NCBI GenBank assembly: GCA_040702975.1
Contig: CP159990.1
Coordinates: 186,001-250,000 of the forward strand
From: Roseburia hominis
GTDB taxonomy: Bacteria > Bacillota > Clostridia > Lachnospirales > Lachnospiraceae
Length of the DNA: 64,000 bases
Reading direction: 5' to 3'
Position 1 is the first letter of the stretch, and each line of letters begins with the position of its first letter. Positions 1-64,000 of the stretch are shown here, in pieces. The notes below the pieces were generated by a model. That model was not told the DNA's origin. It saw nothing but the letters and a program-made list of their open reading frames with translations, and did no database searches. The translations under genes were made by a program, and so were the position numbers.

Positions 1-1526
1 AGCACCAGTGCCACAGCCTCGGGTATCGTCATAAAGTACCGGATAATATTTTTATCCGTAACCGTGACCGGACCGCCCGCTGCAATCTGCTTCTTAAAGA
101 GCGGGATCACGCTGCCGTTGCTTCCCAGTACGTTTCCAAATCGAACTGCCTGGAAACTTGTATTTTCATATTTGCGATTCATCATCTGTATGATCATCTC
201 GCAGATTCGCTTGGAAGCCCCCATCACATTGGTCGGATTTACTGCTTTATCTGTGGAAATCAGTACAAAACGCTTCACGCCTGCCTCAGCAGCGGCCATG
301 GCAGTTTTATATGTACCCATTACATTATTCTTGATCGCTTCATTTGGGCTGTCCTCCATGAGCGGCACATGCTTATGTGCGGCTGCGTGGAATACAAGGT
401 CTGGTCTATATTTCCGCATAACCCAGTTTATCCGATGTGTATTGCGGACCGAGCCAATCAGTGCTTCCAACTTCAGATTCGGATATTTCCGCTTAAGCTC
501 CTGCTGAATCTCATACGCATTGTTCTCATACACATCAAAAATAATAAGCTGTTCCGGACCTTTTGCCGCAATCTGCCGGCAAAGCTCACTTCCGATAGAA
601 CCGCCGCCTCCGGTAACCAGAACCCGGGAACCTTTAATCAGCTTCGTCACATTCTCATCATCGATCTTGACCTGTGCGCGCCCCAGCAAATCGGATATCT
701 CAACTTCCCGCAGGCTCTTGATGCTGACCTCACCATTTACAAGCTGATATACGCCCGGTACGGTCTGCATCCGACATTTTGTCTCTTTACATATATTTAA
801 AATCTCTTTACGATTCTTTCCTGTCGTAGCCGGGATAGCGTAAATAATCAGGTTAATATCGTACTCTTCCACCATTTTTACGATATCATACCGATTACCT
901 ACGATCGGGATTCCTTCGAGAAATCTTCCCTTTTTACTTGGATTATCATCGATTACACAGCAAACTGTTGAATGCAAATGGCTGCTGTTGATCAACTCCT
1001 TGATCAACACTCGTCCTGCCGCACCACCACCAATGATCATAATCCGGTCACCGGTACGTCCTCCATGCTTTTGTTTATTTCGGTTTAAGAAATTGCGCAT
1101 AAACCGATAGGAAAATCGCAGTGCCGTATGAAGCATAAACGCAACAATATATCCAATCAGATACCAGGCTCTCGGCATATGAAGGTGCATAAAAGCTGCT
1201 CCTCCCAAATAGCAGGCAAGAAGAACAACATATGCCTGAACCATCTTATTTAATTCTTCCACACTGACAAAATGCCAGATACTATGGTACAACCGGAACA
1301 TATAGAAAACAACGATGGTCACAACACACCAGTAGGGCATAGCCCAGATATACCCTTCCATATATTCATGCGGAATCTTTGAAAAAATACAGTCAAAACG
1401 CAGCCAAAGTGCAAACAAATAACTGAACGCTATAATCAGAATATCCATGAATACGATAATCGCAGCTCTCTGTGGCCACACTGACTTTAAACTAACTTTT
1501 CTGTTCCCCTTCTCTATATCGCTCAT
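1..1526 (-). CDS. CapD/FlaA1-like nucleoside-diphosphate-sugar epimerase/dehydratase, cut by left edge
   Basis: Membrane-anchored polysaccharide biosynthesis protein that likely makes the first modified nucleotide sugar of the capsule (UDP-GlcNAc 4,6-dehydratase type). About 508 residues are visible; the C-terminus lies beyond base 1. The N-terminal ~130 residues hold four hydrophobic segments, followed by a CoA-binding-like domain with the glycine motif IGGGAAG and then an extended SDR domain with VTGGGGSIGSEL and the family motif STDKAVNPTNVMGASKR. The start is the ATG whose complement is at 1524-1526. It is the last visible gene of the capsule operon, with the same strand as the CpsBCD genes. 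Family assignment is firm; the exact sugar product is inferred. Confidence 0.93.
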   Translation of the reverse strand, partial: MSDIEKGNRKVSLKSVWPQRAAIIVFMDILIIAFSYLFALWLRFDCIFSKIPHEYMEGYIWAMPYWCVVTIVVFYMFRLYHSIWHFVSVEELNKMVQAYVVLLACYLGGAAFMHLHMPRAWYLIGYIVAFMLHTALRFSYRFMRNFLNRNKQKHGGRTGDRIMIIGGGAAGRVLIKELINSSHLHSTVCCVIDDNPSKKGRFLEGIPIVGNRYDIVKMVEEYDINLIIYAIPATTGKNRKEILNICKETKCRMQTVPGVYQLVNGEVSIKSLREVEISDLLGRAQVKIDDENVTKLIKGSRVLVTGGGGSIGSELCRQIAAKGPEQLIIFDVYENNAYEIQQELKRKYPNLKLEALIGSVRNTHRINWVMRKYRPDLVFHAAAHKHVPLMEDSPNEAIKNNVMGTYKTAMAAAEAGVKRFVLISTDKAVNPTNVMGASKRICEMIIQMMNRKYENTSFQAVRFGNVLGSNGSVIPLFKKQIAAGGPVTVTDKNIIRYFMTIPEAVALV

Positions 1527-1638
1527 TACTCATTCTCTTTTCTTTCCGTAATATAATTAAAGTCTGTTTTATTTTACAGGAAAACGAAAACACTTTCCTT
1601 CAAAATAAATAATCACGATATGTACCTTGGCAGTCCTG

Positions 1639-1848
1639 CTAAAAGGCTATATTTCGTTTAATAAATACGCCAATTCCGACCGCTCCGGCCACGATTGGCA
1701 AAATCACTGCCCTCTGCATATCTACTGCCATAGTCTGCCCCAGTTCAACGTCAACGCTCTGTTGCACGAGCATGCACACCGCGACAACTGCTACAAGGCC
1801 TGCTACAACCCCAAAAATCACCATCCAATATTTTTTCATTTTCCTCAA
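1639..1848 (-). CDS. Small two-helix membrane protein
   Basis: A 69-residue protein of unknown function with two hydrophobic stretches (about residues 8-28 and 47-62), so probably two transmembrane helices. It sits 25 bp downstream of the LCP gene and upstream of the CapD-like gene, on the same strand, so it is very likely part of the capsule operon. A GAGGAGGAGAG ribosome site precedes it. The start may be the TTG at 1848 or the ATG at 1839 (three codons later), and the longer distance to the SD favours the ATG. No enzymatic motif is visible. A role in organising the capsule assembly complex is only a guess from position. Confidence 0.6.
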   Translation of the reverse strand: MRKMKKYWMVIFGVVAGLVAVVAVCMLVQQSVDVELGQTMAVDMQRAVILPIVAGAVGIGVFIKRNIAF

Positions 1849-1873
1849 CTCTCCTCCTCATATCCATAATCAT

Positions 1874-3334
1874 TTACTTCGCAGACGTAAGCACCGCCTG
1901 CATCTTCCTCTTAATATCGTCCACAGAGGTATTATCCGGCTGCATTACATACAGAATCTGACTTCCGGATGAATAGCATGCCTGCTTATCTCCAAGACCG
2001 GTCGCATTGACAGAGACAATCTCCCAGCTTGCCCCATCATTAAGCTGCATCTGAATCAACTCACTGATCTTGTTTGACGGCATATTAGTCTCCAGGCAGC
2101 TGCTTACACTGCTCAACAGACTGCTTGCGTTCGTGAGAATAGCCGGCGACATCGCTTTCTGAATCATCGCAGTAAGTACCTTTTCCTGATTCTTACCACG
2201 CTGGTTATCTCCATCGGCAAAACTATGTCTCTCTCTTACAAATGCGAGGGCTTTCTCCCCGTCCAGGTGGTTCATTCCCTCCGTGAACTGGTATTTGCCC
2301 GCACTGAATGAATAATCGGAAGACACATCTACTCCGCCTAATATATCAACAATTTTAATCAAGGATGTAAAATTCACCCTTGCATAATAAGGAATCTCAA
2401 TATCATAAATCTGTTCCAGGGTCGCAATAGAAGTATCTATGCCGTAAATACCTGCGTGGGTCAGCTTGTCTTTCTGCTCACCTGAAACTCCCGGAATCTT
2501 GACATAGTAATCTCTTGGCGTTGTTGTCAAAAGAATCTTTTTCGTTTCCGGATTCACTGTAGCGATAATATTTACATCGCTTCGGCTGTTCGTTGTGATC
2601 GGACCGGAAACATCGATACCACTGATATAAACATTGAATGGTTCTTCCACAGATACGTCTTCTACTTCCAGTTCTGTATCAATTCCATAATGGTAAATGA
2701 TCTTCACCTGAGACTGATAGTCCGGAATCGCATCTTCAATAATTCCTGTGAAAGCTTCATTATAAATAGCCGCTTCCACCGAACCACTAAGCAGAGCCTC
2801 AGCAAGCTCCTGAATCGTATTATATTCCGTCATATGCACATCCCGGCCGAGAATCTTATTCACTTCCTCGACCATCAGCTTTGTATTCTCCTGGTCTACC
2901 ATCGTCTGCGTTCCATAGCGATAGTTCTTCATATCCAGAAGCGTCTCTACAGGTTTTCCTTCTTTTACGACCACGATCATATTATCCGTTTTATAGTTGG
3001 CGCCGCCAATGTCTTGCACCGCCTGGCTTGCCTGATTCAAGTACACGATTCCGATTACCTGCAAAAGGCTGATCAATACGCTGATAATAATACCGACAAT
3101 ATATACTTTACTTTTTACATACTGCAATCCAAACGTGAGTCCGCTCAACACGATCAGCACAACTCCGGCAGCTATCAGATATTTACCCGGTATCAGTCCG
3201 CTGTTCCAAAGAAATCCTAACAGAATTACCGCAAGCAAAAACTGAAGCACTGTAATCAGCTTACCGACAATATTTCTCCCCGCAAGCGCGCTCTTCTTTT
3301 TTCCATGATGCCTCTTGTTATTCGTATGACTCAT
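1874..3334 (-). CDS. LytR-CpsA-Psr (LCP) family glycopolymer ligase
   Basis: LCP proteins transfer undecaprenyl-linked glycopolymers to peptidoglycan outside the membrane. This 486-residue protein has three N-terminal hydrophobic segments (about 25-45, 52-70 and 77-98). An extracytoplasmic domain of ~120 residues follows, with a look reminiscent of the accessory domain of CpsA proteins. The LCP catalytic domain begins near residue 235 and shows the family features NIIATVNPETKKILLTT, the TPRD motif and LDGEKALAFVRERHSF with the conserved arginines. It lies in the capsule operon, consistent with attaching the product to the wall. Family certain; the polymer is unknown. Confidence 0.92.
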   Translation of the reverse strand: MSHTNNKRHHGKKKSALAGRNIVGKLITVLQFLLAVILLGFLWNSGLIPGKYLIAAGVVLIVLSGLTFGLQYVKSKVYIVGIIISVLISLLQVIGIVYLNQASQAVQDIGGANYKTDNMIVVVKEGKPVETLLDMKNYRYGTQTMVDQENTKLMVEEVNKILGRDVHMTEYNTIQELAEALLSGSVEAAIYNEAFTGIIEDAIPDYQSQVKIIYHYGIDTELEVEDVSVEEPFNVYISGIDVSGPITTNSRSDVNIIATVNPETKKILLTTTPRDYYVKIPGVSGEQKDKLTHAGIYGIDTSIATLEQIYDIEIPYYARVNFTSLIKIVDILGGVDVSSDYSFSAGKYQFTEGMNHLDGEKALAFVRERHSFADGDNQRGKNQEKVLTAMIQKAMSPAILTNASSLLSSVSSCLETNMPSNKISELIQMQLNDGASWEIVSVNATGLGDKQACYSSGSQILYVMQPDNTSVDDIKRKMQAVLTSAK

Positions 3335-3439
3335 ATCTGACTGCTCCTTACTTCCAGCTATAGCACCTGTTTACTATAGTTATCATCCTTGCGATAGCAC
3401 GAGATTCACAGCTGCTGCTTATCATTATGTATCCACTTC

Positions 3440-4174
3440 TTACTGTACGATCAATGTAAACTCTTCTACATTAGACTCGTTTCCATTGCTGTCCACCACA
3501 TAGTATTTCAGGACGTAGGTCCCCGGCTTATTGGTGTCATACGGTACATCCTGGCGAATATTGCGATAAAGTGTGTCTCTGCTGTCTTTATCATCCACGA
3601 TATTCTCAACTGGAGATACAACATCAAAATATTCTCCCACTTTAATGGTTCTTGTTTTCTCTTTCAGACGAATTGCCGGAGAAGCTCCATTGGGAACTAA
3701 TTCCTCTTCCTTCTTATCTTCTGTTTCCTTCTTATCCTCTGACTCTTCTTTACCGTCCTCAGACTTTTTGTCCGAATTCTCTTCTGATTTTTTCTTGTCT
3801 TCTCCTTCAACCGAAGCCAGAGTCTCTACTGCACCGTCATTTCTGATATAATTAATGCTCCGTCTCGCAGTCCCCACATTATTCGCAGAATCGATAACTG
3901 CGTACTTCACGATTGCCTTGCCCTCACCTGCATTGGTGGTATCTATAATCTGGTCTATAAATACTTTATCTGTCAGATCTCCATCCTTGTCATCTTTGGC
4001 TGTCACACCTTCCATTAACACAGTCGTATCTTCACCTTCTGTATAGGTGATATCCGCTTCTTCTACTTTAATCTCAGGTGCTGTCGTATCCTGACCGGCC
4101 CGAATAACAAACACTACTACTGCCAGTCCCACACAAGCCACTGCCAGTAATCCAGCTATTATTTTTTGCCGCAT
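3440..4174 (-). CDS. Membrane-anchored protein with two Ig-like (DUF5011-type) domains
   Basis: A 244-residue protein with an N-terminal signal anchor (residues ~5-25). It then has a bacterial Ig-like domain (about 32-110; DTTAPEIKV...TAKDDKDGDLTDKV, typical of DUF5011), a charged lysine/glutamate-rich linker (~118-160), and a second domain (~165-244) with the same DxDGN-type ending (YYVVDSNGNESNVEEF). It lies between the BY-kinase and LCP genes of the capsule operon, 12 bp after the kinase stop, so it probably acts at the cell surface in polymer export or attachment. The enzymatic role, if any, is unknown. Confidence 0.75.
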   Translation of the reverse strand: MRQKIIAGLLAVACVGLAVVVFVIRAGQDTTAPEIKVEEADITYTEGEDTTVLMEGVTAKDDKDGDLTDKVFIDQIIDTTNAGEGKAIVKYAVIDSANNVGTARRSINYIRNDGAVETLASVEGEDKKKSEENSDKKSEDGKEESEDKKETEDKKEEELVPNGASPAIRLKEKTRTIKVGEYFDVVSPVENIVDDKDSRDTLYRNIRQDVPYDTNKPGTYVLKYYVVDSNGNESNVEEFTLIVQ

Positions 4175-4186
4175 GGTCGTATTCCT

Positions 4187-4885
4187 CTACTTTTCTCCAC
4201 TTTTCCCGTAGTTTCCATAATATTTGCCGTAGTATTTTCCATAATATTTGTTCTGCTTCATGTCTACTTTATTCAGCACAACACCCAAAATCTTGCAACC
4301 GGACTTCTCCATCTGGTTTTTGACAACCCGGGCATAATTGTAACTGACTGTCTTCGCCGCAATAACGATCACTGCCGCATCACTATTCTTTGCAACGACT
4401 GCACTGTCGATTACGCTGCCGAGCGGCGGGGTATCCACAACCACATAATCATACGCTTTTCTCGCCTCTTCAATCAGCGCTGCAAAACGTCCGCCTCCCA
4501 GAAGCTCCGCCGGGTTTGGCGGAACGGGTCCGGCAAAAATCACATACATTCCTTTTACATTGGTCTTGCAAAGCGCCTCTGCAATCGTACACTGACCAGA
4601 CAGGAAATGGCTCAGCCCCATAATTTCCTGATGAATATGATATCTTCCATATAATACAGACTTTCTAAGATCCGCATCTATCAGCAATACCTTTTTCCCG
4701 GACTCGGCAAGAGATGCCGCAAGTGATACAGCCACTGTACTTTTTCCTTCATTCGGTGTACAGCTCGTGAGCAGCAGCACCTTATTCTCTTTGCCGGAAA
4801 ACTCGATATTGGTACGTAAGGATTTATAAGATTCGTTGGTACGGTAATCCTGACCGTCCAGTATATTTAGTGTAATCTCTGGCAT
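4187..4885 (-). CDS. cpsD: CpsD/YwqD-type bacterial tyrosine kinase (BY-kinase)
   Basis: Cytoplasmic autophosphorylating tyrosine kinase that pairs with the CpsC/Wzz protein to control polymer length and export. The 232 residues show Walker A (TPNEGKST, 43-50), Walker A' (LLIDADLR, 67-74) and Walker B (VVVDTPP, near 148-154). The C-terminal tyrosine cluster KYYGKYYGKYYGNYGK (about 213-228) is the autophosphorylation site. The gene starts 5 bp after the cpsC stop, the usual adjacency for split Gram-positive kinase/activator pairs. The tyrosine tail is present and intact. Confidence 0.95.
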   Translation of the reverse strand: MPEITLNILDGQDYRTNESYKSLRTNIEFSGKENKVLLLTSCTPNEGKSTVAVSLAASLAESGKKVLLIDADLRKSVLYGRYHIHQEIMGLSHFLSGQCTIAEALCKTNVKGMYVIFAGPVPPNPAELLGGGRFAALIEEARKAYDYVVVDTPPLGSVIDSAVVAKNSDAAVIVIAAKTVSYNYARVVKNQMEKSGCKILGVVLNKVDMKQNKYYGKYYGKYYGNYGKSGEK

Positions 4886-4890
4886 CTCGC

Positions 4891-5658
4891 TTATCTCCTC
4901 TTTCTTGTATTCGATAACTTCTTGGCATCACGTTTTCCTGCGCGTCTGCTCTTGTCTTCCCCTTCAGAGATCGGAATCGATGCCAGGACATTCAGATCCA
5001 GATAACGTTCCACATCCGCCGGTGTCTTGATCGTGTCATCAAGCAGGAAAATCAAAACGAAAATACCTGCCGCAACGATCACGCCCAGAAGTCCGCCTAT
5101 CACCGCGTTCTTTTTAAGGCTCGGTGACGCCGGTGATTTGGGAAGATTTCCTTCCTCTACCGTATTGACCGCATCCGCATCCATAACTTCCGTAATCTGA
5201 ATACTTACCGCTTCACGCACCGCATTTACAATATCTCTCGCCTTCTTCGGATCCTCGTCCACAACGCTGATACTGAAAATACGGGTATCTCCGCTCGTCT
5301 CTGTCGTAATTCTTTCTTTTAATTCCTCCGGCTCCATATCCAGATTCAACACGGAAATTGTCTGCTCCAGTACCGGCCGGCTCTTCACCAGTTCCATATA
5401 GTCCTTTACAAGCTGTGTACCTGTCTGCAAATCTGAATATGTAACCGATGCCGTATTATCCTGCTTAGATAAAACATATACCTTCGTCACAGACCGGTAC
5501 ATCGGTGTAAGAAGCATCTTAGTCCCTACCAGCGCAAGCAGCGCAGTAAAAACACCCGCCAGCAAAATAATATGAGCTTTTCCCAACAATACTGTGAACA
5601 GCTCTAACAAATCAATCGTAACTTCCCCGTCTTCTCGGCTTTGCTTTATGTTCTCCAT
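4891..5658 (-). CDS. cpsC: CpsC/Wzz-type polysaccharide chain-length regulator
   Basis: Membrane protein of 255 residues that determines capsule chain length and activates the CpsD kinase. It has a Wzz domain with a transmembrane helix near residues 30-52, an extracytoplasmic region with the coiled-coil-prone section ~100-150, a proline-rich motif before the second helix (PKSPASPSLKK, about 173-184), and a second helix ~186-208. The short cytoplasmic tail is basic. It is followed at once by the kinase and preceded by the CpsB-type phosphatase, giving the complete phosphoregulatory trio. Confidence 0.93.
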   Translation of the reverse strand: MENIKQSREDGEVTIDLLELFTVLLGKAHIILLAGVFTALLALVGTKMLLTPMYRSVTKVYVLSKQDNTASVTYSDLQTGTQLVKDYMELVKSRPVLEQTISVLNLDMEPEELKERITTETSGDTRIFSISVVDEDPKKARDIVNAVREAVSIQITEVMDADAVNTVEEGNLPKSPASPSLKKNAVIGGLLGVIVAAGIFVLIFLLDDTIKTPADVERYLDLNVLASIPISEGEDKSRRAGKRDAKKLSNTRKRR

Positions 5659-5697
5659 CTGACCCTTTTCCTTTTTCCCTTTTGTTCTTTTTCATTT

Positions 5698-6435
5698 TCA
5701 GATTGGTATCTTCTTATTTTTCAGCATCATAACTGCATTCTTAAAGAAAATCCGCTCCGCGTATTCTGCCCCATAATGTTTCTGTACATAGGAGGCTGCT
5801 TCCTTCATCTTAGGACGCCTCCGCTCCATGCTGTGGGCATCTGTCCCCACAAAATGTACATAATGATTTTTCAAAAGTTCTTTGGTGAATTTCTTCACCG
5901 TCCTCCCACTGTCTCCGATGATACTTCCAGAGTTTACCTGAATATAGGTTCCCATATCTAGCAGTTCTTCCGTATAAGCAAGCTCCTCTAGCATGCATTG
6001 ATAACGTTCCACATGAGCAAGCACTACCTGATAACCTTTCATCTGGACCTTCTGTACTGCACTTCTTATATAAGAAAATTCATCGCTTGGTGAAAACTCC
6101 AGTAAAATATATTCAGACTTACCCATGGGCTTAATCTCGCCGTTATCCAACTCTTTCAGGATATCCTCGCCAAAAAAAACCTCCATACCTAAAAAAAGGC
6201 GCAAATCCTCCCCGATTTCTGGAATTCTTTCACGCAATCTCCTAACCTGTCTCTTTAATTCTCTAAGTCCTGTACGACCCCTTCTCGGATGATGATGAGG
6301 GGTAAGTACGATAATGCGAATTCCTTCTTCATACGCCATTCTTAACATGCCGCAGGCTTCTTCCAATGTCTGCGCACCATCATCAACTTCCTGCAAAGTA
6401 TGACAATGAACATCTGCTAATGTTTTGATATCCAT
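5698..6435 (-). CDS. cpsB: CpsB/YwqE-type PHP-domain protein-tyrosine phosphatase
   Basis: Manganese-dependent phosphatase that removes phosphate from the CpsD tyrosine tail. It carries the PHP metal-ligand motifs ADVHCHTL near the N-terminus, LTPHHHP, LAHVERYQ and VGTDAHS. A longer reading frame begins at 6486, but those 17 extra codons overlap an excellent promoter (-35 at 6481-6486, -10 at 6458-6463). The ATG at 6433-6435 with AAGGAGGG directly before it is therefore the only start that can be on the message, although the SD is unusually close. The product is 245 residues. It is the first gene of the capsule operon. Confidence 0.93.
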   Translation of the reverse strand: MDIKTLADVHCHTLQEVDDGAQTLEEACGMLRMAYEEGIRIIVLTPHHHPRRGRTGLRELKRQVRRLRERIPEIGEDLRLFLGMEVFFGEDILKELDNGEIKPMGKSEYILLEFSPSDEFSYIRSAVQKVQMKGYQVVLAHVERYQCMLEELAYTEELLDMGTYIQVNSGSIIGDSGRTVKKFTKELLKNHYVHFVGTDAHSMERRRPKMKEAASYVQKHYGAEYAERIFFKNAVMMLKNKKIPI

Positions 6436-6457
6436 CCCTCCTTCTGCTGTCCATTGT

Positions 6458-6486
6458 ATTATGCAACATTTTGATAGCATTGTCAA
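6458..6486 (-). promoter_or_regulatory. Capsule operon promoter
   Basis: On the minus strand, TTGACA (6481-6486), a 17-bp spacer and CATAAT (6458-6463) form a near-consensus vegetative promoter. Transcription would begin near 6451, leaving a leader of only about 15 nt before the cpsB ATG. Confidence 0.8.
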
Positions 6487-6771
6487 TTAGATTTGCAATT
6501 TTCCGCATTTTTCCGGCGTTTTTGAGAATATATATCAAGGAAATTATTTGGATTTTACAGTCACGAGCGTCGATTTTCGTCGAATCATTATGCACTTATA
6601 TTCATCCCAATTAAAGTCGCCTTTACTAAGGAGCCCTACTTAATAAATGCAACACCTCTAGGCATAATCAAAGCCCTAAAAGATTTCTCTCCCAAGGCTC
6701 TATTTCATTTTGCTTTCCGCATTATACAATATCATATATATTCCATGACAATCTACGACATTTGCACGCAA

Positions 6772-7878
6772 TTAGGCAATAGCATATTTAATTTTTAATT
6801 TATTCAATGCAGTTTGATACGTCAAGTATTTATCCTGTTGAAGTCTTCCAACTACAATTCCAGGAATAATTCCGATCTTAGCAGCAAACGCACGAATAGA
6901 ATCTGCTGTAAATCCATATTGGTTTGACTTTATAAATCCTTCGTATTCAGCTTTAGGTATCAATGTATCTTGTGAAAACATATCAGCTTCATACTCAAGC
7001 CTTTGCGTTAAACCATCCGTTTCAAGATCAGCCTTATTTTTTTCACTTACGAGCAGGACCTTTATTCTTTGTTGAAAAACATGCCCTAATTCATGAAATA
7101 ATGCAAACCAGAATGTGTCCGCATATTTTCTTCTATCATTCAATGCCAAAACAACTTTATCTTTACCGAGCCATTTTACAGCACCATTCACTCCACAATT
7201 TTTGAGATTAGGAATTAATACAAGAGCAACTCCACAGCTTGCAAGTAATTCTTTCAATCTAGGATAAAAAACCGTTGGATCCTGCACCGTCATGCTGCGT
7301 ATTTCTGGTATTGCTTCTGTAAGCTTCTTTTTATCATAGGACTTAACCTCAACGGAAGAGCCAATATTTATTGCTGTTTGTACCCATGCATTTGCATTAA
7401 TTACATTGATATCCGTAACCTCAGAAACACTCGTTCTGTATTGAACCAAAAAATCTCTCTGACTTAATACGCTTAGTGAAGACACTTTAAAAAATCTCTG
7501 AAGTTCTTGAACCTTTTCTCTTGCTATCCGCGTCGCTTTGACGAGCCCTAAATCAGCCCAAAACTTATAATCCATTTGGCGTACGATTTCACACTCTGCC
7601 TCAAGCTGCATACGAGCTTTAATTTCAAGCTTCTTCTCAATATACTTCTGATTTAAATTCAACCACATTGTTGTAGAGGTCCCGAAAACAATAGAAAGTT
7701 TCAGAACCATCTCATCTGTCAGATTAATCCTGCCATTCACCAAATCACTTACATACTTTGGAGTAACCTGAAGTCGCTTTGCCAATTCTTCCTGCGTAAT
7801 GCCCTGATCCTCAATATAATCCTTAACATAATAGCCAGGGTGGAATGCAATCAACTCTTCATATTCAATCCTATTCAT
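6772..7878 (-). CDS. higA: HigA-like antitoxin fused to an ImmA/IrrE metallopeptidase domain
   Basis: A 368-residue protein with an N-terminal XRE helix-turn-helix (about residues 20-70; TQEELAKRLQVTPKYVSDLV) of the HigA/VapI type. A linker follows, then a C-terminal ImmA/IrrE zinc peptidase domain with HELGH (262-266) and a downstream EYEAD that supplies the third ligand. It would repress its own operon and neutralise the HigB-like toxin; the peptidase domain may allow regulated cleavage. The start chosen is the ATG at 7876-7878 with GGGAGG upstream; an earlier in-frame ATG at 7905 would place the SD inside the coding sequence. It overlaps the toxin's end by 8 bp, so the pair is translationally coupled. 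Confidence 0.87.
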   Translation of the reverse strand: MNRIEYEELIAFHPGYYVKDYIEDQGITQEELAKRLQVTPKYVSDLVNGRINLTDEMVLKLSIVFGTSTTMWLNLNQKYIEKKLEIKARMQLEAECEIVRQMDYKFWADLGLVKATRIAREKVQELQRFFKVSSLSVLSQRDFLVQYRTSVSEVTDINVINANAWVQTAINIGSSVEVKSYDKKKLTEAIPEIRSMTVQDPTVFYPRLKELLASCGVALVLIPNLKNCGVNGAVKWLGKDKVVLALNDRRKYADTFWFALFHELGHVFQQRIKVLLVSEKNKADLETDGLTQRLEYEADMFSQDTLIPKAEYEGFIKSNQYGFTADSIRAFAAKIGIIPGIVVGRLQQDKYLTYQTALNKLKIKYAIA

Positions 7879-8230
7879 AGTGATTAGACACCTCCCATGC
7901 AACAATTATTTCTGTTGATTTATAGACAACATTCACATCTTTTTCTTTCCATTTCTTTCCATTTAAGTCCAAAGGAATTACAATTAAACGATAACCTACT
8001 CGTCTTCCAGCAATATCTAAAGCATATAGTCCTTCCCTGTCTCCATGCAGCGGATGCAAATGATAAATCTGCATATTTGCAATATCCTGAAGGTTAACCG
8101 AACTCTCGATAAGGTTGATAAGGGCATGGAGTTTTTCCGCAACACTTACAGGCATTTCTTTTTTAGCCTTTTTTAAATCTGTACACAGCTTTTTCACTGT
8201 ATTATCATGATATTGTATCCTGATAGCCAC
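7871..8230 (-). CDS. higB: HigB/RelE-ParE superfamily toxin
   Basis: A 119-residue protein with the RelE/ParE fold pattern: an N-terminal helical pair (DNTVKKLCTDLKKAKKEMP), the strand block LHPLHGDREGLYALDIAGRRVGYRLIVIP, and a C-terminal strand VVYKSTEIIVAWEV. This matches the HigB-type mRNA interferases that precede HigA antitoxins. The start is GTG at 8228-8230 behind GGGAGG. Toxin-first order and overlap with the antitoxin are typical of higBA. Exact target and activity are inferred from family membership. Confidence 0.82.
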   Translation of the reverse strand: MAIRIQYHDNTVKKLCTDLKKAKKEMPVSVAEKLHALINLIESSVNLQDIANMQIYHLHPLHGDREGLYALDIAGRRVGYRLIVIPLDLNGKKWKEKDVNVVYKSTEIIVAWEVSNHYE

Positions 8231-8249
8231 TCATCCTCCCTCAAAAAAC

Positions 8250-8307
8250 AATTACTATTTTGGTAATTATTTTTCTTTATAATAACACTAAATATTCCTT
8301 CTTTCAA
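8250..8307 (-). promoter_or_regulatory. higBA promoter and candidate HigA operator
   Basis: On the minus strand, TTGAAA (8302-8307), a 17-bp spacer and TATTAT (8279-8284) form the promoter. Just downstream lies an inverted repeat AATTAC-7 bp-GTAATT (8250-8268) between the transcription start and the GTG start codon, well placed for autorepression by the HigA helix-turn-helix. Confidence 0.65.
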
Positions 8308-8428
8308 CTGAATTTTAACTTACAGTTGCATTTCAAATAGTATTGTATGGTGTATGTATGGAAGACATCTTTCACGCAACTTTTTTATTGCCTTCCTGAC
8401 GAACCTGTCGAAAATTCCGGCAGGCTAA

Positions 8429-8671
8429 TTATTCGTCCAATTCCCCCTTTTTATAAATGTCAACTCCCGCTTCCACAAAGAAAAACACATCCTCTACAGA
8501 TACCTGAAATTCCTTCGAGATATCCATAGCCAGCTTCAAAGAAGGATTGTACTGCCCTTTTTCTAAACGGACAATCGTTTCGCGCCGCACCCCCACCCTA
8601 TCGGCTAACTCACTTTGGCTCATGGATAATCTTTCTCTATACACTTTCATTCTTGTAACTAAGTCCGACAT
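8429..8671 (-). CDS. Small XRE-family transcriptional regulator
   Basis: An 80-residue protein that is essentially one helix-turn-helix domain (MSQSELADRVGVRRETIVRLEKGQYNPSLKLA) with the short C-terminal tail seen in stand-alone Cro/CI-type repressors of Firmicutes. The ATG at 8669-8671 has GGAGGGAAAA directly upstream. A longer frame to 8710 runs into the promoter and operator and is rejected. Its own promoter carries a perfect 6+6 palindrome over the -10, so it is probably autoregulated. No obvious partner gene lies next to it; the target beyond itself is unknown. Confidence 0.8.
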   Translation of the reverse strand: MSDLVTRMKVYRERLSMSQSELADRVGVRRETIVRLEKGQYNPSLKLAMDISKEFQVSVEDVFFFVEAGVDIYKKGELDE

Positions 8672-8694
8672 TTTTCCCTCCACCCGTATAACGT

Positions 8695-8729
8695 GTGATA
8701 AATATATCACTTTCCATTAACGGTGTCAA
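8695..8729 (-). promoter_or_regulatory. Promoter with palindromic operator over the -10 of the XRE gene
   Basis: Minus strand TTGACA (8724-8729), 17-bp spacer, TATATT (8701-8706). The palindrome GTGATA-AATA-TATCAC (8695-8710) covers the -10 box exactly, which is the arrangement expected for an autorepressing small XRE protein. Confidence 0.78.
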
Positions 8730-8831
8730 CCATATTTTCATGTAACAATCACAAATGATAAAGCTTGGTCATATTTGGAGCAAAACATGCTCGCAATCTC
8801 CAAAAAATCAGAATATAAAAGCGGAGAACCT

Positions 8832-9452
8832 TCACGCTCTCCGCCTCCCACGATCCATCATCTTACAAAACACGATCGCCACCCCCGTGCTCACCGCCGT
8901 CGCCATGATCCCCGGTCCCACGATCGCCGTCGGATTCACGCTCCCATACTGGCTCCGGTAGGCGATCACATTCACCGGTATCAGCTGCAGCGACGAGATA
9001 TTGAGGATCAGAAACGTACACATCTCATTACTGGCCACTCCCTTTTTCCGCACCGGTCCCGCCAGTCTTCCACGCCTTCTATCCTCCTCCAGCTTCCCTA
9101 ATTCGTCCATAGCCCTAAGCCCCGCCGGCGTTGCCGCCCAGCCAAGCCCCAGCACATTCGCAATGATATTTGCCGCGATCGCCTCCTGCGCCGGGTGGTC
9201 TTTGGGAAGCGATGGGAATAGAAAATGAATGAACGGTCCCATCCGTTTTGAGGTCGACTCCAGCACTCCCGCCTTTTTTGCAATCTCCATAATCCCCACC
9301 CAGAAAGACATCACCCCCATCATCGTGATACATAAGGTCACCGCCTCCCGGGAAGAATCCAGCGCCGCATTCGTAATGTCCGGCATTTTCCCCGTAAACG
9401 CCGCAAAGACCACACCTACAATAATCATTCCTGCCCATAAATAATTCAGCAT
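8832..9452 (-). CDS. spmA: Spore maturation protein A (nucleoside-recognition/Gate domain)
   Basis: A 206-residue polytopic membrane protein matching SpmA, which with SpmB is needed for proper core dehydration of spores. Visible features are the N-terminal helix MLNYLWAGMIIVGVVFAAFTGK, the Gate domain stretch (ITMMGVMSFWVGIMEIAKKAGV), the conserved NIIANVLGLGWAATPAGLRAM, and NEMCTFLILNISSLQLIP. The ATG at 9450-9452 with GGAG at a 9-bp distance is chosen over one five codons upstream. The spmB partner usually follows directly, but here the downstream space holds only the XRE gene, so spmA stands alone. It implies a spore-forming ancestry. Confidence 0.9.
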   Translation of the reverse strand: MLNYLWAGMIIVGVVFAAFTGKMPDITNAALDSSREAVTLCITMMGVMSFWVGIMEIAKKAGVLESTSKRMGPFIHFLFPSLPKDHPAQEAIAANIIANVLGLGWAATPAGLRAMDELGKLEEDRRRGRLAGPVRKKGVASNEMCTFLILNISSLQLIPVNVIAYRSQYGSVNPTAIVGPGIMATAVSTGVAIVFCKMMDRGRRRA

Positions 9453-9598
9453 ACTAAAAATCTCCATGTATTTCTTCTATATAAAATATATGGCGATTCC
9501 GGGCATTCATTCCTGACAACCGAATATAATTTCTCAGGAAAGGAACAGCATTTATTTCCACGAGATAATCCATTCCTGACAACTAAATAAAGTTTTTT

Positions 9599-10864
9599 CT
9601 ACCTCTCCTCAGCACCCCTTGTCATTTCCCTAAGTCTCTCGGCCTGCTCCTCTCTAAAGATCTCCTGCATCCGTTCTACTTCTTCCTCCGTGTACTCCTC
9701 CACAGAATCGACGGTAACCCTCTTGATCCGCTGCTTCTTCAGTTCCAGGTACACCACTTCCCTAAACAACGTATATACCACCGAAACCAACGGGATAAAA
9801 ATCAGCATTCCCACGATTCCCATCAAATTTCCGCCAATCGTAACGGCGGCGAGCACCCAGATTGACGGCAGGCCCACCGAGCCGCCAACTACATGCGGAT
9901 AAATCAGATTCCCTTCTATTTGCTGCAATACCAAAAACAGAACGACAAAAAATACTGCCTGCCGCACATCCACCATAAATATCAGGAAGGTCCCCACCCC
10001 ACAGCCGATAAAACCGCCGAATATCGGAATCAACGCTGTAAAAGCGATCACAATTCCGGTGAGCAGTGCATAAGGCAGTCCAAGAACCGTCATGGAAACT
10101 ACGAACATACTCCCCAGGATCACCGCTTCCACACACTGCCCGGTCAGGAAACTGGAAAATGTCTTATAAGTCAATGCACAGATCTCAAGCCCTACCTCAG
10201 CCTTCCTTTTTGGCACAAATGCAAAAATAACTTTTCTTACCTGCACATGCAGTTTTTCTTTTTGAATCAAAATATAACACGCAAACGAAAAAGCGATGAA
10301 AAATGTCGCTACGCCGCTAATGATAGAACCAACCGCAGCCACCGTGGTGTTCATCATATTGCCTGCGCCATTTCCCAAAAATGACATCGCCCACTGAATA
10401 ATCTTGTCCGGATTGAATTCGATCTTATCAACATAATTCATGATTTCCTGATTATTATTGGTAAAATCCTGAATCCATTTCTGAAACTGGGGAATAAAAG
10501 CCGCAATATTCTGCCCCAGGCTGGAAAATGTTTCCCCAAGCTGCGGTACCAGAACAAACATGACCAGCACGATGACTCCCAGGACCAGTACAAGCGTCAG
10601 CACCAGACTCAGCGGCCGCGCCAGCTTCTTCGCGACCTTCCCACGCTTTTCCTTCTCCGCCCCAAAAATCTTCTTTTCCAGAAAGCTCATAGGAACATTG
10701 ATGATAAACGCGATCGCTCCCCCTATCACAAAGGGTAAAATAATTCCCCACACGAATCCCAATACATCTAAAACAATATCGAATTTCCAAAGTCCTACCA
10801 ATATTAATATGGTAAATACGATCAGTCCCCTGATTTTCCGAAATGTCACCTTGCTCCAGTCCAT
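9599..10864 (-). CDS. AI-2E family transporter (YtvI/UPF0118-like)
   Basis: A 421-residue membrane protein of the AI-2 exporter family (PF01594). It has the paired N-terminal helices (about 14-30 and 34-60), further hydrophobic segments near 80-105, 165-200 and 240-340, and the conserved core GIVIAFTALIPIFGGFIGCGVG plus QQIEGNLIYPHVVGGSVGLPSIWVL. The C-terminus is a charged cytoplasmic tail. The family includes both autoinducer-2 exporters and Na+/H+ antiporters, so the substrate cannot be assigned. Gene stands alone on the minus strand. Confidence 0.88.
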   Translation of the reverse strand: MDWSKVTFRKIRGLIVFTILILVGLWKFDIVLDVLGFVWGIILPFVIGGAIAFIINVPMSFLEKKIFGAEKEKRGKVAKKLARPLSLVLTLVLVLGVIVLVMFVLVPQLGETFSSLGQNIAAFIPQFQKWIQDFTNNNQEIMNYVDKIEFNPDKIIQWAMSFLGNGAGNMMNTTVAAVGSIISGVATFFIAFSFACYILIQKEKLHVQVRKVIFAFVPKRKAEVGLEICALTYKTFSSFLTGQCVEAVILGSMFVVSMTVLGLPYALLTGIVIAFTALIPIFGGFIGCGVGTFLIFMVDVRQAVFFVVLFLVLQQIEGNLIYPHVVGGSVGLPSIWVLAAVTIGGNLMGIVGMLIFIPLVSVVYTLFREVVYLELKKQRIKRVTVDSVEEYTEEEVERMQEIFREEQAERLREMTRGAEER

Positions 10865-11035
10865 TTTCTACGCTCCTTCTCTATTTTCAATTTAATTTTA
10901 CCTTTTTATTCCCTGCTATATAATCGCAATATTCCCAAATCCTTCTTATCACACATGATTTATTTTCTGCTTTACTACCTTTATTTCCAACTTAATCTTT
11001 ATTCATTTCCACCAGTATATACCAATTATTCCCAC

Positions 11036-11069
11036 AAAAAAAGCTCCGCCGGACAAAAAGTCCGGCGGA
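11036..11069 (-). terminator. Intrinsic terminator of the MsmX-type ATPase gene
   Basis: Perfect 10-bp stem TCCGCCGGAC (11045-11054) and GTCCGGCGGA (11060-11069) around a 5-nt loop. On the minus strand it is followed by a run of seven T (complement of 11036-11042). It ends transcription about 40 bp after the stop codon. Confidence 0.9.
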
Positions 11070-11109
11070 ACCGTAAATTTTATAAATTCTTAAGTTTTAA
11101 GCCTTCTGA

Positions 11110-12222
11110 CTAGTTGGTGATTGTCAGCTCAGTCTCTTTATCGAATACATGAATCTTATCCGGATCAAGAGCAAATTTAACAGTATCGCCTGTTCTTGCA
11201 GTTGTTCTTGGATCAACTCTTGCAGTCATGGTAGCTCCTTCGTAATCGAAGTGCAGGTAAACTTCAGCACCAAGCATCTCGTATACACGGATAGTAGCCT
11301 GGATAATGGTGTTCTGATGTTTAGCAAGGTAATCCGGCTCATCATGTACGTCTTCCGGACGAATACCAAGTACAACAGTCTTTCCATCATATCCGCCAGC
11401 GATAAGCTTTTTAGCTTTTGCTTCCGGAAGTTCGATCTCTGCCGGGCCAGCCTGAAGAACAACTTTGTTGCCTTTTACTTTACATACAGCGTCTACGAAG
11501 TTCATCTGCGGAGATCCGATGAATCCGGCAACGAACAGGTTGCACGGTGTATCGTAAAGTACCTGCGGAGTATCTACCTGCTGAACGATACCAGCGTTCA
11601 TAACTACGATTCTGGTACCAAGGGTCATAGCCTCTGTCTGGTCATGTGTTACGTAAATGATGGTTGTGCCCAGTCTCTGATGCAGTTTGGAGATCTCAAT
11701 ACGCATCTGTCCACGAAGCTTAGCGTCCAGGTTAGAAAGCGGCTCGTCCATAAGGAATACCTTCGGGTTACGAACGATAGCACGTCCCATAGCAACACGC
11801 TGTCTCTGTCCACCGGAAAGAGCCTTCGGTTTACGATCAAGCAGTTTCTCAAGGTCAAGGATCTTAGCTGCTTCACGAACCATCTTATCGATCTGATCCT
11901 TCGGTACTTTTCTTAACTTAAGACCGAAAGCCATGTTATCGTATACTGTCATATGCGGATACAGAGCGTAGTTCTGGAATACCATTGCGATATCTCTGTC
12001 CTTCGGCTCTACGTCGTTAACTACCTTGTCGCCGATGCGAAGCTCGCCGCTTGTGATGTCTTCCAGACCAGCAACCATACGAAGTGTAGTAGATTTACCA
12101 CATCCTGACGGTCCTACGAAGATGATAAACTCTTTGTCTTCGATTTCGAGGTTGAAATCTTTAACTGCTTCAAATCCATTCGGATAAGTTTTGTTGATAT
12201 GTTTCAATGATAAACTTGCCAT
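11110..12222 (-). CDS. msmX: MsmX/UgpC-type ATPase of carbohydrate ABC importers
   Basis: ATPase subunit shared by several CUT1-type sugar importers. The 370 residues contain Walker A (GPSGCGKST), the Q-loop (MVFQNYALYPHMTV), the signature LSGGQRQRVAMGRA, Walker B (VFLMDEPLSNLDAK), the switch His in VTHDQTEAM, and a C-terminal TOBE/MalK-like regulatory region. The ATG at 12220-12222 follows AGGAGGAAAAGAACA; an upstream in-frame ATG lacks an SD. No sugar permease genes are adjacent, which fits the known stand-alone multi-client role of MsmX. It has its own terminator. Confidence 0.93.
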   Translation of the reverse strand: MASLSLKHINKTYPNGFEAVKDFNLEIEDKEFIIFVGPSGCGKSTTLRMVAGLEDITSGELRIGDKVVNDVEPKDRDIAMVFQNYALYPHMTVYDNMAFGLKLRKVPKDQIDKMVREAAKILDLEKLLDRKPKALSGGQRQRVAMGRAIVRNPKVFLMDEPLSNLDAKLRGQMRIEISKLHQRLGTTIIYVTHDQTEAMTLGTRIVVMNAGIVQQVDTPQVLYDTPCNLFVAGFIGSPQMNFVDAVCKVKGNKVVLQAGPAEIELPEAKAKKLIAGGYDGKTVVLGIRPEDVHDEPDYLAKHQNTIIQATIRVYEMLGAEVYLHFDYEGATMTARVDPRTTARTGDTVKFALDPDKIHVFDKETELTITN

Positions 12223-12441
12223 TGTTCTTTTCCTCCTAAATTTGTACGGCCCCGGCCGCTGTTTTCTTTCTGACACTAAGTATAGTAGAGATTTAGGAAA
12301 GAATCCATAACCGACTTGAACAAAGATTTTCGAGTTTCATGTACAAATTGACGAAAAGAAGGATTTTTTCCCTTTCAAGTATCCATGGCGCCGGGATGAA
12401 TGTCCACCGTACCTTTACTTAAATATGCCCGGCAGCAAAAA

Positions 12442-12461
12442 GGACGGGCATAAGCCCGTCC
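12442..12461 (-). terminator. Intrinsic terminator after the FucU-like gene
   Basis: Perfect 8-bp stem GGACGGGC (12442-12449) and GCCCGTCC (12454-12461) with a 4-nt loop, followed on the minus strand by TTTTTGC. It ends the downstream (gntR-frlD-gntR-fucU) part of the fructoselysine locus and separates it from msmX. Confidence 0.85.
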
Positions 12462-12474
12462 CCTCCACAGCCAA

Positions 12475-12927
12475 TTAGCTATCTTTGCGGATAACTCCCT
12501 TCTGCAGGAAAATGTTCCCATACACATCTCTTTCTCCGGTGCCGATCACCAGATCAATTTCCTTTGAAACAGCCCAGAACTCCGGATCGTCCAGATACTG
12601 AATTCCGTTCGGCAGTTTGGAATATTCCTCACTGTTTCTCACAATTTCCTCATAATCCTTCCACACATCCGGCGCCGGAATTCCATTCTCCGTATTGCAG
12701 ATGCGAACAGAATTATCAATATAATCATCTAACGGAATCAATTGAAGGACCGCTTTTAGAACTTCAGCTCCTCCCACTCCGTCAAGACGGACACGATAAG
12801 CCCTGTCATGTCCCACCGTATTGATATCACAATTTCCATCACAGATCATAATCTTAGAGCCGTGTCCAATGGCACACAAAGCTCTTAACAAATCCGGCGA
12901 CATACAAGTCGGTATATTTTTTAACAT
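12475..12927 (-). CDS. RbsD/FucU family sugar mutarotase
   Basis: A 150-residue RbsD/FucU protein. These catalyse ring-form or anomer conversion of sugars such as ribose and fucose. The N-terminal LLRALCAIGHGSKIMICDGN holds the conserved catalytic-site histidine, and the ending ERDVYGNIFLQKGVI is closer to FucU than RbsD. The ATG at 12925-12927 follows GGAGGAAATCAGT. It is the last gene before a strong terminator, 138 bp after a GntR gene of the fructoselysine locus. It may help present the correct sugar anomer to the locus's kinase or deglycase; that link is inference from position. Confidence 0.85.
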   Translation of the reverse strand: MLKNIPTCMSPDLLRALCAIGHGSKIMICDGNCDINTVGHDRAYRVRLDGVGGAEVLKAVLQLIPLDDYIDNSVRICNTENGIPAPDVWKDYEEIVRNSEEYSKLPNGIQYLDDPEFWAVSKEIDLVIGTGERDVYGNIFLQKGVIRKDS

Positions 12928-13065
12928 ACTGATTTCCTCCACAATATATAAATAACTCTTAATTTTTCATGCAGCTCTTACTGTTTTACTATTTTTACAC
13001 CTCTTACTGCCAACACAATGTATCGCGGAATATCTGGTGGTATAATTCTAAACGTCAATGATACA

Positions 13066-13794
13066 CTAGTCATCATTACGAAACGTAGCAGTAAAGCTGC
13101 AAATATCTGCACGGCTGTATGTACGTGAAAACTCAACTACACGGTGATCTGTATCATAACTTACACACTCAAACAGCATCACCGCAAGCTCGCTGTTAAT
13201 TCCAAGCAGCTTCGCGTCGCTTTGCTCAAGCTGCGTCAGTTCCAGCGTCTGGTTCGCCGTTTTTATCTCAATATTATAGAATTCAAAGACTTCATCTAAT
13301 GAAAACACGGTCAGGTCCACATCGTCCAGATTCGGCAGAACACACTGCGGAACATAAATCTCATCTATAGAATATGGCGTGTCATCAGCAAGGCAGAGAC
13401 ATTTAATATAGTAGATATTCTCCTCCGGATCTATCTGAAAAATATCTCCGAATTTGGTTCCTGCCCTCCGAAGCCCCTTCGCAAGAATCCTTGTGGCGGG
13501 CTTCATATGCCGGTCCTTCAGTACCTGTGTAAATCCTCCCAGCGTGTCCAGGGTCCTCTCGATTTTCTCCCCCATGACAAACATGCCTTTTCCCTGAATC
13601 TTTTTAAGAATTCCTTCATTCGCCAGAGTTTCAATCGCACTACGCACCGTAAGACGGTTGAGTTCATATGTTTCTGCCAATTCCTTCTCTGTCGGTATTG
13701 CAGTCCCCGGCGGATACTCGCCGGACTCTATTTTATTCCGTATAACCTCCCGCAGCTGCAAATACATCGGGGATTGATAATTGATATCACTCAT
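13066..13794 (-). CDS. GntR-family regulator with UTRA domain (paralogue 1 of pair A)
   Basis: A 242-residue HutC-subfamily repressor: winged helix at residues 1-75 (TEKELAETYELNRLTVRSAIETLANEGILKKIQGKGMFV) and a C-terminal UTRA effector domain that in this family binds phosphorylated sugars or amino-sugar derivatives. It is collinear throughout with the regulator at 22356-23084 (shared YMQLREV-like start, TPGTAIPTE, VFSL/M-EI/V-FEFY core), so the two are a duplicated pair. It lies between the first frlD-like kinase and the fucU-like gene, in their transcription unit. The likely effector is a fructoselysine pathway phosphate. Confidence 0.88.
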   Translation of the reverse strand: MSDINYQSPMYLQLREVIRNKIESGEYPPGTAIPTEKELAETYELNRLTVRSAIETLANEGILKKIQGKGMFVMGEKIERTLDTLGGFTQVLKDRHMKPATRILAKGLRRAGTKFGDIFQIDPEENIYYIKCLCLADDTPYSIDEIYVPQCVLPNLDDVDLTVFSLDEVFEFYNIEIKTANQTLELTQLEQSDAKLLGINSELAVMLFECVSYDTDHRVVEFSRTYSRADICSFTATFRNDD

Positions 13795-13820
13795 ATGACT
13801 CTTCTGCCTTTCCTAACTAA

Positions 13821-14603
13821 CTACCAGGCGCCCTTGTACCCAATAGTGATCGTACTGTTCTTCGCTCCTGCCTGCATACACTCTTCGAGGCTCGCTCCTC
13901 TTAAGACCCCATCCAGGAAGCCCGCGATATAACTGTCTCCCGCTCCCATGGTATCTACCACTTCACAAGAGATAATTCCAAATTTATAAAACTGATTGCC
14001 GTCATAAGCAATACTTCCGTTGCTTCCAAGGGTGGCAATGACATATTTCGCACCCTGAGCCTGCCTTCTGCGGATAAATTCCCTTGTCGGTTCATCATCC
14101 TCATCAAATGCAAAAAATGCATAATCCACATAGGGCAACGCCTCATCGATGATCGGATTATCCCGCTCCGTAGAGAAATCAAACGCGATGATATTCTTTC
14201 CGGAACGCATCTTCGGCAGGTCAGATTCTATGTGACTCCAAATGCTGCTGACGATCAGGTCCTGCTCCCTGCAAAAAGCAAGATCATCTTCAGAAAGCCT
14301 GATGTCCGCAAGAACGCCCTCGTCGTAATCTTTGAATACTCTGTCATTATTTACCAGCTCTACAATAGTAATCGCTGTCTTACCCGGCAGAGTTCTGACT
14401 CTGGAGGTGTCGACGCCTTTTTGTGCAACGGCCTCTTTCAGCACCGGGCCGTATTTGTCATCCCCCACCACTCCAATATAAGATACCTCATGCTGATATC
14501 TCTTAAAATAAACCGCAACATTTACCGGATTTCCTCCCGGAAACGCCTGGCCAAGCTGCTCATAAACATCCATACAATTATCGCCAATTGTAGTTATTTT
14601 CAT
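13821..14603 (-). CDS. frlD: Fructoselysine 6-kinase-like PfkB kinase, copy 1
   Basis: A 260-residue PfkB-family sugar kinase most like E. coli FrlD, which phosphorylates fructoselysine at C6. It shares the N-terminal TTIGDNCMDVYEQLGQAFPGGNPVNVAVY, the anion-hole/catalytic motif VDTMGAGDSYIAGFL, and the short C-terminal ending KGAW that is typical of FrlD. The ATG at 14601-14603 follows GAGGTGAAGAAA. It sits between two GntR genes and has a paralogue at 17709-18530. The two are clearly diverged, so they may phosphorylate different Amadori compounds. Confidence 0.88.
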   Translation of the reverse strand: MKITTIGDNCMDVYEQLGQAFPGGNPVNVAVYFKRYQHEVSYIGVVGDDKYGPVLKEAVAQKGVDTSRVRTLPGKTAITIVELVNNDRVFKDYDEGVLADIRLSEDDLAFCREQDLIVSSIWSHIESDLPKMRSGKNIIAFDFSTERDNPIIDEALPYVDYAFFAFDEDDEPTREFIRRRQAQGAKYVIATLGSNGSIAYDGNQFYKFGIISCEVVDTMGAGDSYIAGFLDGVLRGASLEECMQAGAKNSTITIGYKGAW

Positions 14604-14680
14604 TTTCTTCACCTCATTTTGCAATCCATATCCCAGGGACGCCGGATTTGCAATAGGAGCGGCTGCACATTAACAAACGG

Positions 14681-15436
14681 TTATTCTCTGTTTTTCTTTT
14701 CTTTGGGGATTTGCTTTAATATACTCATAAAACAAATCTTGTCCGCTCTGACAACAGACCTGCAATACTCAACAGGTTCTCCATCGCTTCCACAGATCAC
14801 ACCGCTCACATAAATCACCGCTGTCTCTTCCGGAATCCTTAACAATTCAGACTCCTTCTTCGTCGTATACGTGATACTGACCTTCTGCTGTCCCTGAGTA
14901 AGTTTCGTTCCATATATATTTTCTATTACATGATAAAGTGACTCCTGCGTGAAATCGTGCTCTTCTATGCCGCGAAAACGCCCGGCGTCAAGATAAGAAG
15001 TCTCGATCCACCCGGGACTATCGTCCACTAATCTCAATCGCGATATCACAAATATCTTATGTCCTAACGGTACATGTAATTTCATAGAGATCTGCTTTGT
15101 ACACTCAATCACAGATGATGACACGAGAACTGCCGTAATCTTTCTGCCGGACTCCTGCGCTTTACGCTTCATGCCCAGGCTCTCGATATCCTGAAGATTT
15201 CGCACATATTTCGGAGGGGAAACATAGGTGCCGCTTCCCACCACGCTATACACCTTTCCCTCGATCTCCAGCTTCCGCACCGCTTTGCGCAAAGTGGTAC
15301 GGCTGATATCCCACATCTCACACATCCTGCGCTCTGCAGGCAGACGGTCGTGCGGCTTCATATGATTCTCTTTTATATAACATTCCAGCAATTCAACTGC
15401 GATATCTCGCGGTTTTCCGCGGTATTCAGACTGCAT
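14681..15436 (-). CDS. GntR-family regulator with UTRA domain (paralogue 1 of pair B)
   Basis: A 251-residue HutC-type regulator with an N-terminal winged helix (residues ~5-75; RLPAERRMCEMWDISRTTLRKAVRKLEIEGKVYSVVGSGTYVS) and a UTRA domain. It is collinear with the regulator at 21577-22311, with the same RKMCEMW and RNLQDI/RNLRDI blocks, forming the second duplicated regulator pair of the locus. The ATG at 15434-15436 follows AAAAGGGAGAAGTGTA. A promoter lies just upstream, so it probably begins its own unit with frlD copy 1, the next GntR and the fucU-like gene. Confidence 0.88.
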   Translation of the reverse strand: MQSEYRGKPRDIAVELLECYIKENHMKPHDRLPAERRMCEMWDISRTTLRKAVRKLEIEGKVYSVVGSGTYVSPPKYVRNLQDIESLGMKRKAQESGRKITAVLVSSSVIECTKQISMKLHVPLGHKIFVISRLRLVDDSPGWIETSYLDAGRFRGIEEHDFTQESLYHVIENIYGTKLTQGQQKVSITYTTKKESELLRIPEETAVIYVSGVICGSDGEPVEYCRSVVRADKICFMSILKQIPKEKKNRE

Positions 15437-15454
15437 TACACTTCTCCCTTTTCT

Positions 15455-15498
15455 GATTAATATAATCCAGTATAGCATACTTTTGCCGGAATTGTCAT
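15455..15498 (-). promoter_or_regulatory. Internal promoter and palindrome before the gntR-frlD-gntR-fucU unit
   Basis: Minus strand ATGACA (15493-15498), 18-bp spacer, TATACT (15469-15474) with the extended -10 dinucleotide TG (TGCTATACT). A palindrome GATTA-3 bp-TAATC (15455-15467) lies at the expected transcription start. The same arms occur around the frlA -10 (GATTA-5 bp-TAATC at 21075-21089), suggesting a related operator, though spacing differs by two bases. Confidence 0.6.
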
Positions 15499-15525
15499 AA
15501 AAATCAATATGATGCGCCCCTGCAA

Positions 15526-15954
15526 TTACTCACCATCTATAAAAATTTTTATCATGCGGTTGGCTGGTCCGTCGAACTCGCAGAAGTACACATCCTGTGC
15601 CCCTCCCTGAATCAATTCGCCATCTATCACATAGAAGTGACAGTGATTTCCTGTTAAATAGGATTTCAAATGACCCGTAGGGTTTCCGGCAGTTGAACCA
15701 TAATCATGCAACATTCGTGCATGGGAATATGTACCCTCCTCCGGGGCATTTTTTTCAAGCATATTAGCAATATCACTTTCCAGGCACTCCAATGCTTCAT
15801 TCACCGCAATACCCGTTGTGGTATGCATTGTCATAACGGTTGCAACTCCATTTTGAATCCCGCTCTCGCGGACGGCCTCACGAAGCTTATCCGTCACAAG
15901 GATCATCTGATTATACTCCTTTGTGAGTATCCTATAACTATACATCCGTATCAT
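15526..15954 (-). CDS. YjbQ/UPF0047 family protein
   Basis: A 142-residue member of the YjbQ (UPF0047) family, known for a weak thiamine-phosphate synthase activity. Conserved marks are MHTTTGIAVNEAL, the HARM...DYGSTAGNPTGHLKSYLTG block with metal-binding histidines, VIDGELIQGGAQDVYFCEFDGP, and the C-terminal strand. The ATG at 15952-15954 with GGAGG at 6 bp is preferred over one four codons later. It overlaps nothing but begins 10 bp after the end of the amidohydrolase, within the fructoselysine operon. Its role there is unknown; it may be a small hydrolase or isomerase. Confidence 0.85.
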   Translation of the reverse strand: MIRMYSYRILTKEYNQMILVTDKLREAVRESGIQNGVATVMTMHTTTGIAVNEALECLESDIANMLEKNAPEEGTYSHARMLHDYGSTAGNPTGHLKSYLTGNHCHFYVIDGELIQGGAQDVYFCEFDGPANRMIKIFIDGE

Positions 15955-15964
15955 AACAATCCTC

Positions 15965-16810
15965 CTATACACCAATAAACTCAAGTGCGTTCTGTCCTTT
16001 TATCAGCTCCAGAGTACTCTCTCTAAATCCCAGGTGATCCAGCGCCTTCGCCATCCTCATCTGTTCAAATCTTGGAGCGTCACTTCCGAACATGACCTGA
16101 TGACGGAGACTACGGTCGATCCATGTGACCGGAATATCCTGGGTAAATAGTTTTTTGTAAAATTCCAGAGCACTATCAAAATAGAGTACGCCGGTATCAG
16201 CATATACATTCGGATATTTTACCATCAGCATCGCCGTTTCCCCAGTCCATGGCCATCCAAAATGCGCCAGGCATATCTTCAGATTAGGATGCCTTTGCAC
16301 CATTTCCTCGAATTCCATCGGGCGGCAGTATTTTGCAACACAATCCGGCTCCCAACTCAGACCACTGTGAAAAATAATAGGTTTTTTCCTGCTTTCACAG
16401 AATTGGTATACCGCTTCCAGCCGTTCATCGTCCGGATAGCAGTGAAGCCTTCCCAGATTCAGCTTCAATCCTTTTAGCTTTAACTCATCAAAAGCATATT
16501 CCAGTTTCCCGCAGGCGTCATCCTTAAGCGGATCCACCCCTGCAAAACCGATAAATCTCTGCGGCTCCATAGCTATCAGGCTTGCAATCTCTTCATTCAT
16601 AACCAGCGCTTTTCCATCAACACTGCTTACATCCATTGGTAACAGGCAGAGTTTGTCAATTCCCGCGCAATCCATTTTATTTTTCACATCATCAAGCGGT
16701 GCCGCCGAATTTCTGTGAATCTGCAGCTTTTCATGACGCATTCTGACCATTTCCGCATCCTGGCAGATCGGTTCATAAAAAGCCGGATGAACATGCATAT
16801 CGATAAACAT
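15965..16810 (-). CDS. Amidohydrolase-2 family metal-dependent hydrolase
   Basis: A 281-residue TIM-barrel hydrolase of the amidohydrolase-related (PF04909) group. It shows the N-terminal HxH metal motif (FIDMHVHPAFYEP), a lysine-bearing strand LKGLKLNLGRLH, the histidines of IIFHSG and ICLAHFGWPW, and the final aspartate in MFGSDAPR. Such enzymes hydrolyse or decarboxylate small ring compounds. It is placed between frlC and the yjbQ gene with 15-bp gaps, so it is probably co-transcribed with the fructoselysine genes. A substrate such as a lactam or amide of an Amadori product is a guess. Confidence 0.8.
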   Translation of the reverse strand: MFIDMHVHPAFYEPICQDAEMVRMRHEKLQIHRNSAAPLDDVKNKMDCAGIDKLCLLPMDVSSVDGKALVMNEEIASLIAMEPQRFIGFAGVDPLKDDACGKLEYAFDELKLKGLKLNLGRLHCYPDDERLEAVYQFCESRKKPIIFHSGLSWEPDCVAKYCRPMEFEEMVQRHPNLKICLAHFGWPWTGETAMLMVKYPNVYADTGVLYFDSALEFYKKLFTQDIPVTWIDRSLRHQVMFGSDAPRFEQMRMAKALDHLGFRESTLELIKGQNALEFIGV

Positions 16811-16825
16811 TATGCCACTTCCTCC

Positions 16826-17656
16826 TTAGAATCCCGCCTCTTTCATGTAGGCTCTTACATTGTCAATGCTTCTTCTTGCATACAGCCTGGGTTCATTGAT
16901 ATATCCATTTACCAGCTCCAAGGTGGCAGTCCCTTGATATCCCGCCTCTTTTAGCTCCATAAACAACTCGCGAAGAGGAATGGAACCCTCACCGGGGACA
17001 ATGTGGCTATCTGTTCCCTGCTCTCCATCAATAATATGGAAATGATACATTTTTTCACCAAGCTTGTCCAGATATGCCAAAATACTCTCATACTGCACAA
17101 AAGGCGGCACAAGGTCACACATTCCCACCACATAGGGAGAATCAATTTTCTGAAACAGCTCCACCGCGTCATTGGCGCTTGTAAATACATTGCTTTCATA
17201 AGGCGTCAACGTCTCGACCACCAGCTTCACGCCTGTTTTCTCTGCGTGCTCGCCTAACTCGCGTACCGTTTTCTCCATGCGGTCCCAGATTTCCCGGCGA
17301 GTAGCCAGATAACCTGCATGAGCCGGGCTGATCAACATGTAATCGGCTCCCAGTTCCTTTGCCATATCCAAACATATCTTCAAATATTCTATGGCATCCC
17401 GTCTCTGCCGTTCACTACCGATCATAAAATTATATGGGTAGGCATTATGCTCCGGGGTATATCCCAAAACCGGCATCTCGTATTGATCAATGAGGCGTTT
17501 TACCTCCCCTATTTCTCCGGCTTTCAGATCCGGTGCAAATGCGTGGGGACGTCCTCCCCATAGCTCGATGAAATCATATCCAAATTTTTTCGCATCCTGA
17601 AAACAGTGTTCCAGCGGGTTTCTCTGATACCCAAATGTAAACATCCCGATTTTCAT
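16826..17656 (-). CDS. frlC: Fructoselysine 3-epimerase
   Basis: A 276-residue sugar phosphate isomerase/epimerase matching E. coli FrlC, which interconverts fructoselysine and psicoselysine. Recognised stretches are MKIGMFTFGYQRNPLEHCF, IELWGGRPHAFAPDLKAGEI, LGYTPEHNAYPYNFMIG, LTPYESNV and the C-terminal INEPRLYARRSI, all closely paralleled in FrlC. TIM-barrel acids and histidines for the divalent metal are present (VVETLTPYE, YHFHIIDG, TATLELVNG). Located between frlD copy 2 and the amidohydrolase in the same direction. Identification is strong. Confidence 0.92.
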   Translation of the reverse strand: MKIGMFTFGYQRNPLEHCFQDAKKFGYDFIELWGGRPHAFAPDLKAGEIGEVKRLIDQYEMPVLGYTPEHNAYPYNFMIGSERQRRDAIEYLKICLDMAKELGADYMLISPAHAGYLATRREIWDRMEKTVRELGEHAEKTGVKLVVETLTPYESNVFTSANDAVELFQKIDSPYVVGMCDLVPPFVQYESILAYLDKLGEKMYHFHIIDGEQGTDSHIVPGEGSIPLRELFMELKEAGYQGTATLELVNGYINEPRLYARRSIDNVRAYMKEAGF

Positions 17657-17708
17657 TCCATTTTCTCCTGTTCTATTATGCCTCTCGTAATATCTGGCAG
17701 CGCTTCAT

Positions 17709-18530
17709 CTACCATTCCTGCCAGGCCGGTATCACCGGACAGCCTTGCCACGGGCCAAATACAGATACGACCTTAGCCGCCACTTGTGCCCCCTTATCCA
17801 AAGCCTGCTCAATTGATCCGGACATGCTATATTCGTAGATAAAACCTGCAATAAAGCTGTCGCCCGCTCCAACCGTATTTACCAGATTTGCCTGCACAAT
17901 TTGGCCTCTGTAAAATCTCGCGCCGTCATATGCCAGGCTTCCCTGATCTCCAAAGGTTGCAACGGCGACTTTCATTCCTCTGTCAACTTTATCTTTTAAA
18001 TACTGTTCAATATAGGCGTCTCTGCCTGCCGGGTAGGAAAAAAATCCATAATCGACGAATGGAAGAGTCTTTTCGACCAGCGGATGCTCCAATTGATTTG
18101 AGTAATCAAAGCTGATCGGAACCTGCTGCTTTTTTATATGTTCCAGTGTATTTTCTGCCATTCCCCAGATAGCACTATGAACCCAGTCGTGTTTTGTGCA
18201 AAAAGAAATATCCTCCTCATCAAAGCTCATCGTTTCCAAAACGCCTTCCAGATATTCTCCATGCACCCGGTCCAGTCCGTTCATATCCATATAGGTTACG
18301 GCCGTTGCCCCATTTTCTACTTTTAAATGGCTCACATCCAGTCCGGCCTTTTGGAGACTCTCATACATCCAACGCCCATGAAAATCACTGCCCGTCGTTG
18401 AAATCACTGAAACAGACGCTCCCAGTATTTTAAGATTGACTCCTGTGTCTACAATATTACCGGTTGGATATTTTTTATCTAATTTCGGATAAATATCAAT
18501 ACAGTTATCTCCTATTACCGCTATTTTCAT
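17709..18530 (-). CDS. frlD: Fructoselysine 6-kinase-like PfkB kinase, copy 2
   Basis: A 273-residue PfkB kinase of the FrlD type: N-terminal MKIAVIGDNCIDIYPKLDKKYPTGNIVDTGVNLK and catalytic NTVGAGDSFIAGFIYEY. It lies directly between frlB and frlC, the classical position of frlD, so it is the better candidate for the true fructoselysine kinase. Its C-terminus is longer than copy 1 and lacks the KGAW ending. An 11-bp hairpin separates it from frlB. Both copies keep the GAGD active site, so both should be active. Confidence 0.88.
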   Translation of the reverse strand: MKIAVIGDNCIDIYPKLDKKYPTGNIVDTGVNLKILGASVSVISTTGSDFHGRWMYESLQKAGLDVSHLKVENGATAVTYMDMNGLDRVHGEYLEGVLETMSFDEEDISFCTKHDWVHSAIWGMAENTLEHIKKQQVPISFDYSNQLEHPLVEKTLPFVDYGFFSYPAGRDAYIEQYLKDKVDRGMKVAVATFGDQGSLAYDGARFYRGQIVQANLVNTVGAGDSFIAGFIYEYSMSGSIEQALDKGAQVAAKVVSVFGPWQGCPVIPAWQEW

Positions 18531-18554
18531 TTCTCAATCTCCATTTTTTCAGAA

Positions 18555-18598
18555 GGGAGCAGGCATTTTCCTTCCTATCACTTTCCATGCCTGCTCCC
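18555..18598 (-). other. Intercistronic hairpin between frlB and frlD
   Basis: Perfect 11-bp stem GGGAGCAGGCA (18555-18565) and TGCCTGCTCCC (18588-18598) with a 22-nt loop. No T-run follows on the minus strand, so it is unlikely to be a full terminator. It more probably protects the upstream frlA-frlB message or gives partial read-through. Confidence 0.6.
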
Positions 18599-18614
18599 TG
18601 TACTCCGGTTCTTC

Positions 18615-19610
18615 TTAGTAATCCAACTGACGATAATATCTGCGGATAGAAAGCGGATGGCAGTTCAGCTTCTCTATGTACGCATCGATTCTCTGCGTCA
18701 CGCAGTGCATTACCATATAAGAGATCAATCCTCTAAATTCCGGGCTGATTCCCTTCAGCTCATAGTCTTTGGTGTCAATGATCGTATAACGTGAGGTAAT
18801 CTGCGGCAGGAAACGCGCTACACGTTCACATAACGGACGTTCCTCATCTTCTCCCATGAACAGTGTCACATTCGTATCCCGATCGATGATCTCCAGTGTT
18901 CCATGGAAAAATTCGGCAGCATGGATAGATTTTGTACGCAGCCACTCCTGCTCCTCTACGTAGCACATTGCATAAGAGTAGGTAGCACCCCACATATTTC
19001 CCGCGCCAATGTAGTAATGGATCGGGTCGTCCTTATGTGCGATCGCGAACTGCTCGCCAAATGCATCGGCTGCCTTCTCTACTTCTACCAGATCCTCTGC
19101 AAGATGCTCATCCAGTTCTTTATAGAAACGCTCATAATCATCAAACTCTCCGTTTCTGTACATCAGACGATGTGCCAGCATGAACAGCTTCATCTGCTCA
19201 TTCTTCGGATAAGAGAGCAGGTAGTCGGACATTTCCGCCAGCGGTGAATTTGCCTCTTCAATAAATCCTACAACGGTTGCGCCAAGTTCTTTTACTTTTT
19301 TCACGGCTTCAACCATTTCTTTTGTTGTTCCGGTAACAGATGCGATCACAACCACAGACTTATCTGTCAGACGTTTATTTCCATTTGTCAGATACTCTGC
19401 TGCGCTCTGTGTATAGAACGGCAGCGCTGATTTTCCGATGGTTCCGTCTACTACCTGCATACTGGATGCCAGAGTTCCTCCCATCCCCATAAAGTACATG
19501 CCGTCAAAACCCTTTTCAAAAAGCTCGTCTGCGATCTTTTCTACCTCGGGACGCCGTACAAGCATCCCATTTACATTGTCAAGCTGCCACTGCTCATCAA
19601 ATTTTAACAT
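18615..19610 (-). CDS. frlB: Fructoselysine-6-phosphate deglycase (SIS domain)
   Basis: A 331-residue protein with two SIS domains that splits fructoselysine 6-phosphate into glucose 6-phosphate and lysine. It is closely similar in layout to FrlB: GMYFMGMGGTLASSMQVVDG (sugar-phosphate loop), VVVIASVTGTTKEMVEAV, SIHAAEFFHGTLEIID with the catalytic glutamate and histidine, and the C-terminal helix ending RIDAYIEKLNCHPLSIRRYYRQLDY. It follows frlA after 45 bp. Together with frlA, frlC and frlD it makes a complete pathway. Confidence 0.93.
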   Translation of the reverse strand: MLKFDEQWQLDNVNGMLVRRPEVEKIADELFEKGFDGMYFMGMGGTLASSMQVVDGTIGKSALPFYTQSAAEYLTNGNKRLTDKSVVVIASVTGTTKEMVEAVKKVKELGATVVGFIEEANSPLAEMSDYLLSYPKNEQMKLFMLAHRLMYRNGEFDDYERFYKELDEHLAEDLVEVEKAADAFGEQFAIAHKDDPIHYYIGAGNMWGATYSYAMCYVEEQEWLRTKSIHAAEFFHGTLEIIDRDTNVTLFMGEDEERPLCERVARFLPQITSRYTIIDTKDYELKGISPEFRGLISYMVMHCVTQRIDAYIEKLNCHPLSIRRYYRQLDY

Positions 19611-19655
19611 TTCAAAATCCCTCTTTCTTCTTATTATAATATTGTCAGATTATGA

Positions 19656-21020
19656 TTAACCTTTCATTGCTGCCTTCTTATTCTTGCTTTCCCAGTAATA
19701 ATATACCGGAAGTCCTGTTCCAACTACGACAACCGCCGCGATGATACCCGGAATCGGTGCCCACATAAATGTGGAAACAATCAGGGTCATGGTAGTTCCC
19801 ATAGCCACTACGATCATAAGCCCCCATGCCGGCATTCTCCAGGTCGGCTTGTAATCTGCTTTTCTACGTAACAGAAGAATACTTGCAAAAGTCATAAAGT
19901 TTTTCACGAGCGCTACCAGTGTAAAATATCCCAGCAGATCGGAAAGTGATCCCGCGAATACCATGATGATCGCTACTGCACTCTCGATAAACAATGCTAC
20001 ATACGGTGTTTCCCACTCTTTATGGATCTTGCCAAAAGCTTTAAAGAAGAGGCCGTCTTTTGCCATTGCATATGGCATACGTGCGGAAAACATGATCTGG
20101 CTGGATAACACGCCAATGATAACGATTACCGCGCACACGCCGGTAATAGTACCTGCCGCTTTTCCGATCATCGGAATCTGGGCTGCCGCGTCAGCGATCG
20201 GAGCGCTGCTGTTCGCCAGCTCATCGATCGGCAGAAGACCCGTTGCAACAAATGACAGTAACAGGTAAAGCAAACTTACTACGCCTACTGAAATAATTAA
20301 GGCGCGCGGCATATTTTTGTGTGGATCTTTAATCTCGCCGCCCATGTAGCAGACTGCACTCATACCATCAAAGGACCATGTCGTTGCCGAGATCGCACCA
20401 AGTAAGGTTGCAAAGCCGGCGGAAGCTCCCGCCGCTGCCGGCGCTGTGATCAGATCGCCTTTTATGTAGAAGATTCCGACTCCAATCAAAAGAATGAACG
20501 GTAAGATCTTAAAAGCTGTAATAAATGTCTGGAACTTTCCGCCGCCTTCTACGCTTCGTGCGTGTAAAAACGTAAATCCAACAATCAACGCAACCGCAAC
20601 AAACTTCAATACAATACCGTCCCACCCCAAAAGAAATCCAACATAGTTTGCTGCTGCAAGCGCCATAACTGCGATTGCATTGGAATCTGTCGCCCAGAAA
20701 CTGATCCAGCCGGTAAGGAACGCTAACGGTCTGGAACCTGCCTCGCGGAAATATACGTACTGCCCGCCGTCTTCCGGATAAGCCGTCGCCAGCTCTGCAT
20801 AACACAGATTGGCCGGAACATTGATAATACCTCCGATAACAAACGCTAACAACATGATAATCGCTGTGTGGCTCGCTGCCGCCACCTCGCCTAATGACGA
20901 GAATATACCCGACCCAATCGTACTGCCTACACTGAGGGCCACTGCTGCGCCAAGCCCTAATTTTCTCTTCAATTCAACCTGATTCCCTATCGGCTGAACC
21001 TTTTCTTGTGTTTGTGCCAT
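19656..21020 (-). CDS. frlA: FrlA-type APC-family permease
   Basis: A 454-residue, twelve-helix amino acid/polyamine/organocation permease, probably importing fructoselysine or psicoselysine. The first helix carries the APC motif ALSVGSTIGSGIFSSLGEV, and later segments include the helix-6 region TWSFDGMSAVCYMGGEIKDPHKNMPRA. It is the first gene of the frl operon, with AAAGGAGGTAAAGTGCG before the ATG and a good promoter. Assignment to FrlA rather than another APC member rests on the operon partners. Confidence 0.88.
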   Translation of the reverse strand: MAQTQEKVQPIGNQVELKRKLGLGAAVALSVGSTIGSGIFSSLGEVAAASHTAIIMLLAFVIGGIINVPANLCYAELATAYPEDGGQYVYFREAGSRPLAFLTGWISFWATDSNAIAVMALAAANYVGFLLGWDGIVLKFVAVALIVGFTFLHARSVEGGGKFQTFITAFKILPFILLIGVGIFYIKGDLITAPAAAGASAGFATLLGAISATTWSFDGMSAVCYMGGEIKDPHKNMPRALIISVGVVSLLYLLLSFVATGLLPIDELANSSAPIADAAAQIPMIGKAAGTITGVCAVIVIIGVLSSQIMFSARMPYAMAKDGLFFKAFGKIHKEWETPYVALFIESAVAIIMVFAGSLSDLLGYFTLVALVKNFMTFASILLLRRKADYKPTWRMPAWGLMIVVAMGTTMTLIVSTFMWAPIPGIIAAVVVVGTGLPVYYYWESKNKKAAMKG

Positions 21021-21074
21021 CGCACTTTACCTCCTTTTATTTAGATGAGTTTGCGTGATTTCGGTACCAAATCT

Positions 21075-21109
21075 GATTACATATTAATCTTATAGATGAA
21101 TTTTGTCAA
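21075..21109 (-). promoter_or_regulatory. frlA promoter with overlapping palindrome
   Basis: Minus strand TTGACA (21104-21109), 17-bp spacer, TAATAT (21081-21086). A palindrome GATTA-5 bp-TAATC (21075-21089) covers the -10 box, a good place for a GntR-type repressor. The leader to the ATG is about 55 nt and contains a GGTACC palindrome at 21063-21068. Confidence 0.75.
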
Positions 21110-21504
21110 TATAAAACCAATTATTTTCTGTTTTTCAGTTCATTTCCACAAATACACCGTCTCTGTTTTATAATAATTGCACAATAAATTCCTTCTTTTC
21201 AAGCCTTTTCTCCCCTTCAAATCAATTATTATATAAATAACATTCCTAAAAAATAAACCAGATAACTTCCTCTAAACTTGATGGATTCTAAAAATCATAT
21301 ACTTCCTTAGCATAATCCAGATGATTTTTATACCAGTTACCCTTCTCTTTTTTATGAACAACTTATATTTTCTTCCATTTTGTTCGAAAAGTATACCTTT
21401 TCCGAGTCATTTATTATACAAAATTCCAAGTTATTTAAACCAATCCACTCACCATTCGGTATAACGTCTCACATCTTTCCAGGTTTCAAGCCCAATTTGA
21501 TATG
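21110..21504. other. Non-coding divergent region between frlA and gntR promoters
   Basis: About 395 bp of A+T-rich sequence between two divergent promoters. It holds no convincing reading frame or RNA gene. TAAG/CTTAG half-sites resembling the operator at 21526-21543 occur (for example near 21276 and 21304-21310), so it may carry extra regulator sites, but none is certain. Confidence 0.5.
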
Positions 21505-21543
21505 TTGACATTTTTTTATAGATGTTCTAAGATGATACTTAGA
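21505..21543 (+). promoter_or_regulatory. gntR promoter and perfect palindromic operator
   Basis: TTGACA (21505-21510), 17-bp spacer, TAAGAT (21528-21533). The perfect palindrome TCTAAG-ATGATA-CTTAGA (21526-21543) overlaps the -10 and the transcription start, as expected for autoregulation by the GntR protein encoded just downstream. Confidence 0.8.
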
Positions 21544-21576
21544 CGACAAAATATACAAATTTGAGGAAAATCTGCT

Positions 21577-22311
21577 ATGAAAATAGAATATCAAAAGCCT
21601 CGCGATGAGGCTATCGAAAAAATTGAAAACTATATTATAAAGAACGGATTACAGGCAGATGATCAGCTTCCTTCGGAGCGGAAGATGTGCGAAATGTGGA
21701 ATTTCAATCGTACGACGCTCAGAAGTGCAATCAAGCAATTGATCTCACAGGGAATAATTTATAATAAGACCGGTTCAGGCACCTATGTAGCAAGGGAAAA
21801 AGTAATACGCAATCTCCGCGATATCAAAGGGTTGCACCAGGCTGCCGTCGAAGCACAAAGAGAAATCACAAGCCAGATACTTGGTTTAAAGCTTTGCGAG
21901 ACCTCTAAGAATATCGGTCAAAAGATGAAACTGCCTTTGGGGCACAAAGTCTGGCGGCTGGAACGGGTCAGAAGTCTTGATGGAGTACCGGTAACGATAT
22001 CCACCATTTTTCTGGACGCGAAACGTTTTCCGGGGCTCGATGAACATGATTTATCCAACGCCTCCCTCTATACGATTCTCAGACAATTTTACGGGGTAGA
22101 GGCGCAGAGCGGTTATGAAAAGTTAAGCATTTCCAGTTGTGATGAGAGAGAGGCACAATATCTGGCGGTAGAGCAGGGGAGCCCGGTTATATACCAATCG
22201 GGCGTTACCAGCGACAGCGAAGACCGAATCTTTGAATATTTTAAGGAGATTACCAGATCCGAGTACGTTTGCTTCGCCAGTGAACTGACTCGAAAACCGG
22301 CCACTTCATAG
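21577..22311 (+). CDS. GntR-family regulator with UTRA domain (paralogue 2 of pair B)
   Basis: A 244-residue HutC-type repressor, divergent from frlA. Winged helix at residues ~1-72 (QLPSERKMCEMWNFNRTTLRSAIKQLISQGIIYNKTGSGTYVA), then a UTRA domain with the EHDLSNASLYTIL block. It is collinear with the regulator at 14681-15436. It begins a two-gene plus-strand unit with the next GntR gene and has a palindrome over its own promoter. By position it is a candidate FrlR, the fructoselysine-responsive repressor of frlA. Confidence 0.88.
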   Translation: MKIEYQKPRDEAIEKIENYIIKNGLQADDQLPSERKMCEMWNFNRTTLRSAIKQLISQGIIYNKTGSGTYVAREKVIRNLRDIKGLHQAAVEAQREITSQILGLKLCETSKNIGQKMKLPLGHKVWRLERVRSLDGVPVTISTIFLDAKRFPGLDEHDLSNASLYTILRQFYGVEAQSGYEKLSISSCDEREAQYLAVEQGSPVIYQSGVTSDSEDRIFEYFKEITRSEYVCFASELTRKPATS

Positions 22312-22355
22312 ACTTAGTACACCACCAACATACATTCAAAAAGGAGGCGTTTATT

Positions 22356-23084
22356 TTGTCAGGAATAACAGAAATCGATTATCAGGCTCCGATGTACGTA
22401 CAGCTCCGCGAAGTTATACGTTCCAAAATAGAAGATGGAGAGTATGCACCCGGAACAGCGATACCCACGGAGAATGTACTCGCAGAGACCTACGGAATAA
22501 ACCGCCTGACGGTTCGCAGTGCGGTCGACACGCTGGTAAAGGAAGGGCTGCTAAAACGTGTCCAGGGAAAAGGAGTCTATGTATTGTCCAAATACGAACG
22601 GGATCTGGAAGTGCTGGGCGGTTTCACTCAGACGATGAATGAGCAGAATGTCCGTGCGGGCAAAAAGATCTTATTGCGCGGGCAAAGGCGGGCTGGTGAA
22701 AAATATGCCTCAATCTTTCAGATTGATGAGGATGATGACATTTATTATATTAAACGTTTAGACTATGCTGATGATGAGGCGATTGCCATTCAGGAAATCT
22801 ATATCCCATACAATTTAGTGCCGAATATAGATGACATCGATATTTCCGTATTCAGCATGCTCGAAATCTACAAATTTTATGGGATAAATCCCACCAGAGC
22901 ATGGCAGGTTCTGGATTTGGTACAGTTGGCTCAATCAGATGCGCGAATGATAAATATCACGAAAGATGACACGGTATTTCTGTTCTCCTGCACGACATAT
23001 GACGAAAACAAGCGGGTTATCGAATACTCAAGATCCTATACTCGGGGAGATAAATGTAGTTTTACCGTTCATTTTCACAAGTAA
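22356..23084 (+). CDS. GntR-family regulator with UTRA domain (paralogue 2 of pair A)
   Basis: A 242-residue HutC-type regulator collinear with the one at 13066-13794. Winged-helix domain in the first ~78 residues (TENVLAETYGINRLTVRSAVDTLVKEGLLKRVQGKGVYV) and a UTRA domain. The start is TTG at 22356, with AAAGGAGG eight bases upstream, 44 bp after the preceding gntR stop, so the two are co-transcribed. Two different GntR/UTRA repressors in one unit suggest that two effectors, perhaps two Amadori phosphates, are sensed. Confidence 0.87.
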   Translation: MSGITEIDYQAPMYVQLREVIRSKIEDGEYAPGTAIPTENVLAETYGINRLTVRSAVDTLVKEGLLKRVQGKGVYVLSKYERDLEVLGGFTQTMNEQNVRAGKKILLRGQRRAGEKYASIFQIDEDDDIYYIKRLDYADDEAIAIQEIYIPYNLVPNIDDIDISVFSMLEIYKFYGINPTRAWQVLDLVQLAQSDARMINITKDDTVFLFSCTTYDENKRVIEYSRSYTRGDKCSFTVHFHK

Positions 23085-23096
23085 AATTCCTTAAAA

Positions 23097-23135
23097 ATAC
23101 ATATAAGGGCAACCTTTGGTTACCCTTATATGTAT
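23097..23135 (-). terminator. Terminator shared by the gntR pair and the DUF1016 gene
   Basis: Long hairpin: ATACATATAAGGG (23097-23109) with CCCTTATATGTAT (23123-23135), then AACC/GGTT around a TTT loop with one internal mismatch. On the minus strand it is followed by TTTTT, so it ends the nuclease transcript; the stem can also block plus-strand read-through. Confidence 0.75.
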
Positions 23136-23209
23136 CGTCATAGTTGCTAAAACAGCAAACTGCCTTACAAAAAATCAAAATCCCCTGTAATCAGAATCTG
23201 TAAGCCAAT

Positions 23210-24268
23210 TTATTCAGCCAACTCATTTTCTATTTCTTCAACCGTCGGCAAGCTGCTCTTAAATTCCTCACGAAGCACCTTTGTCAATTCATATTCCGCG
23301 ATTCCGATTGGTTGTGAGATATCATCAAGAGCATATTCCGCAACAACATCATCTTTATCTTTACAGATAAGTATACCTATTGTTGGATTGTCCTGTTTCG
23401 TTTTCATCTGTTTATTAACGGCGGTTACATAAAAGTTTAATTTACCCGCAAATTCTGGCTTGAATTTCTCCGTTTTCAACTCCACGACAACATAGCAATG
23501 TAGACGGACATGATAAAAAAGTAAGTCCATATAAAAATCACTTTCTCCAACATGCAAATGTACCTGCCTGCCCAAATATGAAAATCCTGTGCCCAATTCC
23601 AACAGGAACTGTGTAATCTGGTTAATGAGAGCAGCCTCTAATTCTTTTTCATTATACTCTTCACGCAATGTCAGGAAGTCAAAATTGTATGGATTTTTCA
23701 ATGTCTGCTCCGCCAAATCAGACTGCGGCTCTGGTAACTTTAACTGGAAATTGGTAATAGCTTTCCCCTGTCGGCTATATAAATCACTATCTATCTGATG
23801 CTCCAAGACAGTCCTGCTCCATCCGTTATCCATTGTTTTTTGCACATAGAACAAAGCTTCTTGGATATTTTTACATTTATACATAATCCTCTGATTATGG
23901 CCCCAAGGAATTCCTTTTACCATTTTTTCAATCAGTTCCATTTGGCTTACAGCCTGTAAGCCATTTTCATCGGAGTTGTAAAATGTGTACCAATAACGTA
24001 TGCTTTTCAAATTTTGCACGGAAAAGCCTGACATATCGGGAAAAGTTTTCTTCAAATCCCTGCTCATTGTTGTAAGAAACGCATCACCCCATTTGGCATG
24101 TTTCTGTTTTGTAACAATATCTCTGCCTATATCCCAGTACAAATCAAGCACCTCATAATTCACTTTAACAGAAGCTTTTATCTGACTATGCTTTATCTTA
24201 TTCTTTATATTTTCTATCCATGTCTTGTATTCGTCATCCACAACAAAGCCGACCTCTCTATCTGCCAC
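23210..24268 (-). CDS. DUF1016 (YhcG-like) PD-(D/E)XK nuclease family protein
   Basis: A protein of about 352 residues. The N-terminal DUF1016 helical domain (LDLYWDIGRDIVTKQKHAKWGDAFLTTMSRDLKKTFPDMSGFSVQNLKSIRYWYTFY) is followed by a C-terminal nuclease domain with the signature ESDFYMDLLFYHVRLHCYVVVELKTEKFKPEFAGKLNFYV; catalytic D, E and K are visible. The start chosen is GTG at 24266-24268 with GGAGG 7 bp upstream; a longer frame to 24337 has no SD. Family members are accessory, sometimes defence-linked nucleases. Flanked by the frl regulators and rsmI, with no partner gene. Confidence 0.85.
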   Translation of the reverse strand: MADREVGFVVDDEYKTWIENIKNKIKHSQIKASVKVNYEVLDLYWDIGRDIVTKQKHAKWGDAFLTTMSRDLKKTFPDMSGFSVQNLKSIRYWYTFYNSDENGLQAVSQMELIEKMVKGIPWGHNQRIMYKCKNIQEALFYVQKTMDNGWSRTVLEHQIDSDLYSRQGKAITNFQLKLPEPQSDLAEQTLKNPYNFDFLTLREEYNEKELEAALINQITQFLLELGTGFSYLGRQVHLHVGESDFYMDLLFYHVRLHCYVVVELKTEKFKPEFAGKLNFYVTAVNKQMKTKQDNPTIGILICKDKDDVVAEYALDDISQPIGIAEYELTKVLREEFKSSLPTVEEIENELAE

Positions 24269-24418
24269 GTATATTCCTCCAATCAGTATATCCCATACAG
24301 AGTTTGCATATTCGGTCTTTATTGTAGCATACGACAATAAATTTTTCCACTCTGCAAATGGTTAAAGACGGCATAAGGGACACTTCCTTATGTGAAGTGC
24401 CCCTTTCACAGCCACTTT

Positions 24419-25258
24419 TTATAAAAGAGCCTTATACACGTCTCTCTTCCCCATTCCGCGGTCCTTTGCCACCTGCTTCATGGCTTCCTTCTTCTCCATT
24501 CCCTGCCCCAGATAATATTCCATATGCTCAGGAATGCTCATTTTCTCCCATTCGTCCCGCTTTTCCTGCACGATCTGATCCCGACTCTTTCCCTCGATGA
24601 CCAGAACGCATTCCCCTTTCGGTTCATTACTCTCATAATAAGAAAACGCCTCTGCAAATGTGGTGCGAAATGCCGTCTCATGCTTCTTCGTGAGCTCCCG
24701 GCACACGGTAAGACGCCGTTCTTCCCCCAGCACTTCCCCCAGTTCCCTAAGCGTTCTGACCAAACGGTGCGGCGCCTCATAGACTATCATCGTCCGGGTT
24801 TCCTCCGCAAGCTCCGAAAGTACCATTTGCCGCTCCTTCTTATCTGCCGGCAGAAAGGCTTCAAATGCAAACCGTCTGGTAGAAAGTCCCGATAACGTAA
24901 GCGCCGTAATACAGGCAGCCGCCCCCGGAAGGGAAGTCACAGGAACTCCCGCCTCATAGCACATCTGCACCAGTTCCTCCCCCGGGTCAGAAATCCCCGG
25001 CGTTCCGGCATCCGTGATCAGCGCGATATTTTCCCCCGCAAGCAGACGCTCCACCAGCTTATGTCCCTTCTCGATCCTGTTATACTCGTGATAACTCGTC
25101 ATCGGCGTTTTAATTTCAAAATGATTCAGCAGCTTGATACTGTTTCTCGTATCCTCCGCCGCGATCAGATCCACTTCTTTTAAGGTACGGATTACCCGAA
25201 ACGTCATATCTTCCAGATTCCCGATCGGGGTCGCACATAAATATAATGTTCCTGCCAT
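24419..25258 (-). CDS. rsmI: 16S rRNA (cytidine-1402-2'-O)-methyltransferase
   Basis: A 279-residue SAM-dependent tetrapyrrole-methylase-fold enzyme that 2'-O-methylates C1402 of 16S rRNA. Family marks: GTLYLCATPIGNLEDMTFR, DLIAAEDTRNSIKLLNHF, ALITDAGTPGISDPGEELV, and PGAAACITALTLSGLSTRRFAFEAFLP. The ATG at 25256-25258 has GGAGG upstream; a 24-codon-longer frame overlaps trmN6 and is rejected. It directly follows trmN6, as in Bacillus and many Clostridia. Confidence 0.95.
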   Translation of the reverse strand: MAGTLYLCATPIGNLEDMTFRVIRTLKEVDLIAAEDTRNSIKLLNHFEIKTPMTSYHEYNRIEKGHKLVERLLAGENIALITDAGTPGISDPGEELVQMCYEAGVPVTSLPGAAACITALTLSGLSTRRFAFEAFLPADKKERQMVLSELAEETRTMIVYEAPHRLVRTLRELGEVLGEERRLTVCRELTKKHETAFRTTFAEAFSYYESNEPKGECVLVIEGKSRDQIVQEKRDEWEKMSIPEHMEYYLGQGMEKKEAMKQVAKDRGMGKRDVYKALL

Positions 25259-25259
25259 C

Positions 25260-26015
25260 TTATACTCCTCCGGTCCCGTCCATTCCGTAATGCTCCAGCA
25301 CTTCCTTCGTATACCGCCCGTCCTTCTCATAAATGATCAGCGGCGGTTCCACCGTCATACGCGGTTTCCCATTCCGGATCCCTTCCACCAGAACCATATT
25401 CGGCTCCTTATCCACATACGGGTACACCAGCCGCATGCGTTTCGGCTCCAGATTCACCCTGCACATTCCTTCCAGAATCTCTGCCAAACGGAACGGACGG
25501 TGCACCATATAGAATCTTCCCTGGGGTTTCACGATTCTGGCGCTCTCCCGCAACACATCTTCCAAAGTACACAGGACCTCATGCCGCGCGATCGCCTTGG
25601 CGCTCTCGGGATTGGCCAGCCCGTGGCCTCCAATCATGTACGGCGGGTTCGTACTTACCACGTCAAAAGAAGAACCGCCAAATAGTTCCGACGCCTCCCG
25701 TATATCCCCCGTGACGATCGACACACGCCCCGTAAGCCCATTATGCTCTACGCTCCGCCTTGCCATGTCTGCGCTTTCTTCCTGAATCTCCAGCCCGGTA
25801 AAATGCTCTCCCGCAGTCTTTGCAGCGAAAAGAATCGGGAGAATACCCGTTCCTGTCCCCAGATCAAGAACACATTCTCCCGTCTTCACTCTGGCAAATG
25901 CCGAAAGCAGCACCGCGTCCATTCCAAAACAGAAACGCCCCGGGTGCTGGATAATCTCATAACCCTTTATCTGTAAATCGTCTAACCTCTCTCCCGGTTT
26001 CAGATTAGTTGTCAT
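25260..26015 (-). CDS. trmN6: tRNA1(Val) (adenine-37-N6)-methyltransferase
   Basis: A 251-residue Rossmann-fold methyltransferase of the TrmN6/YfiC type. It shows the SAM motif VLDLGTGTGILPILFA, the substrate-loop NPPYMIGG (the NPPY signature of N6-adenine enzymes), and the upstream QHPGRFCFGMDAVLLSAFA block. It modifies A37 of tRNA1Val. It overlaps ricT by 11 bp and precedes rsmI by one base, so it is co-translated in the holB-ricT-trmN6-rsmI operon. Confidence 0.93.
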   Translation of the reverse strand: MTTNLKPGERLDDLQIKGYEIIQHPGRFCFGMDAVLLSAFARVKTGECVLDLGTGTGILPILFAAKTAGEHFTGLEIQEESADMARRSVEHNGLTGRVSIVTGDIREASELFGGSSFDVVSTNPPYMIGGHGLANPESAKAIARHEVLCTLEDVLRESARIVKPQGRFYMVHRPFRLAEILEGMCRVNLEPKRMRLVYPYVDKEPNMVLVEGIRNGKPRMTVEPPLIIYEKDGRYTKEVLEHYGMDGTGGV

Positions 26016-26916
26016 CTAACTTTGACGCTCCTTCACCTTTTTCCAGAGCCGCAAGCTCCTTCATCTCCTGTTTGGAAAGCTTCACATCGTTCTTCCGCCT
26101 TCTGGGCCTGAATTTCAGTTCACCCGCTTTATATTCGCGAATCTCCTTCTCGTCGTTATCCAGGGTCACCACCACTTTCACCTGCTGCCTGAGCACGCTG
26201 AGCGACTGCACTTCCCCTTTCAGTCCTTCCGGCGTCGTGACCGTATCTCCCACTGACGGCAAATGACTATTCAGCTCTTCATAAGTCTCTTCCTCATTGG
26301 TCAGACAGCACATCAGCCTTCCGCACACACCGGAAATCTTGGACGGATTCAGGGACAGATTCTGTTCCTTCGCCATCTTGATAGAAACCGGGGCAAACTC
26401 CGACAAATAGGTATGGCAGCAAAGCTCCCGCCCGCAGATGCCAATACCGCCGCGGATCTTCGTCTCGTCCCGGACGCCGATCTGCCGAAGCTCGATCCTG
26501 GTGCGGAACACCGCCGCCAGATCCTTCACCAATTCCCGGAAATCGATTCTTCCGTCCGCCGTAAAGTAAAACAGTACTTTATTGTTATCGAATGTATATT
26601 CCGCATCGATCAGCTTCATCTCCAGACCATGCTTCTGAATCTTCTCCAGACAGATCTGAAACGCCTCTTTTTCCTTCTTGCGGTTCTTCTCCTCTATTCT
26701 GCGGTCGTCGTCAGTAGCGATTCGAATGACAGCCTTCAGCGGCTGCGTAATCTCCTCGTCTGCCACTTCCTTGGTGCCCAAAACTACATTTCCAAACTCA
26801 ACGCCCCGGGCAGTCTCTACAATTACCTGTTCCCCCTGCTTAACCTTCAGTTTTCCCGGCGAGAAATAATACACCTTCCCTGCCGTGCGGAACCGGACTC
26901 CAATCACTTTTGTCAT
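26005..26916 (-). CDS. ricT: RicT (YaaT/PSP1-domain) protein
   Basis: A 303-residue PSP1-domain protein, homologue of B. subtilis RicT/YaaT, part of the RicAFT complex that assists RNase Y-dependent mRNA maturation and promotes sporulation and competence. The conserved N-terminal domain (IGVRFRTAGKVYYFSPG) and the two cysteine clusters CGRELCC and CGRLMCC that bind Fe-S clusters with RicA and RicF are intact. It lies 3 bp after holB, the same neighbour as in Bacillus. Confidence 0.92.
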   Translation of the reverse strand: MTKVIGVRFRTAGKVYYFSPGKLKVKQGEQVIVETARGVEFGNVVLGTKEVADEEITQPLKAVIRIATDDDRRIEEKNRKKEKEAFQICLEKIQKHGLEMKLIDAEYTFDNNKVLFYFTADGRIDFRELVKDLAAVFRTRIELRQIGVRDETKIRGGIGICGRELCCHTYLSEFAPVSIKMAKEQNLSLNPSKISGVCGRLMCCLTNEEETYEELNSHLPSVGDTVTTPEGLKGEVQSLSVLRQQVKVVVTLDNDEKEIREYKAGELKFRPRRRKNDVKLSKQEMKELAALEKGEGASKLDDN

Positions 26917-26919
26917 CGT

Positions 26920-27909
26920 CTAATTCTCCTTTATCGTGAGCAGCATCAGCTCCATCACCAGTTCAAAATTCACATTCGCTTTTAAACGCGCCTTCGCTTT
27001 TTCTATGCCCTGAAGAATCGTCTCGATTCCCTCATAAGAGCTTTTCCTTGCGCGCTCCCGGATATATTCAAGCTGCTCGCCAAAAATCACTCTGTCAATA
27101 TTCTTTGTCGCTTTATAAATCAGAACATCACGATACCAGATCATCAGGATATCCAAATAATCCGTGATCTCCAGCTTATAGACCGAAATACGCTTTACCG
27201 CATCCATGAGATCAGGAAGCTCCATGGTATCAATAGATTTCAGAAGCAGAATCGCCTCGTCCTTGATCTCATTAAAATGCTCGGAATTCGCCAGCATGAT
27301 CGCTCGTCCCACATTACCCTGCGCAAATGCAGTACACACATCGGCTTTGTAATCCGGCACTTCCAGATGCTCCATAAGATATTTCTTCACTAATGTATCT
27401 TTAATATTGCGCAGCTTCAGCATCACGCACCGGGAGCAAATCGTCGGCAGCAAGCTCTGTGCGTTCTCCGTCAGCAAAAAGATCACCGCATAGGCCGGCG
27501 GCTCCTCGATGGTCTTCAAAAGAGCATTCTGCGCCTGCACCGTCATCATATCCGCATCAGGAACAATATAAATCTTATATTTTCCACTATATGGCTTTAT
27601 CTGGATATCTTCGTTGATCTGTACTCTGATATCGTCCACGCTGATGGAATTCGGCTTCTCATGTGTTACCCGGATAATGTCTGGGTGATTACCGCTTACC
27701 GCCTGACGACAGGAATGGCATTCATAACACGGATCTTCCGAATTATTCTCGCACTGAAGCGTCATAGCGAACAGCCTCGCCAGAAGCTTCTTCCCGCTTC
27801 CTCTCTCCCCGTTTAATATATAGGCGTGGGAAACTTTATCCTGACTGCATGCTGTCTGTATATATTGTATGATATCTGTATGTCCTACGACATCTTTAAA
27901 TCCTGACAT
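26920..27909 (-). CDS. holB: DNA polymerase III delta-prime subunit
   Basis: A 329-residue clamp-loader AAA+ protein. It has the motif NGERGSGKKLLARLFAM (Walker A like), four cysteines CENN...CYECHSC forming the zinc module, a sensor-1-like TENAQSLLPTICSRC, and PPAYAVIFLL. It loads the sliding clamp as part of the replisome. The neighbouring ricT, trmN6 and rsmI match the B. subtilis holB-yaaT-yabA-yabB order apart from genes lost here (yabA, yazA). Confidence 0.93.
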   Translation of the reverse strand: MSGFKDVVGHTDIIQYIQTACSQDKVSHAYILNGERGSGKKLLARLFAMTLQCENNSEDPCYECHSCRQAVSGNHPDIIRVTHEKPNSISVDDIRVQINEDIQIKPYSGKYKIYIVPDADMMTVQAQNALLKTIEEPPAYAVIFLLTENAQSLLPTICSRCVMLKLRNIKDTLVKKYLMEHLEVPDYKADVCTAFAQGNVGRAIMLANSEHFNEIKDEAILLLKSIDTMELPDLMDAVKRISVYKLEITDYLDILMIWYRDVLIYKATKNIDRVIFGEQLEYIRERARKSSYEGIETILQGIEKAKARLKANVNFELVMELMLLTIKEN

Positions 27910-27979
27910 ATCCTCACCCTCTTTATCTGTAAAATACCTAATATCATTTTATTAGTATACCACATTTTCCTCTGAATAC

Positions 27980-28576
27980 CTAGTCTAAATTCTCACACAA
28001 GTTTTGAATTCTTTCTGAAATTTTTCTTAATGTCTCGTTAATTTCTATATTTTCAAAGCGTTCCCGAATCCCCAGGCGTTCGATGTTCTCTTCCGCGAAA
28101 TCCTGGGTGTCAGCCAGAAATCTGCGGCACATCTCAGCATACTTCGGTTCTCTCTGCTCCCGCTCCCGCCTAAGTGCGCGGCTGAGGCGCTCGCCGTCCT
28201 CCACTTCAATATAGAGAGGAACCATCACCTGTTCCCCGAAATACTCCCGCATCTTTTCATAAGACTCCAGCGTTCCGATCATCAGGAAATCCTCATGCGC
28301 AAGGTCGAACTGTCCGTCGTCTACTGTAAAATATTTCCAAACGCCATACACAGTATCATAGGCGCGAAGTTCGATCACCTTTCCCTCATCCAGAAAAGCG
28401 TCCAGCTCCTTCTCCCCCACAAAATGGTACTCCACCCCTTCCGTCTCCCCTTCCCGGATCGGACGGGTGGTGTAGATCGTCACCGTCTTTAGCTGCGGCA
28501 TCATTTCCCGCAGTTCTTTATAGATTGTATCTTTCCCTGATGAACTTTTCCCCATCAGATAAAATATCTTACCCAT
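27980..28576 (-). CDS. Guanylate kinase-like protein
   Basis: A 198-residue P-loop kinase of the guanylate kinase family. Walker A is MGKSSSGKDTIYKEL, the GMP-binding stretch TTRPIREGETEGVEYHFV, and the RxxR of the lid REREQREPKYAEMCRRF. The ATG at 28574-28576 overlaps the decarboxylase stop by 8 bp. It occupies the slot where Bacillus has tmk, next to holB. The GKSSSGKDT loop differs from classical Gmk (GPSGxGK), so it may be a divergent second guanylate or nucleotide kinase. Confidence 0.8.
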   Translation of the reverse strand: MGKIFYLMGKSSSGKDTIYKELREMMPQLKTVTIYTTRPIREGETEGVEYHFVGEKELDAFLDEGKVIELRAYDTVYGVWKYFTVDDGQFDLAHEDFLMIGTLESYEKMREYFGEQVMVPLYIEVEDGERLSRALRREREQREPKYAEMCRRFLADTQDFAEENIERLGIRERFENIEINETLRKISERIQNLCENLD

Positions 28577-30050
28577 TTTTCCACACCCTGATATAACCTT
28601 CCCGGCAGATTCCCTCAATGCGAAAATGCTGCCGCTCATAATATGTAAGAAGCTCCACCGCTTCCCTCGCAATCCGCTCGCCCGGCACGATCACCGGACT
28701 TCCCGGCGGATAGAGGTAAGCGAAATCCATGGAGATCCTGCCGGCACTTTCTTTCCACAAGATTTCCTCACACTGGCCGGCAAACTGCATTTCCCGTATC
28801 TCATACGGGGTATAGATCTGCTCCTGCCTGCATATGCGGCCTGGTATTTCCTGGCAGGATTTCCTGGCTATTTTTTCCGGATTATACGTACCCGTTTCTT
28901 CTGGCATTCTCCCAAGCTCCCGCAAATTTTCTCCCCCAACACGCATTAGTTCTTCATCAATCTCAAACAAAGCATGTTTCAACCGCTCGAACCCTTCTTC
29001 CGTATCGGCAATCGATGTCATTGCCAGTACGTAGCTGCCCGCTGCCATTTCCATCTGCAAATGATAGTCATTTAATAGTTTCTCATATAACGCATGACTT
29101 GTCAATTCCGTTCCAGCCACAGAAATTACCAGTTTAGAACGGTCAAAATGTTTGGTCTGCACAAGGTGCAATTTCCTAAGCCCTCCAAGCTCTTTTCTCA
29201 GCCCCCCAAGCCTGGCGGCATATCTGTCAAACAGTTCCCCGCTCTTTCTTTCCAGCAAGTCCACACATGCGTCCAGGCTCGCCATAAAAATATAGGACGG
29301 GCTGCTGCTCTGCAGCATATCCAGATACATACGGATCTTCCCCCGGTCTGCGTATTTCCCATTGAGGTGCAAAAGCGCCGTCTGCGTAAGCGAAGGCAAG
29401 GTTTTATGCAGACTATGAATCACCACATCTGCCCCGAGACGGTTCGAATTCTCGGGAAAATAAGAATGGAACCCAAAATGTGGCCCGTGCGCCTCGTCCA
29501 CGATCAGCGGAATTCCATGGGCGTGAGCGACCCTCGCTATCCCCTCCACGTCCGACACCACGCCGTCATAGCTGGGCGAAACGATGACCACCGCCCGGAT
29601 ATCCGGCTCAGCCACCAGCATATTTTCCACGTCCTTCTTCTGAATTTCCTCATTAATCCCCGATTTGCCGTCAAACTCGGGATAAAGATAGCGGGGCACA
29701 AGTCCATTCAGGTAAATGGCATGGTAGATCGACTTATGGCAGTGCCGCGCCACCAGAATCTTATCTCCTCTGCGGGTGCAGCCCAGAATCCCGCTCAGGA
29801 TTCCCACCGTACTTCCATTTACAAGGAAATGCGTCTCATCTGCCCCAAATACTGCCGCCGCCCGTGCCTGGGCTTCTTTAAGGATTCCATCCGCATGATG
29901 CAGATCATCAAATCCTTCTATCTCCGTGATATCGATACTATAGGGAAGCGAAATTCCCATCACGTTCTCATTCCGTTTATGGCCCGGCATATGGAAACCA
30001 TAGTAGTCGGATTTGGAATATTCTTCTAATTTTTCATATAAACGTTTCAT
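28569..30050 (-). CDS. Orn/Lys/Arg decarboxylase family PLP enzyme
   Basis: A 493-residue fold-type-I decarboxylase of the YaaO/SpeA-like group. The PLP-lysine motif VIHSLHKTLPSLTQTA, the upstream DEAHGPHFGFH and the N-terminal FHMPGHKR are all present. It would make a diamine such as cadaverine, putrescine or agmatine, but the substrate cannot be chosen from sequence. It precedes the kinase-like gene and holB, the same place as yaaO in B. subtilis. A good promoter lies upstream. Confidence 0.9.
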   Translation of the reverse strand: MKRLYEKLEEYSKSDYYGFHMPGHKRNENVMGISLPYSIDITEIEGFDDLHHADGILKEAQARAAAVFGADETHFLVNGSTVGILSGILGCTRRGDKILVARHCHKSIYHAIYLNGLVPRYLYPEFDGKSGINEEIQKKDVENMLVAEPDIRAVVIVSPSYDGVVSDVEGIARVAHAHGIPLIVDEAHGPHFGFHSYFPENSNRLGADVVIHSLHKTLPSLTQTALLHLNGKYADRGKIRMYLDMLQSSSPSYIFMASLDACVDLLERKSGELFDRYAARLGGLRKELGGLRKLHLVQTKHFDRSKLVISVAGTELTSHALYEKLLNDYHLQMEMAAGSYVLAMTSIADTEEGFERLKHALFEIDEELMRVGGENLRELGRMPEETGTYNPEKIARKSCQEIPGRICRQEQIYTPYEIREMQFAGQCEEILWKESAGRISMDFAYLYPPGSPVIVPGERIAREAVELLTYYERQHFRIEGICREGYIRVWKNG

Positions 30051-30092
30051 CGTAATTTTTCCCTCGATAATATATTGTTCACTTTATCGCTC

Positions 30093-30121
30093 ATTTTACT
30101 GCACCCCTGTTAAATTGTAAA
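30093..30121 (-). promoter_or_regulatory. Promoter of the decarboxylase-holB-rsmI operon
   Basis: Minus strand TTTACA (30116-30121), 17-bp spacer, TAAAAT (30093-30098), about 35 nt before the decarboxylase start. Confidence 0.65.
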
Positions 30122-30281
30122 TAGCGTCAGCAAAATGTTGCTCTATTTCCAACACAAGTGCATCTTTTAGATATACAAAGCAATAAAAGAGTGTACAGAT
30201 TGTTGCTCCAATTTCTGCCCACTCTTTTCCCCTATCCGCTATAATTACTCAGTTTCTCCTGCCTTTGCCACTCTTTTTTCA

Positions 30282-31199
30282 TTATGTAATAAGTGTTTTA
30301 AGTGCACTTCTACTTTTAATTGCCTTTAATAGTTTTTCTTTTTCTTCTTGCGATATTTTCTTAGAGGATGTTTGAATCACATTTTCTATAATCTCCATAA
30401 CTTTATCATACTTTGTTTTTATAGTGATATCTTCTATAAATGCGACAGCTTCCTCATGTTTGGGATTTAATTCAGTTCTTTCCAAAATTTCTTTTTTTAA
30501 CTGTTTTAACTGTTCTTTATTACCTATAATACACATGGAATTAAGATCCTGACTTAACATATCCTTCCTTGCTTGAGCCGACATAATCCCTTCCCAATCT
30601 GCTGTTCCAACCCGCGAATACATATTTCCCACTAACCACCCCAATTTAGCTTTAAATTCATCTGTCAACTCTATTCTTTTTGCCCGCAAACACTCGTCAT
30701 AATGTTCATTACTTTTTAAAGCAATTGACACCTTTAAATAGGCAACCATAGATTCAGGAAATCTTAATGCTTCTTCTTTATAAAGAAAAAAATATTCAGG
30801 CTCAGTATTATTATACAATCTTTCAACAACCTGATATGCTCGATCTTTATTTTTTTCATCCATTAGCAAAAGTCCATGATTCTTTTCAGCATATTTTCCT
30901 TTGATAAGCATTCTCTCTAAGAAATCTGTGTAACTTCTAATAGCCGCCAGTGTAATATATGGAGTTTTACAGGGTTTCCCGTTTCTTCGCACTAAGTCGC
31001 AACTTTGGGATAGAACCATAAAATATTTATATTGTTCATTTAAAAAATACGGGTGAACCTCCTTTAACACTAATGACAATTCCTCAGTAATTGCTAGAAT
31101 ATCTCCTTGGCAAAGGGAAGACATGTCAGGTTCTGTTTTGTAGGTAAAATGGATATTTTGGTCTATTTTATATCCTATTGTTTCTTTTTGCAAAGACAT
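30282..31199 (-). CDS. Unknown protein, third gene of a coupled accessory cassette
   Basis: A 305-residue soluble protein I do not recognise. Its N-terminal half contains CQGDILAITEEL followed by YFMVLSQSCDLVRRNGKPCKTPYITLAAIRS, a GDI...SQSCDL pattern that looks like a conserved functional site. The C-terminal half is helical and lysine-rich, ending in a coiled-coil-prone stretch. Its ATG shares one base with the stop of the 77-residue gene (TAATG), after AGGAGGAAAC, so translation is coupled. Base composition is A+T-rich against neighbours. A defence-type function is plausible from context only. Confidence 0.65.
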   Translation of the reverse strand: MSLQKETIGYKIDQNIHFTYKTEPDMSSLCQGDILAITEELSLVLKEVHPYFLNEQYKYFMVLSQSCDLVRRNGKPCKTPYITLAAIRSYTDFLERMLIKGKYAEKNHGLLLMDEKNKDRAYQVVERLYNNTEPEYFFLYKEEALRFPESMVAYLKVSIALKSNEHYDECLRAKRIELTDEFKAKLGWLVGNMYSRVGTADWEGIMSAQARKDMLSQDLNSMCIIGNKEQLKQLKKEILERTELNPKHEEAVAFIEDITIKTKYDKVMEIIENVIQTSSKKISQEEKEKLLKAIKSRSALKTLIT

Positions 31200-31432
31200 T
31201 AGTTTCCTCCTAACATCTTATTAATTTTCTGATATGTTTCTTTCACTTTTTTTTCTGCATAGTTTACTTTTCTGTAACCTGAAAACGTTTTTTCATCAGT
31301 TCCTTTCTTTATCATTTTTATTACTTCAATTCTTTCTTGTCTACTTCCTTGGGTATTTTCTTCTGTTTCTTTCCTATTTTGAGAATATACCGTCCTTCCA
31401 AATTCTACTTTAATATGCTTCGTATTTATCAT
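31199..31432 (-). CDS. Small basic protein, middle gene of the coupled cassette
   Basis: A 77-residue basic, hydrophilic protein of unknown function, with no transmembrane segment or recognised motif. The C-terminal half (KVNYAEKKVKETYQKINKML) is helix-prone. Its ATG overlaps the preceding gene's stop by one base (TAATG), with GAGGGTGAT upstream as SD, and its own stop overlaps the next start the same way. The double coupling strongly supports it as a real gene even though it is short. It may be an adaptor between the two larger products. Confidence 0.6.
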   Translation of the reverse strand: MINTKHIKVEFGRTVYSQNRKETEENTQGSRQERIEVIKMIKKGTDEKTFSGYRKVNYAEKKVKETYQKINKMLGGN

Positions 31433-32046
31433 TATTCATCACCCTCTATTTCATATCCTAACCCACGTAAAATACCGCAAGATTCTTCAATAAAATTTTT
31501 TATATCATCTATACAAAAATTAGGTTTATTTTCCCCTGGATTATGATGTTCATTAAAATGTACCATCAGATTTTTGTTTTCTAAATTACAATCCATATTG
31601 ATAAATTTATCATCACGTTTTAAAGTCCTACTGATTTTTGTTGAAACAACTTCATATCCATTCTCCACAATATCCCTAGTGTCTGACATTGAATCAATCA
31701 CCTCAGCAAATAAAATACCCTCTTCTTCCAAAAAATCAGCATTTAGTCCATAAGCAAATAATTGTGGTGTATATGCTTTTTCTACAAAATTATTTATGCA
31801 TTGGCATAATTTATTTAACGTTTCATCATCTGTATTGATAACAGAGAAAACTACCTTACTCTGTCCAGGGGAAACTACAACACCATTTTCTCTATATGAC
31901 ACTGCAAAATCAGACCCTTGCCCATTAATTCCTATCTCAATTTCTTCTTTTTCAAATACATTATTCGCTACCCAATCTGGTTGAATATATAGTTTATTCC
32001 AATCACCAACTAAAACTATAGTTAACGAGTCATTAATAAAAACCAT
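31432..32046 (-). CDS. Unknown protein, first gene of the coupled cassette
   Basis: A 204-residue soluble protein with no family I can name. Alternating hydrophobic strands (TIVLVGDWNKLYIQPDWVANNVF, DFAVSYRENGVVVSPGQSKVVFSV) suggest a beta-rich N-terminal domain. The second half contains SKTISRTL-like basic strands and ends with a helix (DIKNFIEESCGILRGLGY). AAAGGAGAAAAA precedes the ATG. It opens the three-gene coupled operon, 126 bp downstream of the zinc-ribbon gene. The pattern loosely recalls TIGR04255-like proteins, which is weak evidence. Confidence 0.62.
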   Translation of the reverse strand: MVFINDSLTIVLVGDWNKLYIQPDWVANNVFEKEEIEIGINGQGSDFAVSYRENGVVVSPGQSKVVFSVINTDDETLNKLCQCINNFVEKAYTPQLFAYGLNADFLEEEGILFAEVIDSMSDTRDIVENGYEVVSTKISRTLKRDDKFINMDCNLENKNLMVHFNEHHNPGENKPNFCIDDIKNFIEESCGILRGLGYEIEGDE

Positions 32047-32172
32047 TTTTTCTCCTTTTCTCTTAAATATGTATTATTATATTCTTTATCATTACCATGT
32101 TTCACATTTCTATAATATAATTACTGCGTGTTCTTTAAACCAATCGCTTTCACTAAATGATAGCCTTTGAAA

Positions 32173-32421
32173 TTATAATGCATCCTCTAATTCATATTCT
32201 GAATAGCCACACATATAATCTTCATCTTTACCATGTGAAGCCCAAATTAGTGCAGCTTCATCAACTGGTAGACATTCACTACTATAATAATCTCCCTCAT
32301 ATCTAGCAATTTCATCATCATCAATAGAAGACTCGCAACCACAATTAGGGCATCTCAACATCTTTTCGTCCAAATCCAGTTCCATGTCAACACCACATTC
32401 ACAACATTCATAACTTGCCAT
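32173..32421 (-). CDS. Small zinc-ribbon protein
   Basis: An 82-residue protein starting at the ATG 32419-32421, with GGAGG nine bases upstream. The N-terminus has two CxxC knuckles, CCECGVDMEL and CPNCGCESSI, which form a zinc ribbon. The rest is acidic (DDDEIARYEGDYY...DEDYMCGYSEYELEDAL). The reading frame continues upstream without a stop into a remnant of another gene, but the strong SD marks this as the real start. Function unknown; similar small ribbon proteins accompany accessory operons. Confidence 0.72.
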   Translation of the reverse strand: MASYECCECGVDMELDLDEKMLRCPNCGCESSIDDDEIARYEGDYYSSECLPVDEAALIWASHGKDEDYMCGYSEYELEDAL

Positions 32422-32616
32422 AATCTTTTTCCTCCATTTTGTACCATTACCTTTGTTTTCAAAATGAACCTCTGCATTCTTATCTAATACCCTATTTTTA
32501 TAGTACCCAACCACATCGTCGGTACCTGATTTGAAATTTTTCTTTATTCTACCGGCACCCGTTTTCGTAGTATGGATTTTATCAATATTATCTAACAGCA
32601 TTTGTTTCTTTTGCAT
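32422..32616 (-). pseudogene. Truncated DUF3781-like remnant
   Basis: Sixty-five codons directly upstream of, and in frame with, the zinc-ribbon gene. The start NIDKIHTTKTGAGRIKKNF followed by TDDVVGYYKN matches my recollection of DUF3781 proteins. The usual ending (a KGKNWY-type strand and a C-terminal region) is missing, being replaced after NKGNGTKWRKK by the SD and start of the next gene. It looks like an old truncation fused in frame. A fused product of 147 residues from the ATG at 32616 cannot be excluded. Confidence 0.5.
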
Positions 32617-32959
32617 TGCGTTTTACCTGTAAATTTCACTATCTCTATCATATAACCATTTTATCAGAAACCATTTCTACTTTCCACATATTTTCAAGGA
32701 AATAACAAATCCCCACCCACTCGCCAAGAGTAAACTGAACATCTACACTACTCTCGTCTAACTGGCAGGGATTCGTTTCATGACAGCTAAGAGGGCTTTA
32801 AACATCTCTTTATCCGTAGGAATTAAGCAATCTGATTACACCGGCTTTAAAAGACGGAACGGATTGATTTTCAACCCGGAATGTTGCCAAATCGTTGCCG
32901 ATACTTAGATAAATTTACTTGAAACCTGTATAAATACTTGGTTCTCAAATTCTATTTCA
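32617..32959. other. A+T-rich intergenic stretch, possible gene debris
   Basis: About 343 bp with no convincing gene or RNA. Around 32780-32910 it contains sequence with coding-like composition on both strands (for example a 42-codon plus-strand frame from an ATG at 32799, and a minus-strand frame IGNDLATFRVENQSVPSF), but neither has an SD plus a recognisable product. It probably is debris from an earlier insertion at the boundary of the 30-33-kb island. Confidence 0.4.
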
Positions 32960-34024
32960 TCACTCAAACTCAGAGAGCCCCAGCGCCTGCTCCACATTCG
33001 TAGCCGTCACCCGATTGACCATCTGGGAGCCTTCAAGCTGCACGTAATAATACGTCCCCGTATCATCTTTACTGCCCACATAGAAGGTAATCTCCTTCTC
33101 CTCGTCAGAGTCCACCGTTTCTTTGTAGGTCAGCACCACTTTCGTCCGTTTTCCTTCCGCTAATCCATATTGCCCCAGGGTGCCATCGGTCACATGATAA
33201 TCGATGCAATCCGTAAAATAGAAGCTGGCAAGTCCGTCGCACACGGAAGAAACTCTGGCACTCTTCTCATCTTTTACCTCGTCGTCAGCCGATTCCGCAT
33301 TTGCCTCAGCAGACTCAGTATCCGCATTTACATCTTTATTCGTCTCTTGATCCGCATCAGATTCTTGTTCCGTATTTTCGCTGCTTTCTTCCTTAGTATC
33401 TTTATCCGCAATATCATATACCGATTCTGTTCCATCCGGCATAGTCACGATTTCCTTTACAAAATTATTTTCCGTGACAGAGACAAATTGATCCTTCTTC
33501 GCCACATCAGAAATCTCCCAGAGCAGCCCGGAAACCAGGGCAGATTCCACCGTATATACCGTTTCCTGCCCTTCCTCCATAAAGTAGTAATTTTCCCCGG
33601 CTGCGTCACCTACCAGGAAGGTATGCGTCTGTTCGTCCTCCCCGGAAAGCCGGAGCCGGTACTGCGGCTCCTCAAGACCATAATCTGCCAATGCATCCGG
33701 ACTCTCAATCGTTTTCAGAGCCGTGATATCGGAAAATGTATTTTCCAGCGTTTCCATGGTATCCTCTGCGAGCCCTATCGTCTCGTCAGCCCCATATACC
33801 CATTCGCCGTCCTTTTTGGAAAATGACATCACTGTCCCGTCACTCTTCTCATACTCCATGGCGGCCAGACTGTCTGCTTCAAAAATGTGAACCTTTTGGG
33901 CCTGCCTCTTTGCCTCTTCCTCCTCGTCATTGGATTTATTCCAGGATTTTAGTCCTAAGAAAATGGCAACAAGCAGAGCAAAAATAAGGAGAAGAATCCA
34001 TAACGTTTTCGATTTTTTCATCAT
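32960..34024 (-). CDS. DUF4340 membrane-anchored protein
   Basis: A 354-residue protein with an N-terminal signal anchor (residues 7-27) and a large extracytoplasmic region of the DUF4340 type (EADSLAAMEYEKSDGTVMSFSKKDGEWVYGADETIGL; PQYRLRLSGEDEQTHTFLVGDAAGENYYFMEEG). A low-complexity acidic insert (about residues 205-250, glutamate/aspartate/asparagine rich) interrupts it. It is the last gene of a Gld-like ABC operon, 4 bp after the GldG-like gene. It is probably the extracytoplasmic partner of the transporter; substrate unknown. Confidence 0.85.
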   Translation of the reverse strand: MMKKSKTLWILLLIFALLVAIFLGLKSWNKSNDEEEEAKRQAQKVHIFEADSLAAMEYEKSDGTVMSFSKKDGEWVYGADETIGLAEDTMETLENTFSDITALKTIESPDALADYGLEEPQYRLRLSGEDEQTHTFLVGDAAGENYYFMEEGQETVYTVESALVSGLLWEISDVAKKDQFVSVTENNFVKEIVTMPDGTESVYDIADKDTKEESSENTEQESDADQETNKDVNADTESAEANAESADDEVKDEKSARVSSVCDGLASFYFTDCIDYHVTDGTLGQYGLAEGKRTKVVLTYKETVDSDEEKEITFYVGSKDDTGTYYYVQLEGSQMVNRVTATNVEQALGLSEFE

Positions 34025-34028
34025 TTTT

Positions 34029-35573
34029 CTATGCCTTCCTCCTTCTCATCCAAACCACAAATCCGAATACAAGCACTGCAAGCGGAATCACAAATATCAC
34101 GATCAGGCTGATGCTGCCTGCGTGCATCGGCGTATTTTGCTCGGTGGCGAGGCTCTTCGCCTCAATCGCCAGATTCTCCACATCATCAAAATTCTCCGTC
34201 ACCGAATTGACGAATAACGTCAGGTTATCCAACGTCGTGAGCTGATCCGTGATTTCTGAATTGATCATGGAAGTCGATGCAAGAACAGTCAGCCTTGACT
34301 CGCGGGGTTCCTCCGTATCGTCGATAGAAGTACTCGAATCACTGTCAGACTCTGTATTTCCCTCGGCGGAATCATCACCCGACTCTGCAGCGTCCTCTTC
34401 CGTTCCATCTCCTGCATTCTCCTCGGCATCGTCCCCCGAACTATCCTCACCATCTGCGCTCACCGCCTCTGTCGCAACTGCCCCCAGAATATACTGCCCT
34501 TCCGCTTCATCATTCTCCGTTACCGCATAAGCATTAGAAGACGTCTGCATGAACGGCGAAACCATCAGACTCTCGCTATCTTCTGTGTCCAGTTTTTCCA
34601 TTCCCAGAGAATTCACCAAAAGAACCATCTCATTGCTGATTCCCGTCCCCAAATCTCCGCTAAGAGAAAGCTGCGGGAAAATCGCGTAGTAATTTCCCTG
34701 ATAATTTCTCTGCATATCAGCGATATAACCGTCCGCCTTCCTAAGACCATACCGTTCCATCACCGCGTTCAGATTCGGAGTCGAATTTGCCGCATCTCCG
34801 AGAATCAAATACACATTTCCGCCATCTGCCAGATAATTCAGAATCAACTCTTTTTCATCATCTGTAATATCCGAGGTCGGCCCATAGAGGAACAACAGAT
34901 CACAATCCGACGGAATCTCCGGATTCATGCTTAGATTGATCTCCTCTGTCTCCAGATTATTTCTGGAGAACAGGTCCGTCACTGAAGTGGAAAATGTCTC
35001 CTCGCCATGACCGCTGGTCCGGTAAATCTTCTTCACGGAATCACTGGTGACATAATTCACCGCGCCGGTGAGCTGTCCTTCTCCGTCAAAGGAAGTCTCG
35101 CTCATTTGCCCCGTCGTATAATAGGAATACTGATCGTATTCAATAATGCTGGAAAATGGAATCGTCGTACTTTTCCCGGTCTCCTCGCAGGAAACCACGA
35201 TCACGTCTCCCTCGGTATCATTCTCCTTGAGTGCAGACGGGTGAAGCACGCTGTCCGTCCATTTGACCTCGATCTTCCCTGAGAGCGCCGCATATTTTTT
35301 CACAAATGTTTCAATCCTGTCATCTATGGAATCCAATTCGGCGATCACATTCATCGTGACCTTCTGATCCAATTTCTTTAACATATTTCTTGAAACATCA
35401 CTGATTTCATATAATCGGTTATCACTGATGTCAACATTTTTCCATTTTTCCGGGAGCTGGGAAACCACCAGATTCACCACGACCGCAATCGCGATCACGA
35501 CCGCTGTAAGCACCAGACTGTATGTACCGTATTTGGAAGACGCGCTCTTCCACATTTTTTTGATTCTATCCAT
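34029..35573 (-). CDS. GldG-like ABC transporter substrate-binding/auxiliary protein
   Basis: A 514-residue protein of the ABC_transp_aux (GldG) family. One N-terminal transmembrane helix (about 20-42), the region ISDVSRNMLKKLDQKVTMNVIAELDSIDDRIETFVKKYAALSG typical of GldG, a central Rossmann-like domain (PSDCDLLFLYGPTSDITDDEKELILNYLADGGNVYLI), a long acidic low-complexity insert near 375-430, and a C-terminal transmembrane helix (about 485-508). It sits between the permease and DUF4340 genes, 12 bp after the permease. Likely works with the permease in export. Confidence 0.87.
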   Translation of the reverse strand: MDRIKKMWKSASSKYGTYSLVLTAVVIAIAVVVNLVVSQLPEKWKNVDISDNRLYEISDVSRNMLKKLDQKVTMNVIAELDSIDDRIETFVKKYAALSGKIEVKWTDSVLHPSALKENDTEGDVIVVSCEETGKSTTIPFSSIIEYDQYSYYTTGQMSETSFDGEGQLTGAVNYVTSDSVKKIYRTSGHGEETFSTSVTDLFSRNNLETEEINLSMNPEIPSDCDLLFLYGPTSDITDDEKELILNYLADGGNVYLILGDAANSTPNLNAVMERYGLRKADGYIADMQRNYQGNYYAIFPQLSLSGDLGTGISNEMVLLVNSLGMEKLDTEDSESLMVSPFMQTSSNAYAVTENDEAEGQYILGAVATEAVSADGEDSSGDDAEENAGDGTEEDAAESGDDSAEGNTESDSDSSTSIDDTEEPRESRLTVLASTSMINSEITDQLTTLDNLTLFVNSVTENFDDVENLAIEAKSLATEQNTPMHAGSISLIVIFVIPLAVLVFGFVVWMRRRKA

Positions 35574-35585
35574 GCTGCTTCCCTC

Positions 35586-36452
35586 CTAACTCCAGCGTCT
35601 TTTCTGAATTGACTGCATAGTCAAAAATACAAACACCACAATCAAAGTCAGGTACATCACAATGCCTTCCGTATCAAATAGCCGGTTGATCGCCACATTT
35701 TCAAATACTTCCCCGATATAAAGCCTGTTCATCAGATTCACCAGAAGATTCTCGAACACCTCTCCCTTCACGAAACTCACGATCACAACGGCTGCCACGC
35801 CTGCCACTTCCAGCACGCCCGCTATGATCCAGTTCTTCGTCACCTGGTAAATGATTCCCGCCACCAGGGTGACCAGCACCACGATACCGACCATGCCGCT
35901 GACCTTAGAGGTCGGCATAAAATTCACCAACCCGCCCCAAAGGTAAATGACGAGCAGCGCGCCCACCGTCGTTACCGCAGCAATAATCTGGCTTTCTGTC
36001 AGTGAAGAAAGAAACATTCCAACTGCAATATACACGCACCCCATCAGATAAAATGTTAAAATAGACAAATAGTCGACCTTTAAATATGCCGTCCCAACAC
36101 TCTTTATGATCAGCGGAAATATGCAGTAAATCGCACACGGCAGCGCAAATACCGTCGTCATGGCAAAATATTTTCCCAATACGATATCTTTAAGTCCCAC
36201 TGGAGCAGTCAAAAGGAACTGATCTGTTTTATTTTTTCTCTCCTCCGCGAATGACCGCATCGTGAGGAGCGGAATTGCAATGATTAATATGTAGTTAATG
36301 CTCATCAAAACGTAGGAAAAATATGGGTAACCGGAATTCAGGTTATATGCCATAAAATAAATGCCGGTAAACGCCACCATGAATGCGGTCAGAACATATC
36401 CGATCATGGACTGGAAATACGCCTTAAGTTCACGCTTATAAATCGCTGTCAT
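35586..36452 (-). CDS. ABC-2 type permease, GldF-like
   Basis: A 288-residue ABC-2 permease with six hydrophobic segments (about 18-38, 55-70, 105-128, 138-160, 172-192, 232-280). The N-terminal AIYKRELKAYFQSMIGYVLTAFMVAFTGIYF and EERKNKTDQFLLTAPVGLKDIVLGKYFA are characteristic of the GldF/NosY group. It overlaps the ATPase by 17 bp and precedes GldG, so the set makes one exporter. Substrate not identifiable; gliding motility is not implied in a Gram-positive host. Confidence 0.88.
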   Translation of the reverse strand: MTAIYKRELKAYFQSMIGYVLTAFMVAFTGIYFMAYNLNSGYPYFSYVLMSINYILIIAIPLLTMRSFAEERKNKTDQFLLTAPVGLKDIVLGKYFAMTTVFALPCAIYCIFPLIIKSVGTAYLKVDYLSILTFYLMGCVYIAVGMFLSSLTESQIIAAVTTVGALLVIYLWGGLVNFMPTSKVSGMVGIVVLVTLVAGIIYQVTKNWIIAGVLEVAGVAAVVIVSFVKGEVFENLLVNLMNRLYIGEVFENVAINRLFDTEGIVMYLTLIVVFVFLTMQSIQKRRWS

Positions 36453-37569
36453 CTGCGGTCACCTCCTCTGTTTGGTCTGCCTGGTCTATTAAATCGCTCA
36501 CTAAATTTTCTGAAATTACATTTTCGATCAGAATATCTTCCACTTCGGACTTGCCTACATTTCCCAGCTCGTGCTCGCCTGTATCTTCTATCCCAGTCTC
36601 GCCTGCCCTCTTCTGTGTCTTATTCAAGATCGGCGAACTCCCCTGTGTCAGCTCCAGGAATACATCTTCCAGCGTACTTCTGCTGTGCATCAGCATAAGC
36701 AGCGGACATGCGCTCTTTGCAAACGCATGGAACACATTTTCCCGAATATCTTTGCCTTCTTTTGGAGTCAGACTTACGTGAACAGTACCTTCTTCATTTC
36801 CCGGCTCATATTCTGCACGCTTGACATCAGATACCGTTTCCACAATAGCTTTCACTTCTTTTTCCTTGCCCTTAGCCAGGATTTCTATGGTCTGCTGCCC
36901 CTCCAGCATTCTCTCCAGGTTCTCAGGGGTATCGCTTGCGACCAGTTTTCCCTTGGAAATGATCATGATATAGTCGCAGACTTCCTGAATTTCCGCAAGA
37001 ATATGAGAGCTTAAAATGACGGTATGCTTCTTCGCGAGTTCACGGATCAGTTCGCGGATCTCGATAATCTGTTTCGGGTCCAGTCCCACCGTCGGTTCAT
37101 CTAATATGATGATTTCCGGAAAGCCCAGAATCGCCTGCGCCAGCCCTACCCTCTGCCGGTAGCCTTTTGACAGGTTTTTGATCAGGCGGTGCGCCACATC
37201 GGTGAGTTTCACCAGCATCATTACGCGCTGCACCTGGCTTTCCCTTTCTTTCCTCGGTATTTTCTTCAGTTCTGCCGCAAAATACAGATATTCCTCCACG
37301 GTCATTTCCATATAGAGCGGCGGCATTTCCGGCAGATATCCAATCGAGCGTTTTGCCAGCTCCGGTTCTTCCAGAATATCATGCCCGTTCACGAGCACCT
37401 GCCCCTCAGTTGCCCCCAGATATCCGGTCATAATGTTCATTGTCGTGGATTTTCCGGCGCCATTCGGTCCCAGAAATCCGTAAATCTGTCCGGATTGCAC
37501 GGTAAAATTCAGATGATCTACCGCCATGTGAGAACCATATTTCTTCACAAGATTTTTCACTTCAATCAC
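36436..37569 (-). CDS. ABC transporter ATP-binding protein, GldA/NosF-like
   Basis: A 377-residue ATPase: Walker A GPNGAGKST, Q-loop YLPEMPPLYMEMTV, signature NLSKGYRQRVGLAQA, Walker B IIILDEPTVGLDP, and switch histidine VILSSHILAEI. The first ~230 residues are the nucleotide-binding domain; the rest is a DrrA-type C-terminal region with an acidic tail of about 60 residues that looks disordered. The start is the ATG at 37567-37569 with GAGGAAATGC upstream. It begins the exporter operon, divergent from the tRNA-editing gene. Confidence 0.92.
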   Translation of the reverse strand: MIEVKNLVKKYGSHMAVDHLNFTVQSGQIYGFLGPNGAGKSTTMNIMTGYLGATEGQVLVNGHDILEEPELAKRSIGYLPEMPPLYMEMTVEEYLYFAAELKKIPRKERESQVQRVMMLVKLTDVAHRLIKNLSKGYRQRVGLAQAILGFPEIIILDEPTVGLDPKQIIEIRELIRELAKKHTVILSSHILAEIQEVCDYIMIISKGKLVASDTPENLERMLEGQQTIEILAKGKEKEVKAIVETVSDVKRAEYEPGNEEGTVHVSLTPKEGKDIRENVFHAFAKSACPLLMLMHSRSTLEDVFLELTQGSSPILNKTQKRAGETGIEDTGEHELGNVGKSEVEDILIENVISENLVSDLIDQADQTEEVTADDSDL

Positions 37570-37806
37570 TGCATTTCCTCCTCTTCGCTATTTGCACCAG
37601 CCATTTTCCCTACTCCAAAAAGCCTGTTTCTGCGGCCACAGAAATACTCCCCCTTGGCAGATTTTGACCGGAGAACAATTTACATGCATATTACAGTATA
37701 GGAAGGAAGTGTGAAAAATTTGCGGGAAAATTATGTTTTTTCTGTGTGTTTTGTGTGTTTATTTTGTGATGATATTGACTTGCTGGTCATGAAAGCTCCG
37801 TAATAA

Positions 37807-37835
37807 TTGACTTTTCCCCCTCCGTTCAGTATAAT
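37807..37835 (+). promoter_or_regulatory. Promoter of the ProXp-ala-like gene
   Basis: TTGACT (37807-37812), 17-bp spacer, TATAAT (37830-37835), 32 bp before the ATG. Near-consensus vegetative promoter. Confidence 0.85.
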
Positions 37836-37866
37836 ATTTCTAATTTCAGTCAAAGGAGATCTCGTT

Positions 37867-38358
37867 ATGGAAAATCAAAAGCAGCGCATTTATGACGAAT
37901 TAAAAAAATTAGGAATCAAATATGAAGTAGTAGAACATGAACCCGTTTACACCATGGAAGATATGGACAGGCTTGGACTTCCCGCCAAAGGAACCCTCTG
38001 CAAGAACCTGTTCCTGCGCGACTCCAAGGGAAAACGTCATTTCCTCGTTACCTGCGATGAGGCAAAACGGGTAGATCTAAAAGCGCTCGCCCATAAGCTT
38101 GGAGTGAGCGGTGTAAGCTTCGCTTCGGAAGAACGACTGGAAAAATATCTCGGGCTAAAGCAAGGCAGCGTAACTCCTTTTGGTCTGATCAACGATACCG
38201 ATCACGCCGTAGAATTCTTCATCGACCGCGACCTGACCAAATGTAAGAGCCTGGGAGTACACCCCCTGGAGAATACGGCAACCGTATTTCTTTCCTACAA
38301 AGACCTGGATAAATTTTTGTGGGAACTGGACGTAGATGTCATGCAGATACGTCTGTAA
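37867..38358 (+). CDS. YbaK/ProXp-ala-type aminoacyl-tRNA deacylase
   Basis: A 163-residue free-standing editing-domain protein that hydrolyses mischarged aminoacyl-tRNA (Ala-tRNAPro in the ProXp-ala group). It shows the YEVVEHEPVYTMEDM start, CKNLFLRDSKGKRHFLVTCDEAKRVDLKAL with the catalytic-lysine region, the SVTPFGLINDTDHAVEFFID motif, and LGVHPLENTATVFLS. The ATG at 37867 follows AAAGGAGATCTCGTT; the 20-codon-longer frame runs into the promoter. Single-gene unit, divergent from the ABC exporter. Confidence 0.92.
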   Translation: MENQKQRIYDELKKLGIKYEVVEHEPVYTMEDMDRLGLPAKGTLCKNLFLRDSKGKRHFLVTCDEAKRVDLKALAHKLGVSGVSFASEERLEKYLGLKQGSVTPFGLINDTDHAVEFFIDRDLTKCKSLGVHPLENTATVFLSYKDLDKFLWELDVDVMQIRL

Positions 38359-38445
38359 CTATTCGAGTCAAAATAAGGTCCACCCGCCCTTATTTCAGGC
38401 ATGCTTGGCTACCGGACATTCACTTAAATATGCCTGGCAACTTTA

Positions 38446-38500
38446 AAAGGACAATAGCAGCAAAAGCCACACACTTTCCTTTTTACTGCTACTGTCCTTT
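38446..38500 (+). terminator. Long hairpin downstream of the ProXp-ala-like gene
   Basis: Stem AAAGGACAATAGCAG (38446-38460) with CTGCTACTGTCCTTT (38486-38500), one mismatch in 15 bp, 25-nt loop, then ATTTAATG. It lies 88 bp after the stop and may be a terminator, though the T-run is weak. Nothing else was seen in this gap of about 297 bp. Confidence 0.5.
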
Positions 38501-38655
38501 ATTTAATGTCTTATATCAAACTGGAAATCCATCAGCCTTTCACTGTATACACCTGATTACCAAACTAAAATTTAGCCAGTCCCTTCACTCAGTCAAACAG
38601 TTCCCGCCTTAACCAATCATCTTCCAAGCTCAGGTCTCATCAGAACTCCTCCTTT

Positions 38656-39975
38656 TTACGTAAGAAATTCCTCCAAAATCTCCCGGATCCTGGCCTCTTT
38701 CGGTACGTCCTGCCTGTCATGCTCTGCGCGGACTGCTTCCTCCGCCCCTCCGGGAGCTTGTCCGTAGAACCTTCCATTTTCCATACCGGCCCCATCTTGC
38801 CCGTATCCTCCGGCTGCCTGCACATATCCGCTGCTTACCGGCTGCGCCTGCACGGCAGCCTGTCCCTTCTGACGCAGCACATCTCCCGCCTTGCGGCGCC
38901 CTCCCCGGTCCTTCCTGCCCTCGGAAGACCGGTTTCGTTCCTCTCTGATATCCTGAGAATTCGCCTCCGCCGACCGGTACTGCATATTCCGTTCTCCATA
39001 CGAATCTGCTCTGTAGACATCTTCCCCCTGATTCTGAAAATATCCATTTTCCATGCGCCGTGCATTTGCATTTCTCTGAGGCACTGCCCCCGCCCCGGAA
39101 GGCATGTCCCCTCTTGTTCGCGCATACCCATAATTCTCAGGCGGCAGATCCTCTCCGTCCTCCATTCGCAGAACCACGCCCCCATCCGTCGGATGGCGCT
39201 GCGGAGATGTCGGCGGAAGTGGCGCCCTCTGGGGAGACGGCTCCCTGACCGGCATATTTTTCTCCGGCTGCACCATCGGATCATTCATCGGCGGAACCTC
39301 CTGGGGCCTGGGATCTCCATAAGGAACCTCCTGCCTTTGCCTATCCGCATAGGCCGCTTCCGAAACCCCGGCATTAGCGTAGACCACCTCTCCGGGCCGT
39401 TCCTCTGCCGCATCTGACGGCGCTCTCTGCACAGTTACCTGGAATCCTTTCTGCTGATTCTTCTCATACCGGTGTGCATATGTATTTTCCAAAAAATCCA
39501 CCATATACATTCGCGCGGCCTGAATCTGATATTGCTCGTCCGTCAGATTATGAACGATGAATAGCACCAGAACCCCGGCGCCTCCCACAATTCCATACTG
39601 GTACACATTTCTTCCCAGCCCGTCCTCATAATAGGCCAGTCCTGCTCCGACCGCCGCAAACAGCGCGCATAGCCAGATTGCCGCCCGTTCCAGCCGTTTC
39701 AAACTATGGAGCCTAAGCCCCAGCACCCGATACTCATACACATACTTGTCCACAAATGCACCCACATTTTGCACCCTGTCGCTCACCATACATGCATGTT
39801 CGAACTTTGCCCTCACCAAACGCATCAGCGAATGATTGCTTTTGCTCATGTTACTTGCCGCCTTCACAAGGCGTTTCAGCGAAATGCCGGCCGTCAGCTT
39901 TGCTATGATCCCTATTGCAATAGCCGCTCCGACGAAGTAAAAGACTACCTGTCTGTCTACGATTGTCTCCAACAT
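38656..39975 (-). CDS. Membrane protein with long disordered cytoplasmic tail
   Basis: A 439-residue protein with three hydrophobic segments (about 10-27, 95-115 and 128-145) and a helical section (AASNMSKSNHSLMRLVRAKFEHACMVSDRV). The last ~230 residues are low-complexity (P, Q, R, G, E, M rich; repeats such as PYGDPRPQEVPPM and RNANARRMENGYF) and should be unfolded. No family with known function is recognised; similar architecture occurs in uncharacterised Lachnospiraceae proteins. It follows mtnN at a 260-bp distance on the same strand. The unusual composition is encoded by locally G+C-rich sequence. Confidence 0.7.
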   Translation of the reverse strand: MLETIVDRQVVFYFVGAAIAIGIIAKLTAGISLKRLVKAASNMSKSNHSLMRLVRAKFEHACMVSDRVQNVGAFVDKYVYEYRVLGLRLHSLKRLERAAIWLCALFAAVGAGLAYYEDGLGRNVYQYGIVGGAGVLVLFIVHNLTDEQYQIQAARMYMVDFLENTYAHRYEKNQQKGFQVTVQRAPSDAAEERPGEVVYANAGVSEAAYADRQRQEVPYGDPRPQEVPPMNDPMVQPEKNMPVREPSPQRAPLPPTSPQRHPTDGGVVLRMEDGEDLPPENYGYARTRGDMPSGAGAVPQRNANARRMENGYFQNQGEDVYRADSYGERNMQYRSAEANSQDIREERNRSSEGRKDRGGRRKAGDVLRQKGQAAVQAQPVSSGYVQAAGGYGQDGAGMENGRFYGQAPGGAEEAVRAEHDRQDVPKEARIREILEEFLT

Positions 39976-40237
39976 AATAGAGTCCTCCTTCTCGCGATTC
40001 CTTTGGAATTTGCCGCGCAGCGTCCTGCCCGGCGCGTTACCTTCATGGATATTCTACACCATGTTTGCGAATTTGGACTCATAAATCGTTCCTCAAATTA
40101 CGACAAGGAAAATAGGGAAAATGCGTTTGCTGTCGTTTTCCATGCTAAAAAGAAACGGCACATTAGACCTTTTTCAGGGTATGCTCGCCGGCCGCAAAAA
40201 TGTTCCACCGGCTGTTTACCACTGCCAGTCCGGTCAC

Positions 40238-40927
40238 TTAAATCCTGCCAAGCAGATTGCGGACTAATTTCACACTGTGCGCGATCGCCTGACGCTCAAA
40301 AGCAGGATAATCCACCACCGCGCTATTGTCAGCTTTGTCCGAAATAGCCCGAATAATGACATACGAAACATGATTCAGATATGCCGCCTGCGCGATTGCC
40401 GCACCCTCCATCTCCGTACACTTCCCGCCGTACAGACTTACCAGAGTGTCCTTCACAGCCTGATCCGCCACAAACTGATCCCCGCTAAGCACTCTTCCCG
40501 TAAACGTGTGGATCTCCGGATTTGCCTCCTCATTTGCCGCCACTGCCGCCTTTACCAGACTCTCATCTGCCTGAAATGCAAATGTATCCAGCCTCGGGAT
40601 CTGTCCCATCTCATATCCAAATCTCGTCGCGTCCATATCGTGCTGTACCGCATCGGTGGAAATCACAATATCCCCGATATCAATGTCAGCGTCCAGAGAC
40701 CCCGCGATTCCCGTGTTGATCAGCGTATCCACGCCAAACCGGTCAACCAGGATCTGCGCACAGATTCCCGCATTCACCTTACCGATCCCGCTGCGGACCA
40801 CCACAACGTCCTTCCCCTCAAGCTTCCCCTTCACAAATGTCATAGCCGCCGCCTCGAGCGTCTCCTCTACCTCCATCTCAGCCTTAAGACCCGCAACCTC
40901 TTCGTCCATCGCACCAATAATTCCGAT
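40238..40927 (-). CDS. mtnN: 5'-methylthioadenosine/S-adenosylhomocysteine nucleosidase
   Basis: A 229-residue MTA/SAH nucleosidase that splits methylthioadenosine or S-adenosylhomocysteine to adenine and the thio-ribose. The N-terminal MIGIIGAMDEEVAGL, VVVRSGIGKVNAGICAQIL, TGIAGSLDADIDIGDIVIS, and the catalytic CTEMEGAAIAQAAYLNHV and RAISDKAD motifs (Glu and Asp) are intact. The ATG at 40925-40927 follows a GAGG; an ATG nine codons upstream lacks an SD. Feeds methionine salvage and removes SAH. Confidence 0.95.
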   Translation of the reverse strand: MGIIGAMDEEVAGLKAEMEVEETLEAAAMTFVKGKLEGKDVVVVRSGIGKVNAGICAQILVDRFGVDTLINTGIAGSLDADIDIGDIVISTDAVQHDMDATRFGYEMGQIPRLDTFAFQADESLVKAAVAANEEANPEIHTFTGRVLSGDQFVADQAVKDTLVSLYGGKCTEMEGAAIAQAAYLNHVSYVIIRAISDKADNSAVVDYPAFERQAIAHSVKLVRNLLGRI

Positions 40928-41167
40928 CATATCCAATACCTCCGTAAAATTCATTATGTCTTCCCAAAGTATAGCAGATTTCCACCCGGAAACCTAGTGG
41001 AATGTAAAATATTAAGAGTTACGCAGACCTTCAAATATAAAAATAGACAATAAATTGACGCTTTCTATTAATATTATCTATTGTTTTATGTCTGGTATTT
41101 CCTACACTGATTTGTTATAATCTCTTTGATAAATATATAAGTATGATATAAAAAGGAGGATTGAATC

Positions 41168-41410
41168 ATGGATTATAAACCACATGGGGTCTGTTCAAGA
41201 TCAATTCACGTAGACGTAGATTCAGAAGGCTTTATTCACAATGTCAGCTTCCTCGGCGGCTGCAATGGAAATCTTCAGGGAATCTCCCGTCTCATAGAAG
41301 GCATGAAAGCGGAAGAAGCCATCAGCCGTCTTGAGGGAATCCGCTGCGGCAACAAAGCTACTTCCTGCCCGGACCAGTTGGCTCACGCATTGAGAGAAGC
41401 GATACAATAA
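41168..41410 (+). CDS. TSCPD-domain protein (TIGR03905 type)
   Basis: An 80-residue protein of the TSCPD/TIGR03905 family, named from the motif present here as CGNKATSCPDQLAHAL. The glycine-rich NVSFLGGCNGNLQGISRLIEGM is also characteristic. It resembles a C-terminal domain of class II ribonucleotide reductases but occurs alone in many anaerobes; function not established. Start ATG 41168 with AAAAAGGAGG upstream. Single-gene unit with its own terminator; a TGTTATAAT extended -10 lies about 85 bp upstream (near 41074-41083 to 41120). Confidence 0.88.
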   Translation: MDYKPHGVCSRSIHVDVDSEGFIHNVSFLGGCNGNLQGISRLIEGMKAEEAISRLEGIRCGNKATSCPDQLAHALREAIQ

Positions 41411-41416
41411 GATTTT

Positions 41417-41453
41417 ACCCTGATTATAAAGCACTGTACTTTATAATCAGGGT
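41417..41453 (+). terminator. Terminator of the TSCPD gene
   Basis: Perfect 15-bp stem ACCCTGATTATAAAG (41417-41431) and CTTTATAATCAGGGT (41439-41453), 7-nt loop, followed by ATTTTT on the plus strand. It may also stop transcription of the convergent dehydrogenase operon. Confidence 0.9.
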
Positions 41454-41466
41454 ATTTTTCAGGATA

Positions 41467-42585
41467 TTAATGCTCTTTATAATAATGTCCCAGAGCGTTT
41501 GCTGCCATAATAGAATTATACACAAACTCTACCGTAACTTTAAACGGCTCAGCATAAATCAGCTTATTATGATTTACAACCGTATCAGCAATAATCATAA
41601 CATTTTCCTCTGTCGGCTCTACATCCAGCTCCTCTAAGGTAGTCGGAAGACCAACCTCCTGACAGAATTTCATTACTTTTTCAAATAAATCCTTCGGAGT
41701 GTTTTCCATGACCATCTGACAGATCACTCCAAATGCCACCTTCTCGCCATGGAGATATTTGTGTGTGGAGGGAATCTGGGTCAGTCCTGCATGTATTCCA
41801 TGTGCTGCCGCACAGCTGGTATTTTCAAAGCCTACTCCACTAAGCAGAGTATTCGCCTCGATCACATCCTCGACAGCATCGGTACATACGCCCTGCTTCA
41901 ATGCATTCAGCGCTATCACACCTTTTTCCATCAAAATTTCAAACGATAATTCTGCCAGGGCCACACCGGTATTTGTGCAGCGATATCCTTTTCCAACATA
42001 GTTCGGGCTAAAGGAAGCGCGGTTTGCATGACCTTCAAATACGGTCGAAAGCGCATCTCCCATCCCTGAAACAAACAGGCGAACCGGTGCTTTGGTTACG
42101 ATGTCGGTATCAACCAACACAATTTCCGGATTTCTCTTATGACGAATGTTATGTATATATTCTCCGGTATCCGTGTACATAACGGACATTGCGCTGCATG
42201 GTGCGTCGCAGGATGCAGAGGTTGGAACAATAATAACCGGAACTTCCATCTTGTCCGCTGCCGCTTTTGCAGTATCCAGCGTTTTTCCTCCGCCTACTCC
42301 AACCAAAACCTGTGCCTTGGCTTTTTCAAATTCAGCAATCGTACGGTCAACCTCCGCGTAAGAACACTCACCGCCGAATTTTATGGCCTCAAAGGATGAT
42401 TCCGTATTTTCAAACGCTTTCTGAAGCCTCTCCTTCAATCCTTCATACAAAAATCCATCAATAGTAAAGAATGCCTTAGCGCCAAACATACTGGTGTAGT
42501 TTTCCAGCAAATCAAATTCTCCGATTCCCTGAAAATATTTTGACGGGCATGCAAACGCCCTTGTTCTTGTTTCTGCCATTGCCAT
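41467..42585 (-). CDS. gldA: Glycerol dehydrogenase-like (iron/zinc) polyol dehydrogenase
   Basis: A 372-residue member of the GldA branch of the iron-containing alcohol dehydrogenases. NAD-binding features: VGVGGGKTLDTAKAAADKMEVPVIIVPTSASCDAPCSA; metal ligands in FVSGMGDALSTVFEGHA and AAHGIHAGLTQIPSTHKYLHGEKVAFG. It oxidises glycerol or a related vicinal polyol to a ketose. It is the last gene of the liv operon, 18 bp after the second dehydrogenase. Glycerol itself may not be the substrate here. Confidence 0.9.
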   Translation of the reverse strand: MAMAETRTRAFACPSKYFQGIGEFDLLENYTSMFGAKAFFTIDGFLYEGLKERLQKAFENTESSFEAIKFGGECSYAEVDRTIAEFEKAKAQVLVGVGGGKTLDTAKAAADKMEVPVIIVPTSASCDAPCSAMSVMYTDTGEYIHNIRHKRNPEIVLVDTDIVTKAPVRLFVSGMGDALSTVFEGHANRASFSPNYVGKGYRCTNTGVALAELSFEILMEKGVIALNALKQGVCTDAVEDVIEANTLLSGVGFENTSCAAAHGIHAGLTQIPSTHKYLHGEKVAFGVICQMVMENTPKDLFEKVMKFCQEVGLPTTLEELDVEPTEENVMIIADTVVNHNKLIYAEPFKVTVEFVYNSIMAANALGHYYKEH

Positions 42586-42603
42586 TTCTTTATACCTCCA
42601 AAA

Positions 42604-43809
42604 TTAAAAATATTCTATTTCTCCAAGAATCATTGCCTGTAACAGCCTCGTCGCCTCATCCCGCGAAATACTGCGCGGGTTTTTCTGACGATAGTATCGG
42701 TTCAGAAGCGTATCAGCCAGATTCGGAATATCCGAAACCGTATACCCTAAATCTGACAATGACTCCGGAAGCCCTGTTTCTACGAACAGCTGCTGTATTT
42801 TTGCAATCACCCTGCGTCTTAGTTCCTCACTTCCTGAATGCCCGAAGCAGCGGGCACTCAGGTTATCTAATAGGGAGTGTATTTGTGATTCATTCATTGC
42901 CAGCGTATATGGCAGTGCCAATCCACATCCCAATCCATGAGGTGTATCCTTTTCAAGTGTAAGAATATAGGAAATGCTGTGCGCATAGAGACCGCCACCC
43001 ATCACATAAGACAACATTCCCATAACAGAAGCAAGCGACAGATAGTATCTTGCTTCTATATCTTCCCCGTCTGCCAGAACCCTCTTCAGATAAGTGAGTA
43101 TCAAGGCAGTACTCTCTGTGGCCAGGCATTCCGTATACGGATTTTGGCTTGCCATGCTTCCTTCCAGCGCATGCGTCATCGCGTCAAACGCTGTGGCCGC
43201 TGTCGTTCGCGGCGGCATCGTTACCGTAAGAAGCGGGTCCACAATAGCAACATCGGGCAGAAAAGCCGCCGATGTATAGAACTTTTTCGTTCCTTCGACC
43301 GTAAGTACCGTATAAGGACTGACTTCACTTCCTGTCCCGGACGTAGTCGGAAGCAGAATAAGCGGCAGGCGGGCGTTCGAGAAATCATTTGTCATAATTT
43401 TTTCGATTAGCCTGCCATCAGCCCCATGCGCGGCAAGCTTAGCCATATCAAGCGAACTTCCGCCTCCTGCGCCAATCACCGCACCATAATGATTTTCGTT
43501 CATATGGACACTAATATGTACAGCAACATCAAAGTGCGGTTCGGGATAAAGCTCCGAAAAAATATCGAATTCCACTCCCGCTTCACTTAGAGCCTGACAG
43601 ATCACCCTGCCTGTCTCCTGCTCTCTGACATGCCTGCCCATCACGAGAAGAACCTTTTCATCAGTCAGCTTCCTGACCTCCTCACCCAGGGCCAGAGCGG
43701 CCCCATTGTGCATACGGGTTTTTCCCTGAAGCGTTGTCCCGGGCATCTGCCATACAAGCGGTTTCAGAAATCTTTCATCTGATTTCTCTAACAGTTCATG
43801 ATAAGCCAC
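42604..43809 (-). CDS. Iron-containing alcohol dehydrogenase
   Basis: A 401-residue member of the iron-containing alcohol dehydrogenase family (1,3-propanediol/lactaldehyde-dehydrogenase-like). It has GAVIGAGGGSSLDMAKLAA (nucleotide binding), LPTTSGTGSEVSPYTVLT, the metal ligands in TAFDAMTHALEGSMA and HSISYILTLEKDTPHGLGCGLALPY. The start is GTG at 43807-43809 with GGAGG eight bases away. It follows livF after 3 bp. With the gldA-like gene it suggests stepwise oxidation or reduction of a polyol-type compound. Confidence 0.88.
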   Translation of the reverse strand: MAYHELLEKSDERFLKPLVWQMPGTTLQGKTRMHNGAALALGEEVRKLTDEKVLLVMGRHVREQETGRVICQALSEAGVEFDIFSELYPEPHFDVAVHISVHMNENHYGAVIGAGGGSSLDMAKLAAHGADGRLIEKIMTNDFSNARLPLILLPTTSGTGSEVSPYTVLTVEGTKKFYTSAAFLPDVAIVDPLLTVTMPPRTTAATAFDAMTHALEGSMASQNPYTECLATESTALILTYLKRVLADGEDIEARYYLSLASVMGMLSYVMGGGLYAHSISYILTLEKDTPHGLGCGLALPYTLAMNESQIHSLLDNLSARCFGHSGSEELRRRVIAKIQQLFVETGLPESLSDLGYTVSDIPNLADTLLNRYYRQKNPRSISRDEATRLLQAMILGEIEYF

Positions 43810-43812
43810 TTT

Positions 43813-44526
43813 CTATTCCTCCACTCCCAAATACGCTTTTTGCACCATCTCGTTTTCAAGAAGGTTTTTGGATGAATCACTCAAAATAATTTCTCCGGTC
43901 TCCAAAACATAACCTCTGTTCGAGACCTCAAGGGCAAGATATACATTCTGCTCTACCAGCAAAATGGGCGTCCCGTCCACTCTGTTGATTTCTTTAATTA
44001 CTTCAAAAATAGCCTCGATCACCTGCGGTGCAAGTCCCAGGGACGGCTCATCCAGAAGAAGGATCTTCGGTGCCTGCATCATAGCACGCCCTACCGCAAG
44101 CATCTGCTGCTCACCGCCTGACAGGCTTCCGCCTTTTTGTTTCCTTCTCTCGCCCAGAACCGGAAACAGGTCATACACCTTATCAAAATCTCTTTTTACA
44201 CCATCTTTATCCTTACGGTTAAATGCTCCCATTTCCAGGTTTTCCTGAACCGTCATACGTGTATAAATTCCACGCCCTTCCGGCACCATGGACATTCCCA
44301 TCTTGGATACTTTATACGCCTTCGTTCCTGAAATCTCCTCATCAAACAGCTTGATGGAACCACTTGCAGGAGTGACGATTCCCGTAAGAGCCTTCAGGGT
44401 GGAGGATTTGCCTGCGCCATTGTTTCCTATTATAGATACAATCTCTCCCTTCTCAACATGAAAGGAAATATCACGAACAGCCTTGATTGCTCCATAAGAA
44501 ACACTTAAATTTTCTACCTTAAGCAT
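43813..44526 (-). CDS. livF: Branched-chain amino acid-type ABC transporter ATPase
   Basis: A 237-residue LivF-type ATPase: Walker A GNNGAGKSS, signature LSGGEQQMLAVGRAMM, Walker B ILLLDEPSLGLAPQ. It couples ATP hydrolysis to import through LivH/LivM. It overlaps livG by 8 bp and is followed by the dehydrogenase genes. Identification is by sequence; the substrate may not be an amino acid. Confidence 0.93.
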   Translation of the reverse strand: MLKVENLSVSYGAIKAVRDISFHVEKGEIVSIIGNNGAGKSSTLKALTGIVTPASGSIKLFDEEISGTKAYKVSKMGMSMVPEGRGIYTRMTVQENLEMGAFNRKDKDGVKRDFDKVYDLFPVLGERRKQKGGSLSGGEQQMLAVGRAMMQAPKILLLDEPSLGLAPQVIEAIFEVIKEINRVDGTPILLVEQNVYLALEVSNRGYVLETGEIILSDSSKNLLENEMVQKAYLGVEE

Positions 44527-45298
44527 TCACATTTCCTCCTTCCTTTTTACTTCCCAGATAAGCGTCAATAACGACTGGGTTATTTCTTACTTCATCCGGC
44601 GTACCCTCTGCAATCTTAGTCCCATGATCCAGAACCACAATATAATCAGATACGTTCATAACGACCCTCATATTATGCTCGATAAATATAATCGTCTTCT
44701 TAAGGTCCGTATTGATCCAGCGGATCAGCTGTAAAAGGTCCGCAGATTCGTTAATATTCATACCGGCTGCAGGCTCATCCAGAAGCAGAAGCTTCGGATC
44801 ACTGACCAGTGCCCGGGCAATCTCCAGACGCCGCTGCTGCCCGTAAGAAAGCGAACCACCGTAATCAGAATACTTCTTGTCCAATCCCACGATACGCAGA
44901 GCTTCCATACTTTTCTCAAGGATCTTGGCCTCAATTTTTCTGGAACGTCCCGGAATAAAAGCCTCAAAATCCTTTGCCTTGATTTTACTATGCATACCCG
45001 TCATAACATTTTCCAGAACCGTCATCTGCTTGAACAGCCTGATATTCTGAAACGTACGTGCAATTCCCAGGGCGTTGATCTCATAAGGCTTCATCGTATC
45101 GATCTGCTTTCCGTCGAAGGTGATCGTTCCCGACGTGCGGGTATATGCCCCTGTAATCAGGTTGAACAGTGTAGTCTTGCCTGCACCATTTGGGCCGATG
45201 ATACTGAATATTTTTCCTTCCTTGACGCTCGCCGATACATCATTTGTCGCTACAACTCCGCCGAATTTTTTCGTAACGTGATCAATTTCCAATAACAT
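44519..45298 (-). CDS. livG: Branched-chain amino acid-type ABC transporter ATPase
   Basis: A 259-residue LivG-type ATPase: Walker A GPNGAGKTTLFNLITG, signature LSYGQQRRLEIARAL, Walker B LLLLDEPAAGMN, and the typical C-terminal region DYIVVLDHGTKIAEGTPDEVRNNPVVIDAYLGS. The ATG at 45296-45298 with AAGGAGGTGTAGGCAG upstream is preferred over a frame starting 13 codons earlier inside livM. Overlaps livF by 8 bp. Confidence 0.93.
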   Translation of the reverse strand: MLLEIDHVTKKFGGVVATNDVSASVKEGKIFSIIGPNGAGKTTLFNLITGAYTRTSGTITFDGKQIDTMKPYEINALGIARTFQNIRLFKQMTVLENVMTGMHSKIKAKDFEAFIPGRSRKIEAKILEKSMEALRIVGLDKKYSDYGGSLSYGQQRRLEIARALVSDPKLLLLDEPAAGMNINESADLLQLIRWINTDLKKTIIFIEHNMRVVMNVSDYIVVLDHGTKIAEGTPDEVRNNPVVIDAYLGSKKEGGNVNA

Positions 45299-45302
45299 CT
45301 GC

Positions 45303-46304
45303 CTACACCTCCTTTTCCTTCTTTCCTTTTTGTTCACCCGGCTTCATAAGCGATTCCAGATAGGAAATACGCGTATTCATTCCGCCCAGAATTCCATGCG
45401 GCCGTATCTGCATCATAATGACTACGATAAGTCCATAAATCAACATACGATATTCAACAAAGGAACGAAGAAGCTCCGGCAGAATCGTCAAAAGCACAGC
45501 TCCCAGAACCGGGCCGATTACCGTGCCGCCGCCTCCGATAAGCACCATAGTTAAAATAGTAATAGAATCATTATATACAAATGTATCCGGACTGATATAG
45601 CAGATATAATGTGCATAAAATGCGCCCGCGATACCTGCGATCAGACCACTGATTGCAAATGCTGCCACCTTATAGCGGGAAATACGGATTCCCATAAATG
45701 CAGCCGCGTCCTCATCATCCCGTATTGCCATAAGCGCACGTCCGAAGAAGGTACGCGGAATATTGTAGACAACCAAAAAGATGATTACTGTTACGAACAA
45801 AATGATGTAGTAATAAACGTTTTTGTTTGTAAAATCAAGTCCGAACAGCACCGGTCTTGCAATCCCTGTAAGCCCTCTGGGACCGCGGGTAAACTCTCCG
45901 CCATTTACCAGGATCAGTCTGAAAATCTCCCCGAATCCCAGCGTCGCAATAGCCAGATAATCCCCTTTTGTCCTGAGCGCCGGAAGCCCGATCAAAAGTC
46001 CGAACAAGCCCGCACTAAGAGCAGCTATAGGAAGGGTTACCCAGAAGCTCCACCCTAAATGAATGGACAGCAGTGCCGATACGTATGCACCCATCCCATA
46101 GAACGCCGCGTGACAAAGCGAGAACAGATCCGTAATTCCAAGAGCAATCTCAAGCCCAAGGCTCAAAATAATGTAAAGCAGTACCAAAATCGCCACATGC
46201 ATCACAGACGCATCTTTCACGAAAATCGGCAGGAAGAATGCAGCCACCAGAACGATTCCGAATTGTACCCGGTTATTCTTCAATAATTTCTTAATATCCA
46301 TCAT
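45303..46304 (-). CDS. livM: Branched-chain amino acid-type ABC permease
   Basis: A 333-residue permease with about eight to ten hydrophobic segments. LivM marks: GLTDLFSLCHAAFYGMGAYVSALL and the EAA-like loop PALRTKGDYLAIATLGFGEIFRLILVN, plus PHGILGG near the C-terminus. The gene lies between livH and livG with 5-10 bp gaps. Confidence 0.92.
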   Translation of the reverse strand: MMDIKKLLKNNRVQFGIVLVAAFFLPIFVKDASVMHVAILVLLYIILSLGLEIALGITDLFSLCHAAFYGMGAYVSALLSIHLGWSFWVTLPIAALSAGLFGLLIGLPALRTKGDYLAIATLGFGEIFRLILVNGGEFTRGPRGLTGIARPVLFGLDFTNKNVYYYIILFVTVIIFLVVYNIPRTFFGRALMAIRDDEDAAAFMGIRISRYKVAAFAISGLIAGIAGAFYAHYICYISPDTFVYNDSITILTMVLIGGGGTVIGPVLGAVLLTILPELLRSFVEYRMLIYGLIVVIMMQIRPHGILGGMNTRISYLESLMKPGEQKGKKEKEV

Positions 46305-46313
46305 TCTCCCTCC

Positions 46314-47192
46314 TTATACTCGATTTGAATGCACGTCTTCTGCGCCAAACAGCCCCGTCGGCTTCACCAGAAGAACAACTATAAGAACTGCAAAAGCGAT
46401 AGCCGGTCCCATACTGGATGAAATGTATGTTGTACCAAAGCTCTCGATCTGTCCGAGAATAAGTCCGCCAAGCATTGCTCCCGGAATACTTCCGATACCG
46501 CCCAGAATTGCCGATGTAAACGCCTTCATACCTGCCATATATCCCATAGTAGAATATACCGCATCGTAATAAATACCGATCAATAATCCCGCCGCACCGG
46601 CCAGAGCCGATCCGATAAAGAAAGTAATACTGATGATCAGGTTCGTATTAATTCCCATCAAATTCGTTACGTCCATATTCTCAGAGGTCGCACGGATTGC
46701 TTTCCCATATTTTGATTTGCTTATGAACCAGTTAAGGACGATCATAAGAACAATCGAACACCCCAGAAGAACAAACTGCAGACTGTTAAAAACCAGATTT
46801 CCTACCGTATAATATTTCGTTTCAAAGAAAGCCGGTACCGCATACGTCTCTGCTCCGACCACTACACGCGCCAGATTTGACAATACGATCGATGCGCCAA
46901 GCGCACTTGCCGTAACTACGACACGGGGTACATTTCTCAGACGGCGATACGCCAGAAATTCTACTGTGACCCCCAAAAGACCCGTACAGATCATGGTCAG
47001 GATTAACGCAACGGGGAACGGGATATTTCCTATTCTTGCGAAAATAAGTCCGAAACAGGCGCCCCACATATAGACGTCACCATGTGCAAAATTGATAAAA
47101 CGCAGACTGCCGTATACCATGGAGTATCCCAGTGCAATCAACGCATATGTGCATCCTAGTGTAAGTCCGTTTACAATAATTTGTAAAATCAT
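46314..47192 (-). CDS. livH: Branched-chain amino acid-type ABC permease
   Basis: A 292-residue LivH-type permease. N-terminal MILQIIVNGLTLGCTYALIALGYSMVYGSLRFINFAHGDVYMWGA is highly typical, as is GMKAFTSAILGGIGSIPGAMLGGLILG. The ATG at 47190-47192 follows GGAGGATAGGT; a frame beginning 16 codons earlier has no SD. It follows livK by 105 bp. Confidence 0.93.
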   Translation of the reverse strand: MILQIIVNGLTLGCTYALIALGYSMVYGSLRFINFAHGDVYMWGACFGLIFARIGNIPFPVALILTMICTGLLGVTVEFLAYRRLRNVPRVVVTASALGASIVLSNLARVVVGAETYAVPAFFETKYYTVGNLVFNSLQFVLLGCSIVLMIVLNWFISKSKYGKAIRATSENMDVTNLMGINTNLIISITFFIGSALAGAAGLLIGIYYDAVYSTMGYMAGMKAFTSAILGGIGSIPGAMLGGLILGQIESFGTTYISSSMGPAIAFAVLIVVLLVKPTGLFGAEDVHSNRV

Positions 47193-47297
47193 ACCTATCC
47201 TCCAATCTACATACACTGGTGTCAGACAGGTCCGCCGCATCCATTTTGCTCAATACGGCGGACCAGAATCTGACGATTATTTTATCTTGCGCTCCAA

Positions 47298-48461
47298 TTA
47301 TTCCACTACTGTAAATTTGCCATCTTCTACAACCAGACGTTTCAAAGATTCAAAGATCAAGTCATGCGTCTCGTTGAAGTTAACGGTACCGTAAATTGCA
47401 TCGAAAGTTGTTGATTCAATATACTCAGCCATCTTATCCGGATCAGTACCCACATTCTCGATTGCCTCAGCGATCATCTTAACTGCTGCATAGCCATGTC
47501 CTGAGAAGGTTCCCGCAACTTTGTCATCGCCGAATTTTTCTTTGTAGGCAGATTCAAATTTCTGAATGGTCTCAGACGGATCATCCGGAACAAGTACGCC
47601 CTGTACCTTTGTACCTTCTGCCGCATCACCTGCCGCATCAAGGAACGCTACCTCAAACATAGAGGAAGACGAATAGCACGGAATATCCATTCCAAGAGAC
47701 TGGCGCTGTTTTACGATCAACGCACCCTCTGTATAGGTTCCTGCAAGGAAGATAGAATCCGCACCGGAGTTCTTGACCTTCGTTAAAATATTTGTGAAGT
47801 CTTTGGTCTCGCCCAGAATATATGCCTCAGAGCAAACGATCTCAGCCCCTGAATCTGTAAGAATCTCACTGATAATCTCTTCCTGTCCCATACCATAATC
47901 TGTACTTTCATAGAGAATTGCTACTTTCTTACGTCCATCCTCTACCATCCAGTCTGCCGCATATACTGCCTGCTGCTTATCTGACGGCTCTGTACGGAAC
48001 CCGTACTTCTGATTCTGCTCAGAAATGTCAGGACTGGAACCCGTAACGATGGTTACCAGTTTTCCTTCATTTATAATAGGAAGCGCGGAAAGTCCACAAG
48101 AACTGTTATAATATCCGATAGAAGCGACCACCTTTTCGTCTGCCACGAATTTTGTCGCTATCGTTGCGGCCTCTTTCGGGTCTGACTTATCATCCTGTAT
48201 AGAGAGCGCCAGCTTCTTACCGTCAACTCCGCCTGCATCATTGATTTCATCAATGGCCATCTGTGCTCCGTAGGAAAGCTGCTCGCCAAAGCTTGCATTT
48301 ACGCCGGTCATCGGGCAGTCCAGTCCAATCACCAGATCGCCGTCCGCTGTTTTGGAACCGCCATCATCAGTGGACTCTTTTGCGCCACAGCCAGCCAACA
48401 AGCCTAAGGTCATGCAAACTACTAATGCCGATGCTACTTTGCTCTTGAGATTCTTTTTCAT
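47298..48461 (-). CDS. livK: Branched-chain amino acid-type substrate-binding lipoprotein
   Basis: A 387-residue periplasmic-binding-type lipoprotein. Signal sequence KKNLKSKVASALVVCMTLGLLAGCGAK with lipobox LAGC (Cys 25 becomes the lipid-modified N-terminus), then the Peripla_BP_6 fold (IGLDCPMTGVNASFGEQLSYGAQMAIDEINDAGGVDGKK). It supplies substrate to LivHMGF. The family binds branched amino acids, amides, and also short-chain acids and aromatic compounds, so its neighbours (kinase, dehydrogenases) matter more for guessing the ligand. Preceded by a hairpin that may raise its expression relative to upstream genes. Confidence 0.92.
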   Translation of the reverse strand: MKKNLKSKVASALVVCMTLGLLAGCGAKESTDDGGSKTADGDLVIGLDCPMTGVNASFGEQLSYGAQMAIDEINDAGGVDGKKLALSIQDDKSDPKEAATIATKFVADEKVVASIGYYNSSCGLSALPIINEGKLVTIVTGSSPDISEQNQKYGFRTEPSDKQQAVYAADWMVEDGRKKVAILYESTDYGMGQEEIISEILTDSGAEIVCSEAYILGETKDFTNILTKVKNSGADSIFLAGTYTEGALIVKQRQSLGMDIPCYSSSSMFEVAFLDAAGDAAEGTKVQGVLVPDDPSETIQKFESAYKEKFGDDKVAGTFSGHGYAAVKMIAEAIENVGTDPDKMAEYIESTTFDAIYGTVNFNETHDLIFESLKRLVVEDGKFTVVE

Positions 48462-48569
48462 ACTTTTTTCCTCCTTTAATGTGGTTTGTTATTAATATTT
48501 CCATCTGAATTATCCCCTATCCGTGACATCTGCTTCTGTCATAGAATTTGCAGGGTGGCGTTTACTTCC

Positions 48570-48599
48570 GCGAGCAACGGGCCAAGCAGGCATGCTCGC
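48570..48599 (-). other. Intercistronic hairpin upstream of livK
   Basis: Stem GCGAGCA (48570-48576) with TGCTCGC (48593-48599), and an inner GCC/GGC arm. No T-run on the minus strand. It lies in the 194-bp gap between the TIM-barrel gene and livK, a usual place for a processing or stabilising structure that favours the binding-protein message. Confidence 0.45.
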
Positions 48600-48655
48600 A
48601 TGACTATTTGACTTATGAACTGCAAAGGTAAAATTCAGATATAAATATTCTAAAT

Positions 48656-49330
48656 TTATTCGTCTAATTTGTTAAGTATATCGTCAATCTTGTCTGAAAT
48701 ATGTTCATAGTGTCCAAAACTGTCGTCGAATAGAGCGGAACCAATCGTAAAGCCCCATGGTTTCATGTTCTTAACAAACTCCAAACGCTCATCATTACTG
48801 ATACTTCCGGTAACGATCATCGGTTTGTCAATACTATTAACAAATTCCATCGCCATCGCTTCCGGATCTCCATCCTGGTAGCGGTATACGGATAAGCAGA
48901 TTCCTTCAACCCCGTCATAAGAAAGAATACGCTTTGCATCGTCGATGATCTCCTGATGTGTTCCGTACAACATTCTCGGAATTCCGGCTCTTCTTCCACA
49001 AGTCGGGAAATATTTAATGCCGGTTCCCATCAGTTTTTTTGCTACGCTTTCATAAAATGCCATCCCGATCACATACTCAAACTTACAATCTATTGCAAAC
49101 TGAGCAGCCTCAAGGCACTCTTCCTCGCTCTCCACCAGCGGTTCCATAAATGTTGTCTTACCTTCCGCCTTCATACTTTCAACTAACTTCCGGGCCTCAG
49201 AAAGCTCAATGCCAATATCCTTAAATCCCCAGCAATCCGTTTTTGTCATTTTATTATTCTCAAAGACCTGCGTCGCATCCGGCACCGTTTTGTCATGATT
49301 GGTAAGCATGGCAATCAATTTCACGCTCAT
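48656..49330 (-). CDS. Uncharacterised TIM-barrel protein
   Basis: A 224-residue soluble protein with the alternating strand-helix pattern of a TIM barrel and a phosphate-binding-like ending (KPMIVTGSISNDERLEFVKNMKPWGFTIGSALFDD). Distinctive parts are MLTNHDKTVPDA near the start, DCWGFKDIGI, and GIKYFPTCGRRAGIPRMLYG. I do not recognise a characterised family. The start is ATG at 49328-49330, with GGAGG nine bases upstream. Located between an FGGY kinase and livK, it may be an aldolase or epimerase acting on the phosphorylated substrate. Confidence 0.72.
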   Translation of the reverse strand: MSVKLIAMLTNHDKTVPDATQVFENNKMTKTDCWGFKDIGIELSEARKLVESMKAEGKTTFMEPLVESEEECLEAAQFAIDCKFEYVIGMAFYESVAKKLMGTGIKYFPTCGRRAGIPRMLYGTHQEIIDDAKRILSYDGVEGICLSVYRYQDGDPEAMAMEFVNSIDKPMIVTGSISNDERLEFVKNMKPWGFTIGSALFDDSFGHYEHISDKIDDILNKLDE

Positions 49331-49409
49331 CACAAATTTCCTCCTTTGTTTCTTCTATATTTTTCTTACATTTTTTGTGTTAAACACTTAGAACCTGTAC
49401 ATTAAGCTC

Positions 49410-50918
49410 TTATAATTTTTTATAGACCGGCTCTAATACATCATGAAGCTGACGGTAGATCTGGAAATTCTTCTGGTAAATCTCAACCATTTCCGGATTT
49501 GGTTCTACTCTCTCCTTCAGATGCAGTCCCTTGCTGACAGCTTCCTCATGGCTTCCGAAAATACCTGCGCCTACTCCGGCAAGAAGCGCCGAACCATAAG
49601 AGGAATCATCATTCTCAAATTTCAGGATCGGTCTGTTCAGGACATTTGCCATGATCGAACGCCAAAGCGGGCTCTTTCCGCCGCCTCCTACGATTCGCAC
49701 TTCTCCTATATCGACCGTATCTTCGATCAGCGCAAAATTATCTTTGATAGAGTAAGCAACGCCCTCTAAAACCGCACGGTTGAAATGTCCTCTTCCGTGA
49801 TGAGCCGTTGCCCCGATAAAGCTGGAGCGCAGCTTGGTATCCCAATATGGAGAACGCTCTCCCATCAGGTACGGATGGAAGAAAAGTCCTTCACTTCCCG
49901 CCGGAACCTTTTCTGCCTCCATATCCAGCCTTCTGTATGTACTGATGCCGCCTTTCTGCTCCATTTTCCACTCTTCCTGGCAGAAGGTGTCACGATACCA
50001 GCGAAGGCTCTCTGCCGCAGAAGAAGTTGCAAGGCAGGTATACCAAAGTCCATCCACCACATGGGAATACGTAAGCGCCTTCGGGTTCGGATACGGGTCC
50101 GGGCGGAACAGGTAAATCGTTCCCGATGTAGCAAGCTTCGTAACGCAGCTATTCTCTTTGATCGCACCTACACAATAGGCCTCAAGCGCGGTATCTGTCG
50201 CTCCGTTGATCACCGGAACTCCTTCCGGAATACCGGTGATGCGGGATGCTTCTGCCGTTATATGTCCCGCAATATCCGTCGGCTTCACGATTGGCGGAAG
50301 AATCGAGATCGGCACATTACTCATCCGGCATAATTCCTCGGACCAGCACCAATTCACATTGTCAAACAGAAGGCTTCCCTGCGCCTCTATATGATCCGTT
50401 GTCCATGTTCCAGTAAGCTGATAACGCACATAATCCTTGACGAACATTGCGCGCTCGGCCTTCTTTAATACTTCCGGCTCATGGTTATTGATCCACATCA
50501 GCTGAAGCATCGTCCAGGTAGGGCTTGGCATCTGATAGCCAATCTCAAAGATCCGGTCCTTGTGGTGCTCCATCATATACGCGGTCTCCTCCACACTACG
50601 GGTATCCGTCCACATAATAGTTTTTCGAAGCACATTGTCATTCTTATCCAAAAGAACAATATTGTGTGCAGACGCATCAAGACTGAGGGCTACTACCTGA
50701 TATGCGCCCACGCCGCCTTTTTCCAGTGCAATACCAAAACTGCTCATAAATGCCGGGAACCAGTCCGCCGCATCCTGCTCAGACCACCCGATATTCGGAT
50801 GATAGGTCGTATACTCCGTATAGCCGTCACCGACAAAATTACAATCCGTATCGATCAAAGTTACCTTACAGCCGCTTGTTCCAATATCAATTCCAAGCAA
50901 AAGTTCTTTTTTGCTCAT
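49410..50918 (-). CDS. FGGY-family carbohydrate kinase (xylulokinase-like)
   Basis: A 502-residue sugar kinase. The N-terminal LLLGIDIGTSGCKVTLIDTDCNFV carries the phosphate-binding motif; further family marks are GWSEQDAADWFPAF, the catalytic-region NGATDTALEAYCVGAI, and the second glycine-rich EVRIVGGGGKSPLWRSIMANVLNRPI. It phosphorylates a ketose or polyol. Close to xylulokinase in length and layout, but the specificity is unknown. It follows the SDR gene after 35 bp. Confidence 0.9.
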   Translation of the reverse strand: MSKKELLLGIDIGTSGCKVTLIDTDCNFVGDGYTEYTTYHPNIGWSEQDAADWFPAFMSSFGIALEKGGVGAYQVVALSLDASAHNIVLLDKNDNVLRKTIMWTDTRSVEETAYMMEHHKDRIFEIGYQMPSPTWTMLQLMWINNHEPEVLKKAERAMFVKDYVRYQLTGTWTTDHIEAQGSLLFDNVNWCWSEELCRMSNVPISILPPIVKPTDIAGHITAEASRITGIPEGVPVINGATDTALEAYCVGAIKENSCVTKLATSGTIYLFRPDPYPNPKALTYSHVVDGLWYTCLATSSAAESLRWYRDTFCQEEWKMEQKGGISTYRRLDMEAEKVPAGSEGLFFHPYLMGERSPYWDTKLRSSFIGATAHHGRGHFNRAVLEGVAYSIKDNFALIEDTVDIGEVRIVGGGGKSPLWRSIMANVLNRPILKFENDDSSYGSALLAGVGAGIFGSHEEAVSKGLHLKERVEPNPEMVEIYQKNFQIYRQLHDVLEPVYKKL

Positions 50919-50953
50919 AACAAACCTCTTTTCTCCGTAAATTCCGGTTATTT

Positions 50954-51754
50954 TTAAAGTTGTACCTGCCCGCAGGTAATCGAAATATTGCTTCCGGTAG
51001 TTGCCATACTAAGCTCACTACAAAGGACTGCCGCCCAGTTACCTACCTCCTCGATTTCCAGCAGACGATGGGTCGGAAGCATATCTGCGAAATATTTATA
51101 TCCGCCATCCGTATCTGTACCTAACTCCTCAGCCTTTCTTGCGATGGAATTCACCATCATAGGAGTCATAACATAGCAAGGACAAAGCGCATTTACCAGA
51201 ATATTGTCCGCTGCCAGCTCATTTCCCCAAATACGTGTCAGATGGGAAACCGCCGATTTTGATGCCGAATATGCACTGTATGTCTCTGAGGTAAGGAATG
51301 CCTGAGAAGAAGAAATATTGACAATTCTTCCCCATCCTGCCTTTTTCATATAAGGAACCGCATGCTTCGTACAAATAACCGTGCCGTGAAGGTTGATATC
51401 TATTACATTCTTAAAGCGGTCCAGCTCCAGCTTGTCTACCGGATTCTTATAAATAATGCCTGCATTATTGCAAAGGATATCCAGCTTTCCGAAACGCTCT
51501 GCAATCTTAGCAAAAACCTCTTCCACTTCCTCTTCCTTCGTGACATCCATGATCATCTTTTCAATTCCGTCACGAAGCCTAAGGCGCTCTTCCTTGCTCT
51601 CTTCCCCAAACCGAATATCCGTAGCAATTACCGTAGCACCTGCATCAAATAATGCGTTGGCAATTCCCAGTCCATTTCCCTGAGCTGCTCCGGTAACTAC
51701 CGCAACATGGCCACTCAGATCAAATAATTCACCAAAACGATTTAAATTCTTCAT
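50954..51754 (-). CDS. Short-chain dehydrogenase/reductase
   Basis: A 266-residue classical SDR: NAD(P)-binding VAVVTGAAQGNGLGIANALFDAGA, DILCNNAGI, catalytic Ser in IVNISSSQAFLTS and the active-site YSAYSASKSAV (YxxxK). The C-terminal VGNWAAVLCSELSMATTGSNISITCGQVQL is near standard for sugar or polyol dehydrogenases. It likely oxidises a polyol or sugar before the FGGY kinase acts. Start ATG with GGAGG six bases upstream. Confidence 0.9.
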   Translation of the reverse strand: MKNLNRFGELFDLSGHVAVVTGAAQGNGLGIANALFDAGATVIATDIRFGEESKEERLRLRDGIEKMIMDVTKEEEVEEVFAKIAERFGKLDILCNNAGIIYKNPVDKLELDRFKNVIDINLHGTVICTKHAVPYMKKAGWGRIVNISSSQAFLTSETYSAYSASKSAVSHLTRIWGNELAADNILVNALCPCYVMTPMMVNSIARKAEELGTDTDGGYKYFADMLPTHRLLEIEEVGNWAAVLCSELSMATTGSNISITCGQVQL

Positions 51755-51775
51755 AATGAACCTCCAAAATAACTT

Positions 51776-52117
51776 TTAAAAATTCTTTCCATTCCAGCCC
51801 CAACACGGGGTCATAGCGTATTTGATGTAAATATGTTCCTTACTGATGTCAAGCTCAGAACTTACAATTTGCATCAATTCTCCTGTCAATTGATTCAGAC
51901 TCTCCTTTTCAGGCTGTCCGTAAATACCAACCTCCAGAAATGCAAGGCGCTCCTGCCTGCCCTGAAACCACATCTCGCATGTAGGATGAAATACACACAT
52001 AAGCCATTTTTCTGATTTCCCGGGTATCAGTTCAATCGCTTGCCCAAAACGGGTCTTTAATGTTTCCTTTTTCTCCTCCGAGACAGTTTGATTCGTGGAC
52101 ATTTGAATACACGGCAT
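51776..52117 (-). CDS. MIF-like tautomerase
   Basis: A 113-residue homologue of macrophage migration inhibitory factor/D-dopachrome tautomerase. The catalytic proline follows the initiator Met (MPCIQMSTN); the central strand LAFLEVGIYGQPEKESLNQL aligns with the MIF segment around its SIGKI motif, and the ending ISKEHIYIKYAMTPCWGWNGKNF matches MIF's VYINYYDM...GWNNSTF. The lysine and tyrosine of the active site cannot be checked without a structure alignment. It is sandwiched between the HAD and SDR genes, so a metabolic keto-enol role is likelier than an immune one. Confidence 0.82.
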   Translation of the reverse strand: MPCIQMSTNQTVSEEKKETLKTRFGQAIELIPGKSEKWLMCVFHPTCEMWFQGRQERLAFLEVGIYGQPEKESLNQLTGELMQIVSSELDISKEHIYIKYAMTPCWGWNGKNF

Positions 52118-52138
52118 ATTAACACCTCCTGTTTTTTA

Positions 52139-52840
52139 TTAATCAGCCTCTGTGCTATTTTTAATAAATCGCTGCAGCTCACACAAAGCACTAATCTCAT
52201 AATCTGCGGGTTCTATGTCAGGAATCCAGTTGTCCATCACGTTAAGCCATGCTGTCTTCATCCCGGCATTCCTGGCCCCCTCTATATCATTGATCGGATT
52301 ATCTCCTACATATAAAATCTCCTCCGGCAAGATCCGAAGTCTCCTGGAAAGTTCTAAAAATGCATCCGGCTCGGGCTTACATCCCACCCCGCTGTCCAGG
52401 TTACAGACAATACACTCTTCCACATAGCCCTCCAGCTTCATACTGCGAAGCTTTCTCTCCTGCAGGCCCGGATGTCCATTTGTAATAATCGAAGGATGGA
52501 AACCGTTTTCCCGACACCATACAAGGACGTCATAGGTGTCCGGATAAGGAACAATCGCATCAGGAAAATATTGACAAATAAATGCGTAGAACTTCTCGAA
52601 GCTCGCCCTCTCACATAACACCTGCGTTTTTATAAGCTCTTCAAGCATCCCTCTCCAGCTCGTCTCTTCATAAGTCGATCTTCGATCAGCCGACTTTAAG
52701 CTCCTTAAGATTTCTACCTGGGACAGGGGTGGATTCAGTTCATCATGGAAGGTAGTTAAAAATTGGGGTAAAAGGTTGTCCCAGGTAAAATCTCTGTTAT
52801 ATAAGGTGTGGTCTAAATCAAAGGCTATGGCTTTTATCAT
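52139..52840 (-). CDS. HAD-superfamily hydrolase
   Basis: A 233-residue HAD phosphatase of subfamily IA: nucleophile motif AIAFDLDHTLYNRD, motif II PSIITNGH, and motif IV LYVGDNPINDIEGARNAGMKTAWL. The cap lies between the first two motifs. It is first in the catabolic block that runs to 41467 and is divergent from the LysR gene. It could dephosphorylate a sugar phosphate of the pathway, or act as general housekeeping. Confidence 0.87.
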   Translation of the reverse strand: MIKAIAFDLDHTLYNRDFTWDNLLPQFLTTFHDELNPPLSQVEILRSLKSADRRSTYEETSWRGMLEELIKTQVLCERASFEKFYAFICQYFPDAIVPYPDTYDVLVWCRENGFHPSIITNGHPGLQERKLRSMKLEGYVEECIVCNLDSGVGCKPEPDAFLELSRRLRILPEEILYVGDNPINDIEGARNAGMKTAWLNVMDNWIPDIEPADYEISALCELQRFIKNSTEAD

Positions 52841-53131
52841 GTTCCGCTTCTCCTTGTACCTGTTTGCTTATCGTTTTAATCCATAATCTAAGCTTCAACT
52901 ATTCAATTTCTTTAATGTAAAAACAGTATCCGCGAAATATTGTCTCTTTTTTTAACGAATTTCGTTTGTTTTTTAACATTTTTGGGGTTCTATTTTTATT
53001 TTTCAAAAAATTCTGTAAAAAATTATATTTTTTTCTTGTTTTCTATTATTTTACTATGGAAATTATAATGAATAAAGTTTATAATATTTATATTAAATAT
53101 GAAAAAATTTAATGGTAAATTGTACTTTATA

Positions 53132-53221
53132 AAACGGCCGAATGGCCATACGGGATGCCCTTTGGGTATACCTTGTGAAACGGCCGAATGGCCATACGGG
53201 ATGCCCTTTGGGTATACCTTG
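53132..53221. repeat. Two tandem copies of a 44-bp palindrome-rich repeat
   Basis: Identical 44-bp units at 53132-53175 and 53178-53221 (period 46). Each contains CGGCCG, ATGGCCAT, CCCTTTGGG and GGTATACC, four short palindromes in a row. Nearly the same unit pair occurs again at 63323-63410. Lies directly upstream of the lysR gene, 26 bp before its start. Confidence 0.9.
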
Positions 53222-53246
53222 CAGATTACAAGAAAGGAAATACAAA

Positions 53247-54146
53247 ATGGATATTCAAAAATTTGACGCTCTACTCATTGCCATTGACTCCGGAACGATG
53301 ACACAGGCTGCTTCATCCATGGGATATACACAGTCGGCAATCAGCCATGCCATCAGGACCTTAGAAGATGAATTTAATGTAAGAATCTTATCAAGGGGAC
53401 GATCCGGTGTGGAACTCACACATGAAGGGCAAATTCTTCTGCCCTATATCAGAAATATAACGAATTCCTTCCGGGAATTTGAAAATAAGGTGGCCGAAAT
53501 CAACCACCTCCACTGTGGCACCGTAAGAATCGGCACCTTCACCAGTGTGGCGGTCAATTGGCTCCCGCGGATATTAAGCTCCTTTCACGAGCTTTATCCG
53601 GCCATTACTTTTGAGATCAAACATGGAAATTATGCAGAAATTGCCGATTGGATCGCACAGGGGATTATTGATTGCGGTTTTACAATTACCCCCTCGTCTG
53701 CCGGACTCAAAAACAAGCTATTGTTTGAAGACCGATTATTTCTAATCTATCCACCGGATCACCCTCTGGATAAATTAGAGATAGTAAAACCTGAAGATTT
53801 GGTAGAATATCCGTTCATTTTGGTCGATGAAGGAAAAGACCCCATTATACGCCATTTCTTTGAACGGCAGAACATCAAACTTGATATACAATACCGGGTA
53901 GTTGATGACTATGCGACCATAGCAATGGTAGAAAGCAACCTGGGTATCAGCGTGTGTCCGGAGCTGTTTTTCTACAGGCTTCCTTTTAAGGTACTGCATC
54001 GCCCCATCCACACAGATTTCAGGCGTAGAATCAGTATTTCCTATAAGGACCACTTCACGCTGTCGCCAATCGTAAAAGAATTTATAAAGCATGTACAAAA
54101 ATGGGCTGGAGAGAATCTGTCGCCGTTACCATGTGACAAGGAATAG
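53247..54146 (+). CDS. LysR-family transcriptional regulator
   Basis: A 299-residue LysR activator: N-terminal winged helix MDIQKFDALLIAIDSGTMTQAASSMGYTQSAISHAIRTLEDEFNVRILSRGRSGVELT, then the periplasmic-binding-type effector domain (VRIGTFTSVAVNWLPRILSSFHELYPAITFE). It is divergent from the HAD-to-gldA block and is the probable regulator of it. The ATG at 53247 with AAAGGAAATACAAA is chosen; a longer frame starts inside the 44-bp repeats and gives repeat-derived residues. Confidence 0.9.
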   Translation: MDIQKFDALLIAIDSGTMTQAASSMGYTQSAISHAIRTLEDEFNVRILSRGRSGVELTHEGQILLPYIRNITNSFREFENKVAEINHLHCGTVRIGTFTSVAVNWLPRILSSFHELYPAITFEIKHGNYAEIADWIAQGIIDCGFTITPSSAGLKNKLLFEDRLFLIYPPDHPLDKLEIVKPEDLVEYPFILVDEGKDPIIRHFFERQNIKLDIQYRVVDDYATIAMVESNLGISVCPELFFYRLPFKVLHRPIHTDFRRRISISYKDHFTLSPIVKEFIKHVQKWAGENLSPLPCDKE

Positions 54147-54334
54147 GAGAAGCTAATCAAGAGTGGATATTGGAAAACAGTAAAACACTAAGAGTTACGG
54201 CCCCCTGGCTCTCGCACATTTTAATCTTTCCCTTAGCTTAACTCTATGGTAAGATATAAATAACATTTGCGAATGCCTAAAAAACACAATGACACATTGA
54301 TAATGTGTTTACCAAGGCAGCCGGGGACGTGCTG

Positions 54335-54366
54335 CCACCCACTCTGAGTCTTGTCAGAGGGGGTGG
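54335..54366 (+). promoter_or_regulatory. SD-sequestering hairpin in the toxin leader
   Basis: Stem CCACCC (54335-54340) with GGGTGG (54361-54366), and CTCTGA (54342-54347) with TCAGAG (54354-54359), around a 6-nt loop with one mismatch. The GGGGGTGG at its base is the toxin's ribosome site, so the hairpin would block translation until the RNA is refolded. This is typical of type I toxin mRNAs. Confidence 0.75.
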
Positions 54367-54371
54367 TAATT

Positions 54372-54455
54372 ATGAGTACATATGAGGAGCTTATGATTAT
54401 ACTGACAACCGCCAGTCTGATTATATCCATTCTGAAATATACACATAAAAAATAG
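54372..54455 (+). CDS. Hol_Tox-like type I toxin peptide
   Basis: A 27-residue hydrophobic peptide, too short for ordinary gene callers. It begins MSTYEELMIILTTASLI, has one transmembrane helix (about residues 7-22) and ends with a basic tail KYTHKK, the pattern of the putative holin-like toxin family (PF16935), which also contains Firmicutes type I toxins. GGGGGTGG lies six bases before the ATG, held in a hairpin. Its 3' end forms the terminator shared with an antisense RNA. Overproduction should damage the membrane; the antisense RNA would prevent translation. Confidence 0.82.
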   Translation: MSTYEELMIILTTASLIISILKYTHKK

Positions 54456-54490
54456 CCGTCCTACCCTCACAAAGTAAACGGCTATTTTTT
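54447..54490. terminator. Bidirectional terminator of toxin mRNA and antitoxin RNA
   Basis: Perfect 13-bp stem AAAAAATAGCCGT (54447-54459) and ACGGCTATTTTTT (54478-54490). Both strands end with a T-run, so it serves the toxin transcript on the plus strand and the antisense RNA on the minus strand. Confidence 0.88.
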
Positions 54491-54548
54491 AATAACTAAA
54501 AATTTTGCCAGGGTGGGTGAATAGCGGCCACCCTCCGGCTGTCTTGTT
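54447..54548 (-). ncRNA. Antisense antitoxin RNA of the type I system
   Basis: Predicted RNA of about 100 nt from the promoter at 54555-54583 to the terminator in the toxin's 3' end. It is fully complementary to the toxin 3' end (terminator region) and contains CACCCACCCT, which can pair with the toxin ribosome site GGGGGTGG. That gives two contact regions, as in fst-like systems. End points are inferred from promoter and terminator. Confidence 0.75.
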
Positions 54549-54554
54549 AAGCAT

Positions 54555-54583
54555 ATTATAATCAAATATGCTTTTATTGTCAA
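54555..54583 (-). promoter_or_regulatory. Antitoxin RNA promoter
   Basis: Minus strand TTGACA (54578-54583), 17-bp spacer, TATAAT (54555-54560): a full consensus promoter with no gene downstream except the antisense RNA. Strong expression of an antitoxin RNA is expected. Confidence 0.88.
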
Positions 54584-54623
54584 ACTTTTTCTCGCTTTTT
54601 GAAATTCCATTTTATAAATAAAA

Positions 54624-55550
54624 TTAATCAAACAACGCCGTAGAAAAATATCTCTCCGCCGTATCCGGCAAGATTGTCACGACCGTTTTGCCCTTCCCCA
54701 GCTTTTTCGCCAGCCGCAAAGCCGCCGCCACATTCGTTCCGCTGGAGATTCCGCACATCAGCCCTTCCTGACGCGCCAGTTCTCCGGTGGTTTGAAGCGC
54801 TTCTTCGTCCGTCACGATTACCACATCATTGAAAATATCCTGATTCAGAATCTTCGGTATCAGACCATCTCCGATTCCCATCTGAATATGGCTTCCCACA
54901 CTGCCGCCGGACAAAATAGCTGCATTCTCAGGTTCGACCGCCCAAACCGTCATATCCGGATTCGCTTCTTTCAAGATCTCGCCCACACCGGTAATCGTTC
55001 CTCCGGTTCCAATACCGGAACAAAAACCATCAATCCGCTTTCCGGCCTGCTCCAAAATCTCTACCGCCGTCGTCTTATAATGCGCGCGGGTATTTGCCGG
55101 ATTCTCAAACTGCTGCGGCACATACACCTTCGGGTTCTCCGCCTCCATCTGCGCTGCCAACTGAATACATTTCTGGATACACTCTCCGATGTCCCCGTCA
55201 TCATGTATAATCCGAACCTCAGCGCCATAATTCTGCACCAGCTTCCGCCGTTCCTCACTGACAGAATCCGGCATGATAATAATCGTCTTATATCCCTTTA
55301 CAGCCCCCACCAGAGCCAGACCAATTCCCTGATTGCCGCTGGTCGGTTCTACAATAATACTATCCCTGTCAATAAGTCCCTGCTCTTCCGCCTCCGTAAT
55401 CATATTAAATGCCGTCCGGGTCTTAATGGAACCTCCAATATTAACCCCTTCGAATTTAACCAAAATCTCCGCCATATCATCTCCGACGAGCCGATTCAAA
55501 CGAATAAGCGGCGTATGGCCAAGCGCTTCGAGCACATTATTATATATCAT
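54624..55550 (-). CDS. cysK: Cysteine synthase (O-acetylserine sulfhydrylase)
   Basis: A 308-residue PLP enzyme of the CysK type, making cysteine from O-acetylserine and sulphide. The PLP lysine is in NIGGSIKTRTA, the phosphate loop is GIGTGGTITGVGEIL, and TSGNQGIGLA resembles the usual TSGNTGIGLA. The first motif differs from the consensus GGSVKDR by T for D, a minor departure. It lies 17 bp downstream of the AAA-ATPase gene on the same strand and could be read from that promoter as well as its own. Confidence 0.92.
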   Translation of the reverse strand: MIYNNVLEALGHTPLIRLNRLVGDDMAEILVKFEGVNIGGSIKTRTAFNMITEAEEQGLIDRDSIIVEPTSGNQGIGLALVGAVKGYKTIIIMPDSVSEERRKLVQNYGAEVRIIHDDGDIGECIQKCIQLAAQMEAENPKVYVPQQFENPANTRAHYKTTAVEILEQAGKRIDGFCSGIGTGGTITGVGEILKEANPDMTVWAVEPENAAILSGGSVGSHIQMGIGDGLIPKILNQDIFNDVVIVTDEEALQTTGELARQEGLMCGISSGTNVAAALRLAKKLGKGKTVVTILPDTAERYFSTALFD

Positions 55551-55567
55551 GGTTAAAACCTCTTTTC

Positions 55568-57157
55568 TTATTTATTATATTTCTCTATCACACACTGGTG
55601 AATTTTATTTGCTTTATCATAGTTGATTCCGACCAGAAGAAGCTCTCCACCATAGTTCTCAAGAGCCTTCACATATTTCCGTTCTTTTATTTGAGAAATT
55701 GCCCCCGCCACCGTCTTATTCCACTTTAACTCCACTATAATTGCCGGTTTGTCAGAATACCGATGAGGTAAGAATACAATGTCAGCAAATCCATTTCCCG
55801 CCGGCAACTCTCGAATTAAAGTATAATCTGCGCGAGCACTAATATATGCAAGTGAAATAACGCAGCTCAATGCATTTTCATCATTATATGAAAGCGTAGA
55901 AACCGAAGCCAGATGTGCCTCCTCAACTCCTGCCGCAACCGCTTCCTCATCTTTCCGGAGCGTCGCCTCCAATAACCGCTTTGAATTTTCGAAAATGGCT
56001 GCAACTGCCTCCCAGCCTCCGCCTCGCACTGCTCTTACAAATTCTTCCCGTACTTCTTCATTTGGAATAAAAACCTCTTTGTACTGTTTCTCGTATGCTA
56101 AATATCCCAGATGCACAAGTAAAGTTAGAATATCATCTTTCGTCCTAAACGAAGTCATATCATTCTGAAACGAACCAATATCTATTTCAAAATGTCCGCC
56201 GCCAATCATATAAACAATCGCATCTTTCAAGCCGTCAAAATTCATATCAATGTATGCTCTCAGGCTCTCATAGGTCTCCGTCTGAGTCCAGTAATTCTCA
56301 TATTCTCCATTCAACATTGCCTGAACAATAGACCTGGGATTGTAAATATGCGTCGACCTACGAAATCTATAGCCATCATACCATCGTTTTGCCTCGGCAA
56401 AATCCATCTCATAAACTTCACAAAGCCCTTTCACCTCTTCCTCCGTGAAACCTACATATTTCGCAAGAACTCCCGGATTGGTCATTGTATACTCATCAAA
56501 ATTATTTAACGCAGATTCTGTTCCATATTTCTTAATAGGTAAGATTCCTGTCAAATACGCCAAATGAATACATTCTTCCGCCTGAACTCCCTTAAAAAGG
56601 CTTCTAAGAAATGCAACATACTCCTTTTGCATCTCTATATTATTCTTTTCTTCTCTGAACACACAATCCCACTCATCTATGATAACTACGAACCTTCTGC
56701 CCGTCAGCATCGTAATCTTCTGCAGTATTCCCGCCAAAGACCTATCCTCCTCGGAAAGATACTGCCCATATTCCTGCCGAAGCTCTGCAACAACCGGTCT
56801 CTGAATATACGATACAATCTGTCCGTTAGCTCCTTCACCCTTCGCCATATTCCATACGAGCTGAATGTCCAGCCGGATTACATCATATTGATTCAAATGC
56901 TTTTCAAACGAGTCCGCCCTTCCGATTTCCAGATTCTGAAACATTTCCCGCGAATCACAGCCACAGCTGTAATATGCCGTCAGCATCTTTGCCGCCATGG
57001 ATTTTCCAAACCGCCGGGGGCGACTGACACATACAAATTTATCTTCCGTGTCCAACAACTCATTCAAATAGCGAATCAATCCGGTTTTATCTACATAAAT
57101 TCTCGAGCGCAAAGATGTCTGAAATCCTGTATTTCCAGGATTTAAATATAGACCCAT
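55568..57157 (-). CDS. AAA-ATPase with C-terminal PD-(D/E)XK nuclease domain
   Basis: A 529-residue member of the AAA-ATPase-like (PF09820) plus PDDEXK_9 (PF08011) family. N-terminal YVDKTGLIRYLNELL, Walker A SRPRRFGKSMAAKML, Walker B VVIIDEWD, and C-terminal nuclease core GNGFADIVFLPHRYSDKPAIIVELKWNK. These proteins are abundant in Bacteroides and Lachnospiraceae; the role is not established, though nuclease and ATPase activities are suggested. A promoter lies at 57227-57255, and an insertion sequence begins just upstream of it. Confidence 0.88.
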   Translation of the reverse strand: MGLYLNPGNTGFQTSLRSRIYVDKTGLIRYLNELLDTEDKFVCVSRPRRFGKSMAAKMLTAYYSCGCDSREMFQNLEIGRADSFEKHLNQYDVIRLDIQLVWNMAKGEGANGQIVSYIQRPVVAELRQEYGQYLSEEDRSLAGILQKITMLTGRRFVVIIDEWDCVFREEKNNIEMQKEYVAFLRSLFKGVQAEECIHLAYLTGILPIKKYGTESALNNFDEYTMTNPGVLAKYVGFTEEEVKGLCEVYEMDFAEAKRWYDGYRFRRSTHIYNPRSIVQAMLNGEYENYWTQTETYESLRAYIDMNFDGLKDAIVYMIGGGHFEIDIGSFQNDMTSFRTKDDILTLLVHLGYLAYEKQYKEVFIPNEEVREEFVRAVRGGGWEAVAAIFENSKRLLEATLRKDEEAVAAGVEEAHLASVSTLSYNDENALSCVISLAYISARADYTLIRELPAGNGFADIVFLPHRYSDKPAIIVELKWNKTVAGAISQIKERKYVKALENYGGELLLVGINYDKANKIHQCVIEKYNK

Positions 57158-57226
57158 ACCCCGAACCCCCTTTCCAGGACTCTTCTATTACGATACCGTA
57201 AATGTAAGCAACAACATTATCCTATA

Positions 57227-57255
57227 ATCATACTCGAACCATTCAGAAAAGTCAA
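57227..57255 (-). promoter_or_regulatory. Promoter of the AAA-ATPase gene
   Basis: Minus strand TTGACT (57250-57255), 17-bp spacer, TATGAT (57227-57232). The target duplication of the IS begins only 10 bp upstream of the -35, so the promoter survived but any upstream control site was moved 2.2 kb away. Confidence 0.7.
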
Positions 57256-57264
57256 TGTAACCGC

Positions 57265-57290
57265 GCATAGTGCCAGGGTTGTTTCATGAA
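57265..57290. repeat. Left target duplication and inverted repeat of the IS
   Basis: Nine-base target duplication GCATAGTGC (57265-57273) and terminal inverted repeat CAGGGTTGTTTCATGAA (57274-57290). Confidence 0.92.
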
Positions 57291-57464
57291 TCTTCCCAAA
57301 CAGCTTCATTTGTTATAACCCCTCTATTATTCAGATCAGAATCTTTCTAAACGCATCCTTTGCAATTCCTTACCCGCATCCAAGATGTTTGCCCTCTAAA
57401 AAGGCGCAAAATATCCCTATATCTTATTTACACTTTTTTCAAAATAACTTATACTTATTTTATA

Positions 57465-58730
57465 TCAATAGAAACTGGCTATCCCGTTGAAGACATATTT
57501 CTTTCTTAAGAATGGATCATCACTGAACTCGTCCATAGCTTCTGTCATGATCTCCGAACAGTCCCCGGCCAGCATAGCTATCCGCAGGATGTTATAGGCA
57601 AACTTCCTGATCAGGGCCAGATTGATCTTTGATTTTTTCGCCGGGGACCTGTCTTCACGGAACGTATCGTCTAACACATGGTGAAGTCGGTTTTCGACCG
57701 ACCAGTGCTCCCTTTTTATACGTCCCATTTCTTCCGCTGTCAGTTCCATATCCGAGATCATTCCTGTTTTCTGTATATCCTTTGGCCTTTCCTCATCCTG
57801 GACTGGTCTGGGCCTTCTTCTTGAACCCTTTTCCAGAAATGTCCTCACATCTGGTGTGATATCATTTCCCTTAGGATCCCGTTCAACCGGTATCCGTATC
57901 TGACGGGCTAATCCCACTGTTTTTACAAAAGGCCATTCTTTCTGTGTCTTTGTCAGGAGGCTGCATTCCCCACAAACGCTGTACCATCGGTATTCCTGCC
58001 TGTCACGGTTCCTTTCCTGCTGGCACACTTCCTCATATTTTTCCTGCATTTCCGGATACCTTGCCCTGTAGTTACTGTCTTTTTTCATCTTTTTGTGGTC
58101 TTCTGCCATCTCTCCGAAATATTTCACGATCTCATCATAGGACTGTGGCTGGTTCTTTTTTACCATCAGCACAAAATGTCCCCCCTGGGAAAGGATCTGC
58201 TCCATGATCTGCGTCTGTGTCCCAATTGCATCTGTTGTGACTGTACTTCCCTGGATATCAAGCAGTTTCAACAGCTCCGGTATCGCCTTAATCTCACAGT
58301 CTTTATTCTGAATGGGCATCTGCGCGATCACCAGTCCCGTTACCGCATCTATCGCATTCAGGATCATCGGGGTCCTGAAATCCTTCACTTTCTCCATTGC
58401 TGCCCGCAGTGCCTTTCCGTCAATTGATATATGGATTCCTTTCGTGCTTACAATCTCCCCGATCCATTCCATGAATGCCAGCGCAAACAGTTCCACGTCA
58501 ATCCCCCATAGGATCCGGCATGCTGTTGCCGGGGATGCGATACCCTTCTTTAATAGAAGATATTCCCGCAGCTCTTCCAGATGTTTGTTACACCATCTAA
58601 GGCTCCTGCGTATAGTTGTCTTTCCTGCCAGAAAACCGGTCACCAGACATACCAGCACTTCCGCAGAGTCATGCTTTGTCTCCCGGCCGCATCGTGGATC
58701 CGGCACCATCCTCATATATTCCAGAAGCAT
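57465..58730 (-). CDS. ISAs1-family transposase
   Basis: A 421-residue DDE transposase of the ISAs1 (H-repeat-associated) family. N-terminal VPDPRCGRETKHDSAEVLVCLVTGFLAGKTTIRR, first catalytic region HISIDGKALRAAMEK, second VTTDAIGTQTQIMEQI, KKNQPQSYDEIV, and the YREK-like ending KREHWSVENRLHHVLDDTFREDRSP. No frameshift or stop. The ATG lies 19 bp after the passenger gene's stop and has only a weak SD, so its synthesis may depend on re-initiation. Confidence 0.92.
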   Translation of the reverse strand: MLLEYMRMVPDPRCGRETKHDSAEVLVCLVTGFLAGKTTIRRSLRWCNKHLEELREYLLLKKGIASPATACRILWGIDVELFALAFMEWIGEIVSTKGIHISIDGKALRAAMEKVKDFRTPMILNAIDAVTGLVIAQMPIQNKDCEIKAIPELLKLLDIQGSTVTTDAIGTQTQIMEQILSQGGHFVLMVKKNQPQSYDEIVKYFGEMAEDHKKMKKDSNYRARYPEMQEKYEEVCQQERNRDRQEYRWYSVCGECSLLTKTQKEWPFVKTVGLARQIRIPVERDPKGNDITPDVRTFLEKGSRRRPRPVQDEERPKDIQKTGMISDMELTAEEMGRIKREHWSVENRLHHVLDDTFREDRSPAKKSKINLALIRKFAYNILRIAMLAGDCSEIMTEAMDEFSDDPFLRKKYVFNGIASFY

Positions 58731-58749
58731 TTTTGTCCGAAAGCCATTC

Positions 58750-59331
58750 TCAGCACACGGAAAGTTCCACCCCTGTTTTTTCTAACAGTTCCTCCTGTTC
58801 TGTACTAATCTTTGATATCACCCTTTCTTTTTCAAAATACAGCAGATAAATACTTTTCAATATCTGCAGTTTTTGAAGTTCTACTCCGTGCTCTTTATAA
58901 ATCCGTCTGCTCAGGGATGCTGCCTGGGCATTAAACTGATAGTGAAATTCCTGCTCCGTTTTTATCTCTCTTTCTTTCGCAAGGTAGGTCTCTGGTGACC
59001 ATTTTTTCAGAATAACCGAAAGGACATCCTCCCAGTCATTCCCCAGAGGTTTCTTCCATCCCTCCGGGCACAGCTGCCATACTGCCCTGGAGAATCCATA
59101 CTCCCTCACTTCTATCCCTCCCAGGGATATTTTTTTCTTTTCACTTTTTATGACTCCTTCCGGAGTTATGATGCCGATATAAGTATCTACCGGCTGTGGG
59201 TATTTTTTCCCGGGAACACGCCTGGAAGTGCGTTTATAGAGATAATAAGTATCACCTTTCTTTTTGACGGTGGTTCCCCTGGTCCGTTTCTCCTGCACCC
59301 AGTCAGGATATTTTTTCTCTGTTACTGGCAT
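58750..59331 (-). CDS. IS passenger protein, unknown, possible DNA-binding accessory
   Basis: A 193-residue protein inside the ISAs1 element. The N-terminus YPDWVQEKRTRGTTVKKKGDTYYLYKRTSRRVPGKKYPQPVDTYIGIITPEGVI resembles the basic leader of some IS1634/IS4-type transposases, which suggests DNA binding. The rest is helical with no recognised motif. The ATG at 59329-59331 follows AAAGGAGGATATT. Always being first in the message, it may regulate or assist transposition. Function unknown. Confidence 0.7.
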   Translation of the reverse strand: MPVTEKKYPDWVQEKRTRGTTVKKKGDTYYLYKRTSRRVPGKKYPQPVDTYIGIITPEGVIKSEKKKISLGGIEVREYGFSRAVWQLCPEGWKKPLGNDWEDVLSVILKKWSPETYLAKEREIKTEQEFHYQFNAQAASLSRRIYKEHGVELQKLQILKSIYLLYFEKERVISKISTEQEELLEKTGVELSVC

Positions 59332-59347
59332 AATATCCTCCTTTCTG

Positions 59348-59368
59348 TATAGGTAGAGCATACCTATA
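59348..59368. promoter_or_regulatory. Palindrome in the IS leader
   Basis: Perfect TATAGGTA-5 bp-TACCTATA (59348-59368), 17 bp upstream of the passenger start, next to a TATAAT at about 59381-59386. Candidate operator or mRNA hairpin limiting transposition. Confidence 0.55.
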
Positions 59369-59477
59369 CTATATAGACATTATACCTCTACAAGAGAAAA
59401 AAGTCGAGGGTTATGAAAAAAATGTATAATTTCCATAACCCCCGTAAAAACAGTATGCTTAATCATTTGAATTATTC

Positions 59478-59503
59478 TTCATGAAACAACCCTGGCATAG
59501 TGC
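59478..59503. repeat. Right inverted repeat and target duplication of the IS
   Basis: TTCATGAAACAACCCTG (59478-59494) is the exact inverse of the left end, followed by the duplicated GCATAGTGC (59495-59503). Confidence 0.92.
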
Positions 59504-59620
59504 CTTTTAGATTTCCCGACACCAATTTCATTTCTAACCTTTCGCATAATAACCAATAGCATATCTTACATCGGCTTTTTCTGTTTACGTAAAACTTGAA
59601 ACACTATCATCTATAAATAT

Positions 59621-59729
59621 AGAACCTTCCCCCAATACTGTACAGATATCTCTTAAGTTTATTCAATGTAAGGCTTTTATTTTTTTCTATTCCTTAATCG
59701 ATATCTGTACAGTATTGGAAGAAGGTTCT
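59621..59729. repeat. Large hairpin element 1 with conserved loop
   Basis: Arms 59621-59650 and 59700-59729 (30 bp, 28 paired) around a 49-nt A/T-rich loop. The loop carries ATTCAATGTAAGG at 59661-59673. On the minus strand both mismatches become G-U pairs. See the related element 2; the arms of the two are different in sequence but pair equally well. Confidence 0.9.
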
Positions 59730-59817
59730 TCTTAATACTTTCATTATTCAGTTGTAAATGTTTAATTTGTATGTGTGTGCTTTGAGGTAATTTTAATCTG
59801 ATGATAGTAATTTTGTC

Positions 59818-59918
59818 CTTCCCTCACTACTACACAAAAATCTTTTTCAGACTATTCAATGTAAGGAATTTTTTATTATTTTTATCTTCCAGCGACTTTT
59901 GTGTAGTAGTGGGGGAAG
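59818..59918. repeat. Large hairpin element 2 with conserved loop
   Basis: Arms 59818-59842 and 59894-59918 (25 bp, 23 paired, plus one wobble) around a 51-nt loop with ATTCAATGTAAGG at 59854-59866. The arms align with those of element 1 (both have CTTCC and ACTnnACA-like blocks) but differ at several places, with matching changes on the other arm. Located 43 bp after the DUF6147 stop on the minus strand. Confidence 0.9.
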
Positions 59919-59961
59919 TAATAATTACCCTAATAAATTACTTTCTATTTTTTGGAGTTAT

Positions 59962-60417
59962 CTAAATATAAATACCATTTGTACAAGAAGTACTTACATC
60001 AGAATTCGCATAATGTGTACAACGAACCCTATAATAATACCCTGTGGCTACTGTCTTTACCTTACTTGTACTTACATAAGCTGAGTTATAATTAGTAGCT
60101 GACCAAGAACTTCCATAAGTATACCATCTTCCATTTTCTAAGCGCTCAACTTGAACCACAACTGTTATCTTACTTACAATTTTCTGGCCAACTGTATCAC
60201 CACCTGCCCCAATTTTTCCTGTACCTTGCTTATTAATAATGGATGTTCCACTCTTCAAATAAATGCCTCTACTAACAGCTCCTACTGTCACTTCAGATGA
60301 ATCATCATTAGTTAAATATGACCCGTCAATACATTCCTCATTTTCTACCGCCATCGCTTTATTGCCCATACCTAAACAAAGCATAAAACATAAAATTACA
60401 GAAATCAACTTTTTCAT
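59962..60417 (-). CDS. DUF6147-like secreted protein
   Basis: A 151-residue secreted protein. Signal peptide in residues 1-23 (KKLISVILCFMLCLGMGNKAMA, likely cut after AMA), then a small beta-rich domain (ISKITVVVQVERLENGRWYTYGSSW; VSTSKVKTVATGYYYRVRCTHYA) typical of DUF6147 proteins in Lachnospiraceae. Two cysteines near the C-terminus (RCTHY...SCTNG) could form a disulphide. Start ATG follows GGGAGGAGAAACAA. Downstream lie the two large hairpins. Function unknown. Confidence 0.75.
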   Translation of the reverse strand: MKKLISVILCFMLCLGMGNKAMAVENEECIDGSYLTNDDSSEVTVGAVSRGIYLKSGTSIINKQGTGKIGAGGDTVGQKIVSKITVVVQVERLENGRWYTYGSSWSATNYNSAYVSTSKVKTVATGYYYRVRCTHYANSDVSTSCTNGIYI

Positions 60418-60474
60418 TTGTTTCTCCTCCCTATACTATAATAACAATTAAACCCGAAAAAACTAACGCGCTTT

Positions 60475-61428
60475 TTAAAAAAAATTTAAATTTTCTATAA
60501 TTTTTAAAAACTCTGTTTCGTTGATGGGTGCGTTCAATATATAATATACATTCTTATATTTAAATTCAGCTACCATTTGATACGTTTGATTTTCAAGAAG
60601 TAGGTATCTTTTTATCTTAATAGGCACATTTAATACTTTTAACTCTTTTTCTTCAACTAACGTATCTTCAACATCATATCCTGCCGATTGTTCCAAATAA
60701 TTCAACATAATCTTATATTCAATTATACTGTCTTGACTTTGATACAATAAACATACTCGTTTCAATGTCATATCTAAATCACTATTTAAAAAAGTAGTCT
60801 TATCCGGCAAATACTGCATTCTAACCACATCAACCCCAAATGCCTCTTCTATCGCATCATAAGCTCCACTCTCTTCATCTTCTCCAACTAAATTATTCTC
60901 CCCTTCTCTAGCCGAATCTATCTGAACAATCTCTCTACTTCCAACATTTAACTTCCCAACCTTCGTATACATCGGCGTCTCACCAAAACTAGTTACCCCC
61001 ATTGCCATAACCATCACCGCAACAATCGCCACCATAACATAAGCCATACGCCGTTTCTTCCTGAAAAACACAACCCGTTTTCCAGTTGTATCCTCAGCTT
61101 CCGTCGCATCGTCCATTTTACCGTCATGATCCGCACTTTCACCCACCTCGCTGACCACTTCATCCTTATCCATCTCTTCCAACTCCCGAAGGACCTGCAT
61201 ATCTTTCCCAAGCCGCAACGCTTCCCTGTCTTTTTCCGACAACTTGGCGTACACTTCTTTTTCTTCCTCAATTTTTCGCATCCGTTCCATCATGCGGGCA
61301 TCAAGATCATCGGGAAGCTCAATATGTTTCAGAGATTCATCTGCTTCCAACTCAGCCAATATCTGATCTGCTTCTTTTTTCAATTCCTCTTCTAAGAGCT
61401 TTTCTAAATTATCCTGTCTGTCTTTCAT
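60475..61428 (-). CDS. DUF4367-like membrane protein, possible anti-sigma partner
   Basis: A 317-residue protein: charged, coiled-coil-prone cytoplasmic N-terminus (1-130, rich in E and K, with KLSEKDREALRLG), one transmembrane helix (about 132-152), and an extracytoplasmic domain ending FLKIIENLNFF, the DUF4367 pattern. Proteins like this lie downstream of sigma factors and may restrain them. The sigma gene here is 1.3 kb away on the same strand, with the convergent murG in between. SD-like GAGGAAGCAAT precedes the ATG. Confidence 0.7.
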   Translation of the reverse strand: MKDRQDNLEKLLEEELKKEADQILAELEADESLKHIELPDDLDARMMERMRKIEEEKEVYAKLSEKDREALRLGKDMQVLRELEEMDKDEVVSEVGESADHDGKMDDATEAEDTTGKRVVFFRKKRRMAYVMVAIVAVMVMAMGVTSFGETPMYTKVGKLNVGSREIVQIDSAREGENNLVGEDEESGAYDAIEEAFGVDVVRMQYLPDKTTFLNSDLDMTLKRVCLLYQSQDSIIEYKIMLNYLEQSAGYDVEDTLVEEKELKVLNVPIKIKRYLLLENQTYQMVAEFKYKNVYYILNAPINETEFLKIIENLNFF

Positions 61429-61465
61429 ATTGCTTCCTCATTCTTTTATTTATTTTCCCTTTTTC

Positions 61466-61494
61466 TTGACCTTTTTGCGCTATCTGTTTAATAT
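61466..61494 (+). promoter_or_regulatory. murG promoter
   Basis: TTGACC (61466-61471), 17-bp spacer, TAATAT (61489-61494), 29 bp before the murG ATG. Confidence 0.78.
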
Positions 61495-61523
61495 ATTTAT
61501 AGAGAAAACGGGAGGTTAAAATC

Positions 61524-62591
61524 ATGAAACGTATTATCTTAACCGGCGGAGGTACTGCCGGACATGTTACACCGAATATTGCTCTTCTGCCCCGTTTAAA
61601 GGAGCTTCAGTACGATATTCATTATATTGGATCATATAACGGCATGGAGAAAAACCTGATTGAGAAGCAGGGGCTTCCCTATCACGGAATCTCTTCCGGT
61701 AAATTACGCCGTTACTTTAGTCTTCAGAATTTTACGGATCCTTTCCGGGTTCTGAAAGGATTTTCAGAAGCTAACAAATTAATCAAAAAACTGAAACCCG
61801 ATGTGATTTTTTCAAAAGGTGGTTTCGTCAGCGTGCCTGTTGTCATTGCTGGGAAACGCAACCATGTGCCGGTCATCATTCACGAATCTGATATGACGCC
61901 GGGACTTGCCAACAAGATTTCCATACCATCTGCGGTCAAGGTCTGCTGCAATTTTCCGGAGACCTTAGAAGTCCTTCCCAAAGATAAGGCTGTACTTACA
62001 GGCTCTCCCATTCGCCAGGAATTGATGACGGGGAATAAAGAAGCAGCCCGTGCTTTCTGTGGTTTTAAAACTGACAAACCTGTCATCCTGATTATAGGCG
62101 GAAGTTTAGGAGCCGCCGCCGTCAATGACGCAGTCCGTGCCATCCTTCCTGAGCTTTTAAAGGATTTCCAGATTATCCACCTCTGTGGCAAGGGAAAACT
62201 GGATTCTTCCCTCACAAATCTGGAAGGCTACGCACAATTTGAATATATACAGGATGAACTCAAGGATCTGTTCGCCCTCACCGATATCGTAATCTCCCGT
62301 GCCGGAGCAAACGCAATCTGCGAGCTGCTTGCCCTTCGTAAGCCCAACCTCCTGATTCCGCTTTCCGCCAAATCTAGTCGTGGTGACCAGATTCTGAATG
62401 CCCGCTCCTTCGAACGCCAGGGCTTCAGCATGGTGATGGAGGAAGAGGAAATCACGAATGAAAAACTGGCAGCTGCTATCCATCAGCTTTATGCATCAAG
62501 AGAAGACTTTATCAAAGCCATGAATCAGTCATCACAGCAAAATCCGATTGAGACTATTATAACACTGATTCAAAATGCATCGCGACATTAG
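61524..62591 (+). CDS. murG: MurG: UDP-GlcNAc-MurNAc-pentapeptide-PP-undecaprenol GlcNAc transferase
   Basis: A 355-residue GT28 glycosyltransferase, last intracellular step of lipid II synthesis. N-terminal IILTGGGTAGHVTPNIALLPRL (phosphate loop), VIFSKGGFVSVPVVIAG, IGGSLGAAAVNDAVRAI, and the donor-binding ISRAGANAICELLALRKPNLLIPL. GGGAGG nine bases before the ATG. It stands alone, outside a dcw cell-division cluster, between two minus-strand genes. It may be a second MurG copy or the only one; that cannot be decided here. Confidence 0.93.
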   Translation: MKRIILTGGGTAGHVTPNIALLPRLKELQYDIHYIGSYNGMEKNLIEKQGLPYHGISSGKLRRYFSLQNFTDPFRVLKGFSEANKLIKKLKPDVIFSKGGFVSVPVVIAGKRNHVPVIIHESDMTPGLANKISIPSAVKVCCNFPETLEVLPKDKAVLTGSPIRQELMTGNKEAARAFCGFKTDKPVILIIGGSLGAAAVNDAVRAILPELLKDFQIIHLCGKGKLDSSLTNLEGYAQFEYIQDELKDLFALTDIVISRAGANAICELLALRKPNLLIPLSAKSSRGDQILNARSFERQGFSMVMEEEEITNEKLAAAIHQLYASREDFIKAMNQSSQQNPIETIITLIQNASRH

Positions 62592-62667
62592 GAACAGCAT
62601 CACACTTTTTTCGACATAATTCCAAAGTTCTTATGCGAATTTCGCAACGAGTATTGCAACAAATATC

Positions 62668-62694
62668 AAACAGGTGTCGTTTCGGCACCTGTTT
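62668..62694 (+). terminator. Terminator downstream of murG
   Basis: Twelve-bp stem AAACAGGTGTCG (62668-62679) and CGGCACCTGTTT (62683-62694) with one wobble and a TTT loop, then ATTTAT. May also act on the convergent sigma-factor gene. Confidence 0.75.
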
Positions 62695-62714
62695 ATTTAT
62701 GGAATCGCTGCGGA

Positions 62715-63269
62715 CTATTCTTTTTCATTATCAAAATCATCATGTTCTCTAATCCATTTTCTTGCTCTGTACAATACACTATTCAAAACCTCCGGGCTGA
62801 TTCCCATCTCATCTGCTACATCCTTTTGTTTCTTTCCCATAATGTAGACCATGGTGACAGCAGTGTACCAACGCTCATTCACTTCATACAATTTTCCAAG
62901 AATCGTGTCTGACTTAAACTTCGTCTCTTCTTCGTTGAACCTGCGCATATATACATCTTCTGCGCTTTCCTCTGAAACATTCAAATCCACAGTCAAATCG
63001 ATGTTTTCATCGAGAAGCTCCCAAGATGCTTTCTTCATCGCATTGATCGTTGCATTTCTTGCAGTAGTCATCAACCAACGAGTAATACGTTCTTTATCAA
63101 TAGTGTCGAAATGTCTATACAAAATCTCGAACACTTCATTCGTAATATCCTCTGCCAATGAATAGTTATTGTAAGAGTAATGCATGGAAACCCGAAACAC
63201 CTTTTCTTTTAACGCATGGTAAATGCGCAAGAATTCTTCATCTTTCTTGTTATGAGTATCCACTCTCAT
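62715..63269 (-). CDS. ECF-type RNA polymerase sigma factor
   Basis: A 184-residue sigma-70 family protein. Region 2 is SYNNYSLAEDITNEVFEILYRHFDTIDKERITRWLMTTARNATINAM and region 4 is QKDVADEMGISPEVLNSVLYRARKWI. Between them is a short linker with acidic residues. It would direct transcription of a small regulon, perhaps including the DUF4367 gene. GAGGGAT lies close to the ATG at 63269; a GTG two codons later has better spacing, so the first residues are uncertain. Confidence 0.87.
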   Translation of the reverse strand: MRVDTHNKKDEEFLRIYHALKEKVFRVSMHYSYNNYSLAEDITNEVFEILYRHFDTIDKERITRWLMTTARNATINAMKKASWELLDENIDLTVDLNVSEESAEDVYMRRFNEEETKFKSDTILGKLYEVNERWYTAVTMVYIMGKKQKDVADEMGISPEVLNSVLYRARKWIREHDDFDNEKE

Positions 63270-63322
63270 ATCCCTCAGCTTTACTCTTTCTCTTTTGTAA
63301 TTAATTCCATTTATACCTTTTG

Positions 63323-63410
63323 AAACGGCCGAATGGCCATACGGGGTGCCCTTGGGTATACCTTGTAAGACGGCCGAATGGCCATACGGGGTGCCCTTGG
63401 GGTATACTTT
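63323..63410. repeat. Two further copies of the palindrome-rich repeat
   Basis: A 43-bp unit at 63323-63365 and a similar one at about 63370-63410, same orientation as the copies at 53132-53221. They differ by A to G (GGGATG to GGGGTG) and by one T in CCCTTTGGG. Lies between the sigma-factor and HIT genes, upstream of the sigma gene. Confidence 0.88.
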
Positions 63411-63436
63411 AGCAAACGAGGTCCTTTCATTCCCTC

Positions 63437-63847
63437 TTAAGCATTCAGTTTTGCAAGGATCTCATCGCGATCTTCATCTGTGAGCTTGCCCATCTTCCAA
63501 CCAAACCCGCACTGATCTCCTTTATAACGCGGAATCAAATGCATATGGAAATGGAAAACCGTCTGGCCTGCAGCCTCTCCGTTATTCTGCACTACATTAT
63601 AGCCGTCGCATCCCAGAACCTCAGTCAGCCTTATCACCATCTTTTTCGCCAGTTTAAACGCCTTTGCTGCCGTCTCGTCATCAATCTCATACAAATTTGC
63701 ATAATGATTCTTAGGCAGGATCAGGGCATGTCCTTTTGTCGCCGGTCCCAAATCAAGAATTACACGAAAATCCTCGTCTTCGTATAACGTCGCAGAAGGG
63801 ATCTCTCCATTTGCAATTTTACAAAAAATACAGTTCTCATCTCTCAT
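63437..63847 (-). CDS. HIT-family (Hint-like) nucleotide hydrolase
   Basis: A 136-residue histidine triad protein. CIFCKIANGEIPSATLYEDEDF is the typical start and VFHFHMHLIPR is the catalytic HxHxH triad. Such proteins cleave nucleoside phosphoramidates such as AMP-lysine. The C-terminal extension (GFGWKMGKLTDEDRDEILAKLNA) is usual for the group. Start ATG after AAGGTAGTAGAAC. Single gene. Confidence 0.92.
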   Translation of the reverse strand: MRDENCIFCKIANGEIPSATLYEDEDFRVILDLGPATKGHALILPKNHYANLYEIDDETAAKAFKLAKKMVIRLTEVLGCDGYNVVQNNGEAAGQTVFHFHMHLIPRYKGDQCGFGWKMGKLTDEDRDEILAKLNA

Positions 63848-63957
63848 GTTCTACTACCTTCTTTCTGTTTTTCTGTTATTTTTACAAAATACTTTCTTTA
63901 CTATTCTTCTCATCAATGCTACACTATCCTCTGAAAACTTTGAAAGGCGGTGCTTTT

Positions 63958-64000
63958 ATGACATTTTCTTCTGACGATTACGCAAACCTCCAAAAAATTA
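63958..64000 (+). CDS. Start of a plus-strand gene, cut by right edge
   Basis: ATG at 63958 after AAAGGCGG, reading MTFSSDDYANLQKI without a stop to the window end. Only 14 codons are visible, so no function can be given. The SD and the change of strand support a real gene. Confidence 0.45.
   Translation, partial: MTFSSDDYANLQKI

Follow-up and report, generated by a model that had tools for sequence, protein, structure and literature searches.

The 64,000-nucleotide stretch of the Roseburia hominis genome analysed here (contig CP159990.1, positions 186,001 to 250,000; hereafter the window) contains two adjacent inverted repeats whose arms differ and whose loops carry the same short motif. 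The question raised by this locus is whether these elements act as RNA or as DNA, and what the common loop motif might recognise. The reading that we favour, with a probability of roughly 0.7, is that a conserved structured RNA is encoded here twice in tandem within a 3' UTR and carries an antisense seed that would act in trans, mainly on a gene for an isolated Spo0A C-terminal domain (Spo0A_C). Genomes and loci are designated by G and L numbers where they must be told apart.

Two hairpins behind a DUF6147 gene

Hairpin 1, the distal copy, lies at 59621..59729 on the minus strand. Its inverted repeat has 37-nt arms (59621-59657 and 59693-59729) that are 89% complementary, and the outer 30 bp of this repeat (59621-59650 and 59700-59729), together with a 49-nt loop, correspond to the arms of the preliminary description. 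Hairpin 2, the proximal copy, lies at 59818..59918 on the same strand, with 25-nt arms (59818-59842 and 59894-59918) that are 92% complementary and a 51-nt loop. The two are separated by 88 bp and are related by alignment. The coordinates, arm lengths, loop lengths and spacing first reported for this pair were confirmed, as was the presence of one motif in both loops, which reads ATTCAATGTAAGG on the plus strand and occupies 59661-59673 in loop 1 and 59854-59866 in loop 2. The exact motif occurs four times in the 4.26-Mb genome, and only the two window copies are such hairpins; with up to two mismatches it is found four times in the window against 2.4 expected, which is not above chance.

Both hairpins fold best on the minus strand (z-scores of -12.3 for hairpin 1 and -8.4 for hairpin 2, the plus-strand values being -9.95 and -6.0), and none of 200 dinucleotide shuffles reached the native fold for either hairpin on either strand. 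The minus strand is also that of the DUF6147 gene, and both hairpins lie 3' of this gene. With minus as the functional strand, the motif is to be read CCTTACATTGAAT, and in this orientation the seed has a mean unpaired probability of 0.91 in loop 1 (59661..59673) and 0.75 in loop 2 (59854..59866). Between the two hairpins alone, five pairs are altered on both sides and 18 of 500 shuffles equal that number; compensatory changes from the window copies by themselves are modest and suggestive only, and their strength comes from the homologues described below.

The DUF6147 gene (59962..60417, minus strand, 151 aa; PF19644 at 30.6 bits against a cut-off of 24), to which the RNA family is linked, encodes a protein whose N-terminus looks by eye like a signal peptide. 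Its conserved neighbours are an upstream gene for a DUF4367 protein (60475..61428, minus strand; PF14285), a divergent gene for a MurG-like glycosyltransferase (61524..62591, plus strand; PF03033 and PF04101) and a gene for an ECF-type sigma factor (62715..63269, minus strand; PF04542 and TIGR02937). The order ECF sigma factor, oppositely oriented MurG-like protein, DUF4367, DUF6147 was the same in the window and in all 20 loci chosen for comparison (21 of 21), with extra genes inserted in a few of them. We infer an anti-sigma role for the DUF4367 protein, which would make it one half of a sigma/anti-sigma pair; no paper on either DUF6147 or DUF4367 was found in the open-access literature. In 11 of the 21 loci the DUF6147 locus is followed by a small protein that is probably a TSCPD-domain protein.

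On the other side, an insertion sequence (57265-59503) ends 117 bp from hairpin 1. It has near-identical 26-nt terminal inverted repeats (57265-57290 and 59478-59503) and contains, besides the gene for a DDE transposase (PF01609, PF13808), a 203-aa ORF that matches no Pfam family; adjoining it, at 55568-57157, is a gene for an AAA-ATPase_like (PF09820) plus PDDEXK_9 protein. The insertion sequence looks incidental to the hairpins.

A family of long hairpins in the Lachnospiraceae

DUF6147 was first searched for with Pfam in 200 Lachnospiraceae genomes, which yielded 24 loci; several of these are followed by large hairpins with arms that differ from those in the window. A profile made from nine DUF6147 proteins, seven of them picked for having hairpins, found members in 87 of 397 genomes, 88 loci in all. 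Within 600 nt downstream, a strict stem finder (loop of 25-170 nt, score of at least 14) passed 31 of these 88 loci, compared with none of 88 block-shuffled regions and one of 88 upstream regions; two of the passing loci, L234 and L271, look unrelated. The long hairpin is concentrated in the 35 best-scoring loci of the DUF6147 subfamily (L193-L227), where it was detected in 28 cases, beginning 7-232 nt past the stop codon, and in 21 of the 26 that remain once the loci of the nine query proteins are dropped. Among the other 53 loci, L230 alone is convincing. Judged by eye, shorter versions may be present in L208 and L197, and an imperfect hairpin that lacks the seed in L204, from the genus of the window.

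The hairpin family is one of Lachnospiraceae. Genome contigs scanned for it returned two loci only. Neither plasmids nor phages contained a match to 59400-60500, nor did phages contain one to the DUF6147 protein, and in a 14-mer scan of IMG/VR the flanking stem score among the matches listed and checked was at most 9, against 19 and 25 for the two hairpins themselves; L047 and L281 look like chance matches. Within the genus (8 genomes), BLAST with the hairpins gave noise besides the self-matches. The homologues show compensatory changes and a recurring neighbour gene, DUF6147, both of which the preliminary description had named as support. A covariance model (R2) was built without the window sequences. 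A model from the window alone (R1) found its own copies only in the 397 genomes, and ten loci inspected among its other weak matches (E 0.009-0.09) had no such hairpin. R2 matches hairpin 2 (59818-59918, minus strand; 34.5 bits, E = 9.8e-6), with hairpin 1 unmatched at E <= 1. Across the 397 genomes, under stricter filters, R2 gave a single match at E <= 0.01 in each of at least 14 genomes, and all 14 matches lie directly downstream of DUF6147 by the coordinates of the profile search. Since the genome of the window is not among these 14, this number is a lower bound; at strict E-values R2 also misses most copies of the B type defined below.

The stem on the sense strand is mostly 24-41 nt long (14 in L224), and its sequence is free to vary as long as pairing is kept; the arms are not common to different genera. 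When 11 A-type elements were aligned by sequence only, both sides proved to be altered in 22 of 40 pairs, and 59 compensatory cells were counted, compared with 20.2 +/- 3.7 in shuffled and at most 15 in slid alignments. The covariation expected of a structured RNA, which had been suspected from the two window copies, is therefore present among the homologues. Over 29 hairpins scored symmetrically, the non-Watson-Crick positions of the stem comprise 57 G-U against 10 A-C pairs, part of the excess being conserved tandem G-U. This predominance of G-U on one strand indicates that the DUF6147 strand is the likely RNA; it favours a regulatory 3' UTR over a single-stranded-DNA element, both of which had been proposed for this locus.

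Mobility had been proposed as well, and a MITE-like non-autonomous element, an invertible DNA switch or another DNA-level palindrome would account for inverted repeats of 25-41 nt, for the tandem copies in the window and for the insertion sequence next door. However, the single R2 match per genome is always found after DUF6147, there are no further copies in the genome of the window, and neither the divergence of arms between genera nor the G-U bias fits; we regard this explanation as very improbable. Several scattered copies per genome with common ends, which would mark a MITE, were not found.

The loops are 70-117 nt long in the family and shorter in the window copies (35-117 nt overall), and fall into two types. 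A-type loops have in common GAAACTATTAA...CCTTACATTGAGAAACC...a small hairpin...AAAGTCGTCG, and B-type loops AACTATTAAC...AAAAGACCTGTACCGAGAAAACACCACAAATTT. Loops of this size speak against an unusual transcription terminator, the least probable of the explanations weighed here, even though the elements sit between DUF6147 and downstream genes that are often convergent. A consensus scan of 59300-61600 for terminators found none, and many loci have, by eye, a separate compact terminator-like hairpin afterwards. The compact G+C-rich stem, short loop and U-run of an intrinsic terminator are not what these hairpins display.

As the preliminary description supposed, the form corresponds to no described family in Rfam 15: there was no match at the gathering threshold in the window, and at E <= 1 the matches to ten hairpin loci were chance-like only. 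Some Rfam 15 families are likewise long hairpins with conserved loops, but none matches here. A possible likeness of the inner stem to domain V of group II introns was considered and dropped.

Complements of the loop motif

Read as CCTTACATTGA, the loop motif has the appearance of an antisense seed. Its complement, TCAATGTAAGG, occurs 44 times in 13 genomes with hairpins, 10 times in the hairpins and 34 times elsewhere. For YTCAATGTAAGG, 18 occurrences were found outside the hairpins of these genomes, and 12 of the 18 are in 5' UTRs, classed by eye as lying just 5' of a Shine-Dalgarno-like stretch and a start codon. In the 30 comparison genomes, two of which (G001 and G198) carry a DUF6147 subfamily gene but no strict hairpin, 5' UTRs contain none of the 12 matches, which all fall inside open frames of at least 202 codons (Fisher p = 3e-4, with UTR class and start codons assigned by eye or script). 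Several of the 5'-UTR sites are overlaps with an AAGGAGG-type Shine-Dalgarno sequence, duplicates or sites in congeners, and hence not all are independent. Among them are repeated leaders in G268 (DUF4352/DUF5067 genes and others, partly duplicates) and the leaders of a DUF5067 gene (G356) and a DUF4231/SLATT gene (G302); in the congeners G092 and G390 it is the Shine-Dalgarno sequence that the sites overlap. The flanks of 14 5'-UTR sites match the loop of the same genome at 4.86 of 10 positions, against 2.32 for 22 other sites (p = 1e-4). Five loci of G268 (L327, L337, L345, L370 and L371) have a common leader, with ATAACCGCT...TTTATATA and the seed complement, which looks like the common promoter and leader of a regulon.

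At L004 (4247536-4247548, minus strand, in the genome of the window) the seed complement, with 16 nt perfectly complementary to hairpin 1, immediately precedes a compact hairpin, and the same arrangement is found at L361 in G329; either could be a short sponge RNA. Their resemblance to short terminated RNAs would suit the reverse direction of control, in which the DUF6147 transcript is controlled from its 3' end by sponges, either target leaders or short RNAs. However, most of the convincing sites lie where ribosomes bind the mRNAs of protein genes, as is usual when the target is what is controlled, and the reverse direction seems improbable to us.

One site in the genome of the window lies 5' of a 120-aa gene that consists of the Spo0A C-terminal domain alone (PF08769, E = 4.8e-32), and a site in G329 precedes a Spo0A_C-only gene of the same kind. 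Homologues of Spo0A_C were retrieved in 25 genomes, 13 of which have both a Spo0A_C-only gene and the hairpin. When each loop seed was compared with the -60..+15 region of the gene in its own genome, using 3000 dinucleotide shuffles, p was at or below 0.05 in 11 of 13 genomes (combined p = 8e-20), and the energy was at or below -20 kcal/mol in nine. Omission of G000 and G329, from which the idea of this gene came, leaves 9 of 11 genomes significant. Pairing of seed and leader was not detected in G302 (p = 0.82) or G335 (p = 0.12), and whole loops in place of seeds gave p <= 0.05 in 9 of 13. Where p was significant (11 genomes), the duplex is predicted to fall between -57 and +14 relative to the presumed start of Spo0A_C.

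Among 99 neighbouring leaders used as controls, 6% reached p <= 0.05 and none reached -20 kcal/mol; the opposite strand, the reversed seed and adjacent loop segments were all at chance. For three genomes that lack a strict hairpin, the leaders gave -17.5 at best against five seeds, and foreign whole loops paired at -27 to -30 kcal/mol with the leaders of G198 and G162, which also lack one. Four paralogue leaders gave -11.4 to -16.3, with p = 0.002 for L432 and 0.05 for another. Matched pairs of loop and target surpass permuted pairs (p = 2e-5 for seeds, <= 0.016 in subsets and 0.009 for whole loops), and individual genomes illustrate how the two sides change together. In G268 the loop has an extra A and the target TCAAA; in G148 the loop has an extra GA and the leader matches it across the start codon; and the genome of the window has CATTGAATA in the loop instead of CATTGAGAA, with the target TATTCAATG (GAATA in the loop, TATTC in the target). 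Such natural compensatory changes open the pairing to direct testing.

Many promoters of the Spo0A_C-only genes (L406-L420) contain repeated TGTCGAA-like words. These resemble 0A boxes, which suggests autoregulation of the Spo0A_C-only gene.

The B-type loops may be aimed elsewhere. The Spo0A hits in the B-type genomes G111, G155 and G221, as well as in G043, are open frames of at least 270 codons and are taken as full-length Spo0A. For one B-type complement, CTCGGTACAGG, a target was not found; a second, TTGTGGTGTTT, has 22 matches in four genomes, comprising four hairpins, two sites between rnhB and yraN, and 16 others. The two intergenic sites, in G221 and G155, are 24-nt complements to the B-type loop with one mismatch (-50 and -48 kcal/mol) and lie just past the stop codon of ribonuclease HII, with a YraN-family gene following after about 145 nt (the G221 locus supplied the gene names), not at a Spo0A_C gene. 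The site is conserved between the two genomes, its 3' flank far less so.

It is also conceivable, if unlikely, that the element acts in cis only, its stem stabilising the DUF6147 mRNA or being cut by RNase III and its loop binding a protein, with the complementary leaders as side issues. The strict linkage to DUF6147 (14/14), the constant position past its stop codon and a stem that varies freely while pairing is kept would all be expected in that case. Such a role leaves unexplained both the 5'-UTR excess over the comparison genomes and the seed complement at the Spo0A_C leaders, with its matching changes within genomes.

A putative antisense RNA and its relatives

An RNA acting in trans, our preferred reading, could operate as follows. 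In Lachnospiraceae, the 3' UTR of the DUF4367-DUF6147 gene pair would encode the RNA, in the window as two tandem copies, and, if transcribed, the acting species could be the 3' end of the mRNA or a processed small RNA. The long, fast-evolving stem, kept by compensatory changes, would hold the large loop open and thereby present the conserved antisense seed, CCUUACAUUGA..., which would pair in trans with target mRNAs at their ribosome-binding regions. For the A-type loop the main target would be the small gene for the Spo0A DNA-binding domain only, and other 5' UTRs are candidates in some genomes. Pairing beside or over the Shine-Dalgarno site would be predicted to block translation. In this picture, computation shows the structure, its covariation and strand, the tie to DUF6147, the complementarity and the within-genome match of seed and target; transcription, processing, the direction of regulation and its sign, and any part played in it by the adjacent sigma factor are inferred.

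Base-pairing small RNAs derived from 3' UTRs exist, some of them under the control of envelope sigma factors, e.g. MicL; those known are mostly Hfq-dependent and enterobacterial. What the hairpins have in common with these RNAs is that they follow a coding gene and, possibly, adjoin an ECF sigma system.

SpoY and SpoX of Clostridioides difficile are reported to be trans-acting small RNAs that pair with the spo0A 5' UTR, SpoY repressing by pairing over the ribosome-binding site and SpoX activating (PMC10267692). The likeness is one of functional analogy only: predicted base-pairing in the 5' UTR of an mRNA that encodes a regulator with a Spo0A domain. In the same account the target of SpoY and SpoX is full-length spo0A, whereas the predicted target here is a Spo0A_C-only gene; and unlike either RNA, this one lies in a DUF6147 3' UTR, has a stem of 25-40 bp and carries its seed in a large loop. 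By analogy with SpoY, translational repression is the most likely effect; given SpoX, its sign is tentative.

Candidate structured RNAs of human microbiomes and gut bacteria were identified in a large screen by Fremin and Bhatt in 2021, and that set might contain members of the hairpin family, although the main text of the paper has neither 'Lachnospira' nor 'DUF' (PMC8040213). No such RNA was described in the open-access literature on RNA motifs or small RNAs of Lachnospiraceae, on Spo0A in Lachnospiraceae or on small RNAs with ECF sigma factors, as judged by title or start of abstract. The hairpins apparently represent an RNA family of gut Lachnospiraceae that has been described nowhere so far.

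More tentatively, and at somewhat less than even odds, the ECF sigma/DUF4367/DUF6147 locus may be tied post-transcriptionally to a Spo0A-domain regulator across Lachnospiraceae by a conserved antisense-RNA module in which seed and target co-evolve, the stem drifts and the loop has been re-aimed at rnhB-yraN in at least two genomes of another lineage. If the proposed reading is true, the hairpins would define a family of regulatory RNAs conserved in gut Lachnospiraceae, outside Rfam 15 and with a predicted regulon, whose main partner would be a transcription regulator with a Spo0A domain. They would also offer a clear case in which a stem of 25-40 bp evolves freely while the seed in its loop tracks the target.
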